Source: an uncultured Prevotellaceae bacterium
GTDB taxonomy: Bacteria > Bacteroidota > Bacteroidia > Bacteroidales > Bacteroidaceae
NCBI GenBank assembly: GCA_902786565.1
Contig: CADACW010000004.1
Coordinates: 43,650 to 107,649 of the forward strand
Direction of reading: 5' to 3'
Length of the DNA: 64,000 nucleotides
The position numbers were made by a program, and so were the translations under genes. The notes beneath the pieces were generated by a model. That model was not told where the DNA came from. It made no database searches and saw nothing but the letters and a program-made list of their open reading frames with translations. Positions 1 to 64,000 of the stretch are shown in pieces (position 1 is the first letter of the stretch; every line of letters begins with the position of its first letter).

Positions 1-2795
1 AGGAAGCAGCCTGCCAGTCCGAAGGGCACCGAGAGCACCACGGCCAGGGGAAGGATGTAGCTCTCGTACTGGGCCGAGAGGATGAGGTAGATAAAGATGA
101 AGCAGAGCACGAAGATGAGGGCCGTGGTGTTCGACGCCTTGGCCTCTTCGCGTGTCAGGCCGCTGTACTCGTAGGTGTAGCCCTGTGGCAGCATGTCGGC
201 AGCCACCTCCTGTGCGGCCTTGATGGCCTCGCCGGTAGAGTAGCCGTCGGCCACGGTGGCCGTCACGTTGATGCTGGTAAAGAGGTTGAAGCGGTTGATG
301 TTCGACGGGCCGTAGACACGCTCCATGCGGCAGAACTCCTCTACGGGCGACATGCCGTTGGGTGTGCGCACATAGACGCTCTTCAGCGACTCCGGCGTCA
401 TGCGGGTCTCCGGCGAACCCTGAATCATCACTCTGTACAGCTTGCCGTAGGCATTGAAGTTGGAGGCATACATTCCGCCATAGTAGCCCTGCAGGGTGGT
501 GAGCACGGTGCTTGGCGATATGCCAGCCTGCTTACACTTGGCCACATCGACGTGCAGCATATACTGCGGGTAGTTGGGGTTGTAGGATGTCTGTGCCGTT
601 TGGAACTCCGGCCGTTTGTTCAGCTCGGCCAGATAGTCCTTCACAATGCCGAAGAACTTGTCGAGCGAGCCGCCCGTGCGGTCCTGCATCACGATGCTCA
701 CACCGCTGTTGGCCGAGAATCCGGGAATCATAGGCGGCGCGAAAGCCAGTATCTGTGCGTCCTTGATGTGGGCCGTCTTGATGTAGATTTGTGCCAGCAC
801 ACCGGTCGACTCGTAGGGGTTCAGGAAGAAGCGGAAGATGCCGTCGCCCTGCCACAGTCCGGAGAGTTTCCACCAGAATCCCTTCTGGCGCTGGCTGAAG
901 GGCTTCAGCTTAATGATGAACGTGGCCTGGTCGGAGCCCGAACCGGCAATGAAGTTATAGCCCTGAATCTGCTCGCGGCTCTGTATGGCCGGGTCGGCAG
1001 CCAATATGCTGTCCACCTGGCTGATGACGCGCTTGGTGCGCTCTACCGACGTGGCGGGGGGCATGGAGATGGTGCAGAAGATGGTGCCGGTATCCTCGTC
1101 GGGCACAAGGCCAGACTTGGTGGTCATCATCGTGGCCACCAGGGCCACGATGCCGATGACGACGGCCAGCATGATGGCCACGGGCTTGTGCACCAGCTTT
1201 TGGCAGGCGTTCTTATATTTATCAGTGGTGGCATTGAAGGCTGTGTTGAACGACTCGTGGAAGCGGTCTATCATCGACATCTTCTTGGCGTGGCCGTCTT
1301 TGTCGTGCGGCTTCAGGAAGATGGCGCAGAGGGCCGGCGAGAGTGTCAGGGCGTTCAGGGCCGAAATGAAGATGGCCACGGCCATGGTCACGCCGAACTC
1401 ACGATAGAACGTACCCGAGGTGCCGCCGATGAACGACACGGGGATGAACACCGAAGCCATCACCAGCGTGATGGAGATGATGGCGCCCGAAATCTCGTTC
1501 ATGGCGTCGATAGAGGCCGTCAGAGCCGACTTGTAGCCCTGGTCCAGCTTTGCATGCACGGCCTCGACCACCACAATGGCATCGTCGACCACAATGGCGA
1601 TGGCCAGCAGCAGGGCCGAGAGCACCAGCAAGTTGATGGAGAAGCCGAAGATGCTGAGGAAGAAGAAGGTGCCCACCAGCGACACTGGCACGGCGATGAG
1701 CGGGATGAGCGTGCTGCGCCAGTCCTGCAGGAACACGTAGATGACGATGAACACCAGCAGCAGGGTGAAGAAGAGGGTGAACACCACCTCCTCGATAGAG
1801 GCATAGAGAAACTCCGTCACATCGTAGTTGATCTTGTAGTACATGCCCGGCGGGAACAGCTTGGCCTGCTCTTCCAGTTCGGCCTTCACCTCCTTGGCTA
1901 TCTGGTTGGCGTTTGAGCCAGCAATCTGCTGCACCATGCCCATCACCGAGGGGATGTTGTTGTTCTTCATCGACACCGAGTACTGCTGTCCGCCCAGCTC
2001 TATGCGGGCCACGTCCTTCAGCTTCAGCGTCTGGCCGTTGGCATCGCTCGTGATGATGATGTTGCCAAACTCCTCGGCGGTCTTCAGGCGGCCCGTGTAG
2101 CGCATGGCATACTCATAGGCCACGTCGCTCTGCTCGCCGAAGGTACCGGGGGCAGCCTCGATGTTTTGCTCGGCCAGCACGCCGCTGATGTCGGATGGCA
2201 TCAGACCGTACTGCTTCATCACGTCGGGCTTCAGCCAGATGCGCATGGAGTAGGTCTTCAGACCGGGGCTCTGCACATCGCCCACGCCCTGTATACGCTT
2301 GATGGCGGGAATGATGTTGATGTTGTTGTAGTTGGTCAGGAACTCATCGTCGTAGCGACCGTCGGAGGTCAGCGTGAACATGAGCACCTGCGAGGTCTGT
2401 CGTTTGGTCACCGTCACACCGATGCGCGTCACCTCGGCAGGCAGCAGTGCCTGTGCCTGGCTGACGCGGTTCTGCACGTTGACGGCACACATGTCGGGGT
2501 TCATGCCCTGGCGGAAGAGCACCGAGAGCTGGCACGAGCCCGTAGACGACGTAGAGGTGATATAGTCCATGCCCTCCACACCGTTGATGCTTTCTTCGAG
2601 CGGCGTGACCACCGAGTTTTTCACCGTCTCAGCGTCAGCACCGGGATAGCTGGTCCATACCGCAACGGTAGGCGGGGCTATATTGGGGTACTGCTCGATG
2701 GGCAGCGACACCAGTCCGATGACACCCAGCAGCACGATGACGATGGAGATCACCGTCGACAGCACCGGGCGCTTAATAAATGTTGTGAATGTCAT
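1..2795 (-). CDS. RND multidrug efflux permease (HAE1/AcrB family), partial at the C-terminus
   Basis: Inner-membrane proton/drug antiporter of a tripartite efflux pump. The frame runs uninterrupted from the ATG at 2795 to the window edge, giving about 931 of the usual 1030-1060 residues, so only the C-terminal membrane part is missing. The N-terminus (MTFTTFIKRPVLSTVISIVI, then a hydrophobic helix and PIEQYPNIAPP) is typical of AcrB homologues. The proton-relay segment VVDDAIVVVEAV with its paired aspartates lies near 1560-1610. It follows the adaptor gene on the same strand, separated by a 275-bp repeat-filled gap, so the two are probably co-transcribed. An outer-membrane TolC-like gene would be expected beyond the left edge. 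The substrate cannot be inferred. Confidence 0.95.
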   Translation of the reverse strand, partial: MTFTTFIKRPVLSTVISIVIVLLGVIGLVSLPIEQYPNIAPPTVAVWTSYPGADAETVKNSVVTPLEESINGVEGMDYITSTSSTGSCQLSVLFRQGMNPDMCAVNVQNRVSQAQALLPAEVTRIGVTVTKRQTSQVLMFTLTSDGRYDDEFLTNYNNINIIPAIKRIQGVGDVQSPGLKTYSMRIWLKPDVMKQYGLMPSDISGVLAEQNIEAAPGTFGEQSDVAYEYAMRYTGRLKTAEEFGNIIITSDANGQTLKLKDVARIELGGQQYSVSMKNNNIPSVMGMVQQIAGSNANQIAKEVKAELEEQAKLFPPGMYYKINYDVTEFLYASIEEVVFTLFFTLLLVFIVIYVFLQDWRSTLIPLIAVPVSLVGTFFFLSIFGFSINLLVLSALLLAIAIVVDDAIVVVEAVHAKLDQGYKSALTASIDAMNEISGAIISITLVMASVFIPVSFIGGTSGTFYREFGVTMAVAIFISALNALTLSPALCAIFLKPHDKDGHAKKMSMIDRFHESFNTAFNATTDKYKNACQKLVHKPVAIMLAVVIGIVALVATMMTTKSGLVPDEDTGTIFCTISMPPATSVERTKRVISQVDSILAADPAIQSREQIQGYNFIAGSGSDQATFIIKLKPFSQRQKGFWWKLSGLWQGDGIFRFFLNPYESTGVLAQIYIKTAHIKDAQILAFAPPMIPGFSANSGVSIVMQDRTGGSLDKFFGIVKDYLAELNKRPEFQTAQTSYNPNYPQYMLHVDVAKCKQAGISPSTVLTTLQGYYGGMYASNFNAYGKLYRVMIQGSPETRMTPESLKSVYVRTPNGMSPVEEFCRMERVYGPSNINRFNLFTSINVTATVADGYSTGEAIKAAQEVAADMLPQGYTYEYSGLTREEAKASNTTALIFVLCFIFIYLILSAQYESYILPLAVVLSVPFGLAGCF

Positions 2796-2800
2796 GTCTT

Positions 2801-3068
2801 TATTAATTTAGATTTTAGAATTTAGAATTTAGAGTTATTCTCGCTTCGCTGCGATTAAGAATTATAAATTTAGAATTATGCTGCGCAGAGAAATTCTTAA
2901 TTCTTAAATCTTAATTCTAAATTCATAATTCTTACTCGGCAATGCCGACAACTCATAATTCTTAATTCTTAATTCTTACTCGCCGCAGGCGACAAATCTT
3001 AATTCTAAATTCTTAATTCTTACTCGCCGCAGGCGACAACTCTTAATTCTTAAATCTTAATTCTAAAT
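2801..3068. repeat. AT-rich direct repeats interrupted by short GC-rich hairpins, inside the efflux operon
   Basis: The gap between adaptor and permease is made of many variants of AATTCTTAATTCT and AATCTTAATTCTAAATTC. Short palindromes interrupt them: TCGCCGCAGGCGA twice (about 2981 and 3024), CGGCAATGCCG near 2935 and a variant CGCTTCGCTGCG near 2838. The same kind of element occurs at 15587-15658. Seen directly; the function is unknown. Because it lies between two genes of one operon it would be transcribed and could form tandem stem-loops. Confidence 0.85.
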
Positions 3069-3070
3069 TC

Positions 3071-4252
3071 CTAATTCTTCTTCATCGAAGAAACAATGTC
3101 GCCGGCGGTCATTGCCTTGGCCTGCTCCTGTATCTTCTCCTGGTAGCGCTGCGGCGTGATGGGCACTATCTGCATCTGGTCTGAGAGTTTGGTGATGCCG
3201 TTGGTCACATACTTGTCGCCCACCTTCAGGCCTTCAGTCACGATGTAGTTGTTGCCGTCGGTCTGCGGGTCCACCTTAATCTCGGTGTAGACCACGCGGT
3301 TCGAGTCGCCCAGCAGATAGACAAACTTCTTGTTCTGCACCTCCATGACCACACTCTGCGGTATGACGATGGCGCCCGATGCCTGGCGCGGAATGATGAT
3401 GGTGCCGCTGCCACCGCTCTTCAGCAGATGTTCGGGGTTGGGAAACTGGGCCTTCAGCTGCACCGAGCCCGTGGCCTGGTCTATCACACCGCTGGCGGTC
3501 ACCACCTTGCCTGTGTGCTCATACACAGTGCCGTCGGCCAGCTGCAACTTCACGGCGGGCAGGGCATCCACAGCGCCGCGCAGGCCGCCCTCGGCCTTCG
3601 ACAGTGCGAGCATATCCTTCTCGGTCATCGAGAAGTAGACCTCCATCTGGCTGATGTCGGCCACGTGGGTCAGCACATTCGAGGCGCTCACCAGCGCACC
3701 CTTCTTGAAGGGCAGTGTGCCCACCACGCCGCGGGCGGGGCTCTTCACATAGCAGAAGTTCAGGTTCTCCTTGGCCGAAGCCAGGGCAGCCTGAGCCTGT
3801 GCCAGACTGGCCAGTGCACTCTTATAGGTGTTCTCGGCGGTCTGCAGTTCGTATTCGCCCACCACCTTGTTGTCAAACAGCTGCTTCGAGTTCTCGTAGG
3901 TCAGCTTCTGGGTGTTCACGGCGGCCTGTGCGGTGTTCACGGCGGCCTGCGCCTGGCGCACGGCGGCCTGATAGGTCTCGTTGTCGACCACAAACAGCAG
4001 TTGGCCGGCATTCACCGTTTGGCCCTCCACCACATTGATTTGCGTCAGGAATCCCGAAACTTTCGGGCGGATTTCCACGTCCTGTATGCCACTGATGGTG
4101 GCCGGGTAGGTGCTCTGCATATCGGCCGAACCGGCCTCGACAGCTGTCACAGGATACTCGTTGTCGCCAAATGTAGGGCGACCGCCCCCACCGCCGCACG
4201 CCAAGAGCAGGGCGCTGGCAGAGAGGGCCAAAATCATCTTTTTCTGATTCAT
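3071..4252 (-). CDS. RND efflux periplasmic adaptor (membrane fusion protein, HlyD/AcrA family)
   Basis: Periplasmic adaptor that links the RND permease to an outer-membrane channel. The 393-residue protein starts with a lipoprotein signal (MNQKKMILALSASALLLACGGG, cleavage before Cys19), so it should be lipid-anchored facing the periplasm. It shows the family order: a lipoyl half-motif (IRPKVSGFLTQINVVEGQTVNAGQ), a long Ala/Gln-rich coiled-coil hairpin (about residues 105-165), the second lipoyl half (VKSPARGVVGTLPFKKGALV) and beta-barrel domains to the end. The length is normal. It is the first gene of the two-gene operon with the permease. A TAACTTTG box at 4307-4314 on this strand is a probable -7 element. 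Confidence 0.95.
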   Translation of the reverse strand: MNQKKMILALSASALLLACGGGGGRPTFGDNEYPVTAVEAGSADMQSTYPATISGIQDVEIRPKVSGFLTQINVVEGQTVNAGQLLFVVDNETYQAAVRQAQAAVNTAQAAVNTQKLTYENSKQLFDNKVVGEYELQTAENTYKSALASLAQAQAALASAKENLNFCYVKSPARGVVGTLPFKKGALVSASNVLTHVADISQMEVYFSMTEKDMLALSKAEGGLRGAVDALPAVKLQLADGTVYEHTGKVVTASGVIDQATGSVQLKAQFPNPEHLLKSGGSGTIIIPRQASGAIVIPQSVVMEVQNKKFVYLLGDSNRVVYTEIKVDPQTDGNNYIVTEGLKVGDKYVTNGITKLSDQMQIVPITPQRYQEKIQEQAKAMTAGDIVSSMKKN

Positions 4253-4306
4253 ACCTTCATTTAATTTTTCAATTATCTGTTTTCAATTACTTTCTCTTTT
4301 AGCGTG

Positions 4307-4314
4307 CAAAGTTA
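4307..4314 (-). promoter_or_regulatory. Probable -7 box (TAACTTTG) for the efflux operon
   Basis: The minus-strand sequence TAACTTTG matches the Bacteroidetes TAnnTTTG element, about 55 bp upstream of the adaptor ATG. No good TTTG sits at the -33 spacing, so the assignment is tentative. Confidence 0.45.
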
Positions 4315-4546
4315 TGAATTATTTGTCGATTTTCAGCATTTTGTTTTGATTTATTAGACGCCTAATCACCTTTTTTATATATAATTAGCGAACAATCAGC
4401 CAAAATTTTGGCCCCCAGCGCAACAATCTCACCCCCCGTCCATACTTGCTTATTTAAGTTTCGCTGTGGCTCAACTCCTCTGACTCCTCTACTTGGAATG
4501 TCAGTTTTTTTTATTTTCCAAAAAACGGCCCAAATACCCCCCTAAA

Positions 4547-4613
4547 AGATAAGTGCCACTTATCTCGGAGATAAAAGGCACTTATCTCGGAGATAAAAGG
4601 CACTTATCTCTGA
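4547..4613. repeat. Three-unit 22-bp period palindromic repeat (AGATAAGTGCCACTTATCT family)
   Basis: Three consecutive units end in CACTTATCTC; the G(G/C)CA core begins at 4555, 4577 and 4599, exactly 22 bp apart. The first unit, 4547-4565, is an almost perfect palindrome; units two and three read GGAGATAAAAGGCACTTATCTC-like. A perfect single palindrome of the same family lies at 20453-20473. Function unknown. Confidence 0.85.
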
Positions 4614-4685
4614 GTCCGCTTAGTCCTTATTTTAGGGATGTAAAATATTTTTGATTCGCACCCTGCTTGCGAAAGTTTAACTTGC

Positions 4686-5036
4686 TTACTTTCTGCCTTT
4701 ATTATACTTCGCTTTAACAATCTCGTATGAGTTCCTTGTAAGTTCCCTTAGCACATCATCAGGAGCCGTGTCAGGATTGATGCCTATCCAGTGCTTGGGA
4801 GATTCGTTGTACGGATTGCCGATGCATCCATGCTGCGCCTTCAAGTCTTCAATGCGCTCTGGCTGGCATTTGAGCGAGATGACGGAGAAATCATTGCAGT
4901 CGAAGAATGAGAACATGTGTCCTGACACGTAAAAAACCAATACGCCCTCTCCGCTCTTGAATTTCTGGAAAGGCAGTTTCTCTTCTACATCGCTGCCCAT
5001 CGACAGGCAAAACTCACGATAGTCTTCTATGTTCAT
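4686..5036 (-). CDS. MmcQ/YjbR family protein
   Basis: Small single-domain protein of the YjbR/CyaY-like fold, sometimes described as DNA-binding; its cellular role is not established. About 116 residues from the ATG at 5036 (MNIEDYREFCLSMGSDVEEK), which matches the usual family N-terminus. A longer frame from 5072 exists, but it would overlap a TAAATTTG box at 5070-5077 that could be its -7 element, so the shorter start is preferred. Family features seen: EEKLPFQKF, VFYVSGHMFSFFDCNDFSVISLKC, and the C-terminal PKHWIGINPD. It is isolated: the efflux operon lies downstream and gdhA diverges upstream. Confidence 0.85.
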   Translation of the reverse strand: MNIEDYREFCLSMGSDVEEKLPFQKFKSGEGVLVFYVSGHMFSFFDCNDFSVISLKCQPERIEDLKAQHGCIGNPYNESPKHWIGINPDTAPDDVLRELTRNSYEIVKAKYNKGRK

Positions 5037-5069
5037 AGGGTCAATATATAAAACATATAAATATCTGTG

Positions 5070-5077
5070 CAAATTTA
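5070..5077 (-). promoter_or_regulatory. Possible -7 box (TAAATTTG) for the YjbR-like gene
   Basis: Minus-strand TAAATTTG, about 34 bp upstream of the chosen ATG at 5036. No clear -33 TTTG was found. Its position argues against the longer start at 5072. Confidence 0.35.
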
Positions 5078-5268
5078 GTGATTATCGCTGAATTATGGTT
5101 TGTTTTCCACCATTTATTAGGAAAGTTTATGAAGAAAGAACAGCACTTTCCTTCTGTTTGCCATGCCCCATCCATGGTCTTTTCCGCTTGTTAGTCTTGA
5201 TTTATCGCAAGAGATTGGGGTAGAAAATAGCAAAAAGTAAGTTTTTCGATAAAAAAAACGATAAAATG

Positions 5269-5299
5269 TTTGGTAATTCAGAGAAATGCTTTACCTTTG
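5269..5299 (+). promoter_or_regulatory. gdhA promoter (TTTG, 19 bp, TACCTTTG)
   Basis: TTTG at 5269-5272 and TACCTTTG at 5292-5299 are separated by 19 bp, matching the Bacteroidetes primary sigma consensus. This leaves a leader of roughly 60 nt before gdhA. The rest of the 5037-5363 gap is AT-rich and shows nothing else recognisable. Confidence 0.8.
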
Positions 5300-5363
5300 C
5301 ACCCGAAAACGAGAAAAAACGTAAATTAAAATATAATCACTAACAACTAAAAAGGTAAAGATT

Positions 5364-6701
5364 ATGAACGCAGCACAAGTTGTCGAGTCTCTGAAGCAGA
5401 GATTTCCTAACGAGCCGGAGTACATCCAGGCCGTAAGTCAGGTTCTTCCCACCATTGAGGAGGAGTACAACAAGCATCCTGAGTTTGAAAAGTCAAATCT
5501 GATTGAGCGTCTGTGCATACCCGACCGTGTGGTGGAGTTCCGCGTCACATGGGTTGACGACCAGGGCAGGGTTCAGACCAACATGGGCTATCGCATCCAG
5601 CACAACAACGCCATCGGCCCGTACAAGGGCGGCATCCGCTACCACAAGTCGGTCAACCTGGGCATCCTGAAGTTCCTGGCCTTCGAGCAGACCTTCAAAA
5701 ACTCGCTGACCACGCTGCCCATGGGTGGTGCCAAGGGCGGCAGCGACTTCTCGCCCCGCGGCAAGAGCGACGCCGAGGTGATGCGCTTCTGCCAGGCGTT
5801 CATGAACGAACTCTACCGCCATATCGGTCCCGACGAGGACGTGCCTGCCGGCGACATCGGCGTGGGCGGCCGCGAGGTAGGCTATCTGTTCGGACAGTAC
5901 AAGAAGCTGACCCACCAGTTCCAAGGCGTGCTCACCGGCAAGGGCATCCCCTTCGGCGGTTCGCTCATCCGTCCGGAGGCCACGGGCTATGGCTGCGTCT
6001 ACTTCCTCACCTCGATGCTGGCCACCCGCGGCATTGAACTGAAGGGCAAGAAGGTGCTGATTTCGGGTGCCGGCAATGTGGCCCAGTATGCCGCTGAGAA
6101 GTGCCTGCAGCTGGGCGCTGTGGTGCTGACCATGTCAGACTCCGACGGCTACATCTACGACCCCGATGGCATAGACCGCGCCAAGCTGGACTACATCATG
6201 GAGCTGAAGAACGTGGAGCGCGGACGCATCAAGGAGTATGTTGAGGAATATCCCACCGCCGTCTACCACGAGGGCGAGCGCCCCTGGCACGAGAAGGCCG
6301 ACATCGCACTGCCCTGCGCCACTCAGAACGAAATCAACGGCGAGCAGGCCCAGGCTTTGGTGGACAATGGCGTCTTTGCCGTGGCCGAGGGTGCCAACAT
6401 GCCTTCGCTGCCCGAAGCCATCAAGATTTTCCAGGACAACAAGCTGCTCTATGCCCCTGGCAAGGCCTCAAACGCCGGCGGTGTGTCAGTGTCGGGCCTG
6501 GAGATGTCGCAGAACTCGGAGCGTCTCTCCTGGACTGCCAAGGAGGTTGACGACTATCTGAAGCGTATCATGAACGACATCCATGAGAACTGCGTGAAGT
6601 ATGGCACTCAGGCCGACGGCTACATCAACTACGTAAAGGGCGCCAATGTGGCCGGCTTCATGAAGGTGGCCAAGGCTATGATGGCACAAGGCATTGTGTG
6701 A
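5364..6701 (+). CDS. gdhA: Glutamate dehydrogenase, hexameric NADP-type
   Basis: Cytoplasmic enzyme that interconverts 2-oxoglutarate plus ammonium and glutamate, the main ammonium-assimilation step in many gut and rumen Bacteroidales. At 445 residues it has the standard length of the hexameric class. Visible signatures: NMGYRIQHNNAIGPYKGGIRYH, the active-site stretch TTLPMGGAKGGSDFSPRGKS with the catalytic Lys, PAGDIGVGGREVGYLFGQYK, and the dinucleotide-binding GAGNVAQYAAEKC. It has its own promoter and ends at a strong terminator, so it is probably monocistronic. Coenzyme preference (NADPH) is inferred from the subfamily and was not tested. Confidence 0.97.
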   Translation: MNAAQVVESLKQRFPNEPEYIQAVSQVLPTIEEEYNKHPEFEKSNLIERLCIPDRVVEFRVTWVDDQGRVQTNMGYRIQHNNAIGPYKGGIRYHKSVNLGILKFLAFEQTFKNSLTTLPMGGAKGGSDFSPRGKSDAEVMRFCQAFMNELYRHIGPDEDVPAGDIGVGGREVGYLFGQYKKLTHQFQGVLTGKGIPFGGSLIRPEATGYGCVYFLTSMLATRGIELKGKKVLISGAGNVAQYAAEKCLQLGAVVLTMSDSDGYIYDPDGIDRAKLDYIMELKNVERGRIKEYVEEYPTAVYHEGERPWHEKADIALPCATQNEINGEQAQALVDNGVFAVAEGANMPSLPEAIKIFQDNKLLYAPGKASNAGGVSVSGLEMSQNSERLSWTAKEVDDYLKRIMNDIHENCVKYGTQADGYINYVKGANVAGFMKVAKAMMAQGIV

Positions 6702-6746
6702 TAATTGACAATCAGGATACACAACACAAACACTTTTATACTAGCG

Positions 6747-6785
6747 ACCCCCCGGCCTCGGACGATGGTTGGGGGGCTTTTTTTT
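6747..6785 (+). terminator. Rho-independent terminator after gdhA
   Basis: CCCCCC at 6748-6753 pairs with GGGGGG at 6771-6776, followed directly by a C and a long T run. Confidence 0.8.
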
Positions 6786-6828
6786 GGTTAATTTTCTGAA
6801 ATTGAGGCGCTGTTTCAGGCTTTTTTCA

Positions 6829-6925
<97 letters not shown>

Positions 6926-6937
6926 TTGAAAAGCGGG

Positions 6938-8593
6938 ATGGCAGGCACAAAGGCTACAGGTAGGCGAGCATTGCTCGGGAATGGCTATTGGCTGTTTCTG
7001 CTGGCGACGGGTGTGGCCATGCTGCTGCTGAACTTGCTGGATGCACCGACGCTGAGCGACGATATGCTGTACCGCTTCAAGTGGAGCGCCGACGAGCAGG
7101 CCGCACCCGAAACCATTGAGACGCTGGGCGACCTGCTGAGTTCGCAGGGGGTCCACTATCTCTGTGTGAACGGTCGGCTGCCGGTGCACCTGCTGGCCCA
7201 GGCCTGTCTGGTGTTTGTGCCGCCCGTGGTGGTCCAGACGGCCAACAGCGTGCTGTTTGTGCTGCTGGTCCATCTGATTGTCAGCCTGACTGCACACTCC
7301 CGCCACAGCCTGTTTGTGGCGGTGACGGCCTGCTGCCTGCTGCTGCTGGTGATGCAGGGCGTGCGCACCACGCTGCTGTGGAGTCTCGGAGCCTTCAACT
7401 ATCTGTGGGTGGCGGTGGCCACGCTGTGCCTGCTTGTGGGCCTGCAGAGGTGTGCCGGCGGGGCTGCGTGGCGGTGCGGCTGGGGCTGGCTGCTGCTGCC
7501 GCTGGCCTTTGTGGCCGGATGGGGCCACGAGGCGCTGTCGCTCCCCCTGTCGGTGGCCTTTGCCACATTGCTTCTGAGCGGGCGCACATGGCGGCTGGGG
7601 GTGGCACCCCTGCTGCTGGCCTATATGGCGGGCTGCTGCCTGCTGCTGCTCTCCCCTGCCCTATGGGGCCGGGCGGGCGATGCTGTGAGCATGCAGGGCC
7701 GCCTGATGAGCGGAGCCATCAATCTGGTGTTCAATGTGCGCGTGCTGTGGCTGTTGCTGGCCGCCCTGCTGTGGCTCTGGTGGCGCCGCCGGGCAATGCT
7801 CGCCGACCACCTCAGGCATTTCCGTCCTGCCTATCTGGCACTGGCGGTGGCAGTAGGCATCGTCGTGTTTTGCGGAAGCAATCTGGAGCGTGTGGCCTTC
7901 TATACCGACTTTATAGCCCTGCTCTTGCTGCTCCATCTGCTGGACCGTCAGGTGAGCTTCGGCTGGCAGCGTAGACTGCTGTGCGCTGGCATCGTGTTGC
8001 TGGCAGTGGCCTTCTTCCCCATCCGTCAGGTGCGTAAGGACAACTACGACCGCTGGCTCCTGGCCGAGCGCCAGATGGAGGAGCCGGGGCGCCAGCTCAT
8101 AGCCGTGACGCTGCCAGAGCGCAACATGGGCTGGCTGACCGACTATCTCCGCAACCACTACGTCAACCCGTCGGTCGACTTCGGCTTCTACTGCAGTTAT
8201 ATGGGCTTCAACGCCACCGACATCAACATGCGCTGTGCCGCCCGTCTCTACGGCAAGGAGCGCATGGTGTTCATGCCCGACGACGTGGTGCGGCGGGCCG
8301 AGACTGACAGCCTGGCCTACAGTGACTTTGAGCTGGACGCCCACGGCCTGCTCTATGTGCGGCGGACCAGCCACCCGGCAGCCCCCGCTCAGGTGCTCTT
8401 CCTGCTGAACGACGAAGACCCTTCGGCTCTCAGTCCGCTGCAGCGGCTGGTGGCCTACAGAGACAGCGTCTACGAGTTGGACAATTTCAACTACGACGTG
8501 GTGGCCATCGGCGGACGGCACTACGTGGTACTCACCAAGCCCACCACCAATATCTATCGGAGAATCAGAGAAATCAAATTAATTGACAATTGA
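6938..8593 (+). CDS. Polytopic membrane protein, DUF6056-like (glycosyltransferase-type)
   Basis: About 551 residues from the ATG at 6938; a TTG four codons upstream is a possible alternative. The N-terminal two thirds consist of roughly ten hydrophobic segments rich in Leu/Val/Ala, and the last about 180 residues form a soluble domain. The early motif APTLSDDMLYRFKW after the first membrane helix resembles the acidic first loop of GT-C type membrane glycosyltransferases and of DUF6056 proteins. I recognise the family from overall pattern only. It overlaps no neighbour but sits 5 bp before the phosphatase gene, and the next genes include a glycosyltransferase, so a role in cell-envelope glycan synthesis is a reasonable inference. 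No substrate can be named. Confidence 0.65.
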   Translation: MAGTKATGRRALLGNGYWLFLLATGVAMLLLNLLDAPTLSDDMLYRFKWSADEQAAPETIETLGDLLSSQGVHYLCVNGRLPVHLLAQACLVFVPPVVVQTANSVLFVLLVHLIVSLTAHSRHSLFVAVTACCLLLLVMQGVRTTLLWSLGAFNYLWVAVATLCLLVGLQRCAGGAAWRCGWGWLLLPLAFVAGWGHEALSLPLSVAFATLLLSGRTWRLGVAPLLLAYMAGCCLLLLSPALWGRAGDAVSMQGRLMSGAINLVFNVRVLWLLLAALLWLWWRRRAMLADHLRHFRPAYLALAVAVGIVVFCGSNLERVAFYTDFIALLLLLHLLDRQVSFGWQRRLLCAGIVLLAVAFFPIRQVRKDNYDRWLLAERQMEEPGRQLIAVTLPERNMGWLTDYLRNHYVNPSVDFGFYCSYMGFNATDINMRCAARLYGKERMVFMPDDVVRRAETDSLAYSDFELDAHGLLYVRRTSHPAAPAQVLFLLNDEDPSALSPLQRLVAYRDSVYELDNFNYDVVAIGGRHYVVLTKPTTNIYRRIREIKLIDN

Positions 8594-8598
8594 TAATT

Positions 8599-9852
8599 AT
8601 GGACAAAAGACTACTGCTGACCCTGTTGATGACGGGTTTCGGACTGGCCGCAATGGCGCAATACGACGAAGTGATTGAGGTGAACGTGGAGAACGAGACG
8701 GTGCAGCGCTATATGGACGAGGTGACCTATCAGCTGGACGACGAGAGCCGCATCACCGACTACCACAAAGTCAGTTGGGAGCGGAAAGACCAGCCCAACC
8801 CCGCCGTGATTGCGGTGCCCGCCGTCCAGGCCGACACCATGACCATCACGGTATGGAACGACGACTGGACGACCACCAAGGGCATTGCCAAAGGCAGTAC
8901 AGAGGTAGAGGTCTACAACCTGGTGCCGCAGTGCAACTACTCCTATCAGGTGGTGGCCGACGAGACCGTGGTGGCCAGTGGCCAGATAAACACCACCGGA
9001 CGTGTGCGCATGATTGCGCTGCCCAGCATCAGCAATGTGCGCGACATGGGCGGATGGCCTACTGCCGACGGACGGACCATCAGGTACGGGAGAATCTACC
9101 GTGGGTCTGAGCTGAACGCGCTACACCCCATAGACTCTGCCGACATGGTCACCATGACCACCGACCTGGCCATCGGGGCTGAGATTGACATGCGGGCGTG
9201 GTACAACACCGACCCGGGCATTTCAGCCTTCGGATTCCTGGACGCCAGACATGCCGGCTCCGACAATGTGGCATCGTTTCTCTATACCAACGACAGCGGA
9301 CAAACGGCAGAGGCACTCTCGATGTATATGTGGCAACGACGGTGGAAGAACGAGTTCAACTTCATCGTGGAAAACCTGATGGCCGGCCGCAACATCTACC
9401 TACACTGCATTTGGGGCGCCAACCGCACGGGCTTTCTGGCCATGCTGCTCGAAGGTCTGATGGGCGTGAGCTACAGCGACATGGTGAAGGACTACGAGCT
9501 GACCACACTGGCCAACCGCCTGGAGCAGAAGCACAAGATAGACGGCGCCATAGCCCACATAGACAGTCTGCCGGGCAACACGCTGCAGGAAAAGTTCAAC
9601 CACTACTTCGTGAGCGTGCTGAAAGTGAACCAGAGCTACATCAACTATCTGTTCTCGGTGATGCTCGAAGGGTCTTCAAACGGCGGCAATCCCAGCACAG
9701 CCATAGACGACCGGCACCCTGTGGCCGACGTTCCACACTCCACATTCTACATTGACGGCCGCCGCACGCCACCTTCACCATTCAATGCCCACCGCCCCAC
9801 CCTATTGATTGAACGGCGAAGCGACGGGAGTGTGCGCAAAATCTTCAGATAA
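8599..9852 (+). CDS. Exported tyrosine/serine phosphatase-like protein (Y_phosphatase3 family)
   Basis: Predicted dual-specificity type phosphatase acting outside the cytoplasm. From the ATG at 8599 it has 417 residues with a signal peptide (MDKRLLLTLLMTGFGLAAMAQ). Residues about 25-125 look like a beta-sandwich domain. The phosphatase domain follows with SISNVRDMGGWPTADGRTIR, YRGSEL and the signature HCIWGANRTG, which contains the CX5R catalytic loop (Cys and Arg present), so the site looks intact. The Pro/Arg-rich tail after about residue 365 has no recognisable domain. It lies in a run of plus-strand genes (membrane protein, this gene, glycosyltransferase fusion, metY) with short gaps. The physiological substrate is unknown. 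Confidence 0.8.
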   Translation: MDKRLLLTLLMTGFGLAAMAQYDEVIEVNVENETVQRYMDEVTYQLDDESRITDYHKVSWERKDQPNPAVIAVPAVQADTMTITVWNDDWTTTKGIAKGSTEVEVYNLVPQCNYSYQVVADETVVASGQINTTGRVRMIALPSISNVRDMGGWPTADGRTIRYGRIYRGSELNALHPIDSADMVTMTTDLAIGAEIDMRAWYNTDPGISAFGFLDARHAGSDNVASFLYTNDSGQTAEALSMYMWQRRWKNEFNFIVENLMAGRNIYLHCIWGANRTGFLAMLLEGLMGVSYSDMVKDYELTTLANRLEQKHKIDGAIAHIDSLPGNTLQEKFNHYFVSVLKVNQSYINYLFSVMLEGSSNGGNPSTAIDDRHPVADVPHSTFYIDGRRTPPSPFNAHRPTLLIERRSDGSVRKIFR

Positions 9853-9870
9853 AACTACAACAATACACCT

Positions 9871-11733
9871 ATGCAGAAGAAAGTGAGCATCATCGTGCCG
9901 GCATACAATGAGGAAGCGTCGCTGCCGGCACTCTACAGCAGCCTGTGCACCACGCTGTCGGAGCTGGACCAGTACGACTTCGAGCTGCTCTTCGTCAACG
10001 ACGGCAGCCACGACGGCAGCCAGGCCATCCTGGAGCGACTGGCCGCCGAAGACCATCGAGTGGCCTATGTCGAACTGTCGCGCAACTTCGGCAAGGAGGC
10101 GGCCATGCTGGCCGGATTCGACTATGCCTCGGGCGACTGCGCCGTGATCATCGATGCCGACCTGCAGCATCCGCCAAAGGTCATTGCCGAAATGCTGGCG
10201 TGGTGGGAGCAGGGCTACGAGGATGTCTATGCCCGCCGCCGCACACGAGGCAAAGAGAGCTGGCTGCGCCGACGGCTCACCATGGCCTTCTATCACATCT
10301 TGGCACGCAGCAGCCGCTATGAGGTGCTACAGAACGTGGGCGACTTCCGACTGCTGGACCGCAAGTGCATCGACGCCCTGCGGCAGCTGCGCGAGACCGA
10401 GCGCTACACCAAGGGTCTCTACAGCTGGATAGGCTTCCGCAAGCGGGAGATATGCTTCGACCAGGAGGAGCGCCGCTACGGCCAGAGCCATTGGAGCCTG
10501 TGGCAGCTGGGCGGACTGGCTCTGGAGGGCATCGTCAGCTTCTCTACCGCCCCCCTTCGGCTGGCCACCATCGTGGGATTCATCACCGGCATCGGTGCCT
10601 TCGTCTATATGGTCTACACCTTTATAAAGGCCGTGCTCTATGGCGACCCCGTGGCGGGCTATCCCACACTGATTTGCGTGATGCTCTTCCTCGGCTCTGT
10701 GCAGCTCATCTGCCTCGGCATCCTCGGTGAATATCTGGGCCGCATCTTCAACGAGTCCAAACGCCGCCCCAACTACGTCCAGCGCTCAACATTCAATGTC
10801 CAGCGTCCAGCGTTTCTTTCACCGCTTTCTTTATTTTATTTTTTCGTTTTTTTATTTTTCAATTTTGCAAACGTTTCCCCTCTCTGCGCCCAGTCTACGT
10901 GGAACGCCCGCTACCAGCAATATATCGACCAGTATAAGGACTGCGCCATCGAGCAGATGATCAAGTGGAAAGTGCCCGCCTCCATCACCCTGGCACAGGG
11001 CTTGCTCGAAAGCGGGGCTGGCCAGAGCCGACTTGCCGCCAAGGGCAACAACCACTTCGGCATCAAGTGCCACGGCTGGCAGAAAGCCACCATCATGAGC
11101 GACGACGAGACCAAGAACGAGTGTTTCCGAGCCTACGACTCACCCTACGAGTCGTTTGAAGACCACTCCCGATTCCTGGCCACAGGTCAGCGCTACAAGA
11201 GCCTCTTCGCCCTGAAAATCACCGACTATCGCGGATGGGCCAAGGGGCTCAAGGCGGCAGGCTATGCCACCAATCCACAGTATGCCAACCGGCTCATAGA
11301 ACTCATACAGCTCTACAAACTCTACAATTATGACAAGGCCAAGAAGTATGACCATTTCCTCTACGACCATACCAAGAGTTCACAGCCGCTGCACCTGATA
11401 AAGACCTACAATAAGAACTACTATCTCATAGCCCGGCGCGGCGACACCTTCCGCTCCATAGGCAGCGAACTGGACATCAGCTACAAGAAGATTGCCAGTT
11501 ACAACGAGCGCAACCGCGACGACATCCTGAAGGAGGGCGAAATAGTGTGGCTGAAGAAGAAGCAGAAGAAGGCTGCACGCGAATACAAGGGCCGCAAACA
11601 CTACGTCAGGGCGGGAGAGTCGATGTACTCCATCGCACAGAAATACGGCATCCGCCTGAAGTCGCTCTACAAGATGAACCATCTTGACCCCGACTACACC
11701 ATACAAGTTGGAGACCAACTAAAACTCAGATAA
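9871..11733 (+). CDS. Fusion: GT2 polyprenyl-phosphate glycosyltransferase plus LysM glucosaminidase
   Basis: One uninterrupted 620-residue frame joins two normally separate proteins. Residues 1-230 are a DPM1/GtrB-type GT2 domain (SIIVPAYNEEASLP, VNDGSHDGS, IIDADLQHPP), followed by two membrane helices (about 231-255 and 267-292). Residues about 315-341 are strongly hydrophobic and end in Leu-Cys-Ala-Gln, like a signal peptide. Residues about 350-485 are a FlgJ-type N-acetylglucosaminidase (LAQGLLESGAGQSRLA with the catalytic Glu; GNNHFGIKCHGW), followed by two LysM peptidoglycan-binding motifs. No in-frame ATG, GTG or TTG occurs between the two modules, so the second half has no start of its own. 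With a third membrane helix, the hydrolase would face the periplasm. A recent fusion is likely; a sequencing error is the alternative. Confidence 0.85.
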   Translation: MQKKVSIIVPAYNEEASLPALYSSLCTTLSELDQYDFELLFVNDGSHDGSQAILERLAAEDHRVAYVELSRNFGKEAAMLAGFDYASGDCAVIIDADLQHPPKVIAEMLAWWEQGYEDVYARRRTRGKESWLRRRLTMAFYHILARSSRYEVLQNVGDFRLLDRKCIDALRQLRETERYTKGLYSWIGFRKREICFDQEERRYGQSHWSLWQLGGLALEGIVSFSTAPLRLATIVGFITGIGAFVYMVYTFIKAVLYGDPVAGYPTLICVMLFLGSVQLICLGILGEYLGRIFNESKRRPNYVQRSTFNVQRPAFLSPLSLFYFFVFLFFNFANVSPLCAQSTWNARYQQYIDQYKDCAIEQMIKWKVPASITLAQGLLESGAGQSRLAAKGNNHFGIKCHGWQKATIMSDDETKNECFRAYDSPYESFEDHSRFLATGQRYKSLFALKITDYRGWAKGLKAAGYATNPQYANRLIELIQLYKLYNYDKAKKYDHFLYDHTKSSQPLHLIKTYNKNYYLIARRGDTFRSIGSELDISYKKIASYNERNRDDILKEGEIVWLKKKQKKAAREYKGRKHYVRAGESMYSIAQKYGIRLKSLYKMNHLDPDYTIQVGDQLKLR

Positions 11734-11736
11734 ATT

Positions 11737-13080
11737 ATGAATTGTGAATCACTGAAACCGGCAACCCTCTGCGTTCAGGCTGGATGGAAGCCAAAAAATG
11801 GAGAGGCACGGGTGCTGCCCATCTATCAAAGCACCACTTTCAAGTATGACAACACCGAAGAAATGGCCGACCTCTTCGACCTGAAGAAGGAGGGCTATTT
11901 CTATACCCGTCTGCAAAACCCGACCAACGACGCCGTGGCCAGCAAGATTGCTGCCCTGGAGGGCGGTGTGGGCGCCGTGCTCACCAGCAGCGGACAGGCC
12001 GCCAACTTCTACGCCCTGTTCAACATCTGCAGCGCGGGCGACCATTTCGTCACCTCAAACGAAATCTACGGCGGCACCTACAATCTCTTTGGCGTCACGC
12101 TGAAGAAACTCGGCATCGAGTGCACCTTCGTCAGCCAGGAGGCCACCGAAGAGGAGATTGACGCCGCCTTCCGCCCCAACACCAAGGCACTCTTCGGAGA
12201 GACCATCTCAAACCCCGGCTGCCGAGTGCTCGACATTGAGAAATTCGCACGCATAGCCCACCGCCACAACGTGCCTCTCATCATCGACAACACCTTCCCC
12301 ACACCCATCAACTGCCGACCCTTTGAGTGGGGAGCCGACATCGTGACCCACAGCACTACTAAATATATGGACGGACACGCCACACAGGTGGGCGGCTGCG
12401 TGGTGGACAGCGGAAACTTCGACTGGGAAACCTGCACCCACAAGGGTGACCAGCCAATGGTGGACTTCCACAATCCAAGGCTCAATGCTCATCGATTCCC
12501 CGGACTGACCACCCCCGACGAGTCCTACCACGGACTGACCTATACAAAGGCTTTCGGCAAGATGGCCTACATCACCAAGCTCGTAGCCCAGATTATGCGC
12601 GACCTGGGCAGCATACCTTCGCCCACCAACTCCTTCCTGCTGAACCTCGGACTGGAGACGCTCCATCTGCGCATGCAGCGCCATTGTGCCAACGCCCAGC
12701 GCATTGCCGAATTTCTGCAGGCCGACGACCGCGTGGCATGGGTGCACTACAGCGGACTGCCCGGCGACGATGCCTATGAGCTGGCACAGAAATATCTGCC
12801 CAACGGCTCCTGCGGCGTCATTGCCTTCGGGCTGAAGGGCGACCGCCAGACCGCCGTCAAGTTCATGGATTCGCTCAAGCTGATTGCCATCGTCACCCAC
12901 GTGGCCGATGCCCGTACCTGCGTGCTCCATCCGGCCAGCCACACTCACCGCCAACTCACCGACGAGCAGTTGCGCGAGGCTGGCGTTGCCCCCGACCTGA
13001 TACGCCTCTCTGTGGGCATCGAGGATGTCGACGACCTGTTGGACGATATCAAACAGGCGCTTGAAAAGGTGAAAGGTTGA
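11737..13080 (+). CDS. metY: O-acetylhomoserine sulfhydrylase (aminocarboxypropyltransferase)
   Basis: PLP enzyme of the Cys/Met metabolism family that makes homocysteine from O-acetylhomoserine and sulfide, a step of methionine synthesis in the cytoplasm. At 447 residues it is slightly longer than a typical cystathionine gamma-synthase and fits MetY. Seen: QSTTFKYDN, YTRLQNPTNDAV, SSGQAANFYAL, IDNTFPTP, and the PLP-lysine motif THSTTKYMDGH. It starts 3 bp after the preceding fusion gene and probably shares its transcript. No SAM riboswitch can be present because there is no upstream gap. Its 3' end overlaps the convergent sulfatase-maturase gene by 32 bp. Confidence 0.93.
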   Translation: MNCESLKPATLCVQAGWKPKNGEARVLPIYQSTTFKYDNTEEMADLFDLKKEGYFYTRLQNPTNDAVASKIAALEGGVGAVLTSSGQAANFYALFNICSAGDHFVTSNEIYGGTYNLFGVTLKKLGIECTFVSQEATEEEIDAAFRPNTKALFGETISNPGCRVLDIEKFARIAHRHNVPLIIDNTFPTPINCRPFEWGADIVTHSTTKYMDGHATQVGGCVVDSGNFDWETCTHKGDQPMVDFHNPRLNAHRFPGLTTPDESYHGLTYTKAFGKMAYITKLVAQIMRDLGSIPSPTNSFLLNLGLETLHLRMQRHCANAQRIAEFLQADDRVAWVHYSGLPGDDAYELAQKYLPNGSCGVIAFGLKGDRQTAVKFMDSLKLIAIVTHVADARTCVLHPASHTHRQLTDEQLREAGVAPDLIRLSVGIEDVDDLLDDIKQALEKVKG

Positions 13081-14233
13081 GATTCTTCGCCATCTGGTTC
13101 ATTGTGGGTGCGGCGTGGCTGAAGAACTGGCGATAGCCTTCGCACAGATAGTTGAGGCCAGGCTCGCCGTAACGGTCGCTGACGAAGCGATTGCGCGGAC
13201 ACTCACCATGGCAGGCAAAACAAAAGACACACTCACGGCACTGTCGAGGCAGGGCCGTGAGTTTTTGTTGCCCGAACCGCCCCTGCTGCTCACTGTAGAG
13301 CATCTGCGTGAGTGTCTGCTGGTGGATGCTGCCCAGGCGGTACTCAGGAAATACGAAATGGTCACAGGCATAGACACTGCCGTCGCTTTCCATCACGGTA
13401 GCGCTGCCGCAGGTGGGCGATAGCGAGCAGAGGCCCGGCTCCGCTCCCACCCAGTTGGCCAGCGTGGCGTCGAAGATTTGCACAAACACGCGCCCTACGT
13501 CGTCGCACCGCAGCCATTCGTCGAAGAGCTGGCAGAGAAACCTACCCCACTGAGTGGGACTGACCGAGAAGCCGGCCACTCGGCCCGCTTCACCGGGGCT
13601 GACAATGCGGGCCCCGGCGTGCCGTTCCACCACGGGGGTGAACTGCAGAAACTGGCAGCCTGTCTCCTTGAAGAAATGATAGAACTCCAGCGGATGGTCG
13701 GCATTGAGGCTGTTCACCGTGGCCATGGCATTCCACTCCACGCCATGCTTCTGCAACAGCCGTATGCCCCTCATCACGTCCTCGTAAGACCCCTTCCCTG
13801 CCCTGTGCCTGTAGGCATCGTGCAGGGGTTGCGGCCCGTCGATGGAGATGCCCACGAGGAAATGGTTTTCGCTGAGAAACTCGCACCATTCGTCGGTAAG
13901 CAGTGTGCCGTTGGTCTGCAGGCAGTTGTCGATGTGGTGGCCACGGGCATAGTGCCGCTGCAACTCCAAAGCCCGCCGATAGAATGAGAGCGGGCGCAAC
14001 AACGGCTCGCCTCCGTGCCAGGTGAAGAGCACATCCCTTTGCGTCTGGGCCTCGATGTATTGGCGGGTGAACTCCTCCAGAAGTTCCTCGCCCAGCGTCT
14101 GCCTGCCTTTATTCCGATAGTAGCAGTAGTTGCAAGCCATGTTGCAAGTAGAACCCACCGGCTTGAGCATCACGTAAACGGGGTGGCCGAAGGGAGCCGC
14201 AACCAAACCTTTATAATCCGAACTTGTAGCCAA
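13049..14233 (-). CDS. Anaerobic sulfatase-maturating enzyme (radical SAM, SPASM)
   Basis: Radical SAM enzyme that oxidises a Cys or Ser of sulfatases to formylglycine. Seen: the radical SAM cluster motif CNMACNYCYY, the family lead-in VYVMLKPVGS, TWHGGEPLLRP, and the C-terminal auxiliary-cluster cysteines (CSLSPTCGSATVMESDGS, CDHF, then CRECVFCFACHGECPRN). All expected cysteines appear present, so it should be functional. The frame opens with TTG at 14233 inside the end of the upstream gene; another TTG at 14206 would start just after that gene's stop and is equally possible. No sulfatase gene lies in the window, so its substrate is encoded elsewhere. A related peptide-modifying SPASM enzyme is a less likely alternative. 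Confidence 0.88.
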   Translation of the reverse strand: MATSSDYKGLVAAPFGHPVYVMLKPVGSTCNMACNYCYYRNKGRQTLGEELLEEFTRQYIEAQTQRDVLFTWHGGEPLLRPLSFYRRALELQRHYARGHHIDNCLQTNGTLLTDEWCEFLSENHFLVGISIDGPQPLHDAYRHRAGKGSYEDVMRGIRLLQKHGVEWNAMATVNSLNADHPLEFYHFFKETGCQFLQFTPVVERHAGARIVSPGEAGRVAGFSVSPTQWGRFLCQLFDEWLRCDDVGRVFVQIFDATLANWVGAEPGLCSLSPTCGSATVMESDGSVYACDHFVFPEYRLGSIHQQTLTQMLYSEQQGRFGQQKLTALPRQCRECVFCFACHGECPRNRFVSDRYGEPGLNYLCEGYRQFFSHAAPTMNQMAKNLNLSPFQAPV

Positions 14234-14810
14234 GAGTCAATTGGATAACACTGTTTTTCGAGTCATCCCTATCAACCATTTTCGTAACGCCGATATTGTA
14301 GCGTCCGTCAATCACCACATGCTTGTATTCAAACGACAGGCCGACAGGAATGGAGAGGTCAAACGTATTGATGTCAATGTGCATGTCAGACAAACTACCG
14401 CTTACAGAGATGCCTTGGGTAGACACCTCATAGCTCGAGTTTACGTTTAAACCCGGTTGGAGGCCGAATTTCACAGCCAGTCCTTTTGCAAGGTAGACAT
14501 TCGCCAAGATAGGTATGTTGATGTAATCTGTCTTCGATGTCACAGTTGCTTGTGAACCTTGGTATGTCCCAGACTCCTTAGCCCCTTGCATTGAATATAT
14601 TAACCCGGTTGAAAGGCTGAAGTTTTTTGTCAAGTAGTGCTCCAATTCCAGTCCGGCAGCTATGCCGATGCGGGGGTCAGAATTGTCCGAATTGGTATAG
14701 TTGGCAATGTTCAAACCAATCTTAGGCTGAATGGTGAGCCCGGATTCCTGCTGTGCGGAAACGCAAATGGCAGACAGAAAAAGTGATGCAGCAATAATAG
14801 TCCTTTTCAT
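14211..14810 (-). CDS. Outer-membrane beta-barrel protein (porin-like, OMP_b-brl family)
   Basis: 199-residue exported protein with a clear signal peptide (MKRTIIAASLFLSAICVSAQ) followed by alternating hydrophobic/polar strands typical of eight-stranded barrels: GLTIQPKIGLNIANYTN, GIAAGLELEHYLTKNFSLSTGLIYSM, YINIPILANVYLAKGLAVKFGLQPGL, and a C-terminal strand IQLTLGYKFGL ending in a hydrophobic residue. The family is common in Bacteroidales, usually with unknown function. It has its own promoter (14851-14882), and its stop codon region overlaps the possible TTG start of the sulfatase-maturase gene. Confidence 0.85.
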   Translation of the reverse strand: MKRTIIAASLFLSAICVSAQQESGLTIQPKIGLNIANYTNSDNSDPRIGIAAGLELEHYLTKNFSLSTGLIYSMQGAKESGTYQGSQATVTSKTDYINIPILANVYLAKGLAVKFGLQPGLNVNSSYEVSTQGISVSGSLSDMHIDINTFDLSIPVGLSFEYKHVVIDGRYNIGVTKMVDRDDSKNSVIQLTLGYKFGL

Positions 14811-14850
14811 AGTTAAATGATGAAATGTTCATTTTGAATCGAATAGCGTG

Positions 14851-14882
14851 CAAAATTACAAAAAAGTTCTGGAAAAGACAAA
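14851..14882 (-). promoter_or_regulatory. Promoter of the beta-barrel protein gene
   Basis: On the minus strand TTTG (14879-14882), a 20-bp spacer, then TAATTTTG (14851-14858), matching the Bacteroidetes consensus. The ATG follows at 14810. Confidence 0.75.
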
Positions 14883-14924
14883 TAATACAGGAAAAAAGAA
14901 ACGCATCCTTGGTCAATTTAACGA

Positions 14925-15581
14925 TTACACGGACTTCTTAGACAGAATTTTCATGTATTGCTCGTAACTGATGTGGCGGCCGCCCATCGAGGCAAGGTGG
15001 GGCGTCTCAAACTGGCAGTCGATGAAGCTGCCACCAACTGCCGCCATTGCCTGAGCCAGCCAGATGAGGGCCAGTTTCGAGGCGCTGGGCACCAGCGAGA
15101 ACATGCTCTCGCCGAAGAAGGCATTGCGCTGGGTGACGCCATAAAGTCCGCCCACGAGCCGGTTGCCATCCCACACCTCCACGCTGGCGGCATAGCCTTT
15201 GCTGTACAGATTGGTGTAGGCCTTGATGATGTCGGGGCCCAGCCAGGCACCGTCTTGGCCGATGCGGTCCTGGGCCATGGAGCAGCATTGGATGACGCCC
15301 TCGAAATATTGGTTGAACGTCACCTTGTACCTTTTCTGGCGCATCAGTTGCTTCATGGAGTGGCTGATGTGGATTTCGTTGGGAAAGATGACGAAGCGGT
15401 CGAGCGGACAATACCAAGCCGGCTCTTTCCTGTCACGGAACGAGAACCAGGGGAAGAACCCGTTGCTGTAGGCCAGCAGCAGCCGCTTTTCCGACAGGTC
15501 GCCGCCAACGGCCACCAGCCCGTCAGGCTCACCCTGATAGGGGTCTGGAAACCACAATTTATCGTCTAAACGACAGACCAT
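14925..15581 (-). CDS. aat: Leucyl/phenylalanyl-tRNA-protein transferase
   Basis: Cytoplasmic enzyme that adds Leu or Phe from aminoacyl-tRNA to proteins with an N-terminal Arg or Lys, creating an N-degron. At 218 residues the length is normal. Family features seen: FPDPYQGEPDGLVAVGGDLS, LLLAYSNGFFPWFS, WYCPLDRFVIFP, YSKGYAASVEVWDGNRLVGGLYGV, GESMFSL and IDCQFETPHLASMGGRHI. It is the last gene of the run clpS-clpA-aat, the adaptor, unfoldase and tagging enzyme of the same degradation route. A 70-bp repeat-filled gap separates it from clpA. Confidence 0.96.
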   Translation of the reverse strand: MVCRLDDKLWFPDPYQGEPDGLVAVGGDLSEKRLLLAYSNGFFPWFSFRDRKEPAWYCPLDRFVIFPNEIHISHSMKQLMRQKRYKVTFNQYFEGVIQCCSMAQDRIGQDGAWLGPDIIKAYTNLYSKGYAASVEVWDGNRLVGGLYGVTQRNAFFGESMFSLVPSASKLALIWLAQAMAAVGGSFIDCQFETPHLASMGGRHISYEQYMKILSKKSV

Positions 15582-15586
15582 GTTTG

Positions 15587-15658
15587 AGTTAAGAATTTAG
15601 AGTTAAGAATTTAGAGTTAAGAATTTAGAGTTGTCGCTTCGCGATTTAGAGTTAAGAA
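15587..15658. repeat. Tandem AGTTAAGAATTTAG repeats with a TCGCTTCGCGA hairpin between clpA and aat
   Basis: At least three 14-bp copies of AGTTAAGAATTTAG (from about 15587), then a short GC palindrome near 15633, then another partial copy. It has the same architecture as the element at 2801-3068, and again lies between genes of one operon. Confidence 0.8.
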
Positions 15659-17916
15659 TTATGATGTTGCGTGAGTTTAGAGTTTTCTAATGCGATGGTG
15701 ATGTTTCCGCCATGCTTCAGACTGCCGAAGAGTATCTCGCGCATGAGCAGGGGCTTGAGCTGCTGGGCGATGACGCGGTCCATCTCTCTGGCTCCATACT
15801 CTGCGGTGAACCCTTCCTTCAGCAGATGGTCGAAGGCTTCGGGGGTGAGCGTCAGGCTGACCTCCTTGGCCTCCAGCTTGGCCTCCAGTTCGCGCAGTTT
15901 CTTGCGCAGGATGAGGGTGGCCATCTGCTTGTCCATATCGTGGAAGACGACGGCCCCCGACAGACGGTTCAGAAATTCGGGCTTGAAGGTCTTCTTGACC
16001 TGTTTCATCATAGCCTCGCCGCGGCTGACGGAGCTGTTGAAGCCGATGCTGCCCTGCGATGCAAACTGTGCACCGGCATTTGAGGTCATGATGAGTATGA
16101 CGTTGCGGAAGTCGGCCTTGCGCCCCTTGTTGTCGGTCAGCCGGGCATAGTCCATCACCTGCAGCAGGATGTTGTAGATGTCCTGGTGGGCCTTCTCTAT
16201 CTCGTCGAGCAGCAGCACGCAGTTGGGTGTCTTGCGGATGGCGTCGGTCAGCAGTCCGCCGTCTTCATAGCCCACATAGCCTGCCGGCGAGCCGATGAGT
16301 TTGGCCACGGCGTGCTTCTCGGTATATTCGCTCATGTCGAAGCGTATCAGGTCGATGCCCAGCTCCTTGGCCAGCACGCGGGCCACCTCGGTCTTTCCCA
16401 CGCCGGTGGGGCCTACGAAGAGCAGCGAGGCCAGGGGCTTGTTGTCGTCCAGCAGTCCGGCCCTCGACATCTGTACGGCCTCCACCACCTGAGTGATGGC
16501 CTCGTCCTGCCCGTAGATTTGCGCCAGCATCCTTGTGGGCAGTGTCTCCAGTTGCTGATAGTCGTCGGCCTGTGCCACAGCCATGGCATCCACCTTGCAG
16601 GTCTTCGCCAGCACGTCGGCAATGTCGGCAGCCTCCACCACCTTGCCTTTTTCAGTAGCGGGGGCTATCTCTGCAGCGGCTCCCGCCTCGTCTATCAGGT
16701 CGATGGCCTTGTCGGGCAGAAACCGGTCGTTGACGTGCTTGGCGCTGGCCTCTACGGCAAAGGTGATGGCCTCGTCGGTATAGGTCACTCCGTGGAACTC
16801 CTCGTATCTGGGCTTCAGCTGGTTGAGTATGTGCTTGGCCTCGTCTGTGCTGGGCTCGCCGATGTCTATCTGCTGGAAGCGGCGGACGATGCCCTTCGAG
16901 CGGGCCAGATGGCGGTTGTACTCCTCGTAGGTGGTTGAGCCTATGAAGCGTATGTTGCCGCCTTCCAAATAGGGCTTTAGCATGTTCGATGCGTCGAGTG
17001 CACTCTCGCTTGTGGCCCCTGCGCCTACCAGCGTGTGAATCTCGTCGATGTAGACAATGTTGCCCTTGCTCTCGTGCTGTATGCCGTCCATAATCAGCTT
17101 GATGCGGTTCTCGAAGTCGCCCCTGTACTGTGTGCCAGCCAGCAGGGTGCCCAGGTCGAGTTGGTAGATGTGTGTGCCCTTCAGCTTCTCGGGCACGCGC
17201 CCCTCCTCAATCATCCTTGCCAGCCCCCAGACCAGGGCCGTCTTGCCCACGCCAGGCTCGCCCACGTGCAGCGGGTTGTTCTTGTCGCGGCGGCAGAGCA
17301 CCTGAATGGTGCGCTGCAGTTCCCTTTCCCGTCCGATGAGCGGGTTTTGCTGCTGGTAGTGGTCGTTCATGCAGGTCACCAGCCGCTGCCAGGCTTCGGG
17401 TTTGCCCTCTTGCGCCTCTTCGGCCGATTCTGCCTGATGGTCGTTGGTAGTGTCTGCATACTCGCCAAAATGGTCTTCAAACTCGTAGAAACTGATGAGT
17501 TGGCTCAGGAAATTGTTCTCCTGACCAGCCAGCACATCCCTCAGCATATAGCAGGCCCACGACTCCTCCAGCTGGAAGATGCCCTTCACCAGATGGGGTA
17601 TGTCCAGCGCCTTGGCAGAGCTGCTCAACACCTTCCGGTGGGCTGATTCCACCACCAGCTCCAACTGGGCCGACATCTCAGGCTCATAGTCCTCCTCCCC
17701 CGGCAGGGTGGGCATTTCGGTCATTTTCAAATAGAGGCGGTCGGCCAGCTCGTCAGGCCTGTAGTAAGTGTCGAGCACCTGCTCAAAAATATCCTCATCG
17801 AGCAGAGCCAACAGCAGATGCTCGGGTGTGACGAACTCGTGTCTTTCTTCCTTGCAACATTCCACGGCGCTGCACAGCACCCTGGATGCACGTTCTGTTT
17901 GTTTTATTTCGGGCAT
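15652..17916 (-). CDS. clpA: ATP-dependent Clp protease ATP-binding subunit ClpA
   Basis: Hexameric AAA+ unfoldase that feeds substrates to ClpP. 754 residues, close to the E. coli ClpA length. Seen: two N-terminal Clp repeats (residues about 1-145), the first AAA module with Walker [10 protein letters not shown] and Walker [14 protein letters not shown], the second AAA module with [19 protein letters not shown] and [10 protein letters not shown], and a ClpB-type C-terminal domain. The tripeptide Ile-Gly-Phe in QGSIGFNSS is at the place of the ClpP-docking loop, so a protease partner (encoded elsewhere) is expected. It lies 9 bp downstream of clpS, its adaptor. Confidence 0.96.
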
Positions 17917-17925
17917 AGCGTTATT

Positions 17926-18234
17926 CTATTCATCTTCTGGTTCAACTGACAGGCGCAAGGGGAACCCCTTTTCCCGCGCCCAATTGGTGGCTTTCCTGGC
18001 CTTCGACACAGCGATGTCGTAGGTATAGATGCCCACTACGGCCTTGTCGGAGTGGTGCACCTGCAGCATCAGCCGGTTGGCCTCCGCTTCGTCGTAGAGG
18101 AACACTTGTACGAGTACCATCACCACGAAATCCATCGACGTGAAGTCGTCGTTATAAATGATGACCTTGTATTTTCTCGGTTCTTTGAGGTTGGTTCGCT
18201 GCCTTTCCCTCAATTGTGATTGACTCTTTGCCAT
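17926..18234 (-). CDS. clpS: ATP-dependent Clp protease adaptor ClpS
   Basis: Adaptor that binds N-terminal Leu, Phe, Tyr or Trp and delivers such proteins to ClpA. 102 residues, normal length. Seen: a polar N-terminal extension (SQSQLRERQRTNLKEP), then the core KVIIYNDDFTSMDFVVMVL with the conserved Asn-Asp-Asp, and LQVHHSDKAVVGIYTYDIA with the conserved His after Val. Placed between the second DUF4230 gene (8 bp gap) and clpA (9 bp gap), surely in one transcript. Confidence 0.96.
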   Translation of the reverse strand: MAKSQSQLRERQRTNLKEPRKYKVIIYNDDFTSMDFVVMVLVQVFLYDEAEANRLMLQVHHSDKAVVGIYTYDIAVSKARKATNWAREKGFPLRLSVEPEDE

Positions 18235-18242
18235 GCAACTTT

Positions 18243-18869
18243 TTACTTTTTCTCCTTGTTAAACATAATTGTCACCTCTTTATATCCCATTGCCTTCATT
18301 ATCTGGCTGAGATGCTGGTCGGCCAACTGGCGGGTGTAGTCCAGGTTGTCGCTGGTCAGTGCACGGTCCATCATCTTTTGCCGCGCCTTTTCGTAGAGTT
18401 CGTTGAGGGCGGCGGCCCCCCACTGGCCCTCCTCATGGAAAGAGCGTGTGCGCGCCTCGTCGATGAAGTGATTGTCCAGCAGGCCCACGTCGGGCAGGGT
18501 GAGCACCAGCCTGTCGCCGTCGACGACGGCACACGTTGAGTCTATCTGCGTGAGGTCTACGCCCAGCCGCAGCGTGCCGTAGTAGATGCGCACCAGCCGG
18601 TCAGAGCTGAAGAGTCCACGGCGCACGGTGTCCACCAGTTCCTCATCGTCGATGCAGAGCAGCTCCCACTGCCCTATGTCGCGGATGCTCTTCAGGTGGG
18701 TGGGCGAGATATATACCTCGGTGCGGTCGGTCAGCAGCGAGCCTCGCAGCATCCGCTTCACCTTCTGTGCGGCCCAGTAGCCCCCACAGATGGCAATCAC
18801 CACCCAGAAGATGCCCGTCAGCACCAGGCATCCGCCGCAGCCTATTGTCAGTCGTTGGTTGTTTTCCAT
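18243..18869 (-). CDS. DUF4230 family protein, membrane-anchored (second copy)
   Basis: 208-residue protein with one N-terminal membrane helix (LTIGCGGCLVLTGIFWVVIAICGGYWAAQ) and an outward-facing domain of the DUF4230 type: LKSIRDIGQWELLCIDDEELVDT, RIYYGTLRLGVDLTQID, LVLTLPDVGLLDNHFIDE. The C-terminal part (NELYEKARQKMMDRAL) is helical. It follows a paralogue by 12 bp and precedes clpS by 8 bp. The function is not known for the family; operon placement next to the N-degron machinery is an observation and not evidence of a shared function. Confidence 0.75.
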   Translation of the reverse strand: MENNQRLTIGCGGCLVLTGIFWVVIAICGGYWAAQKVKRMLRGSLLTDRTEVYISPTHLKSIRDIGQWELLCIDDEELVDTVRRGLFSSDRLVRIYYGTLRLGVDLTQIDSTCAVVDGDRLVLTLPDVGLLDNHFIDEARTRSFHEEGQWGAAALNELYEKARQKMMDRALTSDNLDYTRQLADQHLSQIMKAMGYKEVTIMFNKEKK

Positions 18870-18881
18870 ATTTTCACATTT

Positions 18882-19529
18882 TCAATCTTTCTCCTTTTCA
18901 ACTTTCACCTTTTCAAAGTCTTGGCGGAAACTGATGGTGACGTCCTCCGGGGCGAACCCCACCTGCGCCACCAGCGGTATGAGCAGCCGGGCTGCGCTGG
19001 CTCTGGCCGCCCGCTCAATGCCCATCCGTGGAATGTCGTCGACGATGGCCTGCCTGCCCTCCGCCTCCAGAAGCGCCAGTTCGCGGTCGGTGAAGTCGTC
19101 GCGGAAGCCCGTCACAAAGTGCTTGATGCCCTCGTGGTCGATGCGGGTGGCGGTGAGCATCACCTGCGGGTCGGGCAGTGTGATGACGATGCGGCGCCCC
19201 TGCCGCTCAATGTTGTCGCTGGTCATCTGACCCAGGTCTACATAGCCTTTCAGGGTGGCCTCCATGGGGATGACCACCTTGCGCTGGCCAAACAGGTTGA
19301 GCCCTACCTTGATGCCCAGGGCACCAACTTCGCGGTTAGACTCGCTGGCCACCACCTTGTGCACGCGGTACTCGGTGGTATAGAGCCGGGAGCACTGCTG
19401 TATGCTGGAGAGCAGCACGCCCAGCGTGTCTACAGGCTCGACCGCCACCTCGCCCTCCTGGCCCCGGCTGCAACTGCACGTCAGCAGAAGCAAGGCCAAG
19501 CTCAATGCATATAATTTAAAATACATCAT
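18882..19529 (-). CDS. DUF4230 family lipoprotein (first copy)
   Basis: About 216 residues from the ATG pair at 19529/19526; a longer upstream frame reaches 19670 but would run through the promoter at 19558-19588, so it is rejected. The N-terminus MMYFKLYALSLALLLLTCSCS is a lipoprotein signal with a lipobox Cys. Later segments run parallel to the next gene: QQCSRLYTTEYRVHKVVAS, GLNLFGQRKVVIPMEATLKGYVDLGQM, RIVITLPDPQVMLTATRIDHEGIKHF, and RAARASAARLLIPLVAQVGF. It is the first gene of the operon DUF4230-DUF4230-clpS-clpA-aat. Function unknown. Confidence 0.75.
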   Translation of the reverse strand: MMYFKLYALSLALLLLTCSCSRGQEGEVAVEPVDTLGVLLSSIQQCSRLYTTEYRVHKVVASESNREVGALGIKVGLNLFGQRKVVIPMEATLKGYVDLGQMTSDNIERQGRRIVITLPDPQVMLTATRIDHEGIKHFVTGFRDDFTDRELALLEAEGRQAIVDDIPRMGIERAARASAARLLIPLVAQVGFAPEDVTISFRQDFEKVKVEKEKD

Positions 19530-19557
19530 CCAAACTACTATTTCAATTATCAATTTG

Positions 19558-19588
19558 CAAAAGTAATAAAAATGCCGCATAAACCAAA
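19558..19588 (-). promoter_or_regulatory. Promoter of the DUF4230-clpS-clpA-aat operon
   Basis: On the minus strand TTTG (19585-19588), 19 bp, TACTTTTG (19558-19565): an exact Bacteroidetes promoter. It sets the start of the first DUF4230 gene at 19529/19526. Confidence 0.85.
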
Positions 19589-19632
19589 AGCGATTATAAA
19601 AAAGTTTCTTTTTTTCGGCCGGTTTTAAACTT

Positions 19633-19652
19633 TTGGCGCACAAGTGCGTCAA
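19633..19652. promoter_or_regulatory. Operator-like dyad between divergent genes
   Basis: TTGGCGCAC and GTGCGTCAA, 9-bp arms with one mismatch around AA, lie between the promoter of the DUF4230-clp operon and the start of the divergent Spy-like gene. This is a plausible binding site for a dimeric regulator; no regulator gene is nearby. Confidence 0.45.
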
Positions 19653-19713
19653 ATAGATAGTTGCAACCAAAAAAAGTAATTAACACAATTCAAAAACTAA
19701 AAAAACTACAATT

Positions 19714-20226
19714 ATGAAGAAAATGGTATTGGCTTTGATAGCCGCACTGACAATGACCACCGCAATGACGGCACAGGAGAATAACAACCAGAACCGCGAG
19801 CGCCGCCACTTTGACAGGACCGAAATGATGAAGAAGCGCACCGAACAGATGGTGAAGACCTACGGACTGAACGAGGAGCAGGCCAAGCAACTCGAGGAAC
19901 TGAACACCAAGTTTGCCGAGAAGATGGCACCCGGCCGTGGATTCCGCCAGGGTGGCAACCGCGGACAGCGCCCCGAAATAAAGGAAAAGAAAGACATGGT
20001 GCGCCCCGACTCGCTGAAAGGCAATATGCGCCCGCACAGAGACATGAACGCCAACTTCGAGAAGATGCGCCAGAGCAGGGAAGAATATGACACGGAACTG
20101 CAGAAAATCATGACCGAAGAGCAGTTCAAAGCCTACAAGGCCGACGAGGCCAAGCGCATGAGCAGGGGCCCACGCGGCGGCAGAGACCACAACCGCGGTC
20201 CGCGCCAAGAAGGCGATATGCAGTAA
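19714..20226 (+). CDS. Periplasmic Spy/CpxP-like protein (DUF4890)
   Basis: 170-residue exported protein with signal peptide MKKMVLALIAALTMTTAMTA. The mature part is very basic and helical with repeated segments: MMKKRTEQMVKTYGLNEEQAKQLEELNTKFAEKM and EEYDTELQKIMTEEQFKAYKADEAKRM. These resemble the LTEEQ-type motifs of Spy/CpxP chaperones. The middle and tail are rich in Gly, Arg, Pro and Asn (GRGFRQGGNRGQRPE; RGPRGGRDHNRGPRQ). A role in binding exposed periplasmic protein segments is inferred from the fold resemblance. It ends at a strong terminator and is monocistronic. Confidence 0.7.
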   Translation: MKKMVLALIAALTMTTAMTAQENNNQNRERRHFDRTEMMKKRTEQMVKTYGLNEEQAKQLEELNTKFAEKMAPGRGFRQGGNRGQRPEIKEKKDMVRPDSLKGNMRPHRDMNANFEKMRQSREEYDTELQKIMTEEQFKAYKADEAKRMSRGPRGGRDHNRGPRQEGDMQ

Positions 20227-20238
20227 GAAATCACTCAC

Positions 20239-20276
20239 CGACCTGTCGGCCCCACGCCGACAGGTCGTTTTTTTTT
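20239..20276 (+). terminator. Rho-independent terminator after the Spy-like gene
   Basis: Perfect 12-bp stem CGACCTGTCGGC (20239-20250) / GCCGACAGGTCG (20256-20267) with a 5-nt loop and nine T residues. Confidence 0.92.
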
Positions 20277-20432
20277 GAATGTTGAGCGATGGCTATTCTT
20301 ATTATTCCTATTTTTTTCAAATAAGCCAATCCGATTTCTTTCTTAAACGCGCAGGGCCTTTCGCTGAGGAAGGGCCGTGCAAACTTGACATCACCTCGGA
20401 GCAGACGCAGAGAAAGAACCGTCCAAACTCTT

Positions 20433-20473
20433 AAATTCTCGAGAGAATTTGCGAGATAAGTGGCACTTATCTC
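20433..20473. repeat. Two adjacent perfect palindromes upstream of the SLC13 permease
   Basis: AAATTCTC/GAGAATTT around GA (20433-20450), then, after 2 bp, 10-bp arms GAGATAAGTG/CACTTATCTC around a single G (20453-20473). The second is the perfect form of the repeat unit seen at 4547-4613. They lie about 65 bp upstream of the promoter, within a 366-bp gap (20227-20592) that otherwise shows only the terminator at its left end and the promoter at its right. Confidence 0.85.
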
Positions 20474-20536
20474 CAGCTTGGGTCGGAAGGCTTGCCAAGT
20501 TCGGACGGACCTTTCTATGCATTTGTCCCCGCTTTT

Positions 20537-20568
20537 CTTGCGCTTTTCGCGGAAAACTACTAACTTTG
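20537..20568 (+). promoter_or_regulatory. Promoter of the SLC13 permease
   Basis: CTTG at 20537-20540, a 20-bp spacer, TAACTTTG at 20561-20568; the ATG follows at 20593. This excludes the longer frame that starts at 20449. Confidence 0.75.
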
Positions 20569-20592
20569 CAACGTCAAAAACAAATTAAATTC

Positions 20593-22110
20593 ATGGAATC
20601 AATCGTATTTTTGGGCTTTAATCTCTATGCATGGATAACCATCGCAACGGTGTTCTCAATGTTCACCGTACTGTTGTTTACAAAACTGAGGGCCGACCTG
20701 GTGTTTGTTAGCGCCGCAGCCATACTCTATCTGACCGGTGTGCTCGATGTCAAGGAGGCCTTCTCCGGCATCAGTTCCTCATCGGTGGTCGTCATCGGCG
20801 TGCTGTTCGTCGTCGTGGCCGGCCTGACGCATACGGGCGTGCTGCAATGGATTGTCAAGAACCTGCTGGGCCAGCCCAAGAGTTATTCGAAGGCCGTGGT
20901 CAGACTGATGCTGCCCGTGGCCGCGCTCAGTTCATTCCTGAGCAACACCACGGTGGTGACGCTCTTTGTGGGCATTGTCAAGATGTGGTCGAAGAAGTTG
21001 GGCATCTCGCCCTCGAAACTGCTCATCCCCCTGAGCTACGCTTCGGGCATGGGTGGCGTGTGCACCCTGATTGGCACACCGCCAAACCTGATTATCTCAG
21101 GCCTCTATGCCGACAAGACGGGCACCGCCATGAACGTGCTGGCCACCACCGTCCCCGGACTGTTCTGTCTGGCCGTTGGAGTGCTATCCATCATTGCCAT
21201 GCACCGGCTGCTGCCCGTGCGCCAAGCCCCGGAGTCGGACTCGGAAGACACGGCAGAGTACACCGTTGAACTGCTGGTGCCGTCGGACAATAAGTTCATC
21301 GGCGAGACACTGGGCTATGCCGGACTGCTGAACGTGAATGGCGGACGGCTCATCAAGATGCACCACTTCGACGGTGTGAAGGTGGCGCTCGACGAGAACG
21401 AGTTTCTGATGGGTGGCGACCATCTGGTGTTTGCCGGACAAATCAAGAGCATCATGGAACTGACGAAGACCCACGGACTGGTGGTAGGCGAAGAGGTGAT
21501 CAATGTGGGCTCGAAGACGCTCATCTCGTCGCTCATAATGGTCATCATGGTGGTGCTTTCGGCCCTTGGCGTCCTGCCCTTGCTGCAGTGTGCCTTCCTG
21601 GCGGCCTTTGCCATGCTGATGCTGCGCTGCTGCTCGCCCGACCAGGCCATGAAGGCCGTCAACTGGGACATTCTGATGGTGTTTGCGGGCAGCGTCGTAC
21701 TGGGCTTGGCCATTCAGAAGACGGGTGTAGCCGAGCGGATGGCCTTCGGCATCCTCGACGTCTGCGGCACCAATCCGCTCGTGGTGATGGCGGCTATCTG
21801 TCTGGTGGGCACATTCATCACCGAGTTCATCTCCAACACGGCAGCGGGCGCCATGTTCTTCCCCATCATGTATGAGGCAGCGGAGAAACTGGGCTACGAG
21901 CCATATCCTTTCCTCATTGCCCTGATGATCAGCGTCAGCAGCAGTTTTGCCACGCCCATCGGCTCTCCCACCCACATGCTGGTCTATGGTCCCGGAGGCT
22001 ATCGCTTCAGCGACTTCATGCGCATCGGACTGCTGATGAACTTCATCATCCTGGCTGCCAACATCTTCATCGTGAACATCATCTATCCGCTGACTCCACT
22101 GAACCCATAA
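20593..22110 (+). CDS. SLC13/DASS-family permease with an internal RCK_C (TrkA-C) domain
   Basis: Inner-membrane anion transporter, expected to move dicarboxylates, sulfate or related anions with cations. 505 residues from the ATG at 20593. About 11 hydrophobic segments; the two family hairpin motifs are visible as FLSNTTVVTLFVGI followed by GGVCTLIGTPPNLIISG (first half), and FITEFISNTAAGAMFFPIMY with SSSFATPIGSPTHMLVYGPGGYRFSDF (second half). Between them a single RCK_C domain (YTVELLVPSDNKFIGETLG ... LVFAGQIKSIMEL, about residues 215-300). Such domains in this family are thought to be regulatory. The substrate cannot be decided. It is monocistronic, with its own promoter. Confidence 0.88.
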   Translation: MESIVFLGFNLYAWITIATVFSMFTVLLFTKLRADLVFVSAAAILYLTGVLDVKEAFSGISSSSVVVIGVLFVVVAGLTHTGVLQWIVKNLLGQPKSYSKAVVRLMLPVAALSSFLSNTTVVTLFVGIVKMWSKKLGISPSKLLIPLSYASGMGGVCTLIGTPPNLIISGLYADKTGTAMNVLATTVPGLFCLAVGVLSIIAMHRLLPVRQAPESDSEDTAEYTVELLVPSDNKFIGETLGYAGLLNVNGGRLIKMHHFDGVKVALDENEFLMGGDHLVFAGQIKSIMELTKTHGLVVGEEVINVGSKTLISSLIMVIMVVLSALGVLPLLQCAFLAAFAMLMLRCCSPDQAMKAVNWDILMVFAGSVVLGLAIQKTGVAERMAFGILDVCGTNPLVVMAAICLVGTFITEFISNTAAGAMFFPIMYEAAEKLGYEPYPFLIALMISVSSSFATPIGSPTHMLVYGPGGYRFSDFMRIGLLMNFIILAANIFIVNIIYPLTPLNP

Positions 22111-22154
22111 CAGCGGACTTTAGCTTTGCAGTTGAACAGAAAAGAACGGAATAA

Positions 22155-22187
22155 TTTGCGCGGTTCAGATTTTTTTTCGTATCTTTG
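22155..22187 (+). promoter_or_regulatory. Promoter of the histidine phosphatase gene
   Basis: TTTG at 22155-22158, a 21-bp spacer, TATCTTTG at 22180-22187; the ATG follows at 22216. This rules out a TTG at 22204 as the likely start. Confidence 0.7.
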
Positions 22188-22215
22188 CCCGCGAAACCTT
22201 TAATTGCTTCAACAA

Positions 22216-23520
22216 ATGAAAAGAATTATTGCAACAATGGCGCTGTGCGGAGGGCTGCTGACGGCTACGGCACAGACGGCACGCGACGACATCGGCAAGA
22301 ACGTGTGGCTGGCCGGCTCCAACTATTTGGACTACGACCGCCAACTGCCCAGTTTCAACTACACGAAGGCGCCGAAAGGCTACACCCCCTTCTACTTCAG
22401 CCACTACGGACGGCACGGCTCACGATGGCTCATCGGCAAAGACGACTACGAGCGCGTGCTGCGTCCGCTGCGCAAAGCCCGCCAGCAGGGCAAACTGACC
22501 CGCGAGGGACAGGAGACGCTGCGCAAGCTGGAACAGTTCAACAAGACCACCAACAAGCGGCTGGGCGACCTGACCACTGTGGGCGAGCGCCAGCACCACG
22601 GCATAGGGCGCCGCATAGCCCAGCACTTCCCAGAGATTTTCGTGCAGACGAAGGGCGTGGCCATCGATGCCCGCAGCACCACCGTGAACCGCTGCATCCT
22701 CTCGATGGTGGCCGAGTGTGAGGAGCTGATGGCCGCCAACCCCACCGCCCGCATACACAACGACGTGAGCGACGCCCTGCAGTACTACCTGAACCAGCGC
22801 TGGGAGGGCGTGGTGAAGGAGATAGGCGACAGCACCGGCCCCGCACGCTACGAATTTGCCCGCCGCAACACCCACCCCGAGCGGCTGATGAAGGTGCTCT
22901 TCAACGACCCAAAGTGGGTGACCGACAGCATCAAGGAGGGCCCACTGATGCGCAACCTCTTCGAGATTGCCATCAATATGCAGAGCCACGAAGAGGGAAT
23001 ACCCGACCTGACCAAGCTGTTCACCGCCGACGAAATCTACGACCAGTGGCGCATACAGAACGTGGGCTGGTATGTGAACTACGGTGCCGCACCGCTGACA
23101 AAGGGTGTAATGCCTTTCTCGCAGTTCAACTTGCTGACCAACATCATCGAGACTGCCGACACCTGTGTGCAGCTGGGCAAGCCGCAGGCCACCATGCGCT
23201 TCGGCCACGAGGTGTGCGTGCTGCCCCTGGCCTGCCTGATGGAGCTTGACTCGTGCGGCGTGGCTGTGGAGAATCTGGACGAACTGGACCTGCACTGGCA
23301 GAACTACAAAATCTATCCCATGGCCTGCAACATCCAGCTCATCTTCTACAAGCCGATGAAGGGCGACGGCGACATTCTGGTGAAAGCCCTGCTCAACGAG
23401 CGTGAGGCCACGTTGCCCGTACAGCCCACTGCCACTCCTTATTACTACAAGTGGAACGACTTGAGGGCCTACTGGAAGAAGAAACTCAACGACTTCAAGG
23501 CACGGTACAACGCGCAATAA
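22216..23520 (+). CDS. Histidine-type acid phosphatase (possible inositol-polyphosphate phosphatase)
   Basis: Exported phosphatase of the histidine acid phosphatase branch. 434 residues with signal peptide MKRIIATMALCGGLLTATAQ. The catalytic motif is FSHYGRHGSRW (RHGxR, nucleophilic His present). The proton-donor region is probably RFGHEVCVLPLACLM (His-Glu pair, comparable to the HAE type of MINPP enzymes). The conserved Arg in IDARSTTVNRC is also present. Length and layout resemble bacterial MINPP-like enzymes of Bacteroidetes, so phytate or another phospho-monoester is a candidate substrate, by inference only. Own promoter; ends at a shared bidirectional terminator. Confidence 0.8.
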   Translation: MKRIIATMALCGGLLTATAQTARDDIGKNVWLAGSNYLDYDRQLPSFNYTKAPKGYTPFYFSHYGRHGSRWLIGKDDYERVLRPLRKARQQGKLTREGQETLRKLEQFNKTTNKRLGDLTTVGERQHHGIGRRIAQHFPEIFVQTKGVAIDARSTTVNRCILSMVAECEELMAANPTARIHNDVSDALQYYLNQRWEGVVKEIGDSTGPARYEFARRNTHPERLMKVLFNDPKWVTDSIKEGPLMRNLFEIAINMQSHEEGIPDLTKLFTADEIYDQWRIQNVGWYVNYGAAPLTKGVMPFSQFNLLTNIIETADTCVQLGKPQATMRFGHEVCVLPLACLMELDSCGVAVENLDELDLHWQNYKIYPMACNIQLIFYKPMKGDGDILVKALLNEREATLPVQPTATPYYYKWNDLRAYWKKKLNDFKARYNAQ

Positions 23521-23537
23521 CGCTCTCAGCATTACGA

Positions 23538-23577
23538 TTAAACGGGTTTAAGCCATACACAGCTTAAACCCGTTTAA
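23538..23577. terminator. Bidirectional terminator between convergent genes
   Basis: Perfect 15-bp arms TTAAACGGGTTTAAG (23538-23552) and CTTAAACCCGTTTAA (23563-23577) with a 10-nt loop, placed between the phosphatase and the convergent DUF4859 gene. Confidence 0.85.
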
Positions 23578-23602
23578 TTATTTCATTCGAAAAACGTTTT
23601 GC

Positions 23603-26122
23603 CTACTCTGCCAATTCGGGCGATACAAACTTCACGTAGTAGATGTAGCGCTGCTCGTTCATCTCGATGCAGAACTGTCCGTCTACGCTGAAGCCCTCTT
23701 CCACCTCGTTGGCACAGGCAATGTTGATGACCACATCGTCGCCATCCATCTCCAGGGTGAAGTAGATGTCGCCATAGCTGTCGTAGCCGCCGTCCATGGC
23801 AAAGCTGAGTCCGTTTTCAGCATTCTGTGCTTCGCCGAAGACGCCCTCGGTGGTGAGTCCACGCAGCGGGTAGTTGTTGGGGTTCACCAGCTCGTCTACC
23901 GTGATGCCCAGTGCGTCGCACACCTTCTCGGCGTCAATCTTCACCATCGTGCCGCCCATGTCGAGAGGCAGGGTGATGTTCTCGCTGCCCACGGTCTCGA
24001 CGGGTGTGAGCTTCTCGACGAAGGTGATGGCGAAGTTGAAGGTAATCATCTTGTTGTTCTCCTCGTTGACCAGGAAGAGGGTGGTCTTGAAGACATCGCC
24101 CACACTGTTCATTCCGGGCATCTGGAACAGTTCGAAGCTGCCCTCCGGTGCCTCTACGTAGCCACCGCCGCTCTGCAGCCAGCAGATGCCCACGGGCGAC
24201 GAGCCCCACTTGGAGACGTAGCCCTCCTTGTCGAGCCAGAATCCGGGCTTCGGGTCGCAGCTATAGGCAGCCGAGTAGAGTCCCTTGGAGGCAGCGATGG
24301 AGTCGTTGTTCAGACCGTAGAGCGTAGGCGTGGTGGTGCCGATGAGGGCCTCGATTTCTTCCGGCGAGATGGTGTAGAAGGGGTCGCACTGGTACTGGTC
24401 TGCAAAGGGGCTGACGCGAGTCTGCAGCTGCACGGCACGTGTGGCTACGTTCTCGAATCCATGCTCAACATAGGTCGGCTCCACCAGCTTCAGGGTGACG
24501 GTGTACTGATAGTAGTTTTCGCCGTTCATAAAGTAGATGGTCGAGCTGCACTGGTCGCCAATGGTGAAGTGGTTGGGATACTGGCCCACATTGAGCGCTG
24601 AGAAGTCGTTGGCCGTCTGGGGCTCGATGAACATGGCTGCGCTTGCACCGTACGACACCACCGTACCGGCATCGCTGAACCAGAAGCCGCCGTTGTTGGC
24701 AGTCTGGCCTCCGAAGTTGTCCTTGTCGTCGAGGGCATTCATGGCGATGGCGCTGACCTCGCAGCCCAGAGCGGCGGCAATGGCCTCCATATCGGGCTTA
24801 ATGGTCACTGTCGAGTAGTCCTCGTTAGGCTCCTGCTCCACGGTCACGCTGGCCTCGCCCACCTTGTTATAGCTGGCCATGCCCGTTCCCTGCTCTTTCT
24901 CCATGAGCTTCAGGGTGTACTTGATGCGGTATGCCTTCTCTCCATAGATGAGGTAGACGTATGAGAACCATGTCTCATTGTCCTTGCAGACGCCGCCATA
25001 CTGTCCCAACTGGCAGGAGAGCGTGTTGGTGTCGAAGGTATAGGCGAAATTGTTCAGGTAGAACTTGTCCGAAGCGTCCCACGAAGCGCTGGCCACCTCA
25101 CCGTCCTCAATGCCGTCGGCATTCTGCACGGCACGGTACCAGAATCCGTGACCTTCGCCGGTCGGTACGTTGGTCAGCGAGTCTTTCTTCAGACCGCCGC
25201 CATGCTCCACGTCGCCGCTATTGTACCAGGTGGTGTAGACCACGGTGTCAATTTGGTCTTCCAGCAGGTGCATATCGGGTATGCCGAGCAGGGCCTGAAC
25301 GCCCTCGAGCGTCAGTTCCACATTGTCGGAGTCGTAGCCGCCGCGTGGATACTGCTCTACCACCTTCTCCGTCTGGCCCACAATGTTCAGCTGGCTCTCC
25401 AGAATGGTGGGCTGCGGCACGTTGTAGTCGGGCTTGGCGATGACATTCAGCGTGAGGTCGAAGGTGACCGACTTGTCGTTGAACGTCAGCTTGACGGTGG
25501 CGGTGGCACTCTGTCCGGCCTGCATCACGCTGGGCATCTGGCCCACGCTGAACACCAGGTTGCCGCCGGCGCTGCCGCCAGCCATCAGGGTGAGGATGGT
25601 CGAAATGTCGGCCACGTCGATAGTGCCGTCGCCGTTCACATCGTACTTGAGGTCAGAGCCCGAACCGGCCATTTCGGTGAGCACCGACGAGATGTCGGCC
25701 ACGTCGATGTTGCCGTCGTCGTTCACATCGCCCTTGGTGGCATCGCTCTCCACCGATGGTGAGAAGTAGAAAACGGCACCTTCGCCGTGGGCGATAGGCT
25801 CGCCCGTGGCGGTCATCCAGAAGCCATTGCCGTTGGCCGTGGTGGCCTGTGTCCAGGCAGCGTCGCCGCCGGCGGTCTGCAACGAGAAGAGCAGCGGGTC
25901 GGGGGTCTCTGCGCCGATGTAGTTCTGCAGGGCCTGCCCCAGCGTGGTCTCGTCGGTGCCGAGTGCTGTGGCCACTTCCTCCAGACTGAACGTAATGGGT
26001 GAGCCCAGATAGTTGGTGGTGGGATATTGGTCCACACTGCCACTAAACTGTGCCTGTGCCTGAACGCCTGCCAGCATACAGAATGTTGCTGAAAGCAGAT
26101 TTCTGAGTTTAGTAATTTTCAT
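23603..26122 (-). CDS. Secreted five-repeat DUF4859-type protein with a nested dockerin-like domain
   Basis: 839-residue exported protein; signal peptide MKITKLRNLLSATFCMLAGVQAQAQ. The rest is about five tandem beta-rich repeats of 120-170 residues. Each begins with a phrase like ISPEEIEALIGTTTPTLYGL, has a middle GFW(L/F/Y) motif, and ends with a strand pair such as YYQYTVTLKLVEP or MITFNFAITFVE; this pattern fits DUF4859. Residues 131-182 are a dockerin type I-like pair of calcium loops (GDVNDDGNIDVADISSVL and YDVNGDGTIDVADISTIL) inserted within the first repeat, after VFYFSPSVES and before NLVFSVGQMPS. It lies 66 bp downstream of rimM with no promoter found. Probable extracellular or surface role; ligand unknown. 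Confidence 0.75.
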   Translation of the reverse strand: MKITKLRNLLSATFCMLAGVQAQAQFSGSVDQYPTTNYLGSPITFSLEEVATALGTDETTLGQALQNYIGAETPDPLLFSLQTAGGDAAWTQATTANGNGFWMTATGEPIAHGEGAVFYFSPSVESDATKGDVNDDGNIDVADISSVLTEMAGSGSDLKYDVNGDGTIDVADISTILTLMAGGSAGGNLVFSVGQMPSVMQAGQSATATVKLTFNDKSVTFDLTLNVIAKPDYNVPQPTILESQLNIVGQTEKVVEQYPRGGYDSDNVELTLEGVQALLGIPDMHLLEDQIDTVVYTTWYNSGDVEHGGGLKKDSLTNVPTGEGHGFWYRAVQNADGIEDGEVASASWDASDKFYLNNFAYTFDTNTLSCQLGQYGGVCKDNETWFSYVYLIYGEKAYRIKYTLKLMEKEQGTGMASYNKVGEASVTVEQEPNEDYSTVTIKPDMEAIAAALGCEVSAIAMNALDDKDNFGGQTANNGGFWFSDAGTVVSYGASAAMFIEPQTANDFSALNVGQYPNHFTIGDQCSSTIYFMNGENYYQYTVTLKLVEPTYVEHGFENVATRAVQLQTRVSPFADQYQCDPFYTISPEEIEALIGTTTPTLYGLNNDSIAASKGLYSAAYSCDPKPGFWLDKEGYVSKWGSSPVGICWLQSGGGYVEAPEGSFELFQMPGMNSVGDVFKTTLFLVNEENNKMITFNFAITFVEKLTPVETVGSENITLPLDMGGTMVKIDAEKVCDALGITVDELVNPNNYPLRGLTTEGVFGEAQNAENGLSFAMDGGYDSYGDIYFTLEMDGDDVVINIACANEVEEGFSVDGQFCIEMNEQRYIYYVKFVSPELAE

Positions 26123-26188
26123 AGCATAAATGTTTAGTTAGTTTATAATATTATAATAAATAATGGTATATTAGTTATCGTCTATTAC

Positions 26189-26701
26189 TCATAGCGCGAG
26201 CAGACCTTCGGGCAGTTGCATCCGCAGCTGGCGCTGCTTGGTGTCGATGTGGGTCACAAAGTCGTCGGTGGCGGGGATGAGACGTCCGTCGTCCAGCTCG
26301 AAGAGGGTGTTGGCGGTGCTGTCGTCGATGCTGGCAATGCGTCCCAGGCGCTTGCCGTTGGCGTCATCTACAATGTCGAAGCCCACGAGGAAGGCCAATG
26401 ACAGCTGCCCCTCGTCGTCCTGCGGCACCAGCGCTTTGGGGAAGTAGACATCGGTGCCGGTCAGCTGGCGGGCCCGCTCCTGGGTGTCCACGTCCTCCAG
26501 TTTCAGAATGGCGGTGGAGTCGCTCTTGAACCTGTATTCCTCGATGAAGAATGGCACCAGTATGCCGTCGACCTGCAGCACCAGGTAGTCGGCATCGGCA
26601 CGGTCGAACACATCGTCGTCGAAGAGGAACGACAGCTCGCCCCTGACGCCGTGGGTCTTTCCCAGCCGGCCTATTCGATAGACATCTTCCTCACGTATCA
26701 T
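26189..26701 (-). CDS. rimM: Ribosome maturation factor RimM
   Basis: Assists 16S rRNA processing and assembly of the 30S head by binding ribosomal protein S19. 170 residues, normal length. N-terminal RimM domain with RIGRLGKTHGVRGELSFLFDDD, and a C-terminal PRC-barrel segment with LVGFDIVDDANGKRLGRIASIDD and LIPATDDFVTHIDTKQRQLRMQLPEGLLAL. It starts 3 bp after the murA stop; the order DUF4290-murA-rimM is typical of Bacteroidales. Confidence 0.95.
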   Translation of the reverse strand: MIREEDVYRIGRLGKTHGVRGELSFLFDDDVFDRADADYLVLQVDGILVPFFIEEYRFKSDSTAILKLEDVDTQERARQLTGTDVYFPKALVPQDDEGQLSLAFLVGFDIVDDANGKRLGRIASIDDSTANTLFELDDGRLIPATDDFVTHIDTKQRQLRMQLPEGLLAL

Positions 26702-26704
26702 CGG

Positions 26705-28012
26705 CTACACCCTTTCTATTTTTGCGCCGAGCGCGTTGAGTCGGGCCTCAATGTGCTCGTAGCCGCGGTCTATCTGCTCAATGTTGTCGATGCGGCTGGT
26801 GCCACGGGCGCTGAGGGCAGCGATGAGCAGGGCGATGCCGGCGCGGATGTCGGGGCTCGACATGCGGCCGCCGCGTAGCTGCAGCTTGCGGTCGTGGCCC
26901 ACCACGACGGCGCGGTGGGGGTCGCAGAGTATGATTTGTGCACCCATGTCAATGAGCTTGTCTACGAAGAAGAGTCGGCTCTCGAACATCTTCTGGTGGA
27001 ACAGCACCGAGCCGCGGGCCTGAGTGGCCACGGTGATGAGCACCGAGATGAGGTCGGGCGTCAGTCCCGGCCAGGGGGCGTCGGCCAGGGTCATGGTGGT
27101 GCCGTCGATGAACGACTGGATTTCGTAGTGCAGCATGCGTGGGATGACCAGGTCGTCGCCGTCTTCCTCCACCTTGATGCCCATGCGTCGGAACGTGTTG
27201 GGAATGATGCCCAGGTCGGGCATTGACACGTGGTTGATGCGGATGCCGTCGCCCACCATGGCGGCCATTCCTATGAAGGAGCCCACCTCGATCATGTCGG
27301 GCAGGATGGTGTGGCGGCATCCGCCCAGACGTTCCACGCCCTCGATGGTGAGCAGGTTTGAGGCGATGCCCGTGATGTGTGCGCCCATGCGGCAGAGCAT
27401 GCGGCAGAGCTGCTGCACGTAGGGTTCGCAGGCAGCGTTGTAGATGGTGGTGGTGCCACGGGCTGTGACGGCGGCCATGATGATGTTGGCCGTGCCGGTG
27501 ACCGACGCCTCGTCGAGCAGCATATAAGTGCCCTGCAGACGGTCGGCGCTGGAAATCTGGTAGACGCCCTTCTCGGCCACGTGGTGGAAGTGTGCGCCCA
27601 GGCGCTCGAATCCCAGGAAGTGTGTGTCCAGCCGTCGGCGCCCTATCTTGTCGCCACCCGGCTTGGCGATGGTGGCCCTGCCCAGTCGCGCCAGCAGAGG
27701 GCCTATGAGCATGACGGAGCCGCGCAGCTGTGCGCACTTCTCCACAAACTCATTGCTCTGCAGGAAGTCTGTGTTCAGGTGGGAAGCCTGGAAGACGTAG
27801 CAGTTTTCGTGTTCTGCCCGCACCTTCACGCCTATGTCGCACAGCAGTTGGATGAGATGCTGCACGTCGCGAATGTTGGGTATATTGTCTATGACCACCT
27901 CTTCGCTGGTGAGCAGCGTGGCACAAATCACCTGCAGGGCCTCGTTCTTGGCGCCCTGTGGCGTAATGGTACCGCTCAGTAAATGACCTCCCTCAATGAT
28001 GAATGCTGCCAT
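26705..28012 (-). CDS. murA: UDP-N-acetylglucosamine 1-carboxyvinyltransferase, Asp-type active site
   Basis: Catalyses the first committed step of peptidoglycan synthesis, enolpyruvyl transfer from PEP to UDP-GlcNAc, in the cytoplasm. 435 residues, normal length. Seen: the N-terminal GTITPQGAKNEALQVICATLL, LRGSVMLIGPLLARLGRATI, TIEGVERLGG and the C-terminal IDRGYEHIEARLNALGAKIERV. In the mobile active-site loop it reads PGGDKIGRRRLD, where E. coli has PGGCTIGARPVD, so the fosfomycin-target Cys115 is Asp121 here. By knowledge of other Asp-type MurA enzymes this predicts insensitivity to fosfomycin without loss of activity. In an operon after DUF4290 (37-bp gap) and before rimM (3-bp gap). Confidence 0.96.
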   Translation of the reverse strand: MAAFIIEGGHLLSGTITPQGAKNEALQVICATLLTSEEVVIDNIPNIRDVQHLIQLLCDIGVKVRAEHENCYVFQASHLNTDFLQSNEFVEKCAQLRGSVMLIGPLLARLGRATIAKPGGDKIGRRRLDTHFLGFERLGAHFHHVAEKGVYQISSADRLQGTYMLLDEASVTGTANIIMAAVTARGTTTIYNAACEPYVQQLCRMLCRMGAHITGIASNLLTIEGVERLGGCRHTILPDMIEVGSFIGMAAMVGDGIRINHVSMPDLGIIPNTFRRMGIKVEEDGDDLVIPRMLHYEIQSFIDGTTMTLADAPWPGLTPDLISVLITVATQARGSVLFHQKMFESRLFFVDKLIDMGAQIILCDPHRAVVVGHDRKLQLRGGRMSSPDIRAGIALLIAALSARGTSRIDNIEQIDRGYEHIEARLNALGAKIERV

Positions 28013-28049
28013 CAGCTCGTGATTTTCTATTAATGTTTATTGTCAATTC

Positions 28050-28667
28050 TCACCCTTTCCTTTTCTTTCCCTTCTTGGGTGGCATCTCGTTGGCCGGCAG
28101 GAAGCGTTGCAGCGGTGTCTTGTTCAGGTCCAGGTGGATGGCACCATCGGTGTAGTAGGCCAGGTCGTCGGCCACTTTGGCGTCTTCCATAGAGCCGTGT
28201 CCCCACAGCACCAGGTCGCGCTTCATCTGGTTGGCCGTGTCCAGTGCCAGTGCGTCGCGCTCCGGTCCGGCGGGCATGGTCTTGAGTTTTTCAAAGAGCT
28301 GCTCCATCAGTTTGCCGTAGTGGCGCATCTTGATGTTCTGCTGCGGCAGCTCCATCGGCTGCGGCTTCGAGAGGAATTTCTCGGCGGCGCTCACGTCGCA
28401 GGGCCAGTCTATGTCCAACTGCTTTCCGCTCATCAGGTATAGGTGGTCCCAGAGCGTCTGCTCAAAGTCGGCATTGCCCTGTACAGGCGCCATTTTCGAC
28501 TGCATCAGTCTGACGATGCTCTTGGCGCAGCGCAGACGTTCAGCCCGGTCGGGCAGACTGGCGGCATAGTCCACCATGTTCTGTATTTCGCGTCCGTACT
28601 CCGGGAGCACCAGCTTCTTGCGCTGTGTGTTGTAGTCCAGTCCTTTTATATTCATATCTGTCATCAT
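28050..28667 (-). CDS. DUF4290 family protein
   Basis: 205-residue soluble, helical protein of a Bacteroidetes-specific family without known function. Recognised by the start MNIKGLDYNTQRKKLVLPEYGREIQNMVDYAASLPDRAERLRCAKSIV (shown in parts: GLDYNTQRKKL, YGREIQNMVDY) and TLWDHLYLMSGKQLDIDWP. Lys-rich tail (PPKKGKKRKG). ATGs at 28667, 28664 and 28655 are all possible. Located 7 bp downstream of tsaB and upstream of murA, its usual setting in this phylum. Confidence 0.85.
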   Translation of the reverse strand: MMTDMNIKGLDYNTQRKKLVLPEYGREIQNMVDYAASLPDRAERLRCAKSIVRLMQSKMAPVQGNADFEQTLWDHLYLMSGKQLDIDWPCDVSAAEKFLSKPQPMELPQQNIKMRHYGKLMEQLFEKLKTMPAGPERDALALDTANQMKRDLVLWGHGSMEDAKVADDLAYYTDGAIHLDLNKTPLQRFLPANEMPPKKGKKRKG

Positions 28668-28674
28668 TTCATGT

Positions 28675-29400
28675 TCAGGTGGCCAACAGGTTTTTGGGTT
28701 TTCCGGCCACGTAGTCCTTCAGGTAGAAGGGCACGAAGTAGGCCACGTCTTCCGTCTGTCCGTTTATCAGCCTTCGCTCGGCCAGCGGCTGCATCCACTT
28801 GGCTATGGGCTCAATGCCGTCCAGGAAGTGGGCGTTGGGGTGGGCGATGGTTTCGCGGCACTTGGCGGCACCATTGCCGAAGAAGAACACGGGCCTCTCG
28901 TCGAGCCACTGCTTGTAGGTATCGGCTTCGACAATGTCGGCCTGGGTGGCGCGTACGGGGCGCAGGCTGCGGTCGTAGATGGCGGCAAACACCTCCATCC
29001 GCCGGGCATCAATCATGGGGCAGAGCAGTGCATCGTCGGGCAGAGGGCCGGTCTGGCCACCGCCCAGTGGCAGCGACTCTCTCAACAACACCGGCACGCA
29101 GAGCAGCTCCAGCGTGGGCACTGCCACCAATTTCAGGTCGCGCCCCACGCAGAGGCCCTTGGCCATTGACACGCCAATGCGCAGGCCGGTATATGAGCCG
29201 GGACCGCAACTCACAGCCACGGCATCGAAGGGGATGGCATGGCTGTCGGCAAACGACATAGCCTCGTCGACCATCGTCCCCAAATGTTCAGAATGGTTTG
29301 GCCCGTCGTGGTTTTCTTGATGGAAAATCACCTGCGAATCGTCGCTCACAGCCACAGAACACACCGAGGTGCTCGTCTCAATATGCAGAATGCAAGACAC
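28675..29400 (-). CDS. tsaB: tRNA threonylcarbamoyladenosine biosynthesis protein TsaB
   Basis: Non-catalytic ASKHA-fold partner of TsaD in making the t6A modification of ANN-decoding tRNAs. 241 residues. Seen: the N-terminal CILHIETSTSVCSVAVSDD, VDEAMSFADSHAIPFDAVAVSCGPGSYTGLRIGVSMAKGLC (the segment GPGSYTGLRIG is diagnostic) and MIDARRMEVFAAIYD. The start is GTG at 29400, in good register with the promoter at 29446-29476. First gene of the operon tsaB-DUF4290-murA-rimM. It borders the candidate origin region. Confidence 0.94.
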   Translation of the reverse strand: MSCILHIETSTSVCSVAVSDDSQVIFHQENHDGPNHSEHLGTMVDEAMSFADSHAIPFDAVAVSCGPGSYTGLRIGVSMAKGLCVGRDLKLVAVPTLELLCVPVLLRESLPLGGGQTGPLPDDALLCPMIDARRMEVFAAIYDRSLRPVRATQADIVEADTYKQWLDERPVFFFGNGAAKCRETIAHPNAHFLDGIEPIAKWMQPLAERRLINGQTEDVAYFVPFYLKDYVAGKPKNLLAT

Positions 29401-29445
29401 AGTCAGAAAACGTTTTTACTGTTTGCTATAGTTGTTTTGTAGGTG

Positions 29446-29476
29446 CAAAGTTACGAATTTTATCTGAATCAACAAA
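29446..29476 (-). promoter_or_regulatory. Promoter of the tsaB-DUF4290-murA-rimM operon
   Basis: Minus strand TTTG (29473-29476), 19 bp, TAACTTTG (29446-29453): an exact consensus match. The predicted transcript start is about 40 nt upstream of the GTG. Confidence 0.85.
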
Positions 29477-29554
29477 AAAAGGGAAGATTATTTTTGTTTT
29501 CCACCAATTTAATCGCCAAACCCATGTAATATATAAGTGGTTCGCATACGGGAT

Positions 29555-29694
29555 AAACATGCCGCCGCCCCGTGGAAAACAAGCCGAAGGCCGGACCTAA
29601 AACTTAAATTACGTCGTAATTTAAATAAATTACGTCGAGCCGTTAAGTTTATATCCTGGCAAAAAATGTTTTTGGTCCGGCCTCGCGCATGTTT
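29555..29694. repeat. Nested inverted-repeat element containing two 21-bp-spaced AAATTACGTCG iterations
   Basis: Three concentric perfect inverted pairs: AAACATGC (29555-29562)/GCATGTTT (29687-29694), GGCCGGACC (29589-29597)/GGTCCGGCC (29674-29682), and AAACTTAA (29600-29607)/TTAAGTTT (29643-29650). Inside the innermost pair are two copies of AAATTACGTCG at 29606 and 29627, 21 bp apart. A related four-copy array is at 50044-50136. The element lies directly left of the DnaA-box cluster. Confidence 0.8.
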
Positions 29695-29719
29695 TTCTGC
29701 GGCCAACCCATTGTTTTAT

Positions 29720-30020
29720 GGTGTGGAAAACTGTGGATAAGTGTGTGGAAAACTGTGTGGAAAAAGTGGGAAAGCGCTGGTGGAAAACAATTCTGTGTAT
29801 AAAAAGAGCTGTTTTTGCATAGTTTTTTGAAACTTTTCCACTCAATTTGGCCGAAAAAAAATATAAACTTTGTAAATTTGCACCGAAATTGGAAATTGTG
29901 GATAACTATGGCAGATGCCTCATTTTCAAAGAGAAATAATTAACAACGGCTGTAGATAACCCGAATACTGGCGGTGGAAAACGAAACGGACAAGCAAAAG
30001 GCCGGAAAGTTATCAACTTA
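29720..30020. other. Candidate chromosomal replication origin (DnaA-box cluster with AT-rich stretch)
   Basis: The gap of 689 bp between tsaB and nadA (29401-30089) has no gene. On the plus strand TGTGGATAA occurs exactly at 29732-29740 and 29897-29905. One-mismatch forms: TGTGGAAAA at 29722, 29744 and 29756, TGTGTATAA at 29794, and TGTAGATAA at 29951. Weaker ones follow (TTTTCCACT at 29834; TTATCAACT near 30010). All strong boxes have the same orientation. An AT-rich stretch suitable for unwinding lies at 29853-29890. Genes read away on both sides: five on the left, nine on the right. No skew could be computed and no dnaA gene is in the window. Confidence 0.6.
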
Positions 30021-30089
30021 TCAACGCCCCATCATCAGAATCATTCCTATTTTTTAAAATTAAAAAAAAGAGAGAAATAAAATAATGCA

Positions 30090-31079
30090 ATGTTGAAAAA
30101 CGAATGGAAAGAACAGGGCTTCATCGACGAGGCCGCAGCCGCAGGCACTGACCTGTCGGCCGAAATCAGACGTATGTGCCAGGAGAAGCAGGCTGTGGTA
30201 CTGGCCCACTACTATACCGACGGCAGCATACAGCAGGTGGCCGACTTCATAGGCGACTCGCTGGCGCTGGCCCGCAAGGCTGCAGAGACCGATGCAAGAA
30301 TCATTGTGATGTGCGGCGTGCACTTCATGGCCGAGACGTGCAAGCTGCTCTCGCCCGACAAGCTGGTGCTCTGCCCCGACCTGAACGCCGGCTGTTCGCT
30401 GGCCGACTCGTGCCGGGCCGACGATTTGCGCCGATACAAGGCGGAGCACCCTGGATATAAAGTGGTGAGCTATGTCAACACCACCGCCGCCGTCAAGGCG
30501 CTGACCGATGTGGTGGTGACCAGCGGCAATGCCAAGAAGGTGATTGACACCTTTCCGCAGGACGAGAAGATTATCTTCGGGCCCGACTACAACCTGGGCA
30601 GTTATATCAACAGCCTGACCGGCCGGCAGATGCTGCTCTGGCAGGGTGGCTGTCACGTGCACGAGCGCTTCTCGGTAGAGGGCATCCTGGCCTTGAAGCG
30701 CGAGCACCCGCAGGCCCTGGTGCTGGCCCACCCGGAGTGCAAGGGACCCGTGTTGCGGGTGGCCGACGTGGTAGGCTCTACGGCGGTGCTGCTGAAATAC
30801 GTGGTGGAGCACCCGGAGCAGGCATACATCGTGGCCACCGAGGCAGGCATCCTGTTTGAAATGCAGCGCCAGTGCCCTCAGACACAGCTCTACCCCGTGC
30901 CGCCTGAAGTGAGCGAGGGTAGCGTGGGCTGCCACTGCAACGAGTGTCAGTATATGAAGATGAACACGCTGCTGAAGGTCTACAACACGCTCAAGTACGA
31001 ATGGCCGCAGGTGGAAGTAGACCCCGCCATCGCCATCGATGCGGTGAAGCCCATCGAGCGGATGCTTGAACTGTCGTGA
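30090..31079 (+). CDS. nadA: Quinolinate synthase A
   Basis: [4Fe-4S] enzyme that condenses iminoaspartate with dihydroxyacetone phosphate to quinolinate in de novo NAD synthesis. 329 residues, normal length. Seen: VVLAHYYTDGSIQQVADFIGDSLAL, VMCGVHFMAETCKLLSPDK, and the cluster-ligand cysteines in DLNAGCSLADSC, LLWQGGCHVHERF and GCHCNECQYMKMNTL. The start ATG is at 30090. nadB and nadC are not in the window. Its TGA overlaps the GTG start of the next gene, so the two are translationally coupled. Confidence 0.96.
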   Translation: MLKNEWKEQGFIDEAAAAGTDLSAEIRRMCQEKQAVVLAHYYTDGSIQQVADFIGDSLALARKAAETDARIIVMCGVHFMAETCKLLSPDKLVLCPDLNAGCSLADSCRADDLRRYKAEHPGYKVVSYVNTTAAVKALTDVVVTSGNAKKVIDTFPQDEKIIFGPDYNLGSYINSLTGRQMLLWQGGCHVHERFSVEGILALKREHPQALVLAHPECKGPVLRVADVVGSTAVLLKYVVEHPEQAYIVATEAGILFEMQRQCPQTQLYPVPPEVSEGSVGCHCNECQYMKMNTLLKVYNTLKYEWPQVEVDPAIAIDAVKPIERMLELS

Positions 31080-31456
31080 CCAGAGAGCGGCTTTTCGAGA
31101 TTGTCAGGTTCGGCATTGTGGGCGTTGCCGCCACGGCCATCCACTATGCCGTGTACTATGCCCTGCTGTCGCTGACCAGCCACAACGTGGCCTATACCGT
31201 GGGCTATGTGGTGAGTTTTCTGTGCAACTACGTGCTCTCGTCGCTCTTCACCTTCCGCGTCACCATGTCGGCAGGGCGGTTGGCGGCTTTCGGTGTGAGC
31301 CATCTGCTCAACTACCTCATCCAGATGGGGCTGCTCAACCTCTTCGTCTGGACAGGTGTGTCGCCCGTAGTGGCGCCGCTGCCGGTGTTTGCCATCGCCG
31401 TGCCGGTCAACTATTTGCTGGTGCGCACAGCCCTGACCCGCCTCTGGGGCAAGTGA
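31076..31456 (+). CDS. GtrA family membrane protein
   Basis: 126-residue integral membrane protein with four hydrophobic segments, matching GtrA/DPMS-type flippase-like proteins that take part in moving polyprenyl-linked sugars. Family phrases seen: IVRFGIVGVAATAIHYAVYYALLS, VGYVVSFLCNYVLSSLFTFR and HLLNYLIQMGLLNLF. It begins with GTG at 31076 inside the nadA stop (GTGA). A functional link to nadA is not expected; a polyprenyl-phosphate glycosyltransferase partner could be the GT2 gene at 9871, by inference. Confidence 0.88.
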   Translation: MTRERLFEIVRFGIVGVAATAIHYAVYYALLSLTSHNVAYTVGYVVSFLCNYVLSSLFTFRVTMSAGRLAAFGVSHLLNYLIQMGLLNLFVWTGVSPVVAPLPVFAIAVPVNYLLVRTALTRLWGK

Positions 31457-31480
31457 GCAGGACAATTTTTCGGAAAAATA

Positions 31481-31512
31481 TTTGGTAATATGGAGAATAA
31501 GCCGTATCTTTG
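31481..31512 (+). promoter_or_regulatory. leuS promoter
   Basis: TTTG 31481-31484, a 20-bp spacer, TATCTTTG 31505-31512; about 50 nt of AT-rich leader precede the leuS ATG. Confidence 0.78.
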
Positions 31513-31570
31513 CAGAATTAATTAACCCTAAAAGTATAATAATAGTTGAGAATAAACGATATATAAATAT

Positions 31571-34435
31571 ATGGAATACAATTTCAGAGACATTGAGAAG
31601 AAATGGCAGAAGCGATGGGTGGAGAATGGCACCTACCGCGTAGTGGAAGACGAGCACAAGAAGAAGTTCTATGTGCTGAACATGTTCCCTTATCCCTCAG
31701 GGGCCGGACTGCACGTGGGCCATCCCCTGGGCTATATTGCCAGTGACATTTATGCGCGCTACAAGCGACTCTGCGGCTACAACGTGCTCAACCCCATGGG
31801 CTACGACGCCTACGGACTGCCTGCAGAGCAGTATGCCATACAGACGGGCCAGCACCCCGCCATCACCACCGAGCAGAACATCAACCGCTATCGTGAGCAG
31901 TTGGACAAGATAGGCTTCTCATTCGACTGGAGCCGCGAGGTGCGCACCTGCGACCCGAAGTACTACCACTGGACGCAGTGGGCCTTTCAGCGTATGTTCA
32001 AGTCGTACTACAGCATCTCGTCGAACAAGGTGCAGCCCACCATCAAGCTCATCGAGCACTTCGAGCTGATGGGCACCGAGAACTGCGGCGCCCTGGGCAC
32101 TGAAGAGCTGCACTTCACCGCTTCCGACTGGGCTTCGTTCTCGGAGAAGAAAAAGCAGGAGGTGCTGATGAACTACCGCATTGCTTATCTGGCCGAGACG
32201 ATGGTCAACTGGTGTCCCGCACTGGGCACCGTGCTGGCCAACGACGAGGTCATCAACGGTGTGTCGGAGCGCGGCGGCTATCCCGTCGAGCAGAAGAAGA
32301 TGCGGCAGTGGTGCCTCCGCGTGAGCGCCTTTGCCCAGCGCTTGCTTGACGGTCTTGACGAGATTGACTGGAGCGACAGCATCAAGGAGGCCCAGCGCAA
32401 CTGGATAGGCCGCTCCGAGGGCACCGAAATGGAGTTTAGTGTAAGCAGCAGCTCCGTGTCAGCCCCCAAGAGCTTCACCATTTTCACCACCCGCGCTGAC
32501 ACCATCTTCGGCGTCACCTTTATGGTGCTGGCCCCTGAGAGCGAACTGGTGAGTCAGCTCACCACCCCCGACCAGCAGCAGGCCGTAGACCAATATCTGG
32601 CCTACGTGAAGAAGCGCACCGAGCGCGAGCGCCAGATGGACCATGCCGTAACGGGCGTCTTCTCCGGCTCTTACGCCATCAATCCCTTCACGGGCGAGCA
32701 GATTCCCATCTGGATTGCCGAATATGTGCTTGCGGGCTACGGCACCGGTGCCATCATGGCCGTGCCGGCACACGACAGCCGCGACTATGCCTTCGCCAAA
32801 CACTTCAACCTGCCCATCATTCCGCTCATCGAGGGCGCCGACGTCAGTGAAGAGAGCTTCGACGCCAAGGAGGGCACAGTGATGAACAGCCCCGCCGCCG
32901 GCAAGACCTCGCTCGACGGTTTCTCGCTGAACGGTCTGACCGTGAAGGAGGCTATTGCCGCCACCAAGAAGTTTGTCACCGAGAAAGGACTGGGCCGCGT
33001 GAAGGTCAACTACCGTCTGCGCGACGCCATCTTCAGCCGTCAGCGCTACTGGGGAGAGCCCTTCCCCGTCTACTACAAGGACGATATGCCCTATATGATT
33101 CCGAAGGAGTGCCTGCCCCTGGAGCTGCCCGAAGTGAAGGAATACAAGCCCACGGAGACCGGCGAGCCACCTCTGGGACACGCCAAGAAATGGGCTTGGG
33201 ACACCAAGACCGACAGTGTGGTCGATGTTTCTGACATCGACAACAAGAGCGTCTTCCCCCTCGAACTGAACACCATGCCCGGATTTGCAGGCTCCAGCGC
33301 CTACTACCTGCGCTATATGGACCCGCACAACGACCGCGCACTCGTGGGCCGCGACGCCAACGAATATTGGCGCAACGTAGACCTCTACGTGGGCGGTTCG
33401 GAGCACGCCACCGGCCACCTCATCTACAGCCGCTTCTGGAACAAATTCCTCTACGACAGCGGTTATGCCTGCGAGGACGAGCCGTTCAAGAAGCTGGTCA
33501 ACCAGGGCATGATTCAGGGACGCTCCAACTTCGTCTTCCGCATCGAGGAAGGGCCCGAAAAGGGCAAGTTTGTCAGCCTCGGACTGAAGGAGCAGTATCA
33601 GGTCACGCCCATCCACGTCGATGTGAACATCGTTTCGGGCGATGTGCTCGACATTGCGAGTTTCAAGGCCTGGCGGCCTGAGTATGCCAATGCCGAGTTC
33701 ATCCTTGAAGACGGCAAGTACATCTGCGGCTGGGCCGTGGAGAAGATGTCGAAGTCGATGTACAACGTGGTGAACCCCGACACCATCATCGAGCGTTACG
33801 GTGCCGACACGCTGCGCCTCTTCGAGATGTTCCTCGGCCCCGTGGAGCAGTCGAAACCCTGGGACACCAACAACATCGAGGGCAGCCACCGATTCCTGAA
33901 GAAGTTCTGGAACCTCTGTCAGGCAGGCTGTGCAAGTAGCGCAGCAAACGGAACCGAAGAAACCGCCACCCCCGAAGAGCTGAAAGCCCTGCACAAACTC
34001 ATCAAGAAGGTGACGCAGGACATCGAAGCCTTCAGCTACAACACCGCCATTGCCGCTTTCATGATTTGTGTCAATGAACTGACGCAGCTGAAGTGCAAGA
34101 ACGCCGACGTCATCCGCACGCTGGTGGTGCTCATCGCCCCCTTCGCCCCGCACATCGCCGAGGAGCTGTGGGAGCAGCTGGGCGCACAGGGCAGCGTCTG
34201 CGATGCCGAATGGCCCAAGTGGGACGAGTCGCTGCTGGTGGAGAGCCAGGTCAAGATGGGCGTGCAGTTCAATGGCAAAGTACGCTTCGAAATGACCTTC
34301 CCCGCCGATGCCGACAGCCAGGCCATCGAGAAGGCCGTGCGCGCCGACGAGCGCACCGCCCGCTATACCGACGGCAAGCAGATAGTGAAGGTCATCGTTG
34401 TGCCAAAGCGAATGATTAACATCGTATGCAAGTAA
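31571..34435 (+). CDS. leuS: Leucyl-tRNA synthetase
   Basis: Class I aminoacyl-tRNA synthetase charging tRNA-Leu. 954 residues, longer than the E. coli enzyme (860) as is usual in Bacteroidetes. The HIGH-type motif is [19 protein letters not shown] (HVGH), the KMSKS loop is [15 protein letters not shown]. The editing (CP1) domain lies between, with [11 protein letters not shown]-like [21 protein letters not shown] and [17 protein letters not shown], including the conserved Asp of the editing site. The C-terminal anticodon-binding domain ends in MINIVCK. The last 10 bp overlap the start of the YitT gene. Confidence 0.97.
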
Positions 34436-35349
34436 ACCATAAAATCATACTCAACGAGGTGGAGGATTATGTGTTCATAACCCTCGGCCTCTTGCTGTAT
34501 GCTTTCGGCTTCACCTTCTTCCTTATGCCCTACGAGATAGTCACCGGAGGCGTCTCGGGCATCGGAGCCATCGTGGAGTATGCCACCTCGTTCCCCAACC
34601 AGTACACCTATCTCTTCATCAACATCGCCCTGCTGGGCGTGGCGCTGAAGATATTGGGACTGAAATTCCTGCTGAAGACCATCTATGCCATCGGCATGCT
34701 CACCTTCCTGCTCTGGCTGATGAAGGAGATAGTGCCCCGCGACGACGCCGGCAATATGGTGAAGATTCTGGGCGAGGGACAGGGATTTATGTCGCTCATC
34801 ATCGGCTGTACGATGACCGGCTCGGCGCTGGCCATCGTCTTCCTGAACAACGGCTCGACGGGCGGCACCGACATCATTGCCGCCTCGGTAAACAAGTTCT
34901 ACAACATGTCGCTGGGCACGGTGCTCATCTTCGTAGACCTTATCATCATCGGCTCCTGTCTCTTCATTCCGCAGTTCGGCACCATTCTGGAGCGCACCCA
35001 CATGGTTGTGTTCGGCCTCTGCACCATGGTCATCGAGAACTTTATGCTCGACTACATCTACAGTAGGCAGCGGTCGTCGGTACAGTTTCTCATCTTTACC
35101 GAGAAGTGGCAGGAGATAGCCAACGCCATCGGCACACAGCTGGACCACGGCGTGACCATACTCGACGGCCACGGCTGGTACACCGGACAGGAGCGCAAGG
35201 TGCTCTGCATACTGGCCAAGAAGAACGAGAGCCTCATCATCTTCCGGCTTATCAAGATGATTGACCCGCGGGCCTTCGTCAGCCAGAGTGCCGTCATCGG
35301 CGTCTTCGGCGAAGGATTCGACCAGATCAAGGTGAAAGTGAAATATTAA
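34426..35349 (+). CDS. YitT family membrane protein (DUF2179)
   Basis: 307 residues. The N-terminal two thirds has five or six membrane helices with the YitT signatures [26 protein letters not shown] (in part) and [20 protein letters not shown]; the C-terminal DUF2179 domain contains [21 protein letters not shown] and [21 protein letters not shown]. The family is widespread and its role is unresolved, possibly transport. It starts inside the end of leuS (10-bp overlap) and ends 12 bp before the NTPase gene, so leuS-yitT-rdgB probably form one transcript. Confidence 0.9.
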
Positions 35350-35361
35350 GAATACAGGACT

Positions 35362-35970
35362 ATGAAGATGAAAATAGTTTTTGCCACCAACAACGCACAC
35401 AAGCTGGAGGAGGTGAGGCAGATTCTGGGAGAGAAGTTCGAGGTGCTCTCGCTGGCCGACATCGGGTGCCACGAGGACATCCCGGAGACAGGACAGACGC
35501 TGCAGGAGAACGCCCTGCAGAAGGCTGACTACGTGTTCAGCCGCTACCACCTGGACTGCTTTGCCGACGACACCGGGCTGGAAGTGGAGGCACTCGGCGG
35601 CGCTCCGGGCATCTATTCGGCACGCTATGCTGCTATGGAGCAGCCGTCAGCCGCTTCGCACGACAGCGAGGCCAATATGTCGCGACTGCTGCGCGAACTG
35701 GACGGCAAGGACAACCGCCGTGCCCAATTCCGCACCGTCGTAGCACTGATAGAGCAGCCTGGCCGACAACAGTACTTCGAGGGCGTGGTCAAGGGCGAAA
35801 TCACCCACCAGCGCAACGGGGCGCAGGGATTCGGCTACGACCCCATCTTCCGCCCTGACGGCTATGACCAGACGTTTGCCGAACTGGGGGCTGAAGTGAA
35901 AAACGAAATCAGCCACCGTGCACGCGCCATAAAGAAACTGGCAGACTATCTGTTGGAAATAGAAAATTGA
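35362..35970 (+). CDS. rdgB: Non-canonical purine NTP pyrophosphatase (RdgB/HAM1 family)
   Basis: Removes deaminated purine nucleotides (ITP, dITP, XTP) from the pool by hydrolysis to monophosphates, protecting DNA and RNA. 202 residues, normal length. Seen: the N-terminal substrate-binding [16 protein letters not shown], the catalytic [24 protein letters not shown] (in part), and C-terminal [12 protein letters not shown] with the conserved SHRARAI. Two ATGs (35362 and 35368) are possible. Follows the YitT gene. Confidence 0.95.
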
Positions 35971-36017
35971 AAGTTGGCAATTGGATGATGGATGTTGAAC
36001 ATTGAATATTGAATAAT

Positions 36018-38165
36018 ATGAAACAAATACACAAAAACTTACTCGTAGTGGCCGCCTGCCTGGTGGCCCCACTCCTCAGTATGGCACAGATAGGCACATG
36101 GAAAGCCTTTATGTCGTACTATGAGCCACAGCAGATAGTCAAAGCCGGCGCAGAAGACCTCTTCGTCAAGGCATCAAACAGCATCTATCAGTACAACCTG
36201 ACCGACCACAGCATCACCACCTACGACAAGATGCGCCAACTGAGCGACACAAGGGTGGCAGACATGGCCTGGAACCAGCAGGCAAAACGTCTCATCATTG
36301 TCTACGACAACAGCAACATAGACCTGCTGGACCTCAGTGGCAACGTGGTGAACATCAGTTCAATCTACACCAAGTCGACCACGCTCGAAAAAAACGTCAA
36401 CAGCATCTATATCTACGATAAGTTTGCCTATGTGGCAACGGGATTCGGTGTGGTGAAAATCAATATGGAGCGGGCCGAGATTGCCGAGACCTACATCCTG
36501 AACAAAAATGTGACCAACATCGGCATCGACGGCGACAAAATCTACGTCAGTACGCTGAACACATACGTGGTAAAACCCGATGTAGACAACAACTCCATTG
36601 CCGAGGGAGAAGTGGTCAGATACGACCTGACCTACGACAGCAACAAGAAGCCCATCAGCAAGACCGTCTACATCAAGGCTGAATATACCGGACTGCTGAC
36701 CGACAATCTCATTGACTCGCACAACTGGCAATTCACCACGTCCTATCCTTCAAACATATTCACTGTGACCAGCACCGACTGGGATGACTATATCGAGACG
36801 GTGCGCACACTGAAACCCGGCGGGCCCAAGTACAACTTTTTCGGATTCCTGCGCTACAAGAACAATATGCTATATACCACCGGCGGAACGGGCGGCGACT
36901 ATGACCAGCGGCCTGCCACGGTGCAGCTGTTCGACGGCAACGAGTGGTCGTTTCTGCAGGACGACGTGAAGGGCGTGGAGGGCACAGAGTCGAGCACCTG
37001 GATGTTTGTCGAGATGTACAGCGTCGACGTTGACCCGCGTGACAGCCGGCACATCTTTGCCACCGGCCGTACCGGCGTCTACGAGTATTACGACGGCAAG
37101 CTGGTGAAATACTACAACAAGGACAACAGCATACTCCAAACTGCTACCACCAGCAACCGCTACGTGCTGGCGCTCACCTCCATCTACGACGATGAGGGCA
37201 ACTTCTGGATTATCCAGAGCAGCGTCACCAATAACAATATCATTGAGGTGACAAAAGACGGAGAATGGATTTCGCACTTCCAGAACGAACTGATGAACAA
37301 TGGCAAGAGCCTGAATGGGCTGCGCTCGCTCATCATCGACAGCCGCGGGCTGATGTGGTTCACCAACAGGCACTGGGATGTGTCGTCGTTCTATTGCTAC
37401 AACCCCAAGACCAATCAGATAGAGCGATATATGACCAAACTGGTCAACCAGGACGGAGTAGCAGCCGGCGAAGGCTACACTCCGACTTGCATAGTGGAAG
37501 ACCTGGAAGGCAACCTCTGGCTGGGCACCAACAAAGGACTCTATATGATTGAAGCGTCGCAGGCCACGGGCAGCCTGGACTATGCCACGCAGGTGAAAGT
37601 GCCCCGCAACGACGGTACAAACTATGCCGACTATCTGATGGCCGGCGTCAACATCAACTGCATTGCCGTAGACGGGGCCAACCGCAAGTGGATTGGCACC
37701 AGCGACAAGGGCGTCTATCTGATTAGTGCCGACAATATGGAGCAGATCCATCACTTCACTGCCGACAGCAGCCCCTTGCTCTCCGACAATGTTGAGTCAA
37801 TAGCCATCAATCACGAGACGGGCGAGGTCTTCATAGGCACCGACCAGGGACTGTGCTCCTATATGAGCGACGCCACTAAGGCCGAAGTCAGCATGGTGAA
37901 GGATAATGTCTATGCCTATCCCAACCCCGTGGTCAGCGGCTACGACGGGCTCATCACCATCGTAGGACTCTCTCTGGATGCCGATGTGAAGATTCTCTCC
38001 GTCAGCGGGCAGCTGGTGGCACAGGGTCGCAGCAACGGCGGCACCTTCACCTGGAACGGCCGCGACCGTCAGGGTCGGCGCGTGGCCAGTGGTGTCTATA
38101 TGGTAGCCACCGCCACCAGCAATGGTGAAAAGGGCGTGGTGTGCAAGATTGCCATCGTCAAGTGA
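36018..38165 (+). CDS. porZ: PorZ-like beta-propeller protein of the type IX secretion system
   Basis: Surface protein expected to work in the type IX secretion attachment complex. About 715 residues from ATG 36018, with signal peptide ending LLSMAQ. The opening IGTWKAFMSYYEPQQIVKAG and FVKASNSIYQYNL are characteristic of PorZ. Two propeller-like regions follow with repeated two-component-regulator style blades (GLMWFTNRHWD, LEGNLWLGTNKGLYMIE, NRKWIGTSDKGVYLI, GEVFIGTDQGLCSY). The C-terminal about 75 residues look like a T9SS sorting domain (VYAYPNPVVSG, VKILSVSGQLVAQG, RRVASGVYMVA). The gap before it carries the ATTGAAxATTGAA-type simple repeat. No other por genes lie in the window. Confidence 0.78.
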   Translation: MKQIHKNLLVVAACLVAPLLSMAQIGTWKAFMSYYEPQQIVKAGAEDLFVKASNSIYQYNLTDHSITTYDKMRQLSDTRVADMAWNQQAKRLIIVYDNSNIDLLDLSGNVVNISSIYTKSTTLEKNVNSIYIYDKFAYVATGFGVVKINMERAEIAETYILNKNVTNIGIDGDKIYVSTLNTYVVKPDVDNNSIAEGEVVRYDLTYDSNKKPISKTVYIKAEYTGLLTDNLIDSHNWQFTTSYPSNIFTVTSTDWDDYIETVRTLKPGGPKYNFFGFLRYKNNMLYTTGGTGGDYDQRPATVQLFDGNEWSFLQDDVKGVEGTESSTWMFVEMYSVDVDPRDSRHIFATGRTGVYEYYDGKLVKYYNKDNSILQTATTSNRYVLALTSIYDDEGNFWIIQSSVTNNNIIEVTKDGEWISHFQNELMNNGKSLNGLRSLIIDSRGLMWFTNRHWDVSSFYCYNPKTNQIERYMTKLVNQDGVAAGEGYTPTCIVEDLEGNLWLGTNKGLYMIEASQATGSLDYATQVKVPRNDGTNYADYLMAGVNINCIAVDGANRKWIGTSDKGVYLISADNMEQIHHFTADSSPLLSDNVESIAINHETGEVFIGTDQGLCSYMSDATKAEVSMVKDNVYAYPNPVVSGYDGLITIVGLSLDADVKILSVSGQLVAQGRSNGGTFTWNGRDRQGRRVASGVYMVATATSNGEKGVVCKIAIVK

Positions 38166-38196
38166 TGGCCTTTGAAATGCCACTAATTTTCATCAA

Positions 38197-39633
38197 GTGA
38201 TTCGTCCGGTAACACTCTCAAAGCATTTCTCGCTGCTCGTCATTGCCGTCTGCCTGCCCTTGATACTATGGGCGGTGGGCGGCATACTTCCCACCTACGA
38301 CGATTTCACCACGCTGCAATCGCCGTGGTGGGTGCAGATAGCCGATCCGGGCTATTTCTTTCCTGACAGTGTGCGCCGACCCTTCGATGCGCTGCTGGGA
38401 TATGTAGTGGGCTTGTGGCCCGCGCTCTTCCCTGCACTCAACCATGTGCTTATTATCTTGGGCCATGCGGCCAATGCGCTGCTGGTCTTTGCCATCTGCA
38501 GGCGGCTGCAACTGTCGGCTATGGCTGCCAATGTGGCCGCGCTCTTCTTCTTCTTCTCGCCTGCCACGCTGGGGGCTACGCTGGCGTGCGACGGCCTGAA
38601 CCAGACCTTCGCTCAGTTCTGGGGGCTGTTGGCTCTGTGGGTGTATCTTAAACGCTGTGGAGGCTCTGTTTGGCTCCTCTGCATAGTGATGGCTGTACTG
38701 TCTAAGGAGAATGGACTGGCCTGGGCCGTAGTGCCGCCCATCGTCGCTTTTGCCTTCGGTCTGACCACCCTCCGCCGGGCCGCATTTCACGTTGGCAAGG
38801 GTCTGTTGCTGGCAGTGGCCTATTTTGTGGTGCTGACCGTCCTCATCCATTCCGGCATTGTGCCAATTGAATATCCCGAAGAGTATACTGAGACCACACT
38901 ATTGAGCCATCTGAGGGACTTGGTGCAAGTGCTGGCCTACACCTGGGTGCCGCTCGACTATATGAGTGCTGTCTATGCGCCCACCCGCAACCTTGCTATC
39001 GTGGCCGTCACGGCCCTGATGGCCCTGCCCTTCCTGCTCCTTCTGGCCAGCCGGTGGCGGGTGCTGTTCTCGCGCCGTGTGCTCCTTTTAGTGGTGTGTT
39101 TCTTCATTCTTGTCTCACCCCATCTGGTCACGGTGGTAAGCATTATGCACAACTATGCCGCCCTCTCCATCGCCGCCCTCATAGTGGCCTGCCTCCTTTC
39201 TACCAATCTTCAATCTTCAATTTTCAATCTTCAATCTTCAACCTTCATCCTATTCCTCGCTGCCGCCCTTTTCTGCGACCTGCACCATTATCAGGCAGCA
39301 CGGCAGTCGGGCTTGTTGGGCAAACAACTTGCCCTGCAGGCCATCGAAGCGGCCGAGAAGCCTTTAGAACGCGCCTACTGCATCAACATCGACGATGAGT
39401 CGGAACCCCGCTACTCCAACTTCTGTGTTCGTCCTGTCGACGCTTTTGCCTGGGGACTGTCTGTGCGCCATTACAGCCATTACACCTGGAAGACCCATAT
39501 CACCGAAACCAAACTGACCGACTATGACCCACAGGAGGTTGACTCACTGGCCCGGAAAGCCTTGGAGGAAGGCTATGAAGCCGTGTGGGTGGTAGGCTAT
39601 CGGACTGACAGCCTCACCATTTATCGCCAATAA
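38197..39633 (+). CDS. Polytopic membrane protein, GT-C glycosyltransferase-like
   Basis: 478 residues with about 10-11 hydrophobic segments and a soluble tail of about 110 residues. The N-terminal membrane helix is followed by GGILPTYDDFTTLQSPWW; an acidic (Asp-Asp) first loop is typical of GT-C glycosyltransferases. It also has FFFSPATLGATLACDGLNQTFAQFWGLLAL and VLSKENGLAWAVVPP, the latter like PMT/GT39 relatives. Starts with GTG at 38197. At 39203-39250 the reading frame runs through a tandem CAATCTTCAATCTT repeat encoding TNLQSSIFNLQSSTFILF, the same repeat type found between genes elsewhere. Function and substrate are inferred only from topology. Confidence 0.6.
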   Translation: MIRPVTLSKHFSLLVIAVCLPLILWAVGGILPTYDDFTTLQSPWWVQIADPGYFFPDSVRRPFDALLGYVVGLWPALFPALNHVLIILGHAANALLVFAICRRLQLSAMAANVAALFFFFSPATLGATLACDGLNQTFAQFWGLLALWVYLKRCGGSVWLLCIVMAVLSKENGLAWAVVPPIVAFAFGLTTLRRAAFHVGKGLLLAVAYFVVLTVLIHSGIVPIEYPEEYTETTLLSHLRDLVQVLAYTWVPLDYMSAVYAPTRNLAIVAVTALMALPFLLLLASRWRVLFSRRVLLLVVCFFILVSPHLVTVVSIMHNYAALSIAALIVACLLSTNLQSSIFNLQSSTFILFLAAALFCDLHHYQAARQSGLLGKQLALQAIEAAEKPLERAYCINIDDESEPRYSNFCVRPVDAFAWGLSVRHYSHYTWKTHITETKLTDYDPQEVDSLARKALEEGYEAVWVVGYRTDSLTIYRQ

Positions 39634-39665
39634 CCACTATTGTCTGAAACTCTCTCTCTCTGAAT

Positions 39666-41366
39666 ATGAAAAAGCTCCTCTTCACCCTCGCAGCCCTGCT
39701 CTGCACCATAGCCTCGGTGGCGCAGTTAAAGATTGATGGTAGGCACGTCGCTTTAGACACGCTCACCAACACGTTGCTGGCCACCGTGCCTGAAAATTAC
39801 TTCAATACCGACGTCACCCTGTCTGTGCAGACGGAAGAGGGATGGAGTTCGGCTGACATTGGCACCGTCATCACCCAGCAGCCCGTAGACGTCAGCTTCA
39901 GCCAAATAACTGCCGAGAAGCAATGGCACATCGCCCTGACCCGCGACGACGGCACCACCCGCCAGGCCACCCTCCAGTTTACCTTTCTGCCCATCGTGCA
40001 ACTGCTGGGGCAGTTTGGCTACGACTACCAGTCGGGCCTTTTCCTCTTTTCCCATCCCGACTCGGCCAGGACCGACACGCTGACGGCCAACATCAAGTGG
40101 CGCGGAGGAACCACCAACGTCGAAGGCAAGCACAAACGCAACTATAAGGTCAAATTCAGCGAAGACCACCGGCTGCTCGGACTGCGCAACGACAACAACT
40201 GGATGCTCGATGCCGGACAGCCCGACGTGTTCCGAATGCGCAACCGCATCGCCATGGACCTGTGGAACCGAATGGCCACCCCACCCTACTATGCCGACCA
40301 GGAGCCGAAAGCCCTAAATGGCGTCAGGGGCGAACTCGTAGAGGTGTTTCTGCAGAACGAATGGCGCGGGCTCTACAACCTCTCAGAATTTGTAGACCGC
40401 AAGCAGCTGAAGCTGAACAAGATTGACAAGCAGACGGGCGAAATACGCGGGTGTCTCTATAAAGCCATCAACTGGAACAAGACCCAGATGTACGACTTCC
40501 TTGAAACTTACGACAATGCCAAGGATTCACTCTTCGGCTTTGAGAGCAAATATCCCGACCTGGGAGACAACGACACCGTGGACTGGGCACCACTTGTGAT
40601 GGCCAACAACTTTGCACGCAACAGCGTAGACGAGGCTTTCCAGCAGCACATCGGCGACTATTTCGACATTCCCGTCATCATAGACTATAACATCTTCTAC
40701 AACGTTGTCAATGCCGTGGATAACGGAGGGAAAAACATGTACTGGGCCATCTACGACAAGACTGCCACCCGCCGACTCACACCCGTACCGTGGGACCTGG
40801 ACGCCACCTTCGGACAGCGCTGGGGCGGAAGACTTATCAGAGAGGTAGAAGAGGGCTACTACAACTCGCCGGAGTTCAGGATGGACTTTGAGTTGTCGCT
40901 CACCTACCGCTTCTTCCGCGACAACTTCAACGACTATTTAGGCCAGCTGAACAGTCGCTACGCCCAACTGCGCCAGCCGGGCCAACCGCTGCACACCGAC
41001 AGCATCATAGCCATCGTCACCCATTACTATCAGGCAGCCAAGCGCAGTGGGGCGGCTGCCCGCGAGGAAGCCAAATGGAGCGGCGACAGCGACGTTTGGG
41101 GCGATGACATCAATTTCACCACCGAGTATGCCTACATCTGCAACTGGATTCGCCAGCGCATGCGCTTCATCGACGCCACCCAGCTGCCACTCTTCTACAA
41201 GCAGTCATACTTTGAGGAACTGAGCGTCAACTCACCCTCCATACCGACACTTCACAACCACCACGAAGTCTATGACCTCAGAGGACGCAAAATCAATGCT
41301 GACAAAATAAAGAACCTCAAGTCAGGACTCTATATCAGCGGAGGAAAGAAATATTTAGTACATTAA
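39666..41366 (+). CDS. CotH kinase family protein, exported
   Basis: 566 residues with signal peptide MKKLLFTLAALLCTIASVAQ. An N-terminal beta-rich region (about 20-125) is followed by the CotH domain: IKWRGGTTNVEGKHKRNYKVKF (in part), GLRNDNNWMLDAGQPDVFRMRNRIAMDLW, LNGVRGELVEVFLQNEWRGLYNLSEFVDRKQLKLNK, and the metal/catalytic-type stretch TPVPWDLDATFGQRWGG. The C-terminus (YDLRGRKINADKIKNLKSGLYISGGKKYLVH) resembles the short sorting-like tails found on Bacteroidales surface proteins. Some CotH proteins are protein kinases; whether this one acts so on the surface is not known. Confidence 0.85.
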   Translation: MKKLLFTLAALLCTIASVAQLKIDGRHVALDTLTNTLLATVPENYFNTDVTLSVQTEEGWSSADIGTVITQQPVDVSFSQITAEKQWHIALTRDDGTTRQATLQFTFLPIVQLLGQFGYDYQSGLFLFSHPDSARTDTLTANIKWRGGTTNVEGKHKRNYKVKFSEDHRLLGLRNDNNWMLDAGQPDVFRMRNRIAMDLWNRMATPPYYADQEPKALNGVRGELVEVFLQNEWRGLYNLSEFVDRKQLKLNKIDKQTGEIRGCLYKAINWNKTQMYDFLETYDNAKDSLFGFESKYPDLGDNDTVDWAPLVMANNFARNSVDEAFQQHIGDYFDIPVIIDYNIFYNVVNAVDNGGKNMYWAIYDKTATRRLTPVPWDLDATFGQRWGGRLIREVEEGYYNSPEFRMDFELSLTYRFFRDNFNDYLGQLNSRYAQLRQPGQPLHTDSIIAIVTHYYQAAKRSGAAAREEAKWSGDSDVWGDDINFTTEYAYICNWIRQRMRFIDATQLPLFYKQSYFEELSVNSPSIPTLHNHHEVYDLRGRKINADKIKNLKSGLYISGGKKYLVH

Positions 41367-41379
41367 AAAATCGGAGACG

Positions 41380-42399
41380 ATGCAAAAGGCAAAACGTATT
41401 GAATGGTTATCCATTGTACGTGGTTTGAACATATTGCTTGTGGTAATAGCGCATGCACAACTTATCGATGTTTCCACCGGGAAGCCTTTTCCTGTCTTGG
41501 ATGCTTTCAACACCTATCTTGTGCCCCTGCGTATGCCTCTGTTCATCTTCTGTTCCGGTGGATTGCTCTTCTTAAGCCGTATCAACAAGCAGTGGGATGT
41601 AAAAAGCCTTTATATGGACAAGCTGCAGAGAATAGTGTGTCCTTTTCTATTCTTTGTTGTCTTCTACTATTTGTTGAAGATAGCAATGAATTCTTTCGTT
41701 AAGACAAAGGTAAGCTATTCTCTGCAAGATTTTCTGCTGTCCTTTGCCATATACACTGACCACCCTTCTGTTCATCTCTGGTTTCTGGCTGTATTGATGT
41801 GGTTTATGCTCCTTTATCCCCTGTTTCGTTGGCTATGCCTCAGTAGCAGGAGGATGATAGCGTTTCTCATTTTCTGCATAGCTATCTATTTCGTCGATTG
41901 GCAGATGGCTCCTGAAAGAAACTATTTTTTTCTGTTTACTCTCAATGATTATCTTGTCTATTTCTTTGCCGGCATTTTCTTTTTCCGTTATCGGATTTAC
42001 GATTACATGTCCAGTTGGTGGGTGACAGTGGTCTGTGTTACACTTTATGCCATCACTCATGCCACGCATCTTTGGTTTCTTTGCTCCTTAAGTGGTATTC
42101 TTGCAGTTATAGGCATTGGCAGACAGATAGCTCGCTTCTGTCCGGGCATGTTTAGCAGTTTCAGGGAGTATATCTACCAGATTTATCTCATTTCACTTAT
42201 TTTCCAGGGGTTTGTGGAACTGATTGTCTGGAAACGTCTTTTCTATTGTCCTGAATTGATGGTATTCTTCTATGTGCTCAATATACTCGTGGGCATCTAT
42301 ATACCTGTCATCATCAGCAAAGTGGTGGAACGTACACCATACCGATGGTTGCACTTGGCACTTGGTTTGAAGAAGAAGACTGTCGAAAGAGTGAGTTAG
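41380..42399 (+). CDS. Membrane acyltransferase, acyltransferase-3 family
   Basis: 339-residue integral membrane protein with about ten helices, likely O-acetylating a surface sugar. Seen: the family N-terminus KRIEWLSIVRGLNILLVVIAHAQ with the conserved Arg and His, LVPLRMPLFIFCSGGLLF, DKLQRIVCPFLFF and HPSVHLWFLAVLMWFMLLYPLF. Base composition is clearly lower in GC than the neighbours (about 40% in a sampled 60 bp, against about 53% in the CotH gene next door), a sign of recent acquisition. It ends overlapping the convergent glycosyltransferase gene by 4 bp. Confidence 0.86.
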   Translation: MQKAKRIEWLSIVRGLNILLVVIAHAQLIDVSTGKPFPVLDAFNTYLVPLRMPLFIFCSGGLLFLSRINKQWDVKSLYMDKLQRIVCPFLFFVVFYYLLKIAMNSFVKTKVSYSLQDFLLSFAIYTDHPSVHLWFLAVLMWFMLLYPLFRWLCLSSRRMIAFLIFCIAIYFVDWQMAPERNYFFLFTLNDYLVYFFAGIFFFRYRIYDYMSSWWVTVVCVTLYAITHATHLWFLCSLSGILAVIGIGRQIARFCPGMFSSFREYIYQIYLISLIFQGFVELIVWKRLFYCPELMVFFYVLNILVGIYIPVIISKVVERTPYRWLHLALGLKKKTVERVS

Positions 42400-43343
42400 C
42401 CTATTACTCTCAGACGACGGCTCACCCAATTGTAGAGGCGGCGCAGACGTAGGGAGGGCAAGGCCAGGAAGAGTCTGCCCTTTGGGGCAATCTGGATGCC
42501 GTTGGCAGAGAGGTCGGCCAGCAATTCACGGTAGTAGGGGCTGTCCTGCCAATCGCTGCGGGGAGTCCACAGGGCCACGCTGTACATATTTTCCAGCCGG
42601 TCGGCCAGCATGTCGGCCATAAACTCACGGTGCAGATTGTCGGGGATGGAGTTTTTGCGCAGTTCGTTCAGTTCGTAGCAGTAGTCGGCCGACCAGCGGA
42701 AGCTGTTGCTGGTGTGGTCGTCGCCCTTGCAGTAGACATTCTCATAGACAAGGGCTACAGGTTTCTGGGTGGTGAACACGAGTCGCAGCCAGAAGATATA
42801 GTCCTCACCCATCATGATGTGGCGCGGCAGGTTGAAGAGCCAGGGTGTGAGCACGCTGCGGCGATAGAGGCTGCCCCAAGGCACGCCAATGGTGCCTTCG
42901 GCCCGCACGGCCAGGTGGCGGAACTCTTGAAGTGGATAGTGATGAGTGGCGGGTGAAGCATCACCTTGCGGAATAAGGCTCTTGGCATTGCCGAAGACTA
43001 TGTCGGTATCGCTGCTGGTGGCGGCTGTGAGGCGTGCCAGTGCTTCCGGCTTGAGCATGTCGTCGGAATCGACAAAGCAGACCCACTCGCCGCTGCCGTT
43101 CTGCACACCCACATGGCGCGCCTCTGTGCGCCCCTTGTTCGGCTGGTGTATCACCTTCATGCGTGCATCCTGCCGGGCCAGCCTGTCGCAGATGTCGCCG
43201 CTGCCGTCGGTGCTGCCATCGTCGATCACTATGAGTTCCAGACGACTCACGGTCTGCCCCAGGATGCTCCTGATGCAGGCTTCAATCGTTGCCTCCGAGT
43301 TGTAGACAGGCACTACGACCGATGTCAGCTGCTCCTCCCTCAT
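42396..43343 (-). CDS. GT2-family glycosyltransferase
   Basis: 315-residue soluble GT-A transferase. Seen: SVVVPVYNSEATIEACIRSILGQT, LELIVIDDGSTDGSGDIC, NKGRTEARHVGVQNGSGEWVCFVDSDDML (the DSDD metal site) and a WxxG-like GVPWGSLYRRSVL. The last about 60 residues are basic and may contact the membrane. Starts 9 bp after the DEAD-box gene's stop. Together with the acyltransferase, CotH and GT-C-like genes it suggests a small envelope-glycan neighbourhood, by inference. Confidence 0.92.
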   Translation of the reverse strand: MREEQLTSVVVPVYNSEATIEACIRSILGQTVSRLELIVIDDGSTDGSGDICDRLARQDARMKVIHQPNKGRTEARHVGVQNGSGEWVCFVDSDDMLKPEALARLTAATSSDTDIVFGNAKSLIPQGDASPATHHYPLQEFRHLAVRAEGTIGVPWGSLYRRSVLTPWLFNLPRHIMMGEDYIFWLRLVFTTQKPVALVYENVYCKGDDHTSNSFRWSADYCYELNELRKNSIPDNLHREFMADMLADRLENMYSVALWTPRSDWQDSPYYRELLADLSANGIQIAPKGRLFLALPSLRLRRLYNWVSRRLRVIG

Positions 43344-43352
43344 TCGGCGTTT

Positions 43353-45143
43353 TTATTTCTTTTTGGGTTTTCGTCTGGCCCATCCCTCTTCGCTGAAGTC
43401 GGGCTGCTGTCCGCGCAGTTCGCGTGGTTTGGGTCGCATCAGTGCCTGCCAGTCGTCGCGTCGGTGCTGTCTGCCTCTTGTTGGCTTTTCCGGCCTTTCT
43501 GCTGTTGGGGCTGGCTTGTCGTCCTCGGCGTTGCAGCGCACTATCCGGCCTTTGTAGCGTATGCCCGTGAGTTGTGTCATCACCTTGCGGGCGTCTTTTT
43601 CGGGCACCTCGAAGTAGGAGATGCTCTCCAGCAGGTCAATGTGTCCCACCTGCTGGCGTCCGCCCACATATCGGTTGAGCGTCTGCATCAGTTCGCCCGG
43701 ATAGAATCCGTCGCGCTTGCCCAGGTTGATGAAGAGCCGGCTGTAGCCCTTCTCGGCTTTGTTCAGGCGTTTCTGGCGGTCGGTCTGCGGCTTTTTCTCT
43801 TTCTTTTCCTTCTCCTTGACTGGCTCAATCTCAGGTGCGTCGGCATAGTAGGCCAGGAATCGGCCGAACTCCATGGAGACGATTTTCTTGATGATTTCTT
43901 CTTTGTCTATGTACTCGAAGTGGCGGTTGATGTCGGCCATAAAGGGTGCAATCTCTTCGTCGTCCACGTCGGTCTTTACTATCTGGTCCATCACCTTGTA
44001 GAGTTGCTTCTTGCAAATCTCCTGTGCCGAGGGGATGGGCTCTTGCTGGAATGACTTGCCAATCTCTTTCTCGATGTTGCGAATCTTCTGTTTCTCTTTC
44101 GAGTGGACAATGCTGATTGACGTGCCTTTCTTGCCGGCACGGCCAGTGCGGCCAGAGCGGTGGGTGTAGTTCTCAATGTCGGCAGGCAGTCCGTAGTTGA
44201 TGACGTGTGTCAGGTCGTCCACGTCGAGTCCGCGTGCAGCCACGTCGGTGGCCACGAGCAGCTGTGTGAGGTGCTGGCGGAACTTCTGCATGGTCAGGTC
44301 GCGCTGTTGCTGCGAGAGGTCTCCGTGCAGCGCCTCGGCGTTGTATCCGTCCTTGATGAGCATGTCGGCCACCTCCTGCGTCTCCAGTTTGGTCCGGCAG
44401 AAGATGATGGCGAAGATTTTGGGGTAGTAGTCCACGATGCGCTTTAGGGCCAGGTACTTGTCCTTTGCGTGCACCATAAAATAGATATGGTTCACGTTCT
44501 CGGCACCCTCGTTCCGGCTTCCGACCACGATTTCTTCGTGGTTGTGCAGATACTGCTTGGCAATTCTCTCTATCTCTCGGCTCATCGTGGCCGAGAACAT
44601 CAGCGTGGTGTGCTCTTCGGGCAGTGCGTCGAAAATCTCGTTGATGCTGTCTGCAAAGCCCATATTCAGCATTTCGTCGGCCTCGTCGAGCACTATGTTG
44701 CTCACGTTTTCCAAATGCGCTACGCCGCGATTCTTGAGGTCAATCAGTCGGCCCGGCGTGGCCACAATGATTTGCACGCCCTTTTTGAGCGAGCGTATTT
44801 GCGGTTCGATGGCCGCCCCGCCATAGACGGCCTCCACGTGTATGCCGTCCAGGTATTTGGCAAAGTCGCGCAGGTCGCCGGCTATTTGCAGGCACAGCTC
44901 TCTCGTCGGACTGAGTATCAGTGCCTGTGTGTCGCGGTTGGCGGTGTCGATGCGCTGCAGCAGGGGTATGCCAAAGGCAGCCGTCTTGCCCGTACCCGTC
45001 TGTGCAAGTGCAATCACGTCTTGTCGGCCTTCAATCAGGAAGGGTATGACGGCTTCCTGTACTGGCATCGGCGACACAAATCCCAGTTCTTCTATGGCGC
45101 GGCGGATGGGGCTGCTCACGCCTAATTCCTCAAAACTTTTCAT
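43353..45143 (-). CDS. DEAD-box ATP-dependent RNA helicase (DeaD/CsdA-like)
   Basis: Cytoplasmic RNA helicase, likely in ribosome assembly or cold adaptation. 596 residues. Core motifs: Q-motif region PMPVQEAVIPFL, motif I AQTGTGKTAAFG, PTRELCLQ, the DEAD box NIVLDEADEML, SAT in MFSATMSRE, and HRSGRTGRAGKKG (motif VI). C-terminal region: a helical dimerisation stretch, a Lys/Glu-rich linker (about 420-440), a DbpA-type RNA-binding domain (RLFINLGKRDGFYPGELMQTLNRYVGG, in part) and a basic tail (WARRKPKKK). Its promoter nearly touches the ATG. Confidence 0.94.
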   Translation of the reverse strand: MKSFEELGVSSPIRRAIEELGFVSPMPVQEAVIPFLIEGRQDVIALAQTGTGKTAAFGIPLLQRIDTANRDTQALILSPTRELCLQIAGDLRDFAKYLDGIHVEAVYGGAAIEPQIRSLKKGVQIIVATPGRLIDLKNRGVAHLENVSNIVLDEADEMLNMGFADSINEIFDALPEEHTTLMFSATMSREIERIAKQYLHNHEEIVVGSRNEGAENVNHIYFMVHAKDKYLALKRIVDYYPKIFAIIFCRTKLETQEVADMLIKDGYNAEALHGDLSQQQRDLTMQKFRQHLTQLLVATDVAARGLDVDDLTHVINYGLPADIENYTHRSGRTGRAGKKGTSISIVHSKEKQKIRNIEKEIGKSFQQEPIPSAQEICKKQLYKVMDQIVKTDVDDEEIAPFMADINRHFEYIDKEEIIKKIVSMEFGRFLAYYADAPEIEPVKEKEKKEKKPQTDRQKRLNKAEKGYSRLFINLGKRDGFYPGELMQTLNRYVGGRQQVGHIDLLESISYFEVPEKDARKVMTQLTGIRYKGRIVRCNAEDDKPAPTAERPEKPTRGRQHRRDDWQALMRPKPRELRGQQPDFSEEGWARRKPKKK

Positions 45144-45153
45144 AAATTGGCCA

Positions 45154-45184
45154 CAAAGTTAATGATTTTTTCTTAAATGGCAAA
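45154..45184 (-). promoter_or_regulatory. Promoter of the DEAD-box helicase, adjacent to the start codon
   Basis: Minus strand TTTG (45181-45184), 19 bp, TAACTTTG (45154-45161). The usual start point about 7 nt downstream would be near 45147, only about 4 nt before the ATG at 45143, so the mRNA could be almost leaderless. Confidence 0.75.
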
Positions 45185-45197
45185 GAATTAGCGATAT

Positions 45198-46655
45198 TTA
45201 GTTGCGTTGCCAGAACGACCGGGTGAAGAGCACCAAGACGGCCACAATCTCCAGACGGCCTACGAGCATCAGGAACGAACAGAGCCACTTCAGGCCTGTA
45301 GAGAGGTCGGCCCACGACATCTGCGGGCCCATATTTGTGTCAAGACCGGCACCGATGTTGCTGACCAGACTCAGCGAGATGGTGATGGCATTGGTGATGT
45401 CGATGCCGCTGACAGCCATGACGATGGTGATGGCCACCAGGGCGATGATGTAGAGCGTGAGCATGGCCAGGAGCGACACCAGTTTGCCCTGCGGAATGCT
45501 CTGGCCGTTCATCTTCACTGGCAGCACCGCATTGGGGTGCAGAATGTGCCGGAACTCATTGCGCAGCACCTTCAGCAGCATCAGCACACGGATGCTCTTG
45601 AAGCCGCCCGTGGTGCTGCCTGCGCAGGCGCCTATGAACATCAGCAACCACAGGATGCCCCAGGTGAGGCGGGGCCACATGCCCGCATCGGTGCACGAGA
45701 GGCCGGTGGTGGTGATGAACGACACCACCTGGAACAGGGCCGAGCGGAAGGCGTGCTCAAACGAATAGTCCATTCGGGTGAGCAGCAAGTACATGATGAG
45801 CAGCGTGGCAATGCCGATGATCGCCAGGTAGAGGCGGAACTCGCCGTTGCGCCACATGGCCCCGAACTTCCACTTGAAGAGGCCCAGATAGAGCAGGGTG
45901 AAGTTGATGCCGGCAAGAAACTGGAACAGGATGGCCAGATACTCCACCAGCGGCGAGGCCAGAAAGATGGTGCCGTTGTGGGTGGAGAATCCGCCCGTGG
46001 CCGTGGTCGACATGGAGTAGTTGGTGGCGTCGAACCAGTCCATGCCCGCTGCCCAGAAGGAGAAGGCGCAGGCCACGGTGAGCAGGATGTAGATGCTCCA
46101 TATCCACTTGGCCGAGGTAGACAGGCGCGGGTGCATCTTCGAGCGCATTGGGCCGGTGGCCTCGGCGGCAAACACCTTGACGCTTCCGCCCACAAGCTGC
46201 GGCAGCAGGGCCACGGTGAAGAACACTATACCCAAGCCGCCTATCCACTGCATCAGCGACCGCCAGAACAGCAGACCGTGGGGCAGTGCCTCGACATCGT
46301 CGATGACGGTGGCGCCCGTGGTGGTAAATCCCGACATGGTCTCGAAGAAGGCATCGGCAAAGCTGGTCACTGACCCGTGGATGAGGAAGGGGAACATTCC
46401 GAAGAATGAGAACACCATCCACGTGAGCGTCACCACCACGTAGGCATCGCGGCGGCTCAACGAGTTTTCGGCATCGTGGCCAAAGAAGAGGAAGAGGAAC
46501 GCGGAGCCGAAGGTGAGCAGCGTAGACATGATGAAGGCCATCACATCGTCTTCATGGAAGGTGAAGGCCATGGCCAGGCAGCAGCCCATAAAGAACGCTT
46601 CGACGAAGAGCAGCGAACCCAATATCTTAGATATGATCCTAAAGTTTATCACCAC
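45198..46655 (-). CDS. trkH: Trk-type potassium uptake membrane protein TrkH
   Basis: K+ channel-like subunit of the Trk/Ktr system. 485 residues, about ten membrane helices. Four selectivity-filter half-motifs are visible in order: SGFTTTGATVI, STTATGGFSTHN, FITTTGLSCTDAG and SLVSNIGAGLDTN, each with the central Gly. The start is GTG at 46655, overlapping the trkA stop by 7 bp, so the two are co-translated. Third gene of the operon dxs-trkA-trkH. Confidence 0.95.
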   Translation of the reverse strand: MVINFRIISKILGSLLFVEAFFMGCCLAMAFTFHEDDVMAFIMSTLLTFGSAFLFLFFGHDAENSLSRRDAYVVVTLTWMVFSFFGMFPFLIHGSVTSFADAFFETMSGFTTTGATVIDDVEALPHGLLFWRSLMQWIGGLGIVFFTVALLPQLVGGSVKVFAAEATGPMRSKMHPRLSTSAKWIWSIYILLTVACAFSFWAAGMDWFDATNYSMSTTATGGFSTHNGTIFLASPLVEYLAILFQFLAGINFTLLYLGLFKWKFGAMWRNGEFRLYLAIIGIATLLIMYLLLTRMDYSFEHAFRSALFQVVSFITTTGLSCTDAGMWPRLTWGILWLLMFIGACAGSTTGGFKSIRVLMLLKVLRNEFRHILHPNAVLPVKMNGQSIPQGKLVSLLAMLTLYIIALVAITIVMAVSGIDITNAITISLSLVSNIGAGLDTNMGPQMSWADLSTGLKWLCSFLMLVGRLEIVAVLVLFTRSFWQRN

Positions 46656-48007
46656 AGCTGCAATTTCTTGAAGAACTTCTCGGCCCTCTCCAACTGGTGC
46701 TTATGGCAGAACACCATCACCGAGTCGCCGGCCACAATCTGCGTGTTGCCGTTCACCAGAATGCCATTGTCGCCGCGCACCAGTCCGCCGATGGTCATTC
46801 CGGCGGGCAGGCCCAGGTCCTTGACGGGCTTGCGGGTCACCTTCGAGCCTTCGGCGGCCACAAACTCGGCCACCTCGGCATCGACCATCATCAGCGAGCG
46901 CAGGCTGCGCACGTCGGCCCGCATCATCATCTGGAAGATGTGGCTGGCGGCCACCGTCTTCTTGTTGATGATGGTGCCTATGTCGAGGCTCTCGGCCATT
47001 GGCACGTAGTCCAGGTTTTCCACCATGGCCACGGTCTTCCTGACGCCCAGTTTCTTGGCTGCCAGACAGGCCAGGATGTTGGTTTCGGCATTGCCGGTCA
47101 GCGCTACGAAGGCCTGCGTGTGGCGTATGCCCTCCTCGTCGAGCAGTCCCAGGTCGCGCCCGTCGCCGTGGATGACCATGGCGTCGGTGTCGGCCAGCAG
47201 CTGGTTCAGCCGCTCGCAGCGGGCAGCCGAGTGCTCGATGATTTTCACGTTCATGGAGTCGGGCATGGTCAGCGCGGCCCTGACGGCAGTCTTTCCGCCA
47301 CCCATGATGATGACGTTGTGCACGTCTTCATAGTGCTCCTTGCCCACAATCTTGCGGATGTAGGGTATATAGTCCTTGGTGGTCATGAAGTAGGCCAGGT
47401 CGCCCAGGTTCAGTTCGTCGAAGCCGCTGGGTATGATGGTGTCGCCGTCGCGGCAGATGGCCACCACGTGGTAGGGGTCGTCGGGGCCGCAGAGGTCCTT
47501 GAGCGGCTGGTTGAGTATCTCGCAGCCCTCGCGCAGCTTGATGCCCAGCAGCACCAGTGCGCCGTCGTGCACGTCGAGCCGCTGTCGTGCCCACGACATC
47601 TTCAGGCCGTTGATGATGTCGGTGGCGGCCAGCACTTCGGGATAGACCAGCGAGTCTATGCCCAGGTTGTGGAAGAAGTTCTGGTTCTGCGGCAGCAGAT
47701 ACTCATAGTTGTCTATGCGTGCCACGGTCTTCTTGGCGCCCAGTGCGTGGGCCAGTGCACAGGCCGTGATGTTGCGGCTCTCGTATCGGGTGACGCCCAC
47801 GAAGAGGTCGGCGCTGCCCACTCCGGCGTCTTTCAGCGTCTTGATGCTTGTGGGCGAGTCGTTCAGCGCCATGATGTCGTAGTTGGTGTCTACGCCCTCC
47901 AGCCGCTCCTCGTCGTCGTCTATGAGTACGCAGTCGTGGTTCTCCGTAGAGAGCAGTTTCGACAGGTGTGTTCCCACGGCTCCTGCGCCGGCAATGACTA
48001 TCTTCAT
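46649..48007 (-). CDS. trkA: Trk system potassium transporter regulatory subunit TrkA
   Basis: Cytoplasmic NAD(H)-binding gate of TrkH. 452 residues: two TrkA-N plus TrkA-C pairs. First Rossmann glycines GAGAVGTHLSKLLS; the second copy has a degenerate MGGGKTAVRAAL, as commonly seen. TrkA-C segments: RLDVHDGALVLLGIKLREG and VTRKPVKDLGLPAGMTIGGLVRG (in part). It begins 12 bp downstream of dxs. Confidence 0.95.
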   Translation of the reverse strand: MKIVIAGAGAVGTHLSKLLSTENHDCVLIDDDEERLEGVDTNYDIMALNDSPTSIKTLKDAGVGSADLFVGVTRYESRNITACALAHALGAKKTVARIDNYEYLLPQNQNFFHNLGIDSLVYPEVLAATDIINGLKMSWARQRLDVHDGALVLLGIKLREGCEILNQPLKDLCGPDDPYHVVAICRDGDTIIPSGFDELNLGDLAYFMTTKDYIPYIRKIVGKEHYEDVHNVIIMGGGKTAVRAALTMPDSMNVKIIEHSAARCERLNQLLADTDAMVIHGDGRDLGLLDEEGIRHTQAFVALTGNAETNILACLAAKKLGVRKTVAMVENLDYVPMAESLDIGTIINKKTVAASHIFQMMMRADVRSLRSLMMVDAEVAEFVAAEGSKVTRKPVKDLGLPAGMTIGGLVRGDNGILVNGNTQIVAGDSVMVFCHKHQLERAEKFFKKLQLW

Positions 48008-48019
48008 TTTCTTGTCTCT

Positions 48020-49897
48020 TTAGTTTTTGGGGCCGAGAATTGCTTTGCGTATGCCCTCCTCGTCGAGGCCCACGATGTGGCGGAGCTCCTGCACGGTGCC
48101 GTGCTCTACAAACTCGTCGGGCAGTCCGAGGCGGGTGACCTGCGGGGTGTAGCCGTGGTCGTTCATCCACTCCAGCACGGCAGAGCCGAGGCCGCCGTTG
48201 CGCACGCCGTCTTCGATGGTGACGATGCGGCTGAAGCGCCGGCCCACCTCGTGCAGGATGTCCTCGTCGAGGGGCTTGAGGAAACGCATGTCGTAGTGGG
48301 CCACCGAGCATTGGACGCTTGCCGCCAGCCGCTGCACGTCGTTGCCGATGGGGCCGATGGTGAGCACGGCCACATCGCTGCCGTCGTGCAGTTTCCGTCC
48401 TTTGCCCACGGGGATTTCCTCCAGAGGGCAGCGCCAGTCGGTCAGCACTCCCCTACCCCTGGGATAGCGGATGACGAAGGGCCCCTTGCCGGGCAGCTGG
48501 GCGGTGTACATCAGCCGGCGCAGCTCGTGCTCGTCCATGGGCGAGCAGATGGTCAGGTTGGGTATGGGTCGCAGGGCGGCCAGGTCGAAGGCACCGTGGT
48601 GCGTAGGCCCGTCTTCGCCCACCAGCCCGGCACGGTCCAGACAGAGCACCACGGGCAGGCGCAGGATGGCCACGTCGTGGATGACGTTGTCGTAGGCCCG
48701 CTGTGCGAAGGCCGAGTAGATGTTGCAGAAGGGCACCTTGCCCTCCTTGGCCATGCCGGCCGAGAAGGTGACGGCGTGGCCCTCGGCTATGCCCACGTCG
48801 AACATGCGGCTGGGCATCTCCTTCATGGCTATATTCATCGAGCAGCCTGTGGGCATGGCCGGTGTGACGCCCACGATGGCGGGGTTCTGGCGTGCCAGTT
48901 CCAGCAGTGTGTGTCCGAAGACCTCCTGAAACTTCGGGGGCTTGCCCTCGTTGTTGTCCTCCAGCAGTTCGCCCGTGTCGGGGTCGAACTTTCCGGGGGC
49001 GTGCCACACGGGCGTATAGTCCTCGGCGGGTGCGTAGCCGTGGCCTTTCTTGGTGTGCAGGTGCAGCAGTTTGGGCCCGCTCATGTCCTTCAGTTGCCGG
49101 AGTATGCGCACCAGCTCGTTCACGTCGTGTCCGTCGAAGGGTCCGAAGTATCGGATGTTCATTCCCTCGAAGATGTTCTGCTGGCGTGCGATGGCGCTCT
49201 TCAGGGCGTTGGTCAGTCGGATGATGCCTTTGCGGCGGTCTTCTCCGAGCATGCCGTGCTGGCGCATCCACTGCGAGGCGCGGAACCGCAGGCGGTTGTA
49301 GGTCTCGTTGGTGTCGAGGTTGAGCAGATACTGCTCCATGCCGCCCACGGCGCGGTCGATTGACATGTCGTTGTCGTTGAGCACGATGAGCATGTCGTTG
49401 GGGCTCGACGAGACGTTGTTCAGACCCTCGAAGGCCAGTCCGCCGCTCATGGCGCCGTCGCCGATGACGGCCACCACCTTGCGCTTGTGGCCGGCGGCCA
49501 CGGCCATTCCCAGGGCCGCCGAAATGCTGTTGGAGGCATGGCCGCAGATAAACGAGTCGTACTCGCTCTCTTCTGGCGAGGGGAAGGGCTTGATGCCGCC
49601 CAGCTTGCGGTTGGTGGCAAACTGCTCGCGCCGTCCGGTCAGTATTTTGTGGCCGTAGGCCTGGTGGCCCACATCCCAGACAATGCGGTCGTCGGGTGTG
49701 TTGAACACATAGTGCAGGGCCACCGTCAGCTCCACCACGCCCAGGCTCGACGCCAGGTGGCCGGGGTTGACCGACAGTTCCTGCACAATGTCTTCACGCA
49801 GTTCGCGGCACAGCTGTGGCAGTTGGTCAGGGCTGAGCTGCCGCAGTTGGACGGGATTGTCTATGTTGCAGAGTATCTCTTGTTTCTTTTGTTCCAC
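48020..49897 (-). CDS. dxs: 1-deoxy-D-xylulose-5-phosphate synthase
   Basis: Thiamine-diphosphate enzyme joining pyruvate and glyceraldehyde-3-phosphate, the first step of the MEP isoprenoid pathway. About 625 residues from GTG 49897 ([14 protein letters not shown]). The longer frame from 50026 would pass through the promoter at 49924-49954 and is rejected. Seen: [52 protein letters not shown], the ThDP motif [16 protein letters not shown] with a downstream Asn-Asp, and [13 protein letters not shown]. It heads an operon with trkA and trkH; the polyprenyl synthase of the same pathway lies at 55.7 kb. Confidence 0.95.
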
Positions 49898-49923
49898 AGA
49901 ATAGATTTTGGTGTATTTGGGCG

Positions 49924-49954
49924 CAAAGATACAACATTTCCCGCAAACGGCAAA
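49924..49954 (-). promoter_or_regulatory. Promoter of dxs-trkA-trkH
   Basis: Minus strand TTTG (49951-49954), 19 bp, TATCTTTG (49924-49931), an exact consensus. Predicted leader about 20 nt; it fixes the dxs start at the GTG 49897. Confidence 0.88.
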
Positions 49955-50043
49955 GGAAAGTGGCCTAAACTTTAAGGTTTTGGGGGGAGCACCGGGGAAA
50001 AAATGCTGCCCGGCGCAGTTAAACATCGGGGAGGGCGGATTTA

Positions 50044-50136
50044 AAACTTAAATTACGACGTAATTCAGATAAATTACGTCGAAATTTATATAAATTACGT
50101 CGTAATTCAGATAAATTACGTCGACCCATTAAGTTT
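50044..50136. repeat. Four-copy 21-bp-period AAATTACGTCG array bounded by AAACTTAA/TTAAGTTT
   Basis: Copies of AAATTACGWCG begin at 50050, 50071, 50092 and 50113, exactly 21 bp apart. The spacers are TAATTCAGAT (twice) and AAATTTATAT. An inverted pair AAACTTAA (50044-50051) / TTAAGTTT (50129-50136) closes the array, as in the related element at 29600-29650. It lies between the divergent dxs and acyl-CoA synthetase promoters; the rest of the 335-bp gap holds only these promoters. Confidence 0.88.
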
Positions 50137-50173
50137 TGCTCCGGGCGGAAGTATAAAATAATCCGTGCTAAGT

Positions 50174-50204
50174 TTTGTTTATCTGCGGAAAATTCGTATT
50201 TTTG
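50174..50204 (+). promoter_or_regulatory. Promoter of the acyl-CoA synthetase gene
   Basis: TTTG 50174-50177, 19 bp, TATTTTTG 50197-50204; the ATG follows at 50232. Confidence 0.82.
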
Positions 50205-50231
50205 CACCATTCTTATATTTAATACGCTATT

Positions 50232-52313
50232 ATGATAAACCGACAACTGTTGGAGCCTGAGAGCATCGTCGTGATTGGCGGCTCGAACAATGTGCACAAG
50301 CCAGGCGGTGCAGTGGTGAGAAATCTGATGAGCGGCGGCTACAAAGGGACGCTGCGCGTGGTGAACCCCAAGGAAGACGAGGTGCAGGGCATCAAGGCAT
50401 TTCACGATGCCCGCGAGCTGCCCCCCACCGAGCTGGCCATCCTGGTGGTGGCGGCGCGCTTCTGCCCGCAATATGTGGAGCTGCTGGCCAGCGAGAAGGG
50501 CGTGCGCGCCTTCATCATCATCTCGGCCGGATTTGGCGAGGAGACACACGCAGGCGCCGTGCTGGAGCAGCAGATACTGGACACCTGCGAGCGCTACGGC
50601 TGCGCCCTGATAGGGCCCAACTGCATAGGCCTGCTGACGCGCTGGCACCACTCGGTCTTCACCAAGCCCATACCGCAACTGCACCCCAAGGGCGTCGACT
50701 TCATATCAGGTTCGGGGGCCACGGCGGTCTTCATCCTGGAGAGTGCCGTGACCAAGGGCCTGCAGTTCAACTCGGTGTGGAGCATAGGCAACGGCAGGCA
50801 GATAGGCATTGAGGATGTGCTGGAGTATATGGACGAGCACTTCGACGCCCAGCAGGATTCGCCCGTGAAGCTGCTCTACATCGAGAACATCGGCGACCCA
50901 GACAAACTGCTCTTCCATGCCACCAGCCTGATACGCAAGGGGTGCCGCATTGCCGCCATCAAGGCTGGCTCGTCGGCGGCAGGCAGCCGGGCGGCCAGCA
51001 GCCATACGGGTGCCATAGCCAGCAGCGATGCCGCCGTGGAGGCCCTCTTCCGCAAGGCCGGCATCGTGAGGTGCTTCTCGCGTGAAGAGCTGACCACCGT
51101 GGGCTGCATACTCAGTCTGCCGCAACCCCTGCAGCGCCGCGAGGGGCAGGCGCCGGCCTTTGCCATCGTGACCCATGCCGGAGGCCCCGGCGTGATGCTC
51201 ACCGACGCCCTGTCGAAGGGGGGCATGACGGTGCCCAAGCTGGAGGGGCCGATGGCCGATGAGCTGAAACAGAAGTTGCTGCCTGGCTCGTCGGTGGCCA
51301 ACCCCATCGACATCCTGGCCACGGCGCAGCCCGAACATCTGGCCACGGCCATAGATTACTGCGAGCAGCACTTCGACGAGATTGACGCCATCATGGTGAT
51401 CTTCGGCACACCCGGACTGGTGCAGGTGTTTGAGACCTACGAGGTGCTGCACCAGAAGATGCTCACCTCGCGCAAGCCCATCTTCCCCATCCTGCCCAGC
51501 GTGAACACGGCAGGCCCGGAGGTGCAGGAGTTTTTGAGGAAAGGCCACGTGAACTTCAGCGACGAGGTGACGCTGGCCACAGCGCTCACCCAAGTGATGA
51601 AGACACCCGCGCCGGCCGACCAGAACGTGGTGGTGAACGGTGTCGACGTGCCGCGCATCCGCCATATCATCGACGGCATAGACAGCCAGGGATTCCTGCC
51701 CCCGGAGACGGTGCACGCCCTGCTCTCGGCGGCCGGCATTCCCACGGTGCCCGAATTTGTCAGCGCCGACAGGGCCGAGGTGCTCAACTTTGCCGAGCAG
51801 ACGGGCTATCCAGTGGTGGCAAAGGTGGTGGGCCCGGTGCACAAGAGCGACGTGGGCGGCGTGGCGCTGAACATCCGCTCGAAGGAGGTGCTCGGTGCCG
51901 AGTTCGACCGCATGATGGGCATACAGGGGGCCACCGCCGTGATGGTGCAGAAGATGATTAGGGGTACCGAGCTATTTATCGGCGCCAAGTATGAGCCGCG
52001 CTTCGGCCACGTGGTGCTCTGCGGACTGGGCGGCATCTTCGTAGAAGTGCTGAAGGATGTGAGTAGCGGCCTGGCCCCGCTCTCTTACGAGGAGGCCTAC
52101 TCGATGATTCGCTCGCTGCGAGGCTATAAGATATTGAAAGGTACGCGGGGACAGAAGGGCATCAACGAGCGCAAGTATGCCGAGATCATCGTCCGCCTGT
52201 CAACGCTGCTGCGCTTTGCCACCGAAATCAAGGAGATGGACATCAACCCCCTGCTGGCCGACGAGCAGGACGTCATTGCTGTTGACGCCCGCATCCTGGT
52301 GGAGAAGGGCTGA
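50232..52313 (+). CDS. ADP-forming acetate/acyl-CoA ligase (fused alpha-beta)
   Basis: NDP-forming acyl-CoA synthetase that can make ATP from acetyl-CoA or a similar thioester. 693 residues. Order: CoA-binding domain (SIVVIGGSNNVHKPGGAVVRNLM, in part; GPNCIGLL), a succinyl-CoA ligase-like domain with the phospho-His motif AASSHTGAIASSDAAVEALF, then an ATP-grasp domain (GYPVVAKVVGPVHKSDVGGVALNI, in part; RGTELFIGAKYEPRFGHVVLCGLGGIFVEVLKD, in part; EMDINPLLA). No GNAT domain is attached, so it is not a Pat-type protein acetyltransferase. Its last 41 bp overlap the convergent Sel1 gene. The acyl substrate is not decided. Confidence 0.9.
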   Translation: MINRQLLEPESIVVIGGSNNVHKPGGAVVRNLMSGGYKGTLRVVNPKEDEVQGIKAFHDARELPPTELAILVVAARFCPQYVELLASEKGVRAFIIISAGFGEETHAGAVLEQQILDTCERYGCALIGPNCIGLLTRWHHSVFTKPIPQLHPKGVDFISGSGATAVFILESAVTKGLQFNSVWSIGNGRQIGIEDVLEYMDEHFDAQQDSPVKLLYIENIGDPDKLLFHATSLIRKGCRIAAIKAGSSAAGSRAASSHTGAIASSDAAVEALFRKAGIVRCFSREELTTVGCILSLPQPLQRREGQAPAFAIVTHAGGPGVMLTDALSKGGMTVPKLEGPMADELKQKLLPGSSVANPIDILATAQPEHLATAIDYCEQHFDEIDAIMVIFGTPGLVQVFETYEVLHQKMLTSRKPIFPILPSVNTAGPEVQEFLRKGHVNFSDEVTLATALTQVMKTPAPADQNVVVNGVDVPRIRHIIDGIDSQGFLPPETVHALLSAAGIPTVPEFVSADRAEVLNFAEQTGYPVVAKVVGPVHKSDVGGVALNIRSKEVLGAEFDRMMGIQGATAVMVQKMIRGTELFIGAKYEPRFGHVVLCGLGGIFVEVLKDVSSGLAPLSYEEAYSMIRSLRGYKILKGTRGQKGINERKYAEIIVRLSTLLRFATEIKEMDINPLLADEQDVIAVDARILVEKG

Positions 52314-52833
52314 CGCCCAGCCGCTCCAGATTCTTACGTGCTTGAGGCAGTCCTTGCAGGGCTGCCTTTTCTATCCAGTAGCGCGCACTGTCGGTGTCGG
52401 CCTCTGTGCCCAGGCCGTCGCGCAGCATGCGTCCCAGGTTGTTCTGGGCGGCGGCGTGGCCTCGCAGCGCTGCCTGGTGGTACCAGTGGCGGGCGGAGTC
52501 GAAGTTCTGCTCCACTCCCCTACCCGACTGGTACATCCAGCCCAGGTTCGACTGCGCCAGCGCGTTGCCCCGGCGGGCGGCCAGCAGAAACCAGCGCACG
52601 GCCTCGGCATCGTCGCGGTCCACTCCCTGGCCGTCCTTGTACATCACGCCGAGGTTGTTTTGCGCCTCAGGCACGCCCTGCTCGGCCGCCTTCCTGTACC
52701 ATTCGGCGGCCTCCTCATACCGCCCTGCGGCGTCGTGGCGCAGGGCCGTCTGCATCAGTTCGGCGGGGTCTTGCCTTTCCGATGTATGCACGCACCCGCT
52801 CAGCAGCAGCAGTCCTATCAGCAGTCTTAGCAT
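52273..52833 (-). CDS. Sel1-repeat lipoprotein
   Basis: 186 residues with a lipoprotein signal (MLRLLIGLLLLSGCVH, Cys14). Four Sel1-type TPR repeats of about 36 residues follow: EEAAEWYRKAAEQGVPEAQNNLGVMY, AEAVRWFLLAARRGNALAQSNLGWMY, DSARHWYHQAALRGHAAAQNNLGRML and DSARYWIEKAALQGLPQARKNLERL. Such repeats bind other proteins; the partner is unknown. It follows polA by 34 bp on the same strand, and its 3' end overlaps the acyl-CoA synthetase gene by 41 bp. Confidence 0.87.
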   Translation of the reverse strand: MLRLLIGLLLLSGCVHTSERQDPAELMQTALRHDAAGRYEEAAEWYRKAAEQGVPEAQNNLGVMYKDGQGVDRDDAEAVRWFLLAARRGNALAQSNLGWMYQSGRGVEQNFDSARHWYHQAALRGHAAAQNNLGRMLRDGLGTEADTDSARYWIEKAALQGLPQARKNLERLGVSPSPPGCGRQQQ

Positions 52834-52867
52834 AGTGGTTTTCAGTCAGTTCAAGTGTTGCAGCCGG

Positions 52868-55636
52868 TCAGTGCGCCTCCAGCCAGTTCTGTCCGAACCC
52901 GCTGTCGGCCACAAGGGGCACCGCCAGCTCCAGCGCCCGCTGCATCTCCTCCAGCACAATGGCCTCTACCCTACCCTTCTCGTCAGGCACCACCGAGAAG
53001 TTCAGTTCGTCGTGCACCTGAAGAATCATCTTCGACCGGAGGCCCTCGTCCTGGAACCTGTGGAAAATACGTATCATGGCCACCTTGATGATGTCGGCCG
53101 CGGTGCCCTGTATAGGCGCATTGATGGCATTGCGCTCGGCAAAGCCCCGCACCGTGGCGTTCTGGCTGTTGATGTCGGGCAGATAGCGGCGACGGCCGAA
53201 GAGCGTCTCCACGTAGCCCTTCGTGCGTGCCTCTTCCTTGGCCCGTTCCATATAGTCTTTCACCCGTGGGAAGGTCTCGAAGAAGCCGTCGATGAGCTGC
53301 TTGCCTTCTTCGCGAGAGATGCCCAACCGCTCGGCCAGACCGAACACGGTGATGCCGTAGATGATGCCGAAGTTGGCCCGTTTCGACTTGGTTCGCTCGT
53401 CGCGGGTCACCTCTTCAATGGGTTTTTTGTAGATGGTGGCGGCTGTGGCACCGTGCAGGTCCTTGCCCTCCTGAAACACCCTGATCATGTGTTCGTCGCC
53501 ACTGAGGTGCGCCATCACGCGCAGTTCAATTTGGCTGTAGTCGGCCGAGAAGAAGAGGCATCCCGGTTCGGGCACGAAAGCCTTGCGAATCTCCTTGCCG
53601 TCCTCGCCGCGCACGGGAATGTTCTGAAGGTTCGGGTCGGAAGACGACAGGCGTCCGGTGGCCGTGACGCACTGGTTGAACGAGGTATGTATATGTCCGG
53701 TCCGGGGGTTGATGAGCGAAGGAAGGTTGTCAACATACGTGGACAGCAGCTTTTTTAGCCCTCTGAAAGCAAGAATGTCTGCCACAATTTCGTGTTTCCC
53801 TTGTAGTTGCGTCAGCACTTCCTCGCTGGTCACGTACTGGCCGGTCTTGGTCTTCTTCGGCTTGTCCACAATCTTCATCTTGCCGAAGAGGATGTCGCCA
53901 ACCTGCTTGGGCGACGAGATGTTGAACGCTTCGCCTGCCAGCTCGTAGATGCGCTGCTCAATCTCGTTCATCCTGGCCGTCAGCTCTTTAGATGTCTGCT
54001 TGAGCGACTCGGTGTCAAGGCAGACGCCGCTCATCTCCATCTCTGCCAGCACAGGCATCAGGGGCATTTCCAGCTCGTAGAACAGCCGTTCACACCCTTG
54101 TTTCTTCAGTTCGGGTTCCAACTTGTTCTTCAGTTGCAGGGTGATGTCGGCATCTTCGCACGCATATTCATAGACGAGGGTAGGGGATAGGTCGCGCATG
54201 GAGCGCTGGCCTTTGCCTCGCGGCCCTATCAGTTCGTCGATGTGCACCGTCTGGTAGTTCAGATAGGCTTCGGCCATGAAGTCCATGTTGTGGCGCAGCT
54301 CCGGTTGGATGAGATAGTGGGCTATCATCGTGTCCCACATCGGCCCTTGTAATCGGATGTTATAATTCCTTAAAACTTCTAAATCGTACTTCAGGTTCTG
54401 TCCAATCTTCAAGATTTTTGGGTTTTCGTACAGAGGTTTGAATATTTCAAGAATCTTTAACGCTTCTTCACGATTGGCCGGAATGGGCACGTAAAATGCC
54501 TTGTGAGGCTCAACAGAAAAGCTCAAACCCACCAATTCGGCATCGATTGGGTGGGTGGAAGTGGTCTCTGTATCTAAACAAAGAAATTCTTTTGTCCTAA
54601 AAAAGTCAAAAAGCCGACGCATTTCCTCTTCATTATCAACAAGTTTGTATTCGTGAGGGATTGTTTTAAGGCTCTCAAAACTCGAAAATTTTGGACTTTC
54701 CTCCCCAACGGTCTGAAAATTGTCAAAGAGAGAGAGCTGGCCGTTATTGCTTTTTGGCGTTTTTTCTGTTTTTTTAAGAACTCGGTCGGCCAGGCTCTTA
54801 AACTCCAGTTCGGTGAAGAGTTTGCCCAATGCTTCCTCGTCGGGGGTCGCCATTTTCAGACTGTCGAGGTCAAGGTCTACGGGAACGTCGGTCTTGATGG
54901 TTGCCAGGAAGTAACTCATGCGTATGTCGTCGGCATGCTCCTCCACTTTCTTCTTGAGGGCGCCCTTCAGTTCGCCGGTTCGTTGCAGCAGTTGTTCCAC
55001 TGAGCCAAAGTCGTTGATGAGTTTGGTGGCAGTCTTCTCGCCCACGCCGGGACAACCCGGGAAATTGTCGGCCGAGTCGCCCATGAGTGCCAGCAGGTCG
55101 ATGACCAGGGTGGGGTAGGGGATGCCATACTTCTGGCACACCTCAGCCGGGCCCATCACCTCATAGCCGCCTCCGTGGCGAGGGCGGTAGATGCGGCTCC
55201 GCTCGCTCACCAGCTGTCCGTAGTCCTTGTCGGGTGTCAGCATATAGGTCTCGATGCCGTCGATGGAATCGGCTTTCTTGGCCAGTGTGCCTATCACGTC
55301 GTCGGCCTCGTATCCGTCTATCTGGATGGCCGGTATGCGGTAGGCTTTCAGCAGGTCTTTGATGATGGGAATGGCACGGGTGATGTCCTCAGGGGTCTTC
55401 TCGCGCTGGGCTTTATAAAGGGGGAAAGCCTCGCTGCGGAAGGTAGGCCCGTGGGGGTCAAAGGCCACGCCAAGGTACTTAGGCTGTTCCTTTTCAATCA
55501 CTTCCTGCAGGGTATTGACAAAGCCGATGATGGCCGATGTGTTCAGACCTTTGGAGTTGATACGGGGGTTCTTGATAAAGGCGTAGTAAGAACGGTAAAT
55601 GAGCGCGTAAGCGTCGATGAGGAATAGTTTATCCAT
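52868..55636 (-). CDS. polA: DNA polymerase I
   Basis: Repair and Okazaki-fragment processing polymerase. 922 residues with all three parts. 5'-nuclease: LFLIDAYALIYRSYYAF, GYEADDVIGTLAKKA, GDSADNFPGCPGVGEKTA. 3'-5' exonuclease: FLCLDTETTSTHPIDAELVGLS (the DxE pair is kept, so proofreading is probably active). Polymerase: motif A FFSADYSQIELRVMAHLSGD, motif B RTKSKRANFGIIYGI, motif C LQVHDELNF. Starts at ATG 55636, divergent from the polyprenyl synthase gene. Confidence 0.97.
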   Translation of the reverse strand: MDKLFLIDAYALIYRSYYAFIKNPRINSKGLNTSAIIGFVNTLQEVIEKEQPKYLGVAFDPHGPTFRSEAFPLYKAQREKTPEDITRAIPIIKDLLKAYRIPAIQIDGYEADDVIGTLAKKADSIDGIETYMLTPDKDYGQLVSERSRIYRPRHGGGYEVMGPAEVCQKYGIPYPTLVIDLLALMGDSADNFPGCPGVGEKTATKLINDFGSVEQLLQRTGELKGALKKKVEEHADDIRMSYFLATIKTDVPVDLDLDSLKMATPDEEALGKLFTELEFKSLADRVLKKTEKTPKSNNGQLSLFDNFQTVGEESPKFSSFESLKTIPHEYKLVDNEEEMRRLFDFFRTKEFLCLDTETTSTHPIDAELVGLSFSVEPHKAFYVPIPANREEALKILEIFKPLYENPKILKIGQNLKYDLEVLRNYNIRLQGPMWDTMIAHYLIQPELRHNMDFMAEAYLNYQTVHIDELIGPRGKGQRSMRDLSPTLVYEYACEDADITLQLKNKLEPELKKQGCERLFYELEMPLMPVLAEMEMSGVCLDTESLKQTSKELTARMNEIEQRIYELAGEAFNISSPKQVGDILFGKMKIVDKPKKTKTGQYVTSEEVLTQLQGKHEIVADILAFRGLKKLLSTYVDNLPSLINPRTGHIHTSFNQCVTATGRLSSSDPNLQNIPVRGEDGKEIRKAFVPEPGCLFFSADYSQIELRVMAHLSGDEHMIRVFQEGKDLHGATAATIYKKPIEEVTRDERTKSKRANFGIIYGITVFGLAERLGISREEGKQLIDGFFETFPRVKDYMERAKEEARTKGYVETLFGRRRYLPDINSQNATVRGFAERNAINAPIQGTAADIIKVAMIRIFHRFQDEGLRSKMILQVHDELNFSVVPDEKGRVEAIVLEEMQRALELAVPLVADSGFGQNWLEAH

Positions 55637-55697
55637 ATTATTTCAGAATTTTCGTGTAAAATTACTAAAAAATTTCCCAATACTGCAATTTTTTCAG

Positions 55698-55705
55698 TAC
55701 TTTTG
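55698..55705 (+). promoter_or_regulatory. Probable -7 box (TACTTTTG) of the polyprenyl synthase gene
   Basis: TACTTTTG about 18 bp before the ATG at 55723. A TTTC rather than TTTG stands at the -33 spacing, so it is a weaker promoter match. Confidence 0.5.
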
Positions 55706-55722
55706 TATCAAAATTCTAAGAT

Positions 55723-56700
55723 ATGGACCAATTATCGCTTATAAAACGACCTATTGAACAGGAATTTAACTTGTTTAAAGAGCAGTTCTCAGAGGTAATG
55801 ACCTACGATGAAGGACTGCTGGCAAAGGTGCTTTCGCACATCAGGCAGCGTGGCGGCAAGCGTATGAGACCTATCTTGATGCTGCTGATGGCAAAGAACT
55901 ATGGTCAGATCAATCAGACCACGCTTAACTCTGCCATCGGCATTGAATTGTTACACACAGCCTCTTTGGTGCACGATGATGTGGTGGACGAGAGTTCGGA
56001 GCGCCGTGGACAGGCATCGGTGAATGCTTCGTTCGACAATAAGACGGCAGTCCTGGTTGGAGATTATATTCTTTCCACGGCTTTGCTTCGTGTGTCCTAT
56101 ACTGACAACCGCGCCATCATCGAGAATCTGGCCGAACTGGGCAGGACGCTTGCTTCAGGTGAATTGCTCCAACTGTCGAATATCCAGAATGAAGAGATTT
56201 CGGAAGAGGTCTATTACCGCATCATCAGCAACAAGACAGCCGTTCTTTTCGAGTCGTGTGCTGCCATTGGTGCCCTTTCGGTTGGCGCCAGTAAAGAAGA
56301 GGTGGAAATGGTTTCTGAGTTTGGGCGTAATCTGGGAATCATGTTCCAGATTCGCGATGATATTTTCGATTACTATGACTCGAAAGAAATTGGGAAACCG
56401 ACCGGAAACGATATGATGGAAGGAAAACTGACCCTCCCGGTCATTTATGCCTTGAAGAACACGCCCTTTGACTCGATGCTCACGCTCGCCAAAAAGGTGA
56501 AGGCAGGAACGATTAACAAGGATGAAATCGCGGTTTTAGTCGAGTTCACCAAGAAGTATGGCGGCATTGAGTATGCTGAGAGCCAGATGGAAATTTATCG
56601 CCAACTGTGTCTGGACTATATCCATAAACACGTGACGGATGAGGATATAGAAAAGTCTCTTACAGCGTATGTGGACTATGTCATCTATCGCACGCTTTAG
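55723..56700 (+). CDS. Polyprenyl (octaprenyl-type) diphosphate synthase
   Basis: Trans-isoprenyl diphosphate synthase that lengthens farnesyl or geranylgeranyl diphosphate, probably for the menaquinone side chain. 325 residues. First Asp-rich motif LLHTASLVHDDVVDESSERRG, second Asp-rich motif FQIRDDIFDYYDSKEIGKPTGNDMMEGKLTLP (in part), plus RGGKRMRPILMLL. The small residues before the first Asp motif suggest a long product, but the chain length is not fixed by the sequence alone. Convergent with the next gene (5-bp gap). Confidence 0.92.
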   Translation: MDQLSLIKRPIEQEFNLFKEQFSEVMTYDEGLLAKVLSHIRQRGGKRMRPILMLLMAKNYGQINQTTLNSAIGIELLHTASLVHDDVVDESSERRGQASVNASFDNKTAVLVGDYILSTALLRVSYTDNRAIIENLAELGRTLASGELLQLSNIQNEEISEEVYYRIISNKTAVLFESCAAIGALSVGASKEEVEMVSEFGRNLGIMFQIRDDIFDYYDSKEIGKPTGNDMMEGKLTLPVIYALKNTPFDSMLTLAKKVKAGTINKDEIAVLVEFTKKYGGIEYAESQMEIYRQLCLDYIHKHVTDEDIEKSLTAYVDYVIYRTL

Positions 56701-56705
56701 CCTTT

Positions 56706-57218
56706 TCAGCGATTCAGATCAATAATCTGCCAGATAGTGTTTACCTCGTTCTGGTGTTTTTTCCATTGTTTCGCGTTGAATTGGAAACTGTTTTGTTCCC
56801 CATAGTCGATGGAGTAGGGTAGGGCAGAGTTGTATAGTTTGCGGTATTCTTTGAGCGGAATCTTAATTTCAATGCGGTTAATGAACCCTTTTTTAATAAT
56901 GTCACGATAAATCACCTCCGTTGGAACTGACATCTTTTCACCATCTCCCGATGTTATCGTCACTTCCGTTCCCTTATATGCCGTCTTGCTCTTAACGGTC
57001 GTTTTGATAGATACCGTGTCGTTCCCTGTAACGTATGTTACATCGAATAAGAGCGGCTTAAGTGACTCGCCATGAGCGCACTTAGGCATTTTCTGCTCGT
57101 AGAGGAAGAAGAGCATACCCTTCTCGCTCAATGCTGATTTGTATAGTTTGCCTATGTTGCCTGCTGCCATCGTGAGGCAAAGGCCTTGTAAAAGCAATAG
57201 AACAATGAATTTCTTCAT
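56706..57218 (-). CDS. Exported hypothetical protein
   Basis: About 170 residues from ATG 57218 with signal peptide MKKFIVLLLLQGLCLTMAAG. The mature part is mixed alpha/beta: LKPLLFDVTYVTGNDTVSIKTTV (in part), TEVTITSGDGEKMSVPTEVIYRD, RIEIKIPLKEYRKLY and a final QWKKHQNEVNTIWQIIDLNR. I do not recognise the family. The beta-rich centre suggests a small periplasmic or surface protein. It is separated from the TRL gene upstream by a hairpin. Confidence 0.6.
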   Translation of the reverse strand: MKKFIVLLLLQGLCLTMAAGNIGKLYKSALSEKGMLFFLYEQKMPKCAHGESLKPLLFDVTYVTGNDTVSIKTTVKSKTAYKGTEVTITSGDGEKMSVPTEVIYRDIIKKGFINRIEIKIPLKEYRKLYNSALPYSIDYGEQNSFQFNAKQWKKHQNEVNTIWQIIDLNR

Positions 57219-57240
57219 AGTAGGTTGTTGAATAAAGTGA

Positions 57241-57276
57241 GAGAACAACCAGATACAGAATGACCTGGTTATTCTC
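57241..57276 (-). terminator. Hairpin terminator after the TRL-like gene
   Basis: Arms GAGAACAACCAG (57241-57252) and CTGGTTATTCTC (57265-57276) with one mismatch and a 12-nt loop; the tract that follows on the minus strand is only moderately T-rich. Confidence 0.55.
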
Positions 57277-57304
57277 CCATTTTATAGTCTTTTATATAAA
57301 GGAT

Positions 57305-57622
57305 TTATTCACCGTAAACAATAGTGGTATGCTTTGCGTAGATGCCCAGGATGTTCGAGCCTTCATAGTCGACGTGGCTGATTTTCTTGATACCGGCTGA
57401 CTTGGCAGCTGCCTGAATGCTGGCGTCGCCAGTACCAACTATGCCCAGGATGGATGTAGCTTCAGCCCTACCAACCTTTGAGCCAAGGTTGTTGCCCGTG
57501 GCCGTGATGGGGCCTTTGGTAGACTGATAAACGAAGCCTGTTACGGGGCTTGAAGTCATTGCGCAGCTTGTCAGCATCAGAGCGCAAACACCACAGAATG
57601 TGGAATAGATTAACTTTTTCAT
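57305..57622 (-). CDS. TRL-like family lipoprotein
   Basis: About 105 residues from ATG 57622 (alternatives at 57631 and 57730; the last is unlikely because it overlaps the -7 box). Lipoprotein signal MKKLIYSTFCGVCALMLTSCAM. The mature part has the TRL features GFVYQSTKGPITATGNN, GRAEATSILGIVGTGDASIQAAAKSAGIKKISHVDYE (in part) and ILGIYAKHTTIVYGE. The family is widespread in Bacteroidetes with unknown function. A structured leader precedes it (57673-57711). Confidence 0.78.
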   Translation of the reverse strand: MKKLIYSTFCGVCALMLTSCAMTSSPVTGFVYQSTKGPITATGNNLGSKVGRAEATSILGIVGTGDASIQAAAKSAGIKKISHVDYEGSNILGIYAKHTTIVYGE

Positions 57623-57672
57623 GTTTTTCATTTTTTGGAGAGACAGCTCCATGCCTCTGTTTATTGTTTCAT

Positions 57673-57711
57673 GCAAACATGGGAGCATACACCCAAGGTG
57701 TACATGTTTGC
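57673..57711 (-). promoter_or_regulatory. Long stem-loop in the leader of the TRL-like gene
   Basis: Outer arms GCAAACATG (57673-57681)/CATGTTTGC (57703-57711) and inner arms TACACC (57688-57693)/GGTGTA (57697-57702) around CAA. It lies between the promoter and the start codon, so it would form in the 5' untranslated mRNA. Possible stability or regulatory element. Confidence 0.6.
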
Positions 57712-57727
57712 TTTTAAAATTCTTTTG

Positions 57728-57759
57728 CAAAGATAGGAATGTTTCTTTACATTTGCAAA
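57728..57759 (-). promoter_or_regulatory. Promoter of the TRL-like gene
   Basis: Minus strand TTTG (57756-57759), 20 bp, TATCTTTG (57728-57735). Predicted leader about 100 nt. Confidence 0.72.
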
Positions 57760-57785
57760 TTTGGAGTTCTTCTTTTTGCTTTTTT

Positions 57786-58712
57786 TTAAAAGAATTTGGT
57801 CTCTTTACCTGTCACCTCGCTTAGAAGCATGTTGGCAAGGCGCGATGTGCCAAGGCGTAACCACTTGTTGGTGAGCCATTTCTCGCCAAGTACCTCTTTC
57901 ACTATTGTATAGTAAATAAGAGCGTCCATCACTGAATTGAGGCCACCAGCGGGCTTAAAGCCGATTTGTATGCCTGTTTCGTCGTAATATTCCTTGATGG
58001 CCTGGCACATCACGTAGGCGGCTTCGGGCGTTGCTGCCGGCTCTAACTTGCCGGTCGATGTCTTGATGTAATCGGCTCCGGCGTACATGGCCAGTATCGA
58101 GGCTGTCTTGATGTTCTTTGCAGTCTTGAGGCAACCGGTTTCGAGGATCACCTTCATGTCGTGGTCGCCGCAGGCTTCCTTCTGTTGCTGTATTTCGTCT
58201 ACAACGGTCTCATAATCGCCTGACAGGAAGGCTCCTACGGGCTGAACGATGTCAACCTCGGTGGCACCGTCCTTGATGGCCAATTGGGTTTCGATGGTCT
58301 TCACTTCGATGAGCGACTGGCTGCTGGGGAAACTGCCGGAAACGCAGGCTATTTCAACGCCTTCTACCTCAAGCGTCTCGCTGACAATCTTTGCGAATTT
58401 GGGATAGACGCAGATGGTAGCGACGTGGGGTAGGGTAGGGTAGGCCTCCTCAAACTGGTTCACTTTCTCTGTGAAGGCCAGCACACTTTCATCGCTGTCA
58501 GTCGTCTTCAGGGTGGTTAGTTCCACGCTGCCCATGAGGAATTGCTTGACTTCAGGCGTGTCGTTTTCATGCACTTTCTCGGCAATGATTTTCTTGACGG
58601 CCTCGCTTACTTCTGCGTCGCTGATGTCGAGTTTGTACTTCTTCAGAGCCTCTTCTATGCGGCTCGTGGGGCGAGCATGCTGATGCTCGTGTTCATGTTG
58701 GTGTTCTGCCAT
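57786..58712 (-). CDS. deoC: Deoxyribose-phosphate aldolase
   Basis: Splits 2-deoxyribose-5-phosphate into glyceraldehyde-3-phosphate and acetaldehyde in deoxynucleoside catabolism. 308 residues; longer than the E. coli enzyme because of an N-terminal helical extension (about 1-70) preceded by a His-rich start (EHQHEHEHQHARP). Active-site motifs: the Schiff-base Lys in YAGADYIKTSTGK and the proton-relay Lys in IGFKPAGGLN. It is 5 bp downstream of the mazG-like gene. The N-terminal His cluster could bind metal; this is only suggested by composition. Confidence 0.93.
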   Translation of the reverse strand: MAEHQHEHEHQHARPTSRIEEALKKYKLDISDAEVSEAVKKIIAEKVHENDTPEVKQFLMGSVELTTLKTTDSDESVLAFTEKVNQFEEAYPTLPHVATICVYPKFAKIVSETLEVEGVEIACVSGSFPSSQSLIEVKTIETQLAIKDGATEVDIVQPVGAFLSGDYETVVDEIQQQKEACGDHDMKVILETGCLKTAKNIKTASILAMYAGADYIKTSTGKLEPAATPEAAYVMCQAIKEYYDETGIQIGFKPAGGLNSVMDALIYYTIVKEVLGEKWLTNKWLRLGTSRLANMLLSEVTGKETKFF

Positions 58713-58717
58713 AATTA

Positions 58718-59044
58718 TTATGCTTTAAGTTTAGGGTTTGCTATATGCCGCAGAGAGTCGCGGTTTGTCTTTTTCTCCAGGTTCTTCTTGAATTCTTCAG
58801 TAAGGTCTACGCCCGTCTGGTTGGCCAAGCAGATGAGTACCCATAGCACGTCTGCCATTTCGTCGCCAAGGTTCTCTTTTTCCCCTGGCTTGAAACTCTG
58901 GTCGCCGTATTTTCGCGCCATGACACGTGCCAGTTCGCCCACTTCCTCCGTCAGGACGGCCATATTGGTCAGTTCGGAGAAGTAGCGTACACCATATTCT
59001 TTAATCCATTGGTCTACTGCCAGTTGTGCTTCTTTTATAGTCAT
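58718..59044 (-). CDS. MazG-like nucleotide pyrophosphohydrolase
   Basis: 108-residue all-alpha NTP pyrophosphohydrolase, probably a house-cleaning enzyme. Seen: the MazG core with LTEEVGELARVMARKYG (the EExxE metal motif) and NLGDEMADVLWVLICLANQTGVDL (the ExxD pair). The start ATG shares one base with the dtd stop (TAATG), so the two are translationally coupled. Confidence 0.9.
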   Translation of the reverse strand: MTIKEAQLAVDQWIKEYGVRYFSELTNMAVLTEEVGELARVMARKYGDQSFKPGEKENLGDEMADVLWVLICLANQTGVDLTEEFKKNLEKKTNRDSLRHIANPKLKA

Positions 59045-59496
59045 TATTCCTTGTTTTTAGTGTCCATACAGATGGTGACAGGCCCGTCGTTCACCAGTTC
59101 CACTTTCATGTCTGCTCCAAATTCTCCTGTACCTACAGTCTGGTGGATTTCGTCTGATAATTGTCGGCAGAACGATTCGTAGAGCGGAATGGAATGCTCG
59201 TGACTGCCAGCGCGGAACCATGAGGGTCTATTGCCTTTCTTATAGCTGGCGTAGAGCGTAAACTGACTAATAACCAGACAGTTACCTCCGATTTCGATAA
59301 TTGAGCGGTTCATCACGCCTGCATCGTCGTTGAACACTCTCAGATTGGCTATTTTCTTAACCAACCAATTTACATCCTCCTGATTATCCTCGTTGCAGAC
59401 AGCAAGCAAAATCATGAAACCTTGACTGATTTCTGACTTGATTTTCCCTTCGATGGTGACACTCGCACGGCTGACTCTTTGTATGACGGCTCTCAT
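59044..59496 (-). CDS. dtd: D-aminoacyl-tRNA deacylase
   Basis: Removes D-amino acids (and Gly mischarged on tRNA-Ala) from tRNA. 150 residues, normal length. Seen: MRAVIQRVSRASVTIEG, the catalytic SQFTLYASYKKGNRPSW and the cross-subunit Gly-cisPro motif ELVNDGPVTICMDTK. Own promoter at 59515-59545; followed directly by mazG-like and deoC. Confidence 0.96.
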   Translation of the reverse strand: MRAVIQRVSRASVTIEGKIKSEISQGFMILLAVCNEDNQEDVNWLVKKIANLRVFNDDAGVMNRSIIEIGGNCLVISQFTLYASYKKGNRPSWFRAGSHEHSIPLYESFCRQLSDEIHQTVGTGEFGADMKVELVNDGPVTICMDTKNKE

Positions 59497-59514
59497 AGTT
59501 TATGTATTTGTCTG

Positions 59515-59545
59515 CAAAGATACCACTTTATTTCGATATATCAAA
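59515..59545 (-). promoter_or_regulatory. Promoter of dtd-mazG-deoC
   Basis: Minus strand TTTG (59542-59545), 19 bp, TATCTTTG (59515-59522) in the short uvrC-dtd gap: an exact consensus, leader about 12 nt. Confidence 0.82.
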
Positions 59546-59550
59546 ATGAA

Positions 59551-61374
59551 TTAGGGATGAAAATGTTGATAGACGATTTCGGCCTTTGCTTTTCCCATTA
59601 TTTTCTCCAGTTCAGTCTGTTCTGTTTCTTTGATTTTCTTGATTGATTTAAGTGCTTTCAGTAGTTCGTCCCGCGTTTTAGGGCCAATGCCTTTTATTTC
59701 GTCAAGTTCAGAATTTAAGGCCCTTTTCGAGCGTTTTTCCCTGTGGAATGTGATGGCGAATCGGTGCACTTCATCCTGTAGTCTCGTCAAGACATGAAAG
59801 AGTTCTGAGTCTGTTTTCAGCCCAATGACTCGTGGCGGGAATCCATATAGTAACTCATTGGTTCTGTGGCGGTTGTCCTTAGCCAAACCTGCGATGGGAA
59901 TATCCAAGTTCAGTTCGTCTTGTATCACCTCACGGATTACCTCCATTTGTCCTTTTCCTCCGTCTGCCACAATTAGGTCGGGTAGGGGTTCATCCTCATC
60001 CAGCAGCCGTTTGTAGCGCCGGTGCACCACCTCTTTCATAGACGCATAATCGTCCGGGCCCACGACCGTCTTGATGTTGTAGCGTTTGTAATCTTGTTTG
60101 CTCGGCTTCATGCTTTTGAAGACCACACAGGCGGCTACAGCATCGGTTCCTGATATGTTTGAATTGTCGAAACATTCTATCTGATAAGGCATCTTTGGCA
60201 GTCCGAGCTTTTCTTGTAGCTCCTTCATCAGCCTCACTTGTTTCTGTTCGGGATTCAGTTTTTCCGCCTGCTTCAGACGGTCGAATTTATACTGCTTTCC
60301 ATTCATTTCCGACAGGTTCAGCAGCGTCTTTTTATCACCAGCTTTAGGTACAGTAAACTTCACACCAGCCAGTTCCATTTGCGGGTTGAAGGGAACAATG
60401 ATCTCTTTTGATTCGCTCTTGTATCGCTCCCGCATTTCTATTATACCCAGCTGCAGCAGTTCTTCCTCACTCTCGCTGATTCTCTTTTTATATTCAAACG
60501 TGAAGGATTGGTTGATGGCTCCGTTAGCTACGTGGATGTAATTGATATAGGCTATCTGTTCATCGTTTGTGATACTGAAAACATCCACGTTGTCTATGGT
60601 GTGACTTACCACCTCGCTTTTGCTGACGAATGATTCTATCAATAGGTATTTCTTTTTTATTTCTTCTGCTTCCTCAAACCTTAATTCTTCGGCGTATGCT
60701 GTCATTTGCTCCTTCATTTCCTTCAGGATTTGCCTGGTATTCCCTTTAAGGATTTCTTTCGCCTGACGGATGCTTTCTTGATAGTCTTCCACCTTTTGTT
60801 TTCCGACGCAAGGTCCACCGCATTTTTTGATGTGGTAATCCAGACAGACTTGGTATTTGCCCCCTTCAACGCCCTCTTTAGTTATCGGCTGTTTACAGAG
60901 ACGGGGACGGTATATCTTCTGAATGAGTTCCAGCACGGCGTACATCGACCCAATGTGTGAGTAGGGGCCATAGTAAGTGCCCCATTTCTTGTTGATGGTT
61001 CTCGTTCTGAAGATTCTTGGCAGATATTCATTCGTAACGCAAATGCTCGGATAAGTCTTTCCGTCTTTCAGCAGAACATTGTATCTGGGGTTGTATTTCT
61101 TTATGAGCTGATTTTCTAAGAGGAGTGCATCTTCTTCCGTGTTGACAACGGTATAGCTAATGTCGTATATCTTACTTACAAGCACTTTGGTCTTAAACCT
61201 GTCCACTTCGGTGTGGAAATATGAAGATACCCTTGCTTTAAGGCTTTTCGCCTTGCCCACATAAATAATAATATGGTTGATGTCGTAAAACTGGTAACTG
61301 CCCGGTTTCTCAGGCATACTGCTCACGATGTTCTTCAGATAGGCGAGCCTCTTCTCGTTCTCCTCCTTGCTCAT
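59551..61374 (-). CDS. uvrC: Excinuclease ABC subunit C
   Basis: Makes both incisions in UvrABC nucleotide excision repair. 607 residues, normal length. GIY-YIG nuclease at the N-terminus (KPGSYQFYDINHIIIYVGKAKSLKARVSSYF, in part), a central UVR segment (EEMKEQMTAYAEELRFEEAEEIK-like region about 215-245), the C-terminal RNase H-like nuclease (IECFDNSNISGTDAVAACVVF, in part; LIVADGGKGQMEVI) and a final helix-hairpin-helix pair (LDEIKGIGPKTRDELL). Base composition is visibly less GC-rich than clpA or dxs. It lies 37 bp downstream of apt; the gap contains a parS-like site. Confidence 0.97.
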   Translation of the reverse strand: MSKEENEKRLAYLKNIVSSMPEKPGSYQFYDINHIIIYVGKAKSLKARVSSYFHTEVDRFKTKVLVSKIYDISYTVVNTEEDALLLENQLIKKYNPRYNVLLKDGKTYPSICVTNEYLPRIFRTRTINKKWGTYYGPYSHIGSMYAVLELIQKIYRPRLCKQPITKEGVEGGKYQVCLDYHIKKCGGPCVGKQKVEDYQESIRQAKEILKGNTRQILKEMKEQMTAYAEELRFEEAEEIKKKYLLIESFVSKSEVVSHTIDNVDVFSITNDEQIAYINYIHVANGAINQSFTFEYKKRISESEEELLQLGIIEMRERYKSESKEIIVPFNPQMELAGVKFTVPKAGDKKTLLNLSEMNGKQYKFDRLKQAEKLNPEQKQVRLMKELQEKLGLPKMPYQIECFDNSNISGTDAVAACVVFKSMKPSKQDYKRYNIKTVVGPDDYASMKEVVHRRYKRLLDEDEPLPDLIVADGGKGQMEVIREVIQDELNLDIPIAGLAKDNRHRTNELLYGFPPRVIGLKTDSELFHVLTRLQDEVHRFAITFHREKRSKRALNSELDEIKGIGPKTRDELLKALKSIKKIKETEQTELEKIMGKAKAEIVYQHFHP

Positions 61375-61395
61375 ATCCTGTATTCCCCTTACTTC

Positions 61396-61411
61396 TGTTT
61401 CACGTGGAACA
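61396..61411. promoter_or_regulatory. parS-like centromere site, exact consensus
   Basis: TGTTTCACGTGGAACA; its complement TGTTCCACGTGAAACA is identical to the well-known ParB-binding parS consensus. It occupies the uvrC-apt gap and abuts the apt stop codon (61412-61414). Confidence 0.88.
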
Positions 61412-61939
61412 TTAGAGCGTCATGAGTGTTGACAACTCTATACCCTCAAATAAATCCCTGCCGTGCAGCCCTTCGTCTTTGATTTCGATGATGAAGTTCA
61501 TGTATGTGGCCTTTGGGTGAAAGTGCTGCACAAGTTTGTATGCAGCCTTTGCTGTTCCTCCCGTTGCCAGCAAATCGTCGTGAATCAGAACTATATCGTT
61601 TGGTTCGATGGCATCGATGTGCATTTCTATAGTGTCTACGCCATACTCTTTGCTGAACGACTCCTTGATGACTGTTGCAGGTAGTTTCCCAGGTTTCCTT
61701 GCCAGCACCATACCGCAGCCCAAACGACCGGCCAATGCTGCTGCCATTATGAACCCACGACTTTCTATGCCTACAATCTTTGTTATGCCCTTGTCTTTGT
61801 AGATTTCATAGAGTTCGTCAAGCATAATTTTCATACACTCTCCGCTTTTGTAAAGTGTTGTCACGTCGCGGAAATTGATTCCTTTCTTTGGAAAGTCTGG
61901 AATACTTCTCAGGTTTTCCAGTAATACTTTGTTGTTCAT
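61412..61939 (-). CDS. apt: Adenine phosphoribosyltransferase
   Basis: Salvages adenine to AMP with PRPP. About 175 residues from ATG 61939 (MNNKVLLENLRSIPDFPKKG), the usual family start; the frame could extend to 61978 but that would run into the parS-like site. Seen: GINFRDVTTLYKSGE, GIESRGFIMAAALAGRLG, VLARKPGKLP, and the PRPP-binding motif VLIHDDLLATGGTAKA. It is flanked by two parS-like sites, with mnmG upstream and uvrC downstream on the same strand. Confidence 0.95.
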   Translation of the reverse strand: MNNKVLLENLRSIPDFPKKGINFRDVTTLYKSGECMKIMLDELYEIYKDKGITKIVGIESRGFIMAAALAGRLGCGMVLARKPGKLPATVIKESFSKEYGVDTIEMHIDAIEPNDIVLIHDDLLATGGTAKAAYKLVQHFHPKATYMNFIIEIKDEGLHGRDLFEGIELSTLMTL

Positions 61940-61970
61940 TTTGCTGTTTATTAATTGGTTGTTTGTTCTC

Positions 61971-61986
61971 TGTTCCACGTGAAACT
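61971..61986. promoter_or_regulatory. parS-like centromere site, 15 of 16 bases
   Basis: TGTTCCACGTGAAACT, matching the parS consensus except for the last base, which belongs to the mnmG stop codon (complement of CTA at 61985-61987). It lies 575 bp from the exact site at 61396. Confidence 0.82.
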
Positions 61987-63883
61987 ATCTTCCCATCAGC
62001 ACCAGCAGTACGTTGATGTCGCTTGGCGATACGCCTGGTATGCGGCTTGCTTGGGCCAGCGTTTCCGGGTCTATGTGGGTGAGTTTTTGCCGTGCTTCCG
62101 TCGAAAGCGACTGAATGGTGTTGTAGTCGAAATGCCCTTTTATCCGGATGTTTTCCAGTCGGTGCATCTTTTCTGCCACCTGTTTTTCCCGCTCAATATA
62201 TCCTTTGTATTTGATGCGTATTTCGGCAGCCTCCGCTATTTCCTCCTTTCGGTTTTCTGGCGTGTTCAGCAGTTCTTTCAGTTCTGGAATATGTTGCGAA
62301 AGATTGGCAAAGTTTAGTTGCGGCCTGGCTATAAGGTCTTCCAGCTTTACGCCGAACTGTAGTGGGGTAGTGCCCATCTGTTGCAAGGCGGGGTTGATGT
62401 CCTTGGCTTTGATGGGATAGTTCCGGCAAAAACTTTCGATTTTTTCGATAGCATTTTTCTTCTCAATCCACCAGTCCAATCTTTCTTTTGTGGCCAGTCC
62501 CAGGTTGTACGAGCGTTCCGTCAAGCGTGCGTCTGCATCGTCCTGTCTTAGCAGTATGCGGTATTCAGCCCTCGACGTAAACATTCGGTAGGGTTCGTCC
62601 ACTCCCTTGGTGACGAGGTCGTCTATCAGTACGCCGATGTACGATTCGTCTCGCTGCATCACAAAAGTTTCGCTTCCATCGCATTTCAAGGCCGCATTTA
62701 TGCCCGCCACCAACCCTTGGCCGGCAGCTTCTTCATAGCCCGTCGTGCCATTTACCTGTCCGGCCATAAACAGTCCGTCGACGACTTTCGACTCCAAAGT
62801 GTGTTTTAATTGTGTTGGGTCGAAGAAATCGTACTCTATGGCGTAGCCTGGGCGGTACACCTTGACGTTGCGGAAGGCTGGCATTTGCTTGAGTGCCTCA
62901 ATCTGCACGTCCATCGGCAGCGACGACGAGAAGCCGTTCAAGTACATCTCGTTGGTGTTTTCTCCCTCTGGCTCCAAGAAGAGGGGGTGCTTGTCTCTCT
63001 CGGCGAAAGTGACCAATTTGGTCTCTATCGACGGGCAATATCTCGGTCCAATCGACTTGATTTGCCCATTGTATAGCGGTGAATCCGCCAGTCCACTCCG
63101 CAAAATCTCGTGCACTTTAGTGTTTGTGTTGCACGTCCAGCAGGGCAGTTGCTTTAGTTTTCCGGCCTTTGTGGCTTCCACATTCTTGTTCAGATAGGAG
63201 AATCGGTAGTGTCTTTCCTCTCCCGGTTGAATCTCCAGACAACTGAAATCTACGCTTCTCCTGTCTATTCTAACCGGCGTACCCGTCTTCATTCTTGCAG
63301 AGCGGATGCCGTGTTTGATGATGCTTTCAGTCAGTCCCGTGGCGGGCGGTTCGGCAATTCTGCCTCCAGCTACCATTTTCCGGCCTATGTGTAGCAGTCC
63401 GTTCAGGAAGGTACCCGCTGTAATCACCACACAACGGGCCATTATTTCGGCTCCCCAGATGGTTCTGATGCCGCGTACTGTGGGTTGTGGCTGCTCATCC
63501 ACGATGAGTTCGCACGCCTGATCCTGCCAGATGTCCAGGTTAGGCGTCTGGTCCAATACGCTCCTCCATTCCCAAATGAATTTGCCGCGGTCACATTGGG
63601 CCCTTGGGCTCCAAACGGCTGGTCCTTTGCCTATGTTTAGCATACGGAACTGGATGCACGTGGTGTCGGTGACCCTGCCCATCTGCCCTCCGAGGGCATC
63701 GATTTCGCGCACTATCTGTCCTTTCGCAATCCCGCCCACCGCCGGATTACACGACATCTGCGCAATCTTGTTCATATCCATTGTCACGAGCAGCGTCTTT
63801 GCGCCCATATTGGCGGCGGCACAGGCAGCCTCGCAGCCAGCATGACCGCCTCCAACGACCACAACATCATATTTCAGTATCAT
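61985..63883 (-). CDS. mnmG: tRNA uridine-5-carboxymethylaminomethyl modification enzyme MnmG
   Basis: FAD enzyme that, with MnmE, modifies the wobble uridine of several tRNAs. 632 residues, normal length. Seen: the FAD motif VVVVGGGHAGCEAACAAANMG (in part), MSCNPAVGGIAKGQIVREIDALGG (in part), the PVRIDRRSVDFS region, QVNGTTGYEEAAGQGLVAGINAAL (in part) and DDLVTKGVDEPYRMFTSRAEYRILLRQDDADARLT (in part). Starts at ATG 63881-63883. In many bacteria this gene (gidA) sits beside the replication origin; here it is next to parS-like sites and about 32 kb from the candidate origin. Confidence 0.97.
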   Translation of the reverse strand: MILKYDVVVVGGGHAGCEAACAAANMGAKTLLVTMDMNKIAQMSCNPAVGGIAKGQIVREIDALGGQMGRVTDTTCIQFRMLNIGKGPAVWSPRAQCDRGKFIWEWRSVLDQTPNLDIWQDQACELIVDEQPQPTVRGIRTIWGAEIMARCVVITAGTFLNGLLHIGRKMVAGGRIAEPPATGLTESIIKHGIRSARMKTGTPVRIDRRSVDFSCLEIQPGEERHYRFSYLNKNVEATKAGKLKQLPCWTCNTNTKVHEILRSGLADSPLYNGQIKSIGPRYCPSIETKLVTFAERDKHPLFLEPEGENTNEMYLNGFSSSLPMDVQIEALKQMPAFRNVKVYRPGYAIEYDFFDPTQLKHTLESKVVDGLFMAGQVNGTTGYEEAAGQGLVAGINAALKCDGSETFVMQRDESYIGVLIDDLVTKGVDEPYRMFTSRAEYRILLRQDDADARLTERSYNLGLATKERLDWWIEKKNAIEKIESFCRNYPIKAKDINPALQQMGTTPLQFGVKLEDLIARPQLNFANLSQHIPELKELLNTPENRKEEIAEAAEIRIKYKGYIEREKQVAEKMHRLENIRIKGHFDYNTIQSLSTEARQKLTHIDPETLAQASRIPGVSPSDINVLLVLMGR

Positions 63884-64000
63884 CTTGCTTAGAATTTTGT
63901 CGCAAATTTAGATAAAATTTTCGAATTATAAGCCAGTCGAGATAAAAATGTGAACAAATTGCCCCGAAAAGTTAGAAATCAAGGCACACATACGCTCTTT
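63884..64000. other. Upstream region of mnmG to the window edge
   Basis: AT-rich, non-coding as far as it can be seen. A TAAATTTG box on the minus strand at 63903-63910 could be the mnmG -7 element, but no TTTG occurs at the proper distance. No DnaA-box-like sequence was found here. Confidence 0.4.

Follow-up and report, generated by a model that had tools for sequence, protein, structure and literature searches.

A putative parS centromere beside mnmG in an uncultured Prevotellaceae bacterium and its relatives

The closest described counterparts of the sites reported here are the centromeres of chromosomal ParABS systems, for which Bacillus subtilis Spo0J-parS and Caulobacter ParB-parS serve as points of reference. 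The parAB genes usually lie close to parS, an arrangement that is not required. For Caulobacter ParB, the available portion of one study lists Q162, G170, K171, S172, R173, N178, G201, and R204 as parS contacts, describes R173 and G201 as conserved in all extant ParB orthologues, and gives Q173 and R201 as the marks of Noc (PMC7383237). In gut bacteria, parS sites have been called with up to two mismatches, and the origin was found not to lie systematically with dnaA; for Bacteroides caecimuris and Muribaculum intestinale, the accessible part of the same report describes ParABS homologues and an origin placed by clustered parS sites and GC skew (PMC10197239).

Here, two palindromic sites in a 64,000-bp stretch of DNA from an uncultured Prevotellaceae bacterium (hereafter, the window) are compared with these systems. 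Judged from sequence comparison, the two sites very probably constitute the chromosomal centromere (parS) of the organism’s ParABS system. A ParABS centromere is a known kind of system; the less ordinary part is the steady address of the sites beside mnmG, apart from both parAB and dnaA.

Two palindromes and a candidate ParB

The sites lie in the gaps of a minus-strand run, mnmG-apt-uvrC, that spans positions 63883-59551 of the window. The features concerned are as follows:

59551-61374, minus strand: uvrC, starting at 61374 (TIGR00194, 500 bits)
61396-61411, no strand assigned: predicted parS site 1, TGTTTCACGTGGAACA, 0 mismatches, in the apt-uvrC gap, 21 bp before the uvrC start
61412-61939, minus strand: apt, adenine phosphoribosyltransferase (NCBIfam NF002636, 194 bits, over cut-off)
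61971-61986, no strand assigned: predicted parS site 2, TGTTCCACGTGAAACT, 15/16 matching, in the mnmG-apt gap, its core ending 32 bp before the apt ATG
61985-63883, minus strand: mnmG (gidA), the landmark gene that anchors parS (TIGR00136, 802 bits)

MnmG and UvrC each score over the cut-off of their main NCBIfam model; Apt passes the Apt models NF002636 and NF002634 and falls just below the cut-off of TIGR01090. The GC content of the window is mostly 0.50-0.64 up to ~53 kb and 0.44-0.51 beyond 54 kb, and sampled stretches of a complete genome of the same genus (G108) are near 0.37.

Measured against the reference parS 16-mer, TGTTNCACGTGNAACA, and its 14-bp core, GTTNCACGTGNAAC, both window sites are perfect in the core. 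The initial annotation had described an exact 16-mer abutting the apt stop and a 15/16 match overlapping the mnmG stop by two bases, and both descriptions were confirmed. Because the stop codon of the minus-strand apt occupies 61412-61414, site 1 touches it; because the mnmG TAG occupies 61985-61987, site 2 overlaps that codon by two bases. The single mismatch of site 2 is its outermost base, which is the A of this TAG.

A genome-wide motif search turned up nothing as good outside the pair, in line with the initial annotation: across 4.03 Mb, matches with zero or one mismatch occur at the two window sites only, 575 bp apart. Since the assembly is 92% complete and divided into 130 contigs, a further parS site could have been missed. 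Weaker matches carry no weight of their own. In the window, five matches with up to three mismatches were obtained against 2.69 expected, so that the weak ones are meaningless, and with up to two mismatches the whole genome gives 11 hits, fewer than the 30 of the reversed-pattern control; two-mismatch near-matches alone are therefore noise. With the reversed control higher, own-genome matches carrying two or three mismatches were rejected as extra parS sites.

A profile search of the genome returned two ParB-like proteins over the family cut-off. One is encoded on contig C2 (L232), where parB and parA lie side by side on the same strand; the presence of parB, on which the initial annotation depended, was thus borne out, with parA adjoining. 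The C2 ParB scores 191 bits with TIGR00180, matches Pfam ParB_N, HTH_ParB, and ParB_C, and carries GERRWRA as its CTP box, and the adjoining ParA carries KGGVGKTT. The protein was aligned to structure chain 6t1f, which we take to be Caulobacter ParB, with residue numbers transferred via the GKSR and GHAR motifs. Equivalents of Q162, G170, K171, S172, R173, N178, G201, and R204 are all kept, with Y at position 179 and K at 184. In a sequence comparison with solved structures, the top two were Noc entries followed by ParB entries at nearly the same score; overall similarity therefore does not tell the two families apart. The contact residues favour ParB over Noc as the probable identity of the C2 protein. 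The second ParB-like protein (C7:25790-26335; L013, L233) is part of a 563-aa frame close to another frame with abundant DGDGY repeats, and the impression is that it may belong to a mobile element.

Conservation beside mnmG

Conservation can be followed in loci chosen without regard to parS. Eighty named loci among the matches listed were picked by MnmG search alone; the closest of them, at 82% identity, belongs to an uncultured Prevotella of red deer. The 1300 bp that follow mnmG contain the exact 14-bp core in 73 of these 80 listed loci, and in the other seven it was not found there. When “near mnmG” is defined as 1300 bp after the gene plus 400 bp before it, the 80 listed loci contain 108 cores in 132,035 bp near mnmG (107 after the gene, one before) and six in their other 583,367 bp; across all 80, no reversed core was found. 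A motif-free count over the 150 nt after the mnmG match gave CACGTG as the commonest 6-mer, present in 68 of the 80 listed loci (in 100 simple shuffles, the most frequent 6-mer reached 41), and CACGTGAAAC as the commonest 10-mer, present in 60 of the 80 (at most five in shuffles). Among the 21 closest of the listed loci (L235-L255), 20 have the core in both gaps flanking apt, and the remaining one, L243, ends before uvrC. The listed loci include four under the title Bacteroides and six under Parabacteroides, each with one core.

At the level of the family, the exact 16-mer is present in 68 of 121 genomes, and the reversed control in none. Thirty exact loci outside the own genome were listed, 27 of which lie beside mnmG, apt, or uvrC; regarding the other three among the loci listed, G016 and G093 have an additional exact site beside mnmG, and in G103 parS is 7 kb from mnmG. 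The 53 family genomes that lack the exact motif include 50 with a match to Apt, in some cases a weak one. A one-mismatch site is found in an apt-flanking gap at 27 of the best 30 of these 50 Apt loci, and no site at the other three (L046, L054, and L055); no mnmG or uvrC was detected around apt at L054 and L055. The conservation in relatives proposed as a check in the initial annotation is thus strongly positive, in view of 68/121 family genomes with the exact motif and 73/80 of the listed MnmG-chosen loci. The accompanying remark that placement in operon gaps is unusual was not borne out, as such placement is usual for the lineage.

The pattern extends further. In the order, 42 of 60 genomes contain the exact motif (reversed control, 0/60); of the 41 matched genomes besides the own one, 39 have a site no more than 700 bp from mnmG, and 49 of 54 sites fall within this distance, 46 of them at the 3' side. 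In the phylum, the motif was found in 72 of 99 genomes (reversed control, 1/99). The matches listed cover 41 of the 71 matched non-own genomes at this level, and mnmG could be located in 34 of the 41. In 31 of these 34 listed genomes, a site falls no farther than 700 bp from the gene; 54 of 61 listed sites are adjacent to it in this sense, with 36 on the 5' side of mnmG, 17 on the 3' side, and one inside. The exact motif is missing from 44 order and phylum genomes, 43 of which gave mnmG. A site with up to two mismatches lies near mnmG in 38 of these 43 (25/30 and 13/13; flanks of 1.5 or 2 kb), and in the remaining five, none was found within the same flanks even at two mismatches. At G128:C2:98855-100927, the mnmG match falls in two pieces within one long frame, perhaps through an insertion, with a parS-like site at the 3' end (L201).

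The initial annotation had presented the sites as a pair around apt. Their position is as described, but apt is not the landmark: among the listed loci without apt after mnmG, the site is kept in 10 of 12, which makes mnmG the landmark instead.

The regularities around apt nevertheless bear on whether the sites are true parS with a second role, in which the ParB complex on them also adjusts apt and uvrC transcription. Of 52 mnmG-apt sites (drawn from 51 of 54 loci), 22, from several genera, have a core that ends 34-35 bp ahead of the apt ATG, although the interval between core and mnmG stop ranges from 0 to 140 bp; in addition, four loci of the own genus share a distance of 41 bp to uvrC. A precedent exists in Pseudomonas aeruginosa, where, according to the available part of the source, ParB at the intergenic parS3 and parS4 represses downstream genes (PMC7022226). 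Conversely, 30 of the 52 sites are at other distances, the window being one with 32 bp, and the loci are related, so that the spacing count does not represent independent events. A promoter-type motif sought in the 34 bp before apt yielded a loose A/T-rich pattern only. Such dual use is a tentative possibility, and on balance an unlikely one.

The same spacing, with its promoter- or leader-like geometry, could instead reflect operators bound by a regulator of nearby transcription, such as one of apt in purine salvage. Against this stand the retention of the site in listed loci without apt after mnmG, the 5' location of 36 of the 54 adjacent phylum-level sites listed, the identity of the sequence with the ParB consensus, and the presence in the genome of a gene for a parS-type ParB. 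An operator function is therefore very improbable, and an operator of apt alone was rejected on these grounds. The sites are also palindromes in short operon gaps, a feature that would suit an mRNA element of the mnmG-apt-uvrC run, whether hairpin or terminator. Of the 107 sites after mnmG among the matches listed, 43 have the asymmetric sequence GTTCCACGTGAAAC on the strand of that gene and 13 its reverse complement, the others being 40 T-A, 10 C-G, and one A.G. The prevailing form would present on the mRNA strand a C.A combination that does not pair, and the minor one a pairable U.G; this orientation bias, which shared descent may explain, thus speaks against a hairpin. With sites occurring upstream of mnmG as well, an RNA-level element is scarcely credible and was rejected. 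Chance, to which matches with two or more mismatches conform in being at or below chance level in the window and the genome, is a negligible explanation of the two sites, being refuted by their conservation in relatives against reversed controls of 0/121, 0/60, and 1/99 genomes.

Replication origin, parAB distance, and Smc

According to the initial annotation, the parS sites support a candidate origin about 32 kb away in the window. Two features are relevant to this claim:

29440-30089, no strand assigned: candidate oriC, AT-rich intergenic DNA in which three DnaA boxes (29732, 29794, and 29897) are exact
30090-31079, plus strand: nadA, which in three genomes of the genus adjoins the cluster of DnaA boxes (Pfam NadA, 387 bits)

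The candidate oriC contains up to seven DnaA boxes (at most one mismatch each) in 500 bp. In G108 (140 kb searched) and G004 (120 kb searched), the densest DnaA-box cluster is likewise upstream of nadA, and the distance from the cluster to parS is 33 kb in G108, 36 kb in G004, and 32 kb in the window; no cluster of this nadA-upstream kind was seen in G098. Cumulative skew minima in those stretches fall at 1.499 Mb in G108, 3.237 Mb in G098, and 2.627 Mb in G004, the last being 2.4 kb from parS; the minimum of the window is at 42 kb.

GC skew was also sampled over the two complete relatives, G108 and G098, in 20 stretches each. In G108, the skew turns from negative to positive between ~1.50 and 1.58 Mb, and apt is at 1.5426 Mb; in G098, it does so from ~3.22 Mb on, and apt is at 3.2327 Mb. 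The signal is noisy: besides samples near the switches, three of the 20 in G108 (1, 1225001, and 2450001) and one in G098 (3450001) run against the trend. The proposed link to the candidate oriC is supported by the GC skew of G108 and G098 and by the DnaA-box cluster, which the window shares with G108 and G004 and which was not seen in G098. By these signals, parS appears to lie close to the replication origin. In the own genome dnaA is on contig C14, and in both G108 and G098 it is 0.8 Mb from apt; on these grounds, dnaA was rejected as an origin neighbour.

The parAB genes of the own genome are not near parS, the two lying on different contigs. Among 91 genomes in which parB was placed, it is on another contig than the parS or mnmG locus in 72. 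The other 19 have both on one contig, at distances from 0.30 Mb (G180) to ~2.3 Mb (G210) and none closer, where single contigs were taken as circular and rounded sizes were used if only those were given. A below-cut-off parB match lies 22 kb from mnmG in G231.

Smc was sought with TIGR02168 in 13 genomes. It exceeds the cut-off in three (G183, G185, and G229) and not in the own genome; none of the eight family genomes in the set has one above it, and weak partial matches are present in all 13. The own genome thus does not encode, by this model, the Smc that a loading site for Smc-ScpAB would presuppose. This result agrees with the available portion of a published account, in which two Bacteroidetes members have no known condensin (PMC10197239). 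The smc match at G229:C1:416677-420188 consists of two overlapping pieces, one with two TGA codons inside, perhaps as a result of a frameshift.

Comparison with known systems

As a ParABS centromere, the two sites would be served in trans by ParB made from parAB elsewhere in the genome. ParB would bind each 16-bp palindrome, and the bound protein would close as a CTP clamp and slide onto the flanking mnmG-apt-uvrC DNA. Replication would start at the oriC ~32 kb from parS, and soon after its start ParA would move the origin-proximal ParB complex to the daughter cells. ParB binding, clamp loading, and segregation at these sites are predicted from sequence, and the gaps themselves may be kept for ParB loading, as the initial annotation proposed. 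A broader scenario, speculative and on balance unlikely, would have the centromere of the phylum fixed at mnmG while parAB and dnaA moved and Smc was lost in the family, with the parS between mnmG and apt also forming part of a conserved apt leader and so coupling ParB loading to apt and uvrC expression.

From the perspective of application, mnmG together with GTTNCACGTGNAAC provides a marker for the centromere and the likely origin region in genomes of this phylum, and one that is usable in fragmented metagenome assemblies, where dnaA misleads. The findings further raise the questions of why the centromere stays at a tRNA-modification gene when parAB, dnaA, and in part Smc do not, and of what role ParB has at parS in cells without a recognisable Smc.

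A literature search returned no title or abstract that puts parS of this phylum at mnmG; the Livny 2007 survey was beyond its scope and may list such sites. In the available portion of the study that reports parS clusters in gut bacteria, neither mnmG, apt, and uvrC nor a conserved place is named (PMC10197239). With Noc and its NBS sites, the present system shares a ParB paralogue, a related palindrome, and, in the own ParB, the Noc-like K at 184; unlike Noc, the own ParB has R173 and G201 rather than Q173 and R201. From the ParABS systems of B. subtilis and Caulobacter it differs in the location of parB, 0.30-2.3 Mb from the sites in 19 genomes, and in Smc, which does not reach the cut-off in the own genome or in nine of the 12 others. 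With the same systems it shares the 16-bp palindrome, a ParB with a GERRxRA box and contacts of the R173/G201 type, a ParA encoded next to ParB, and sites near the likely replication origin.
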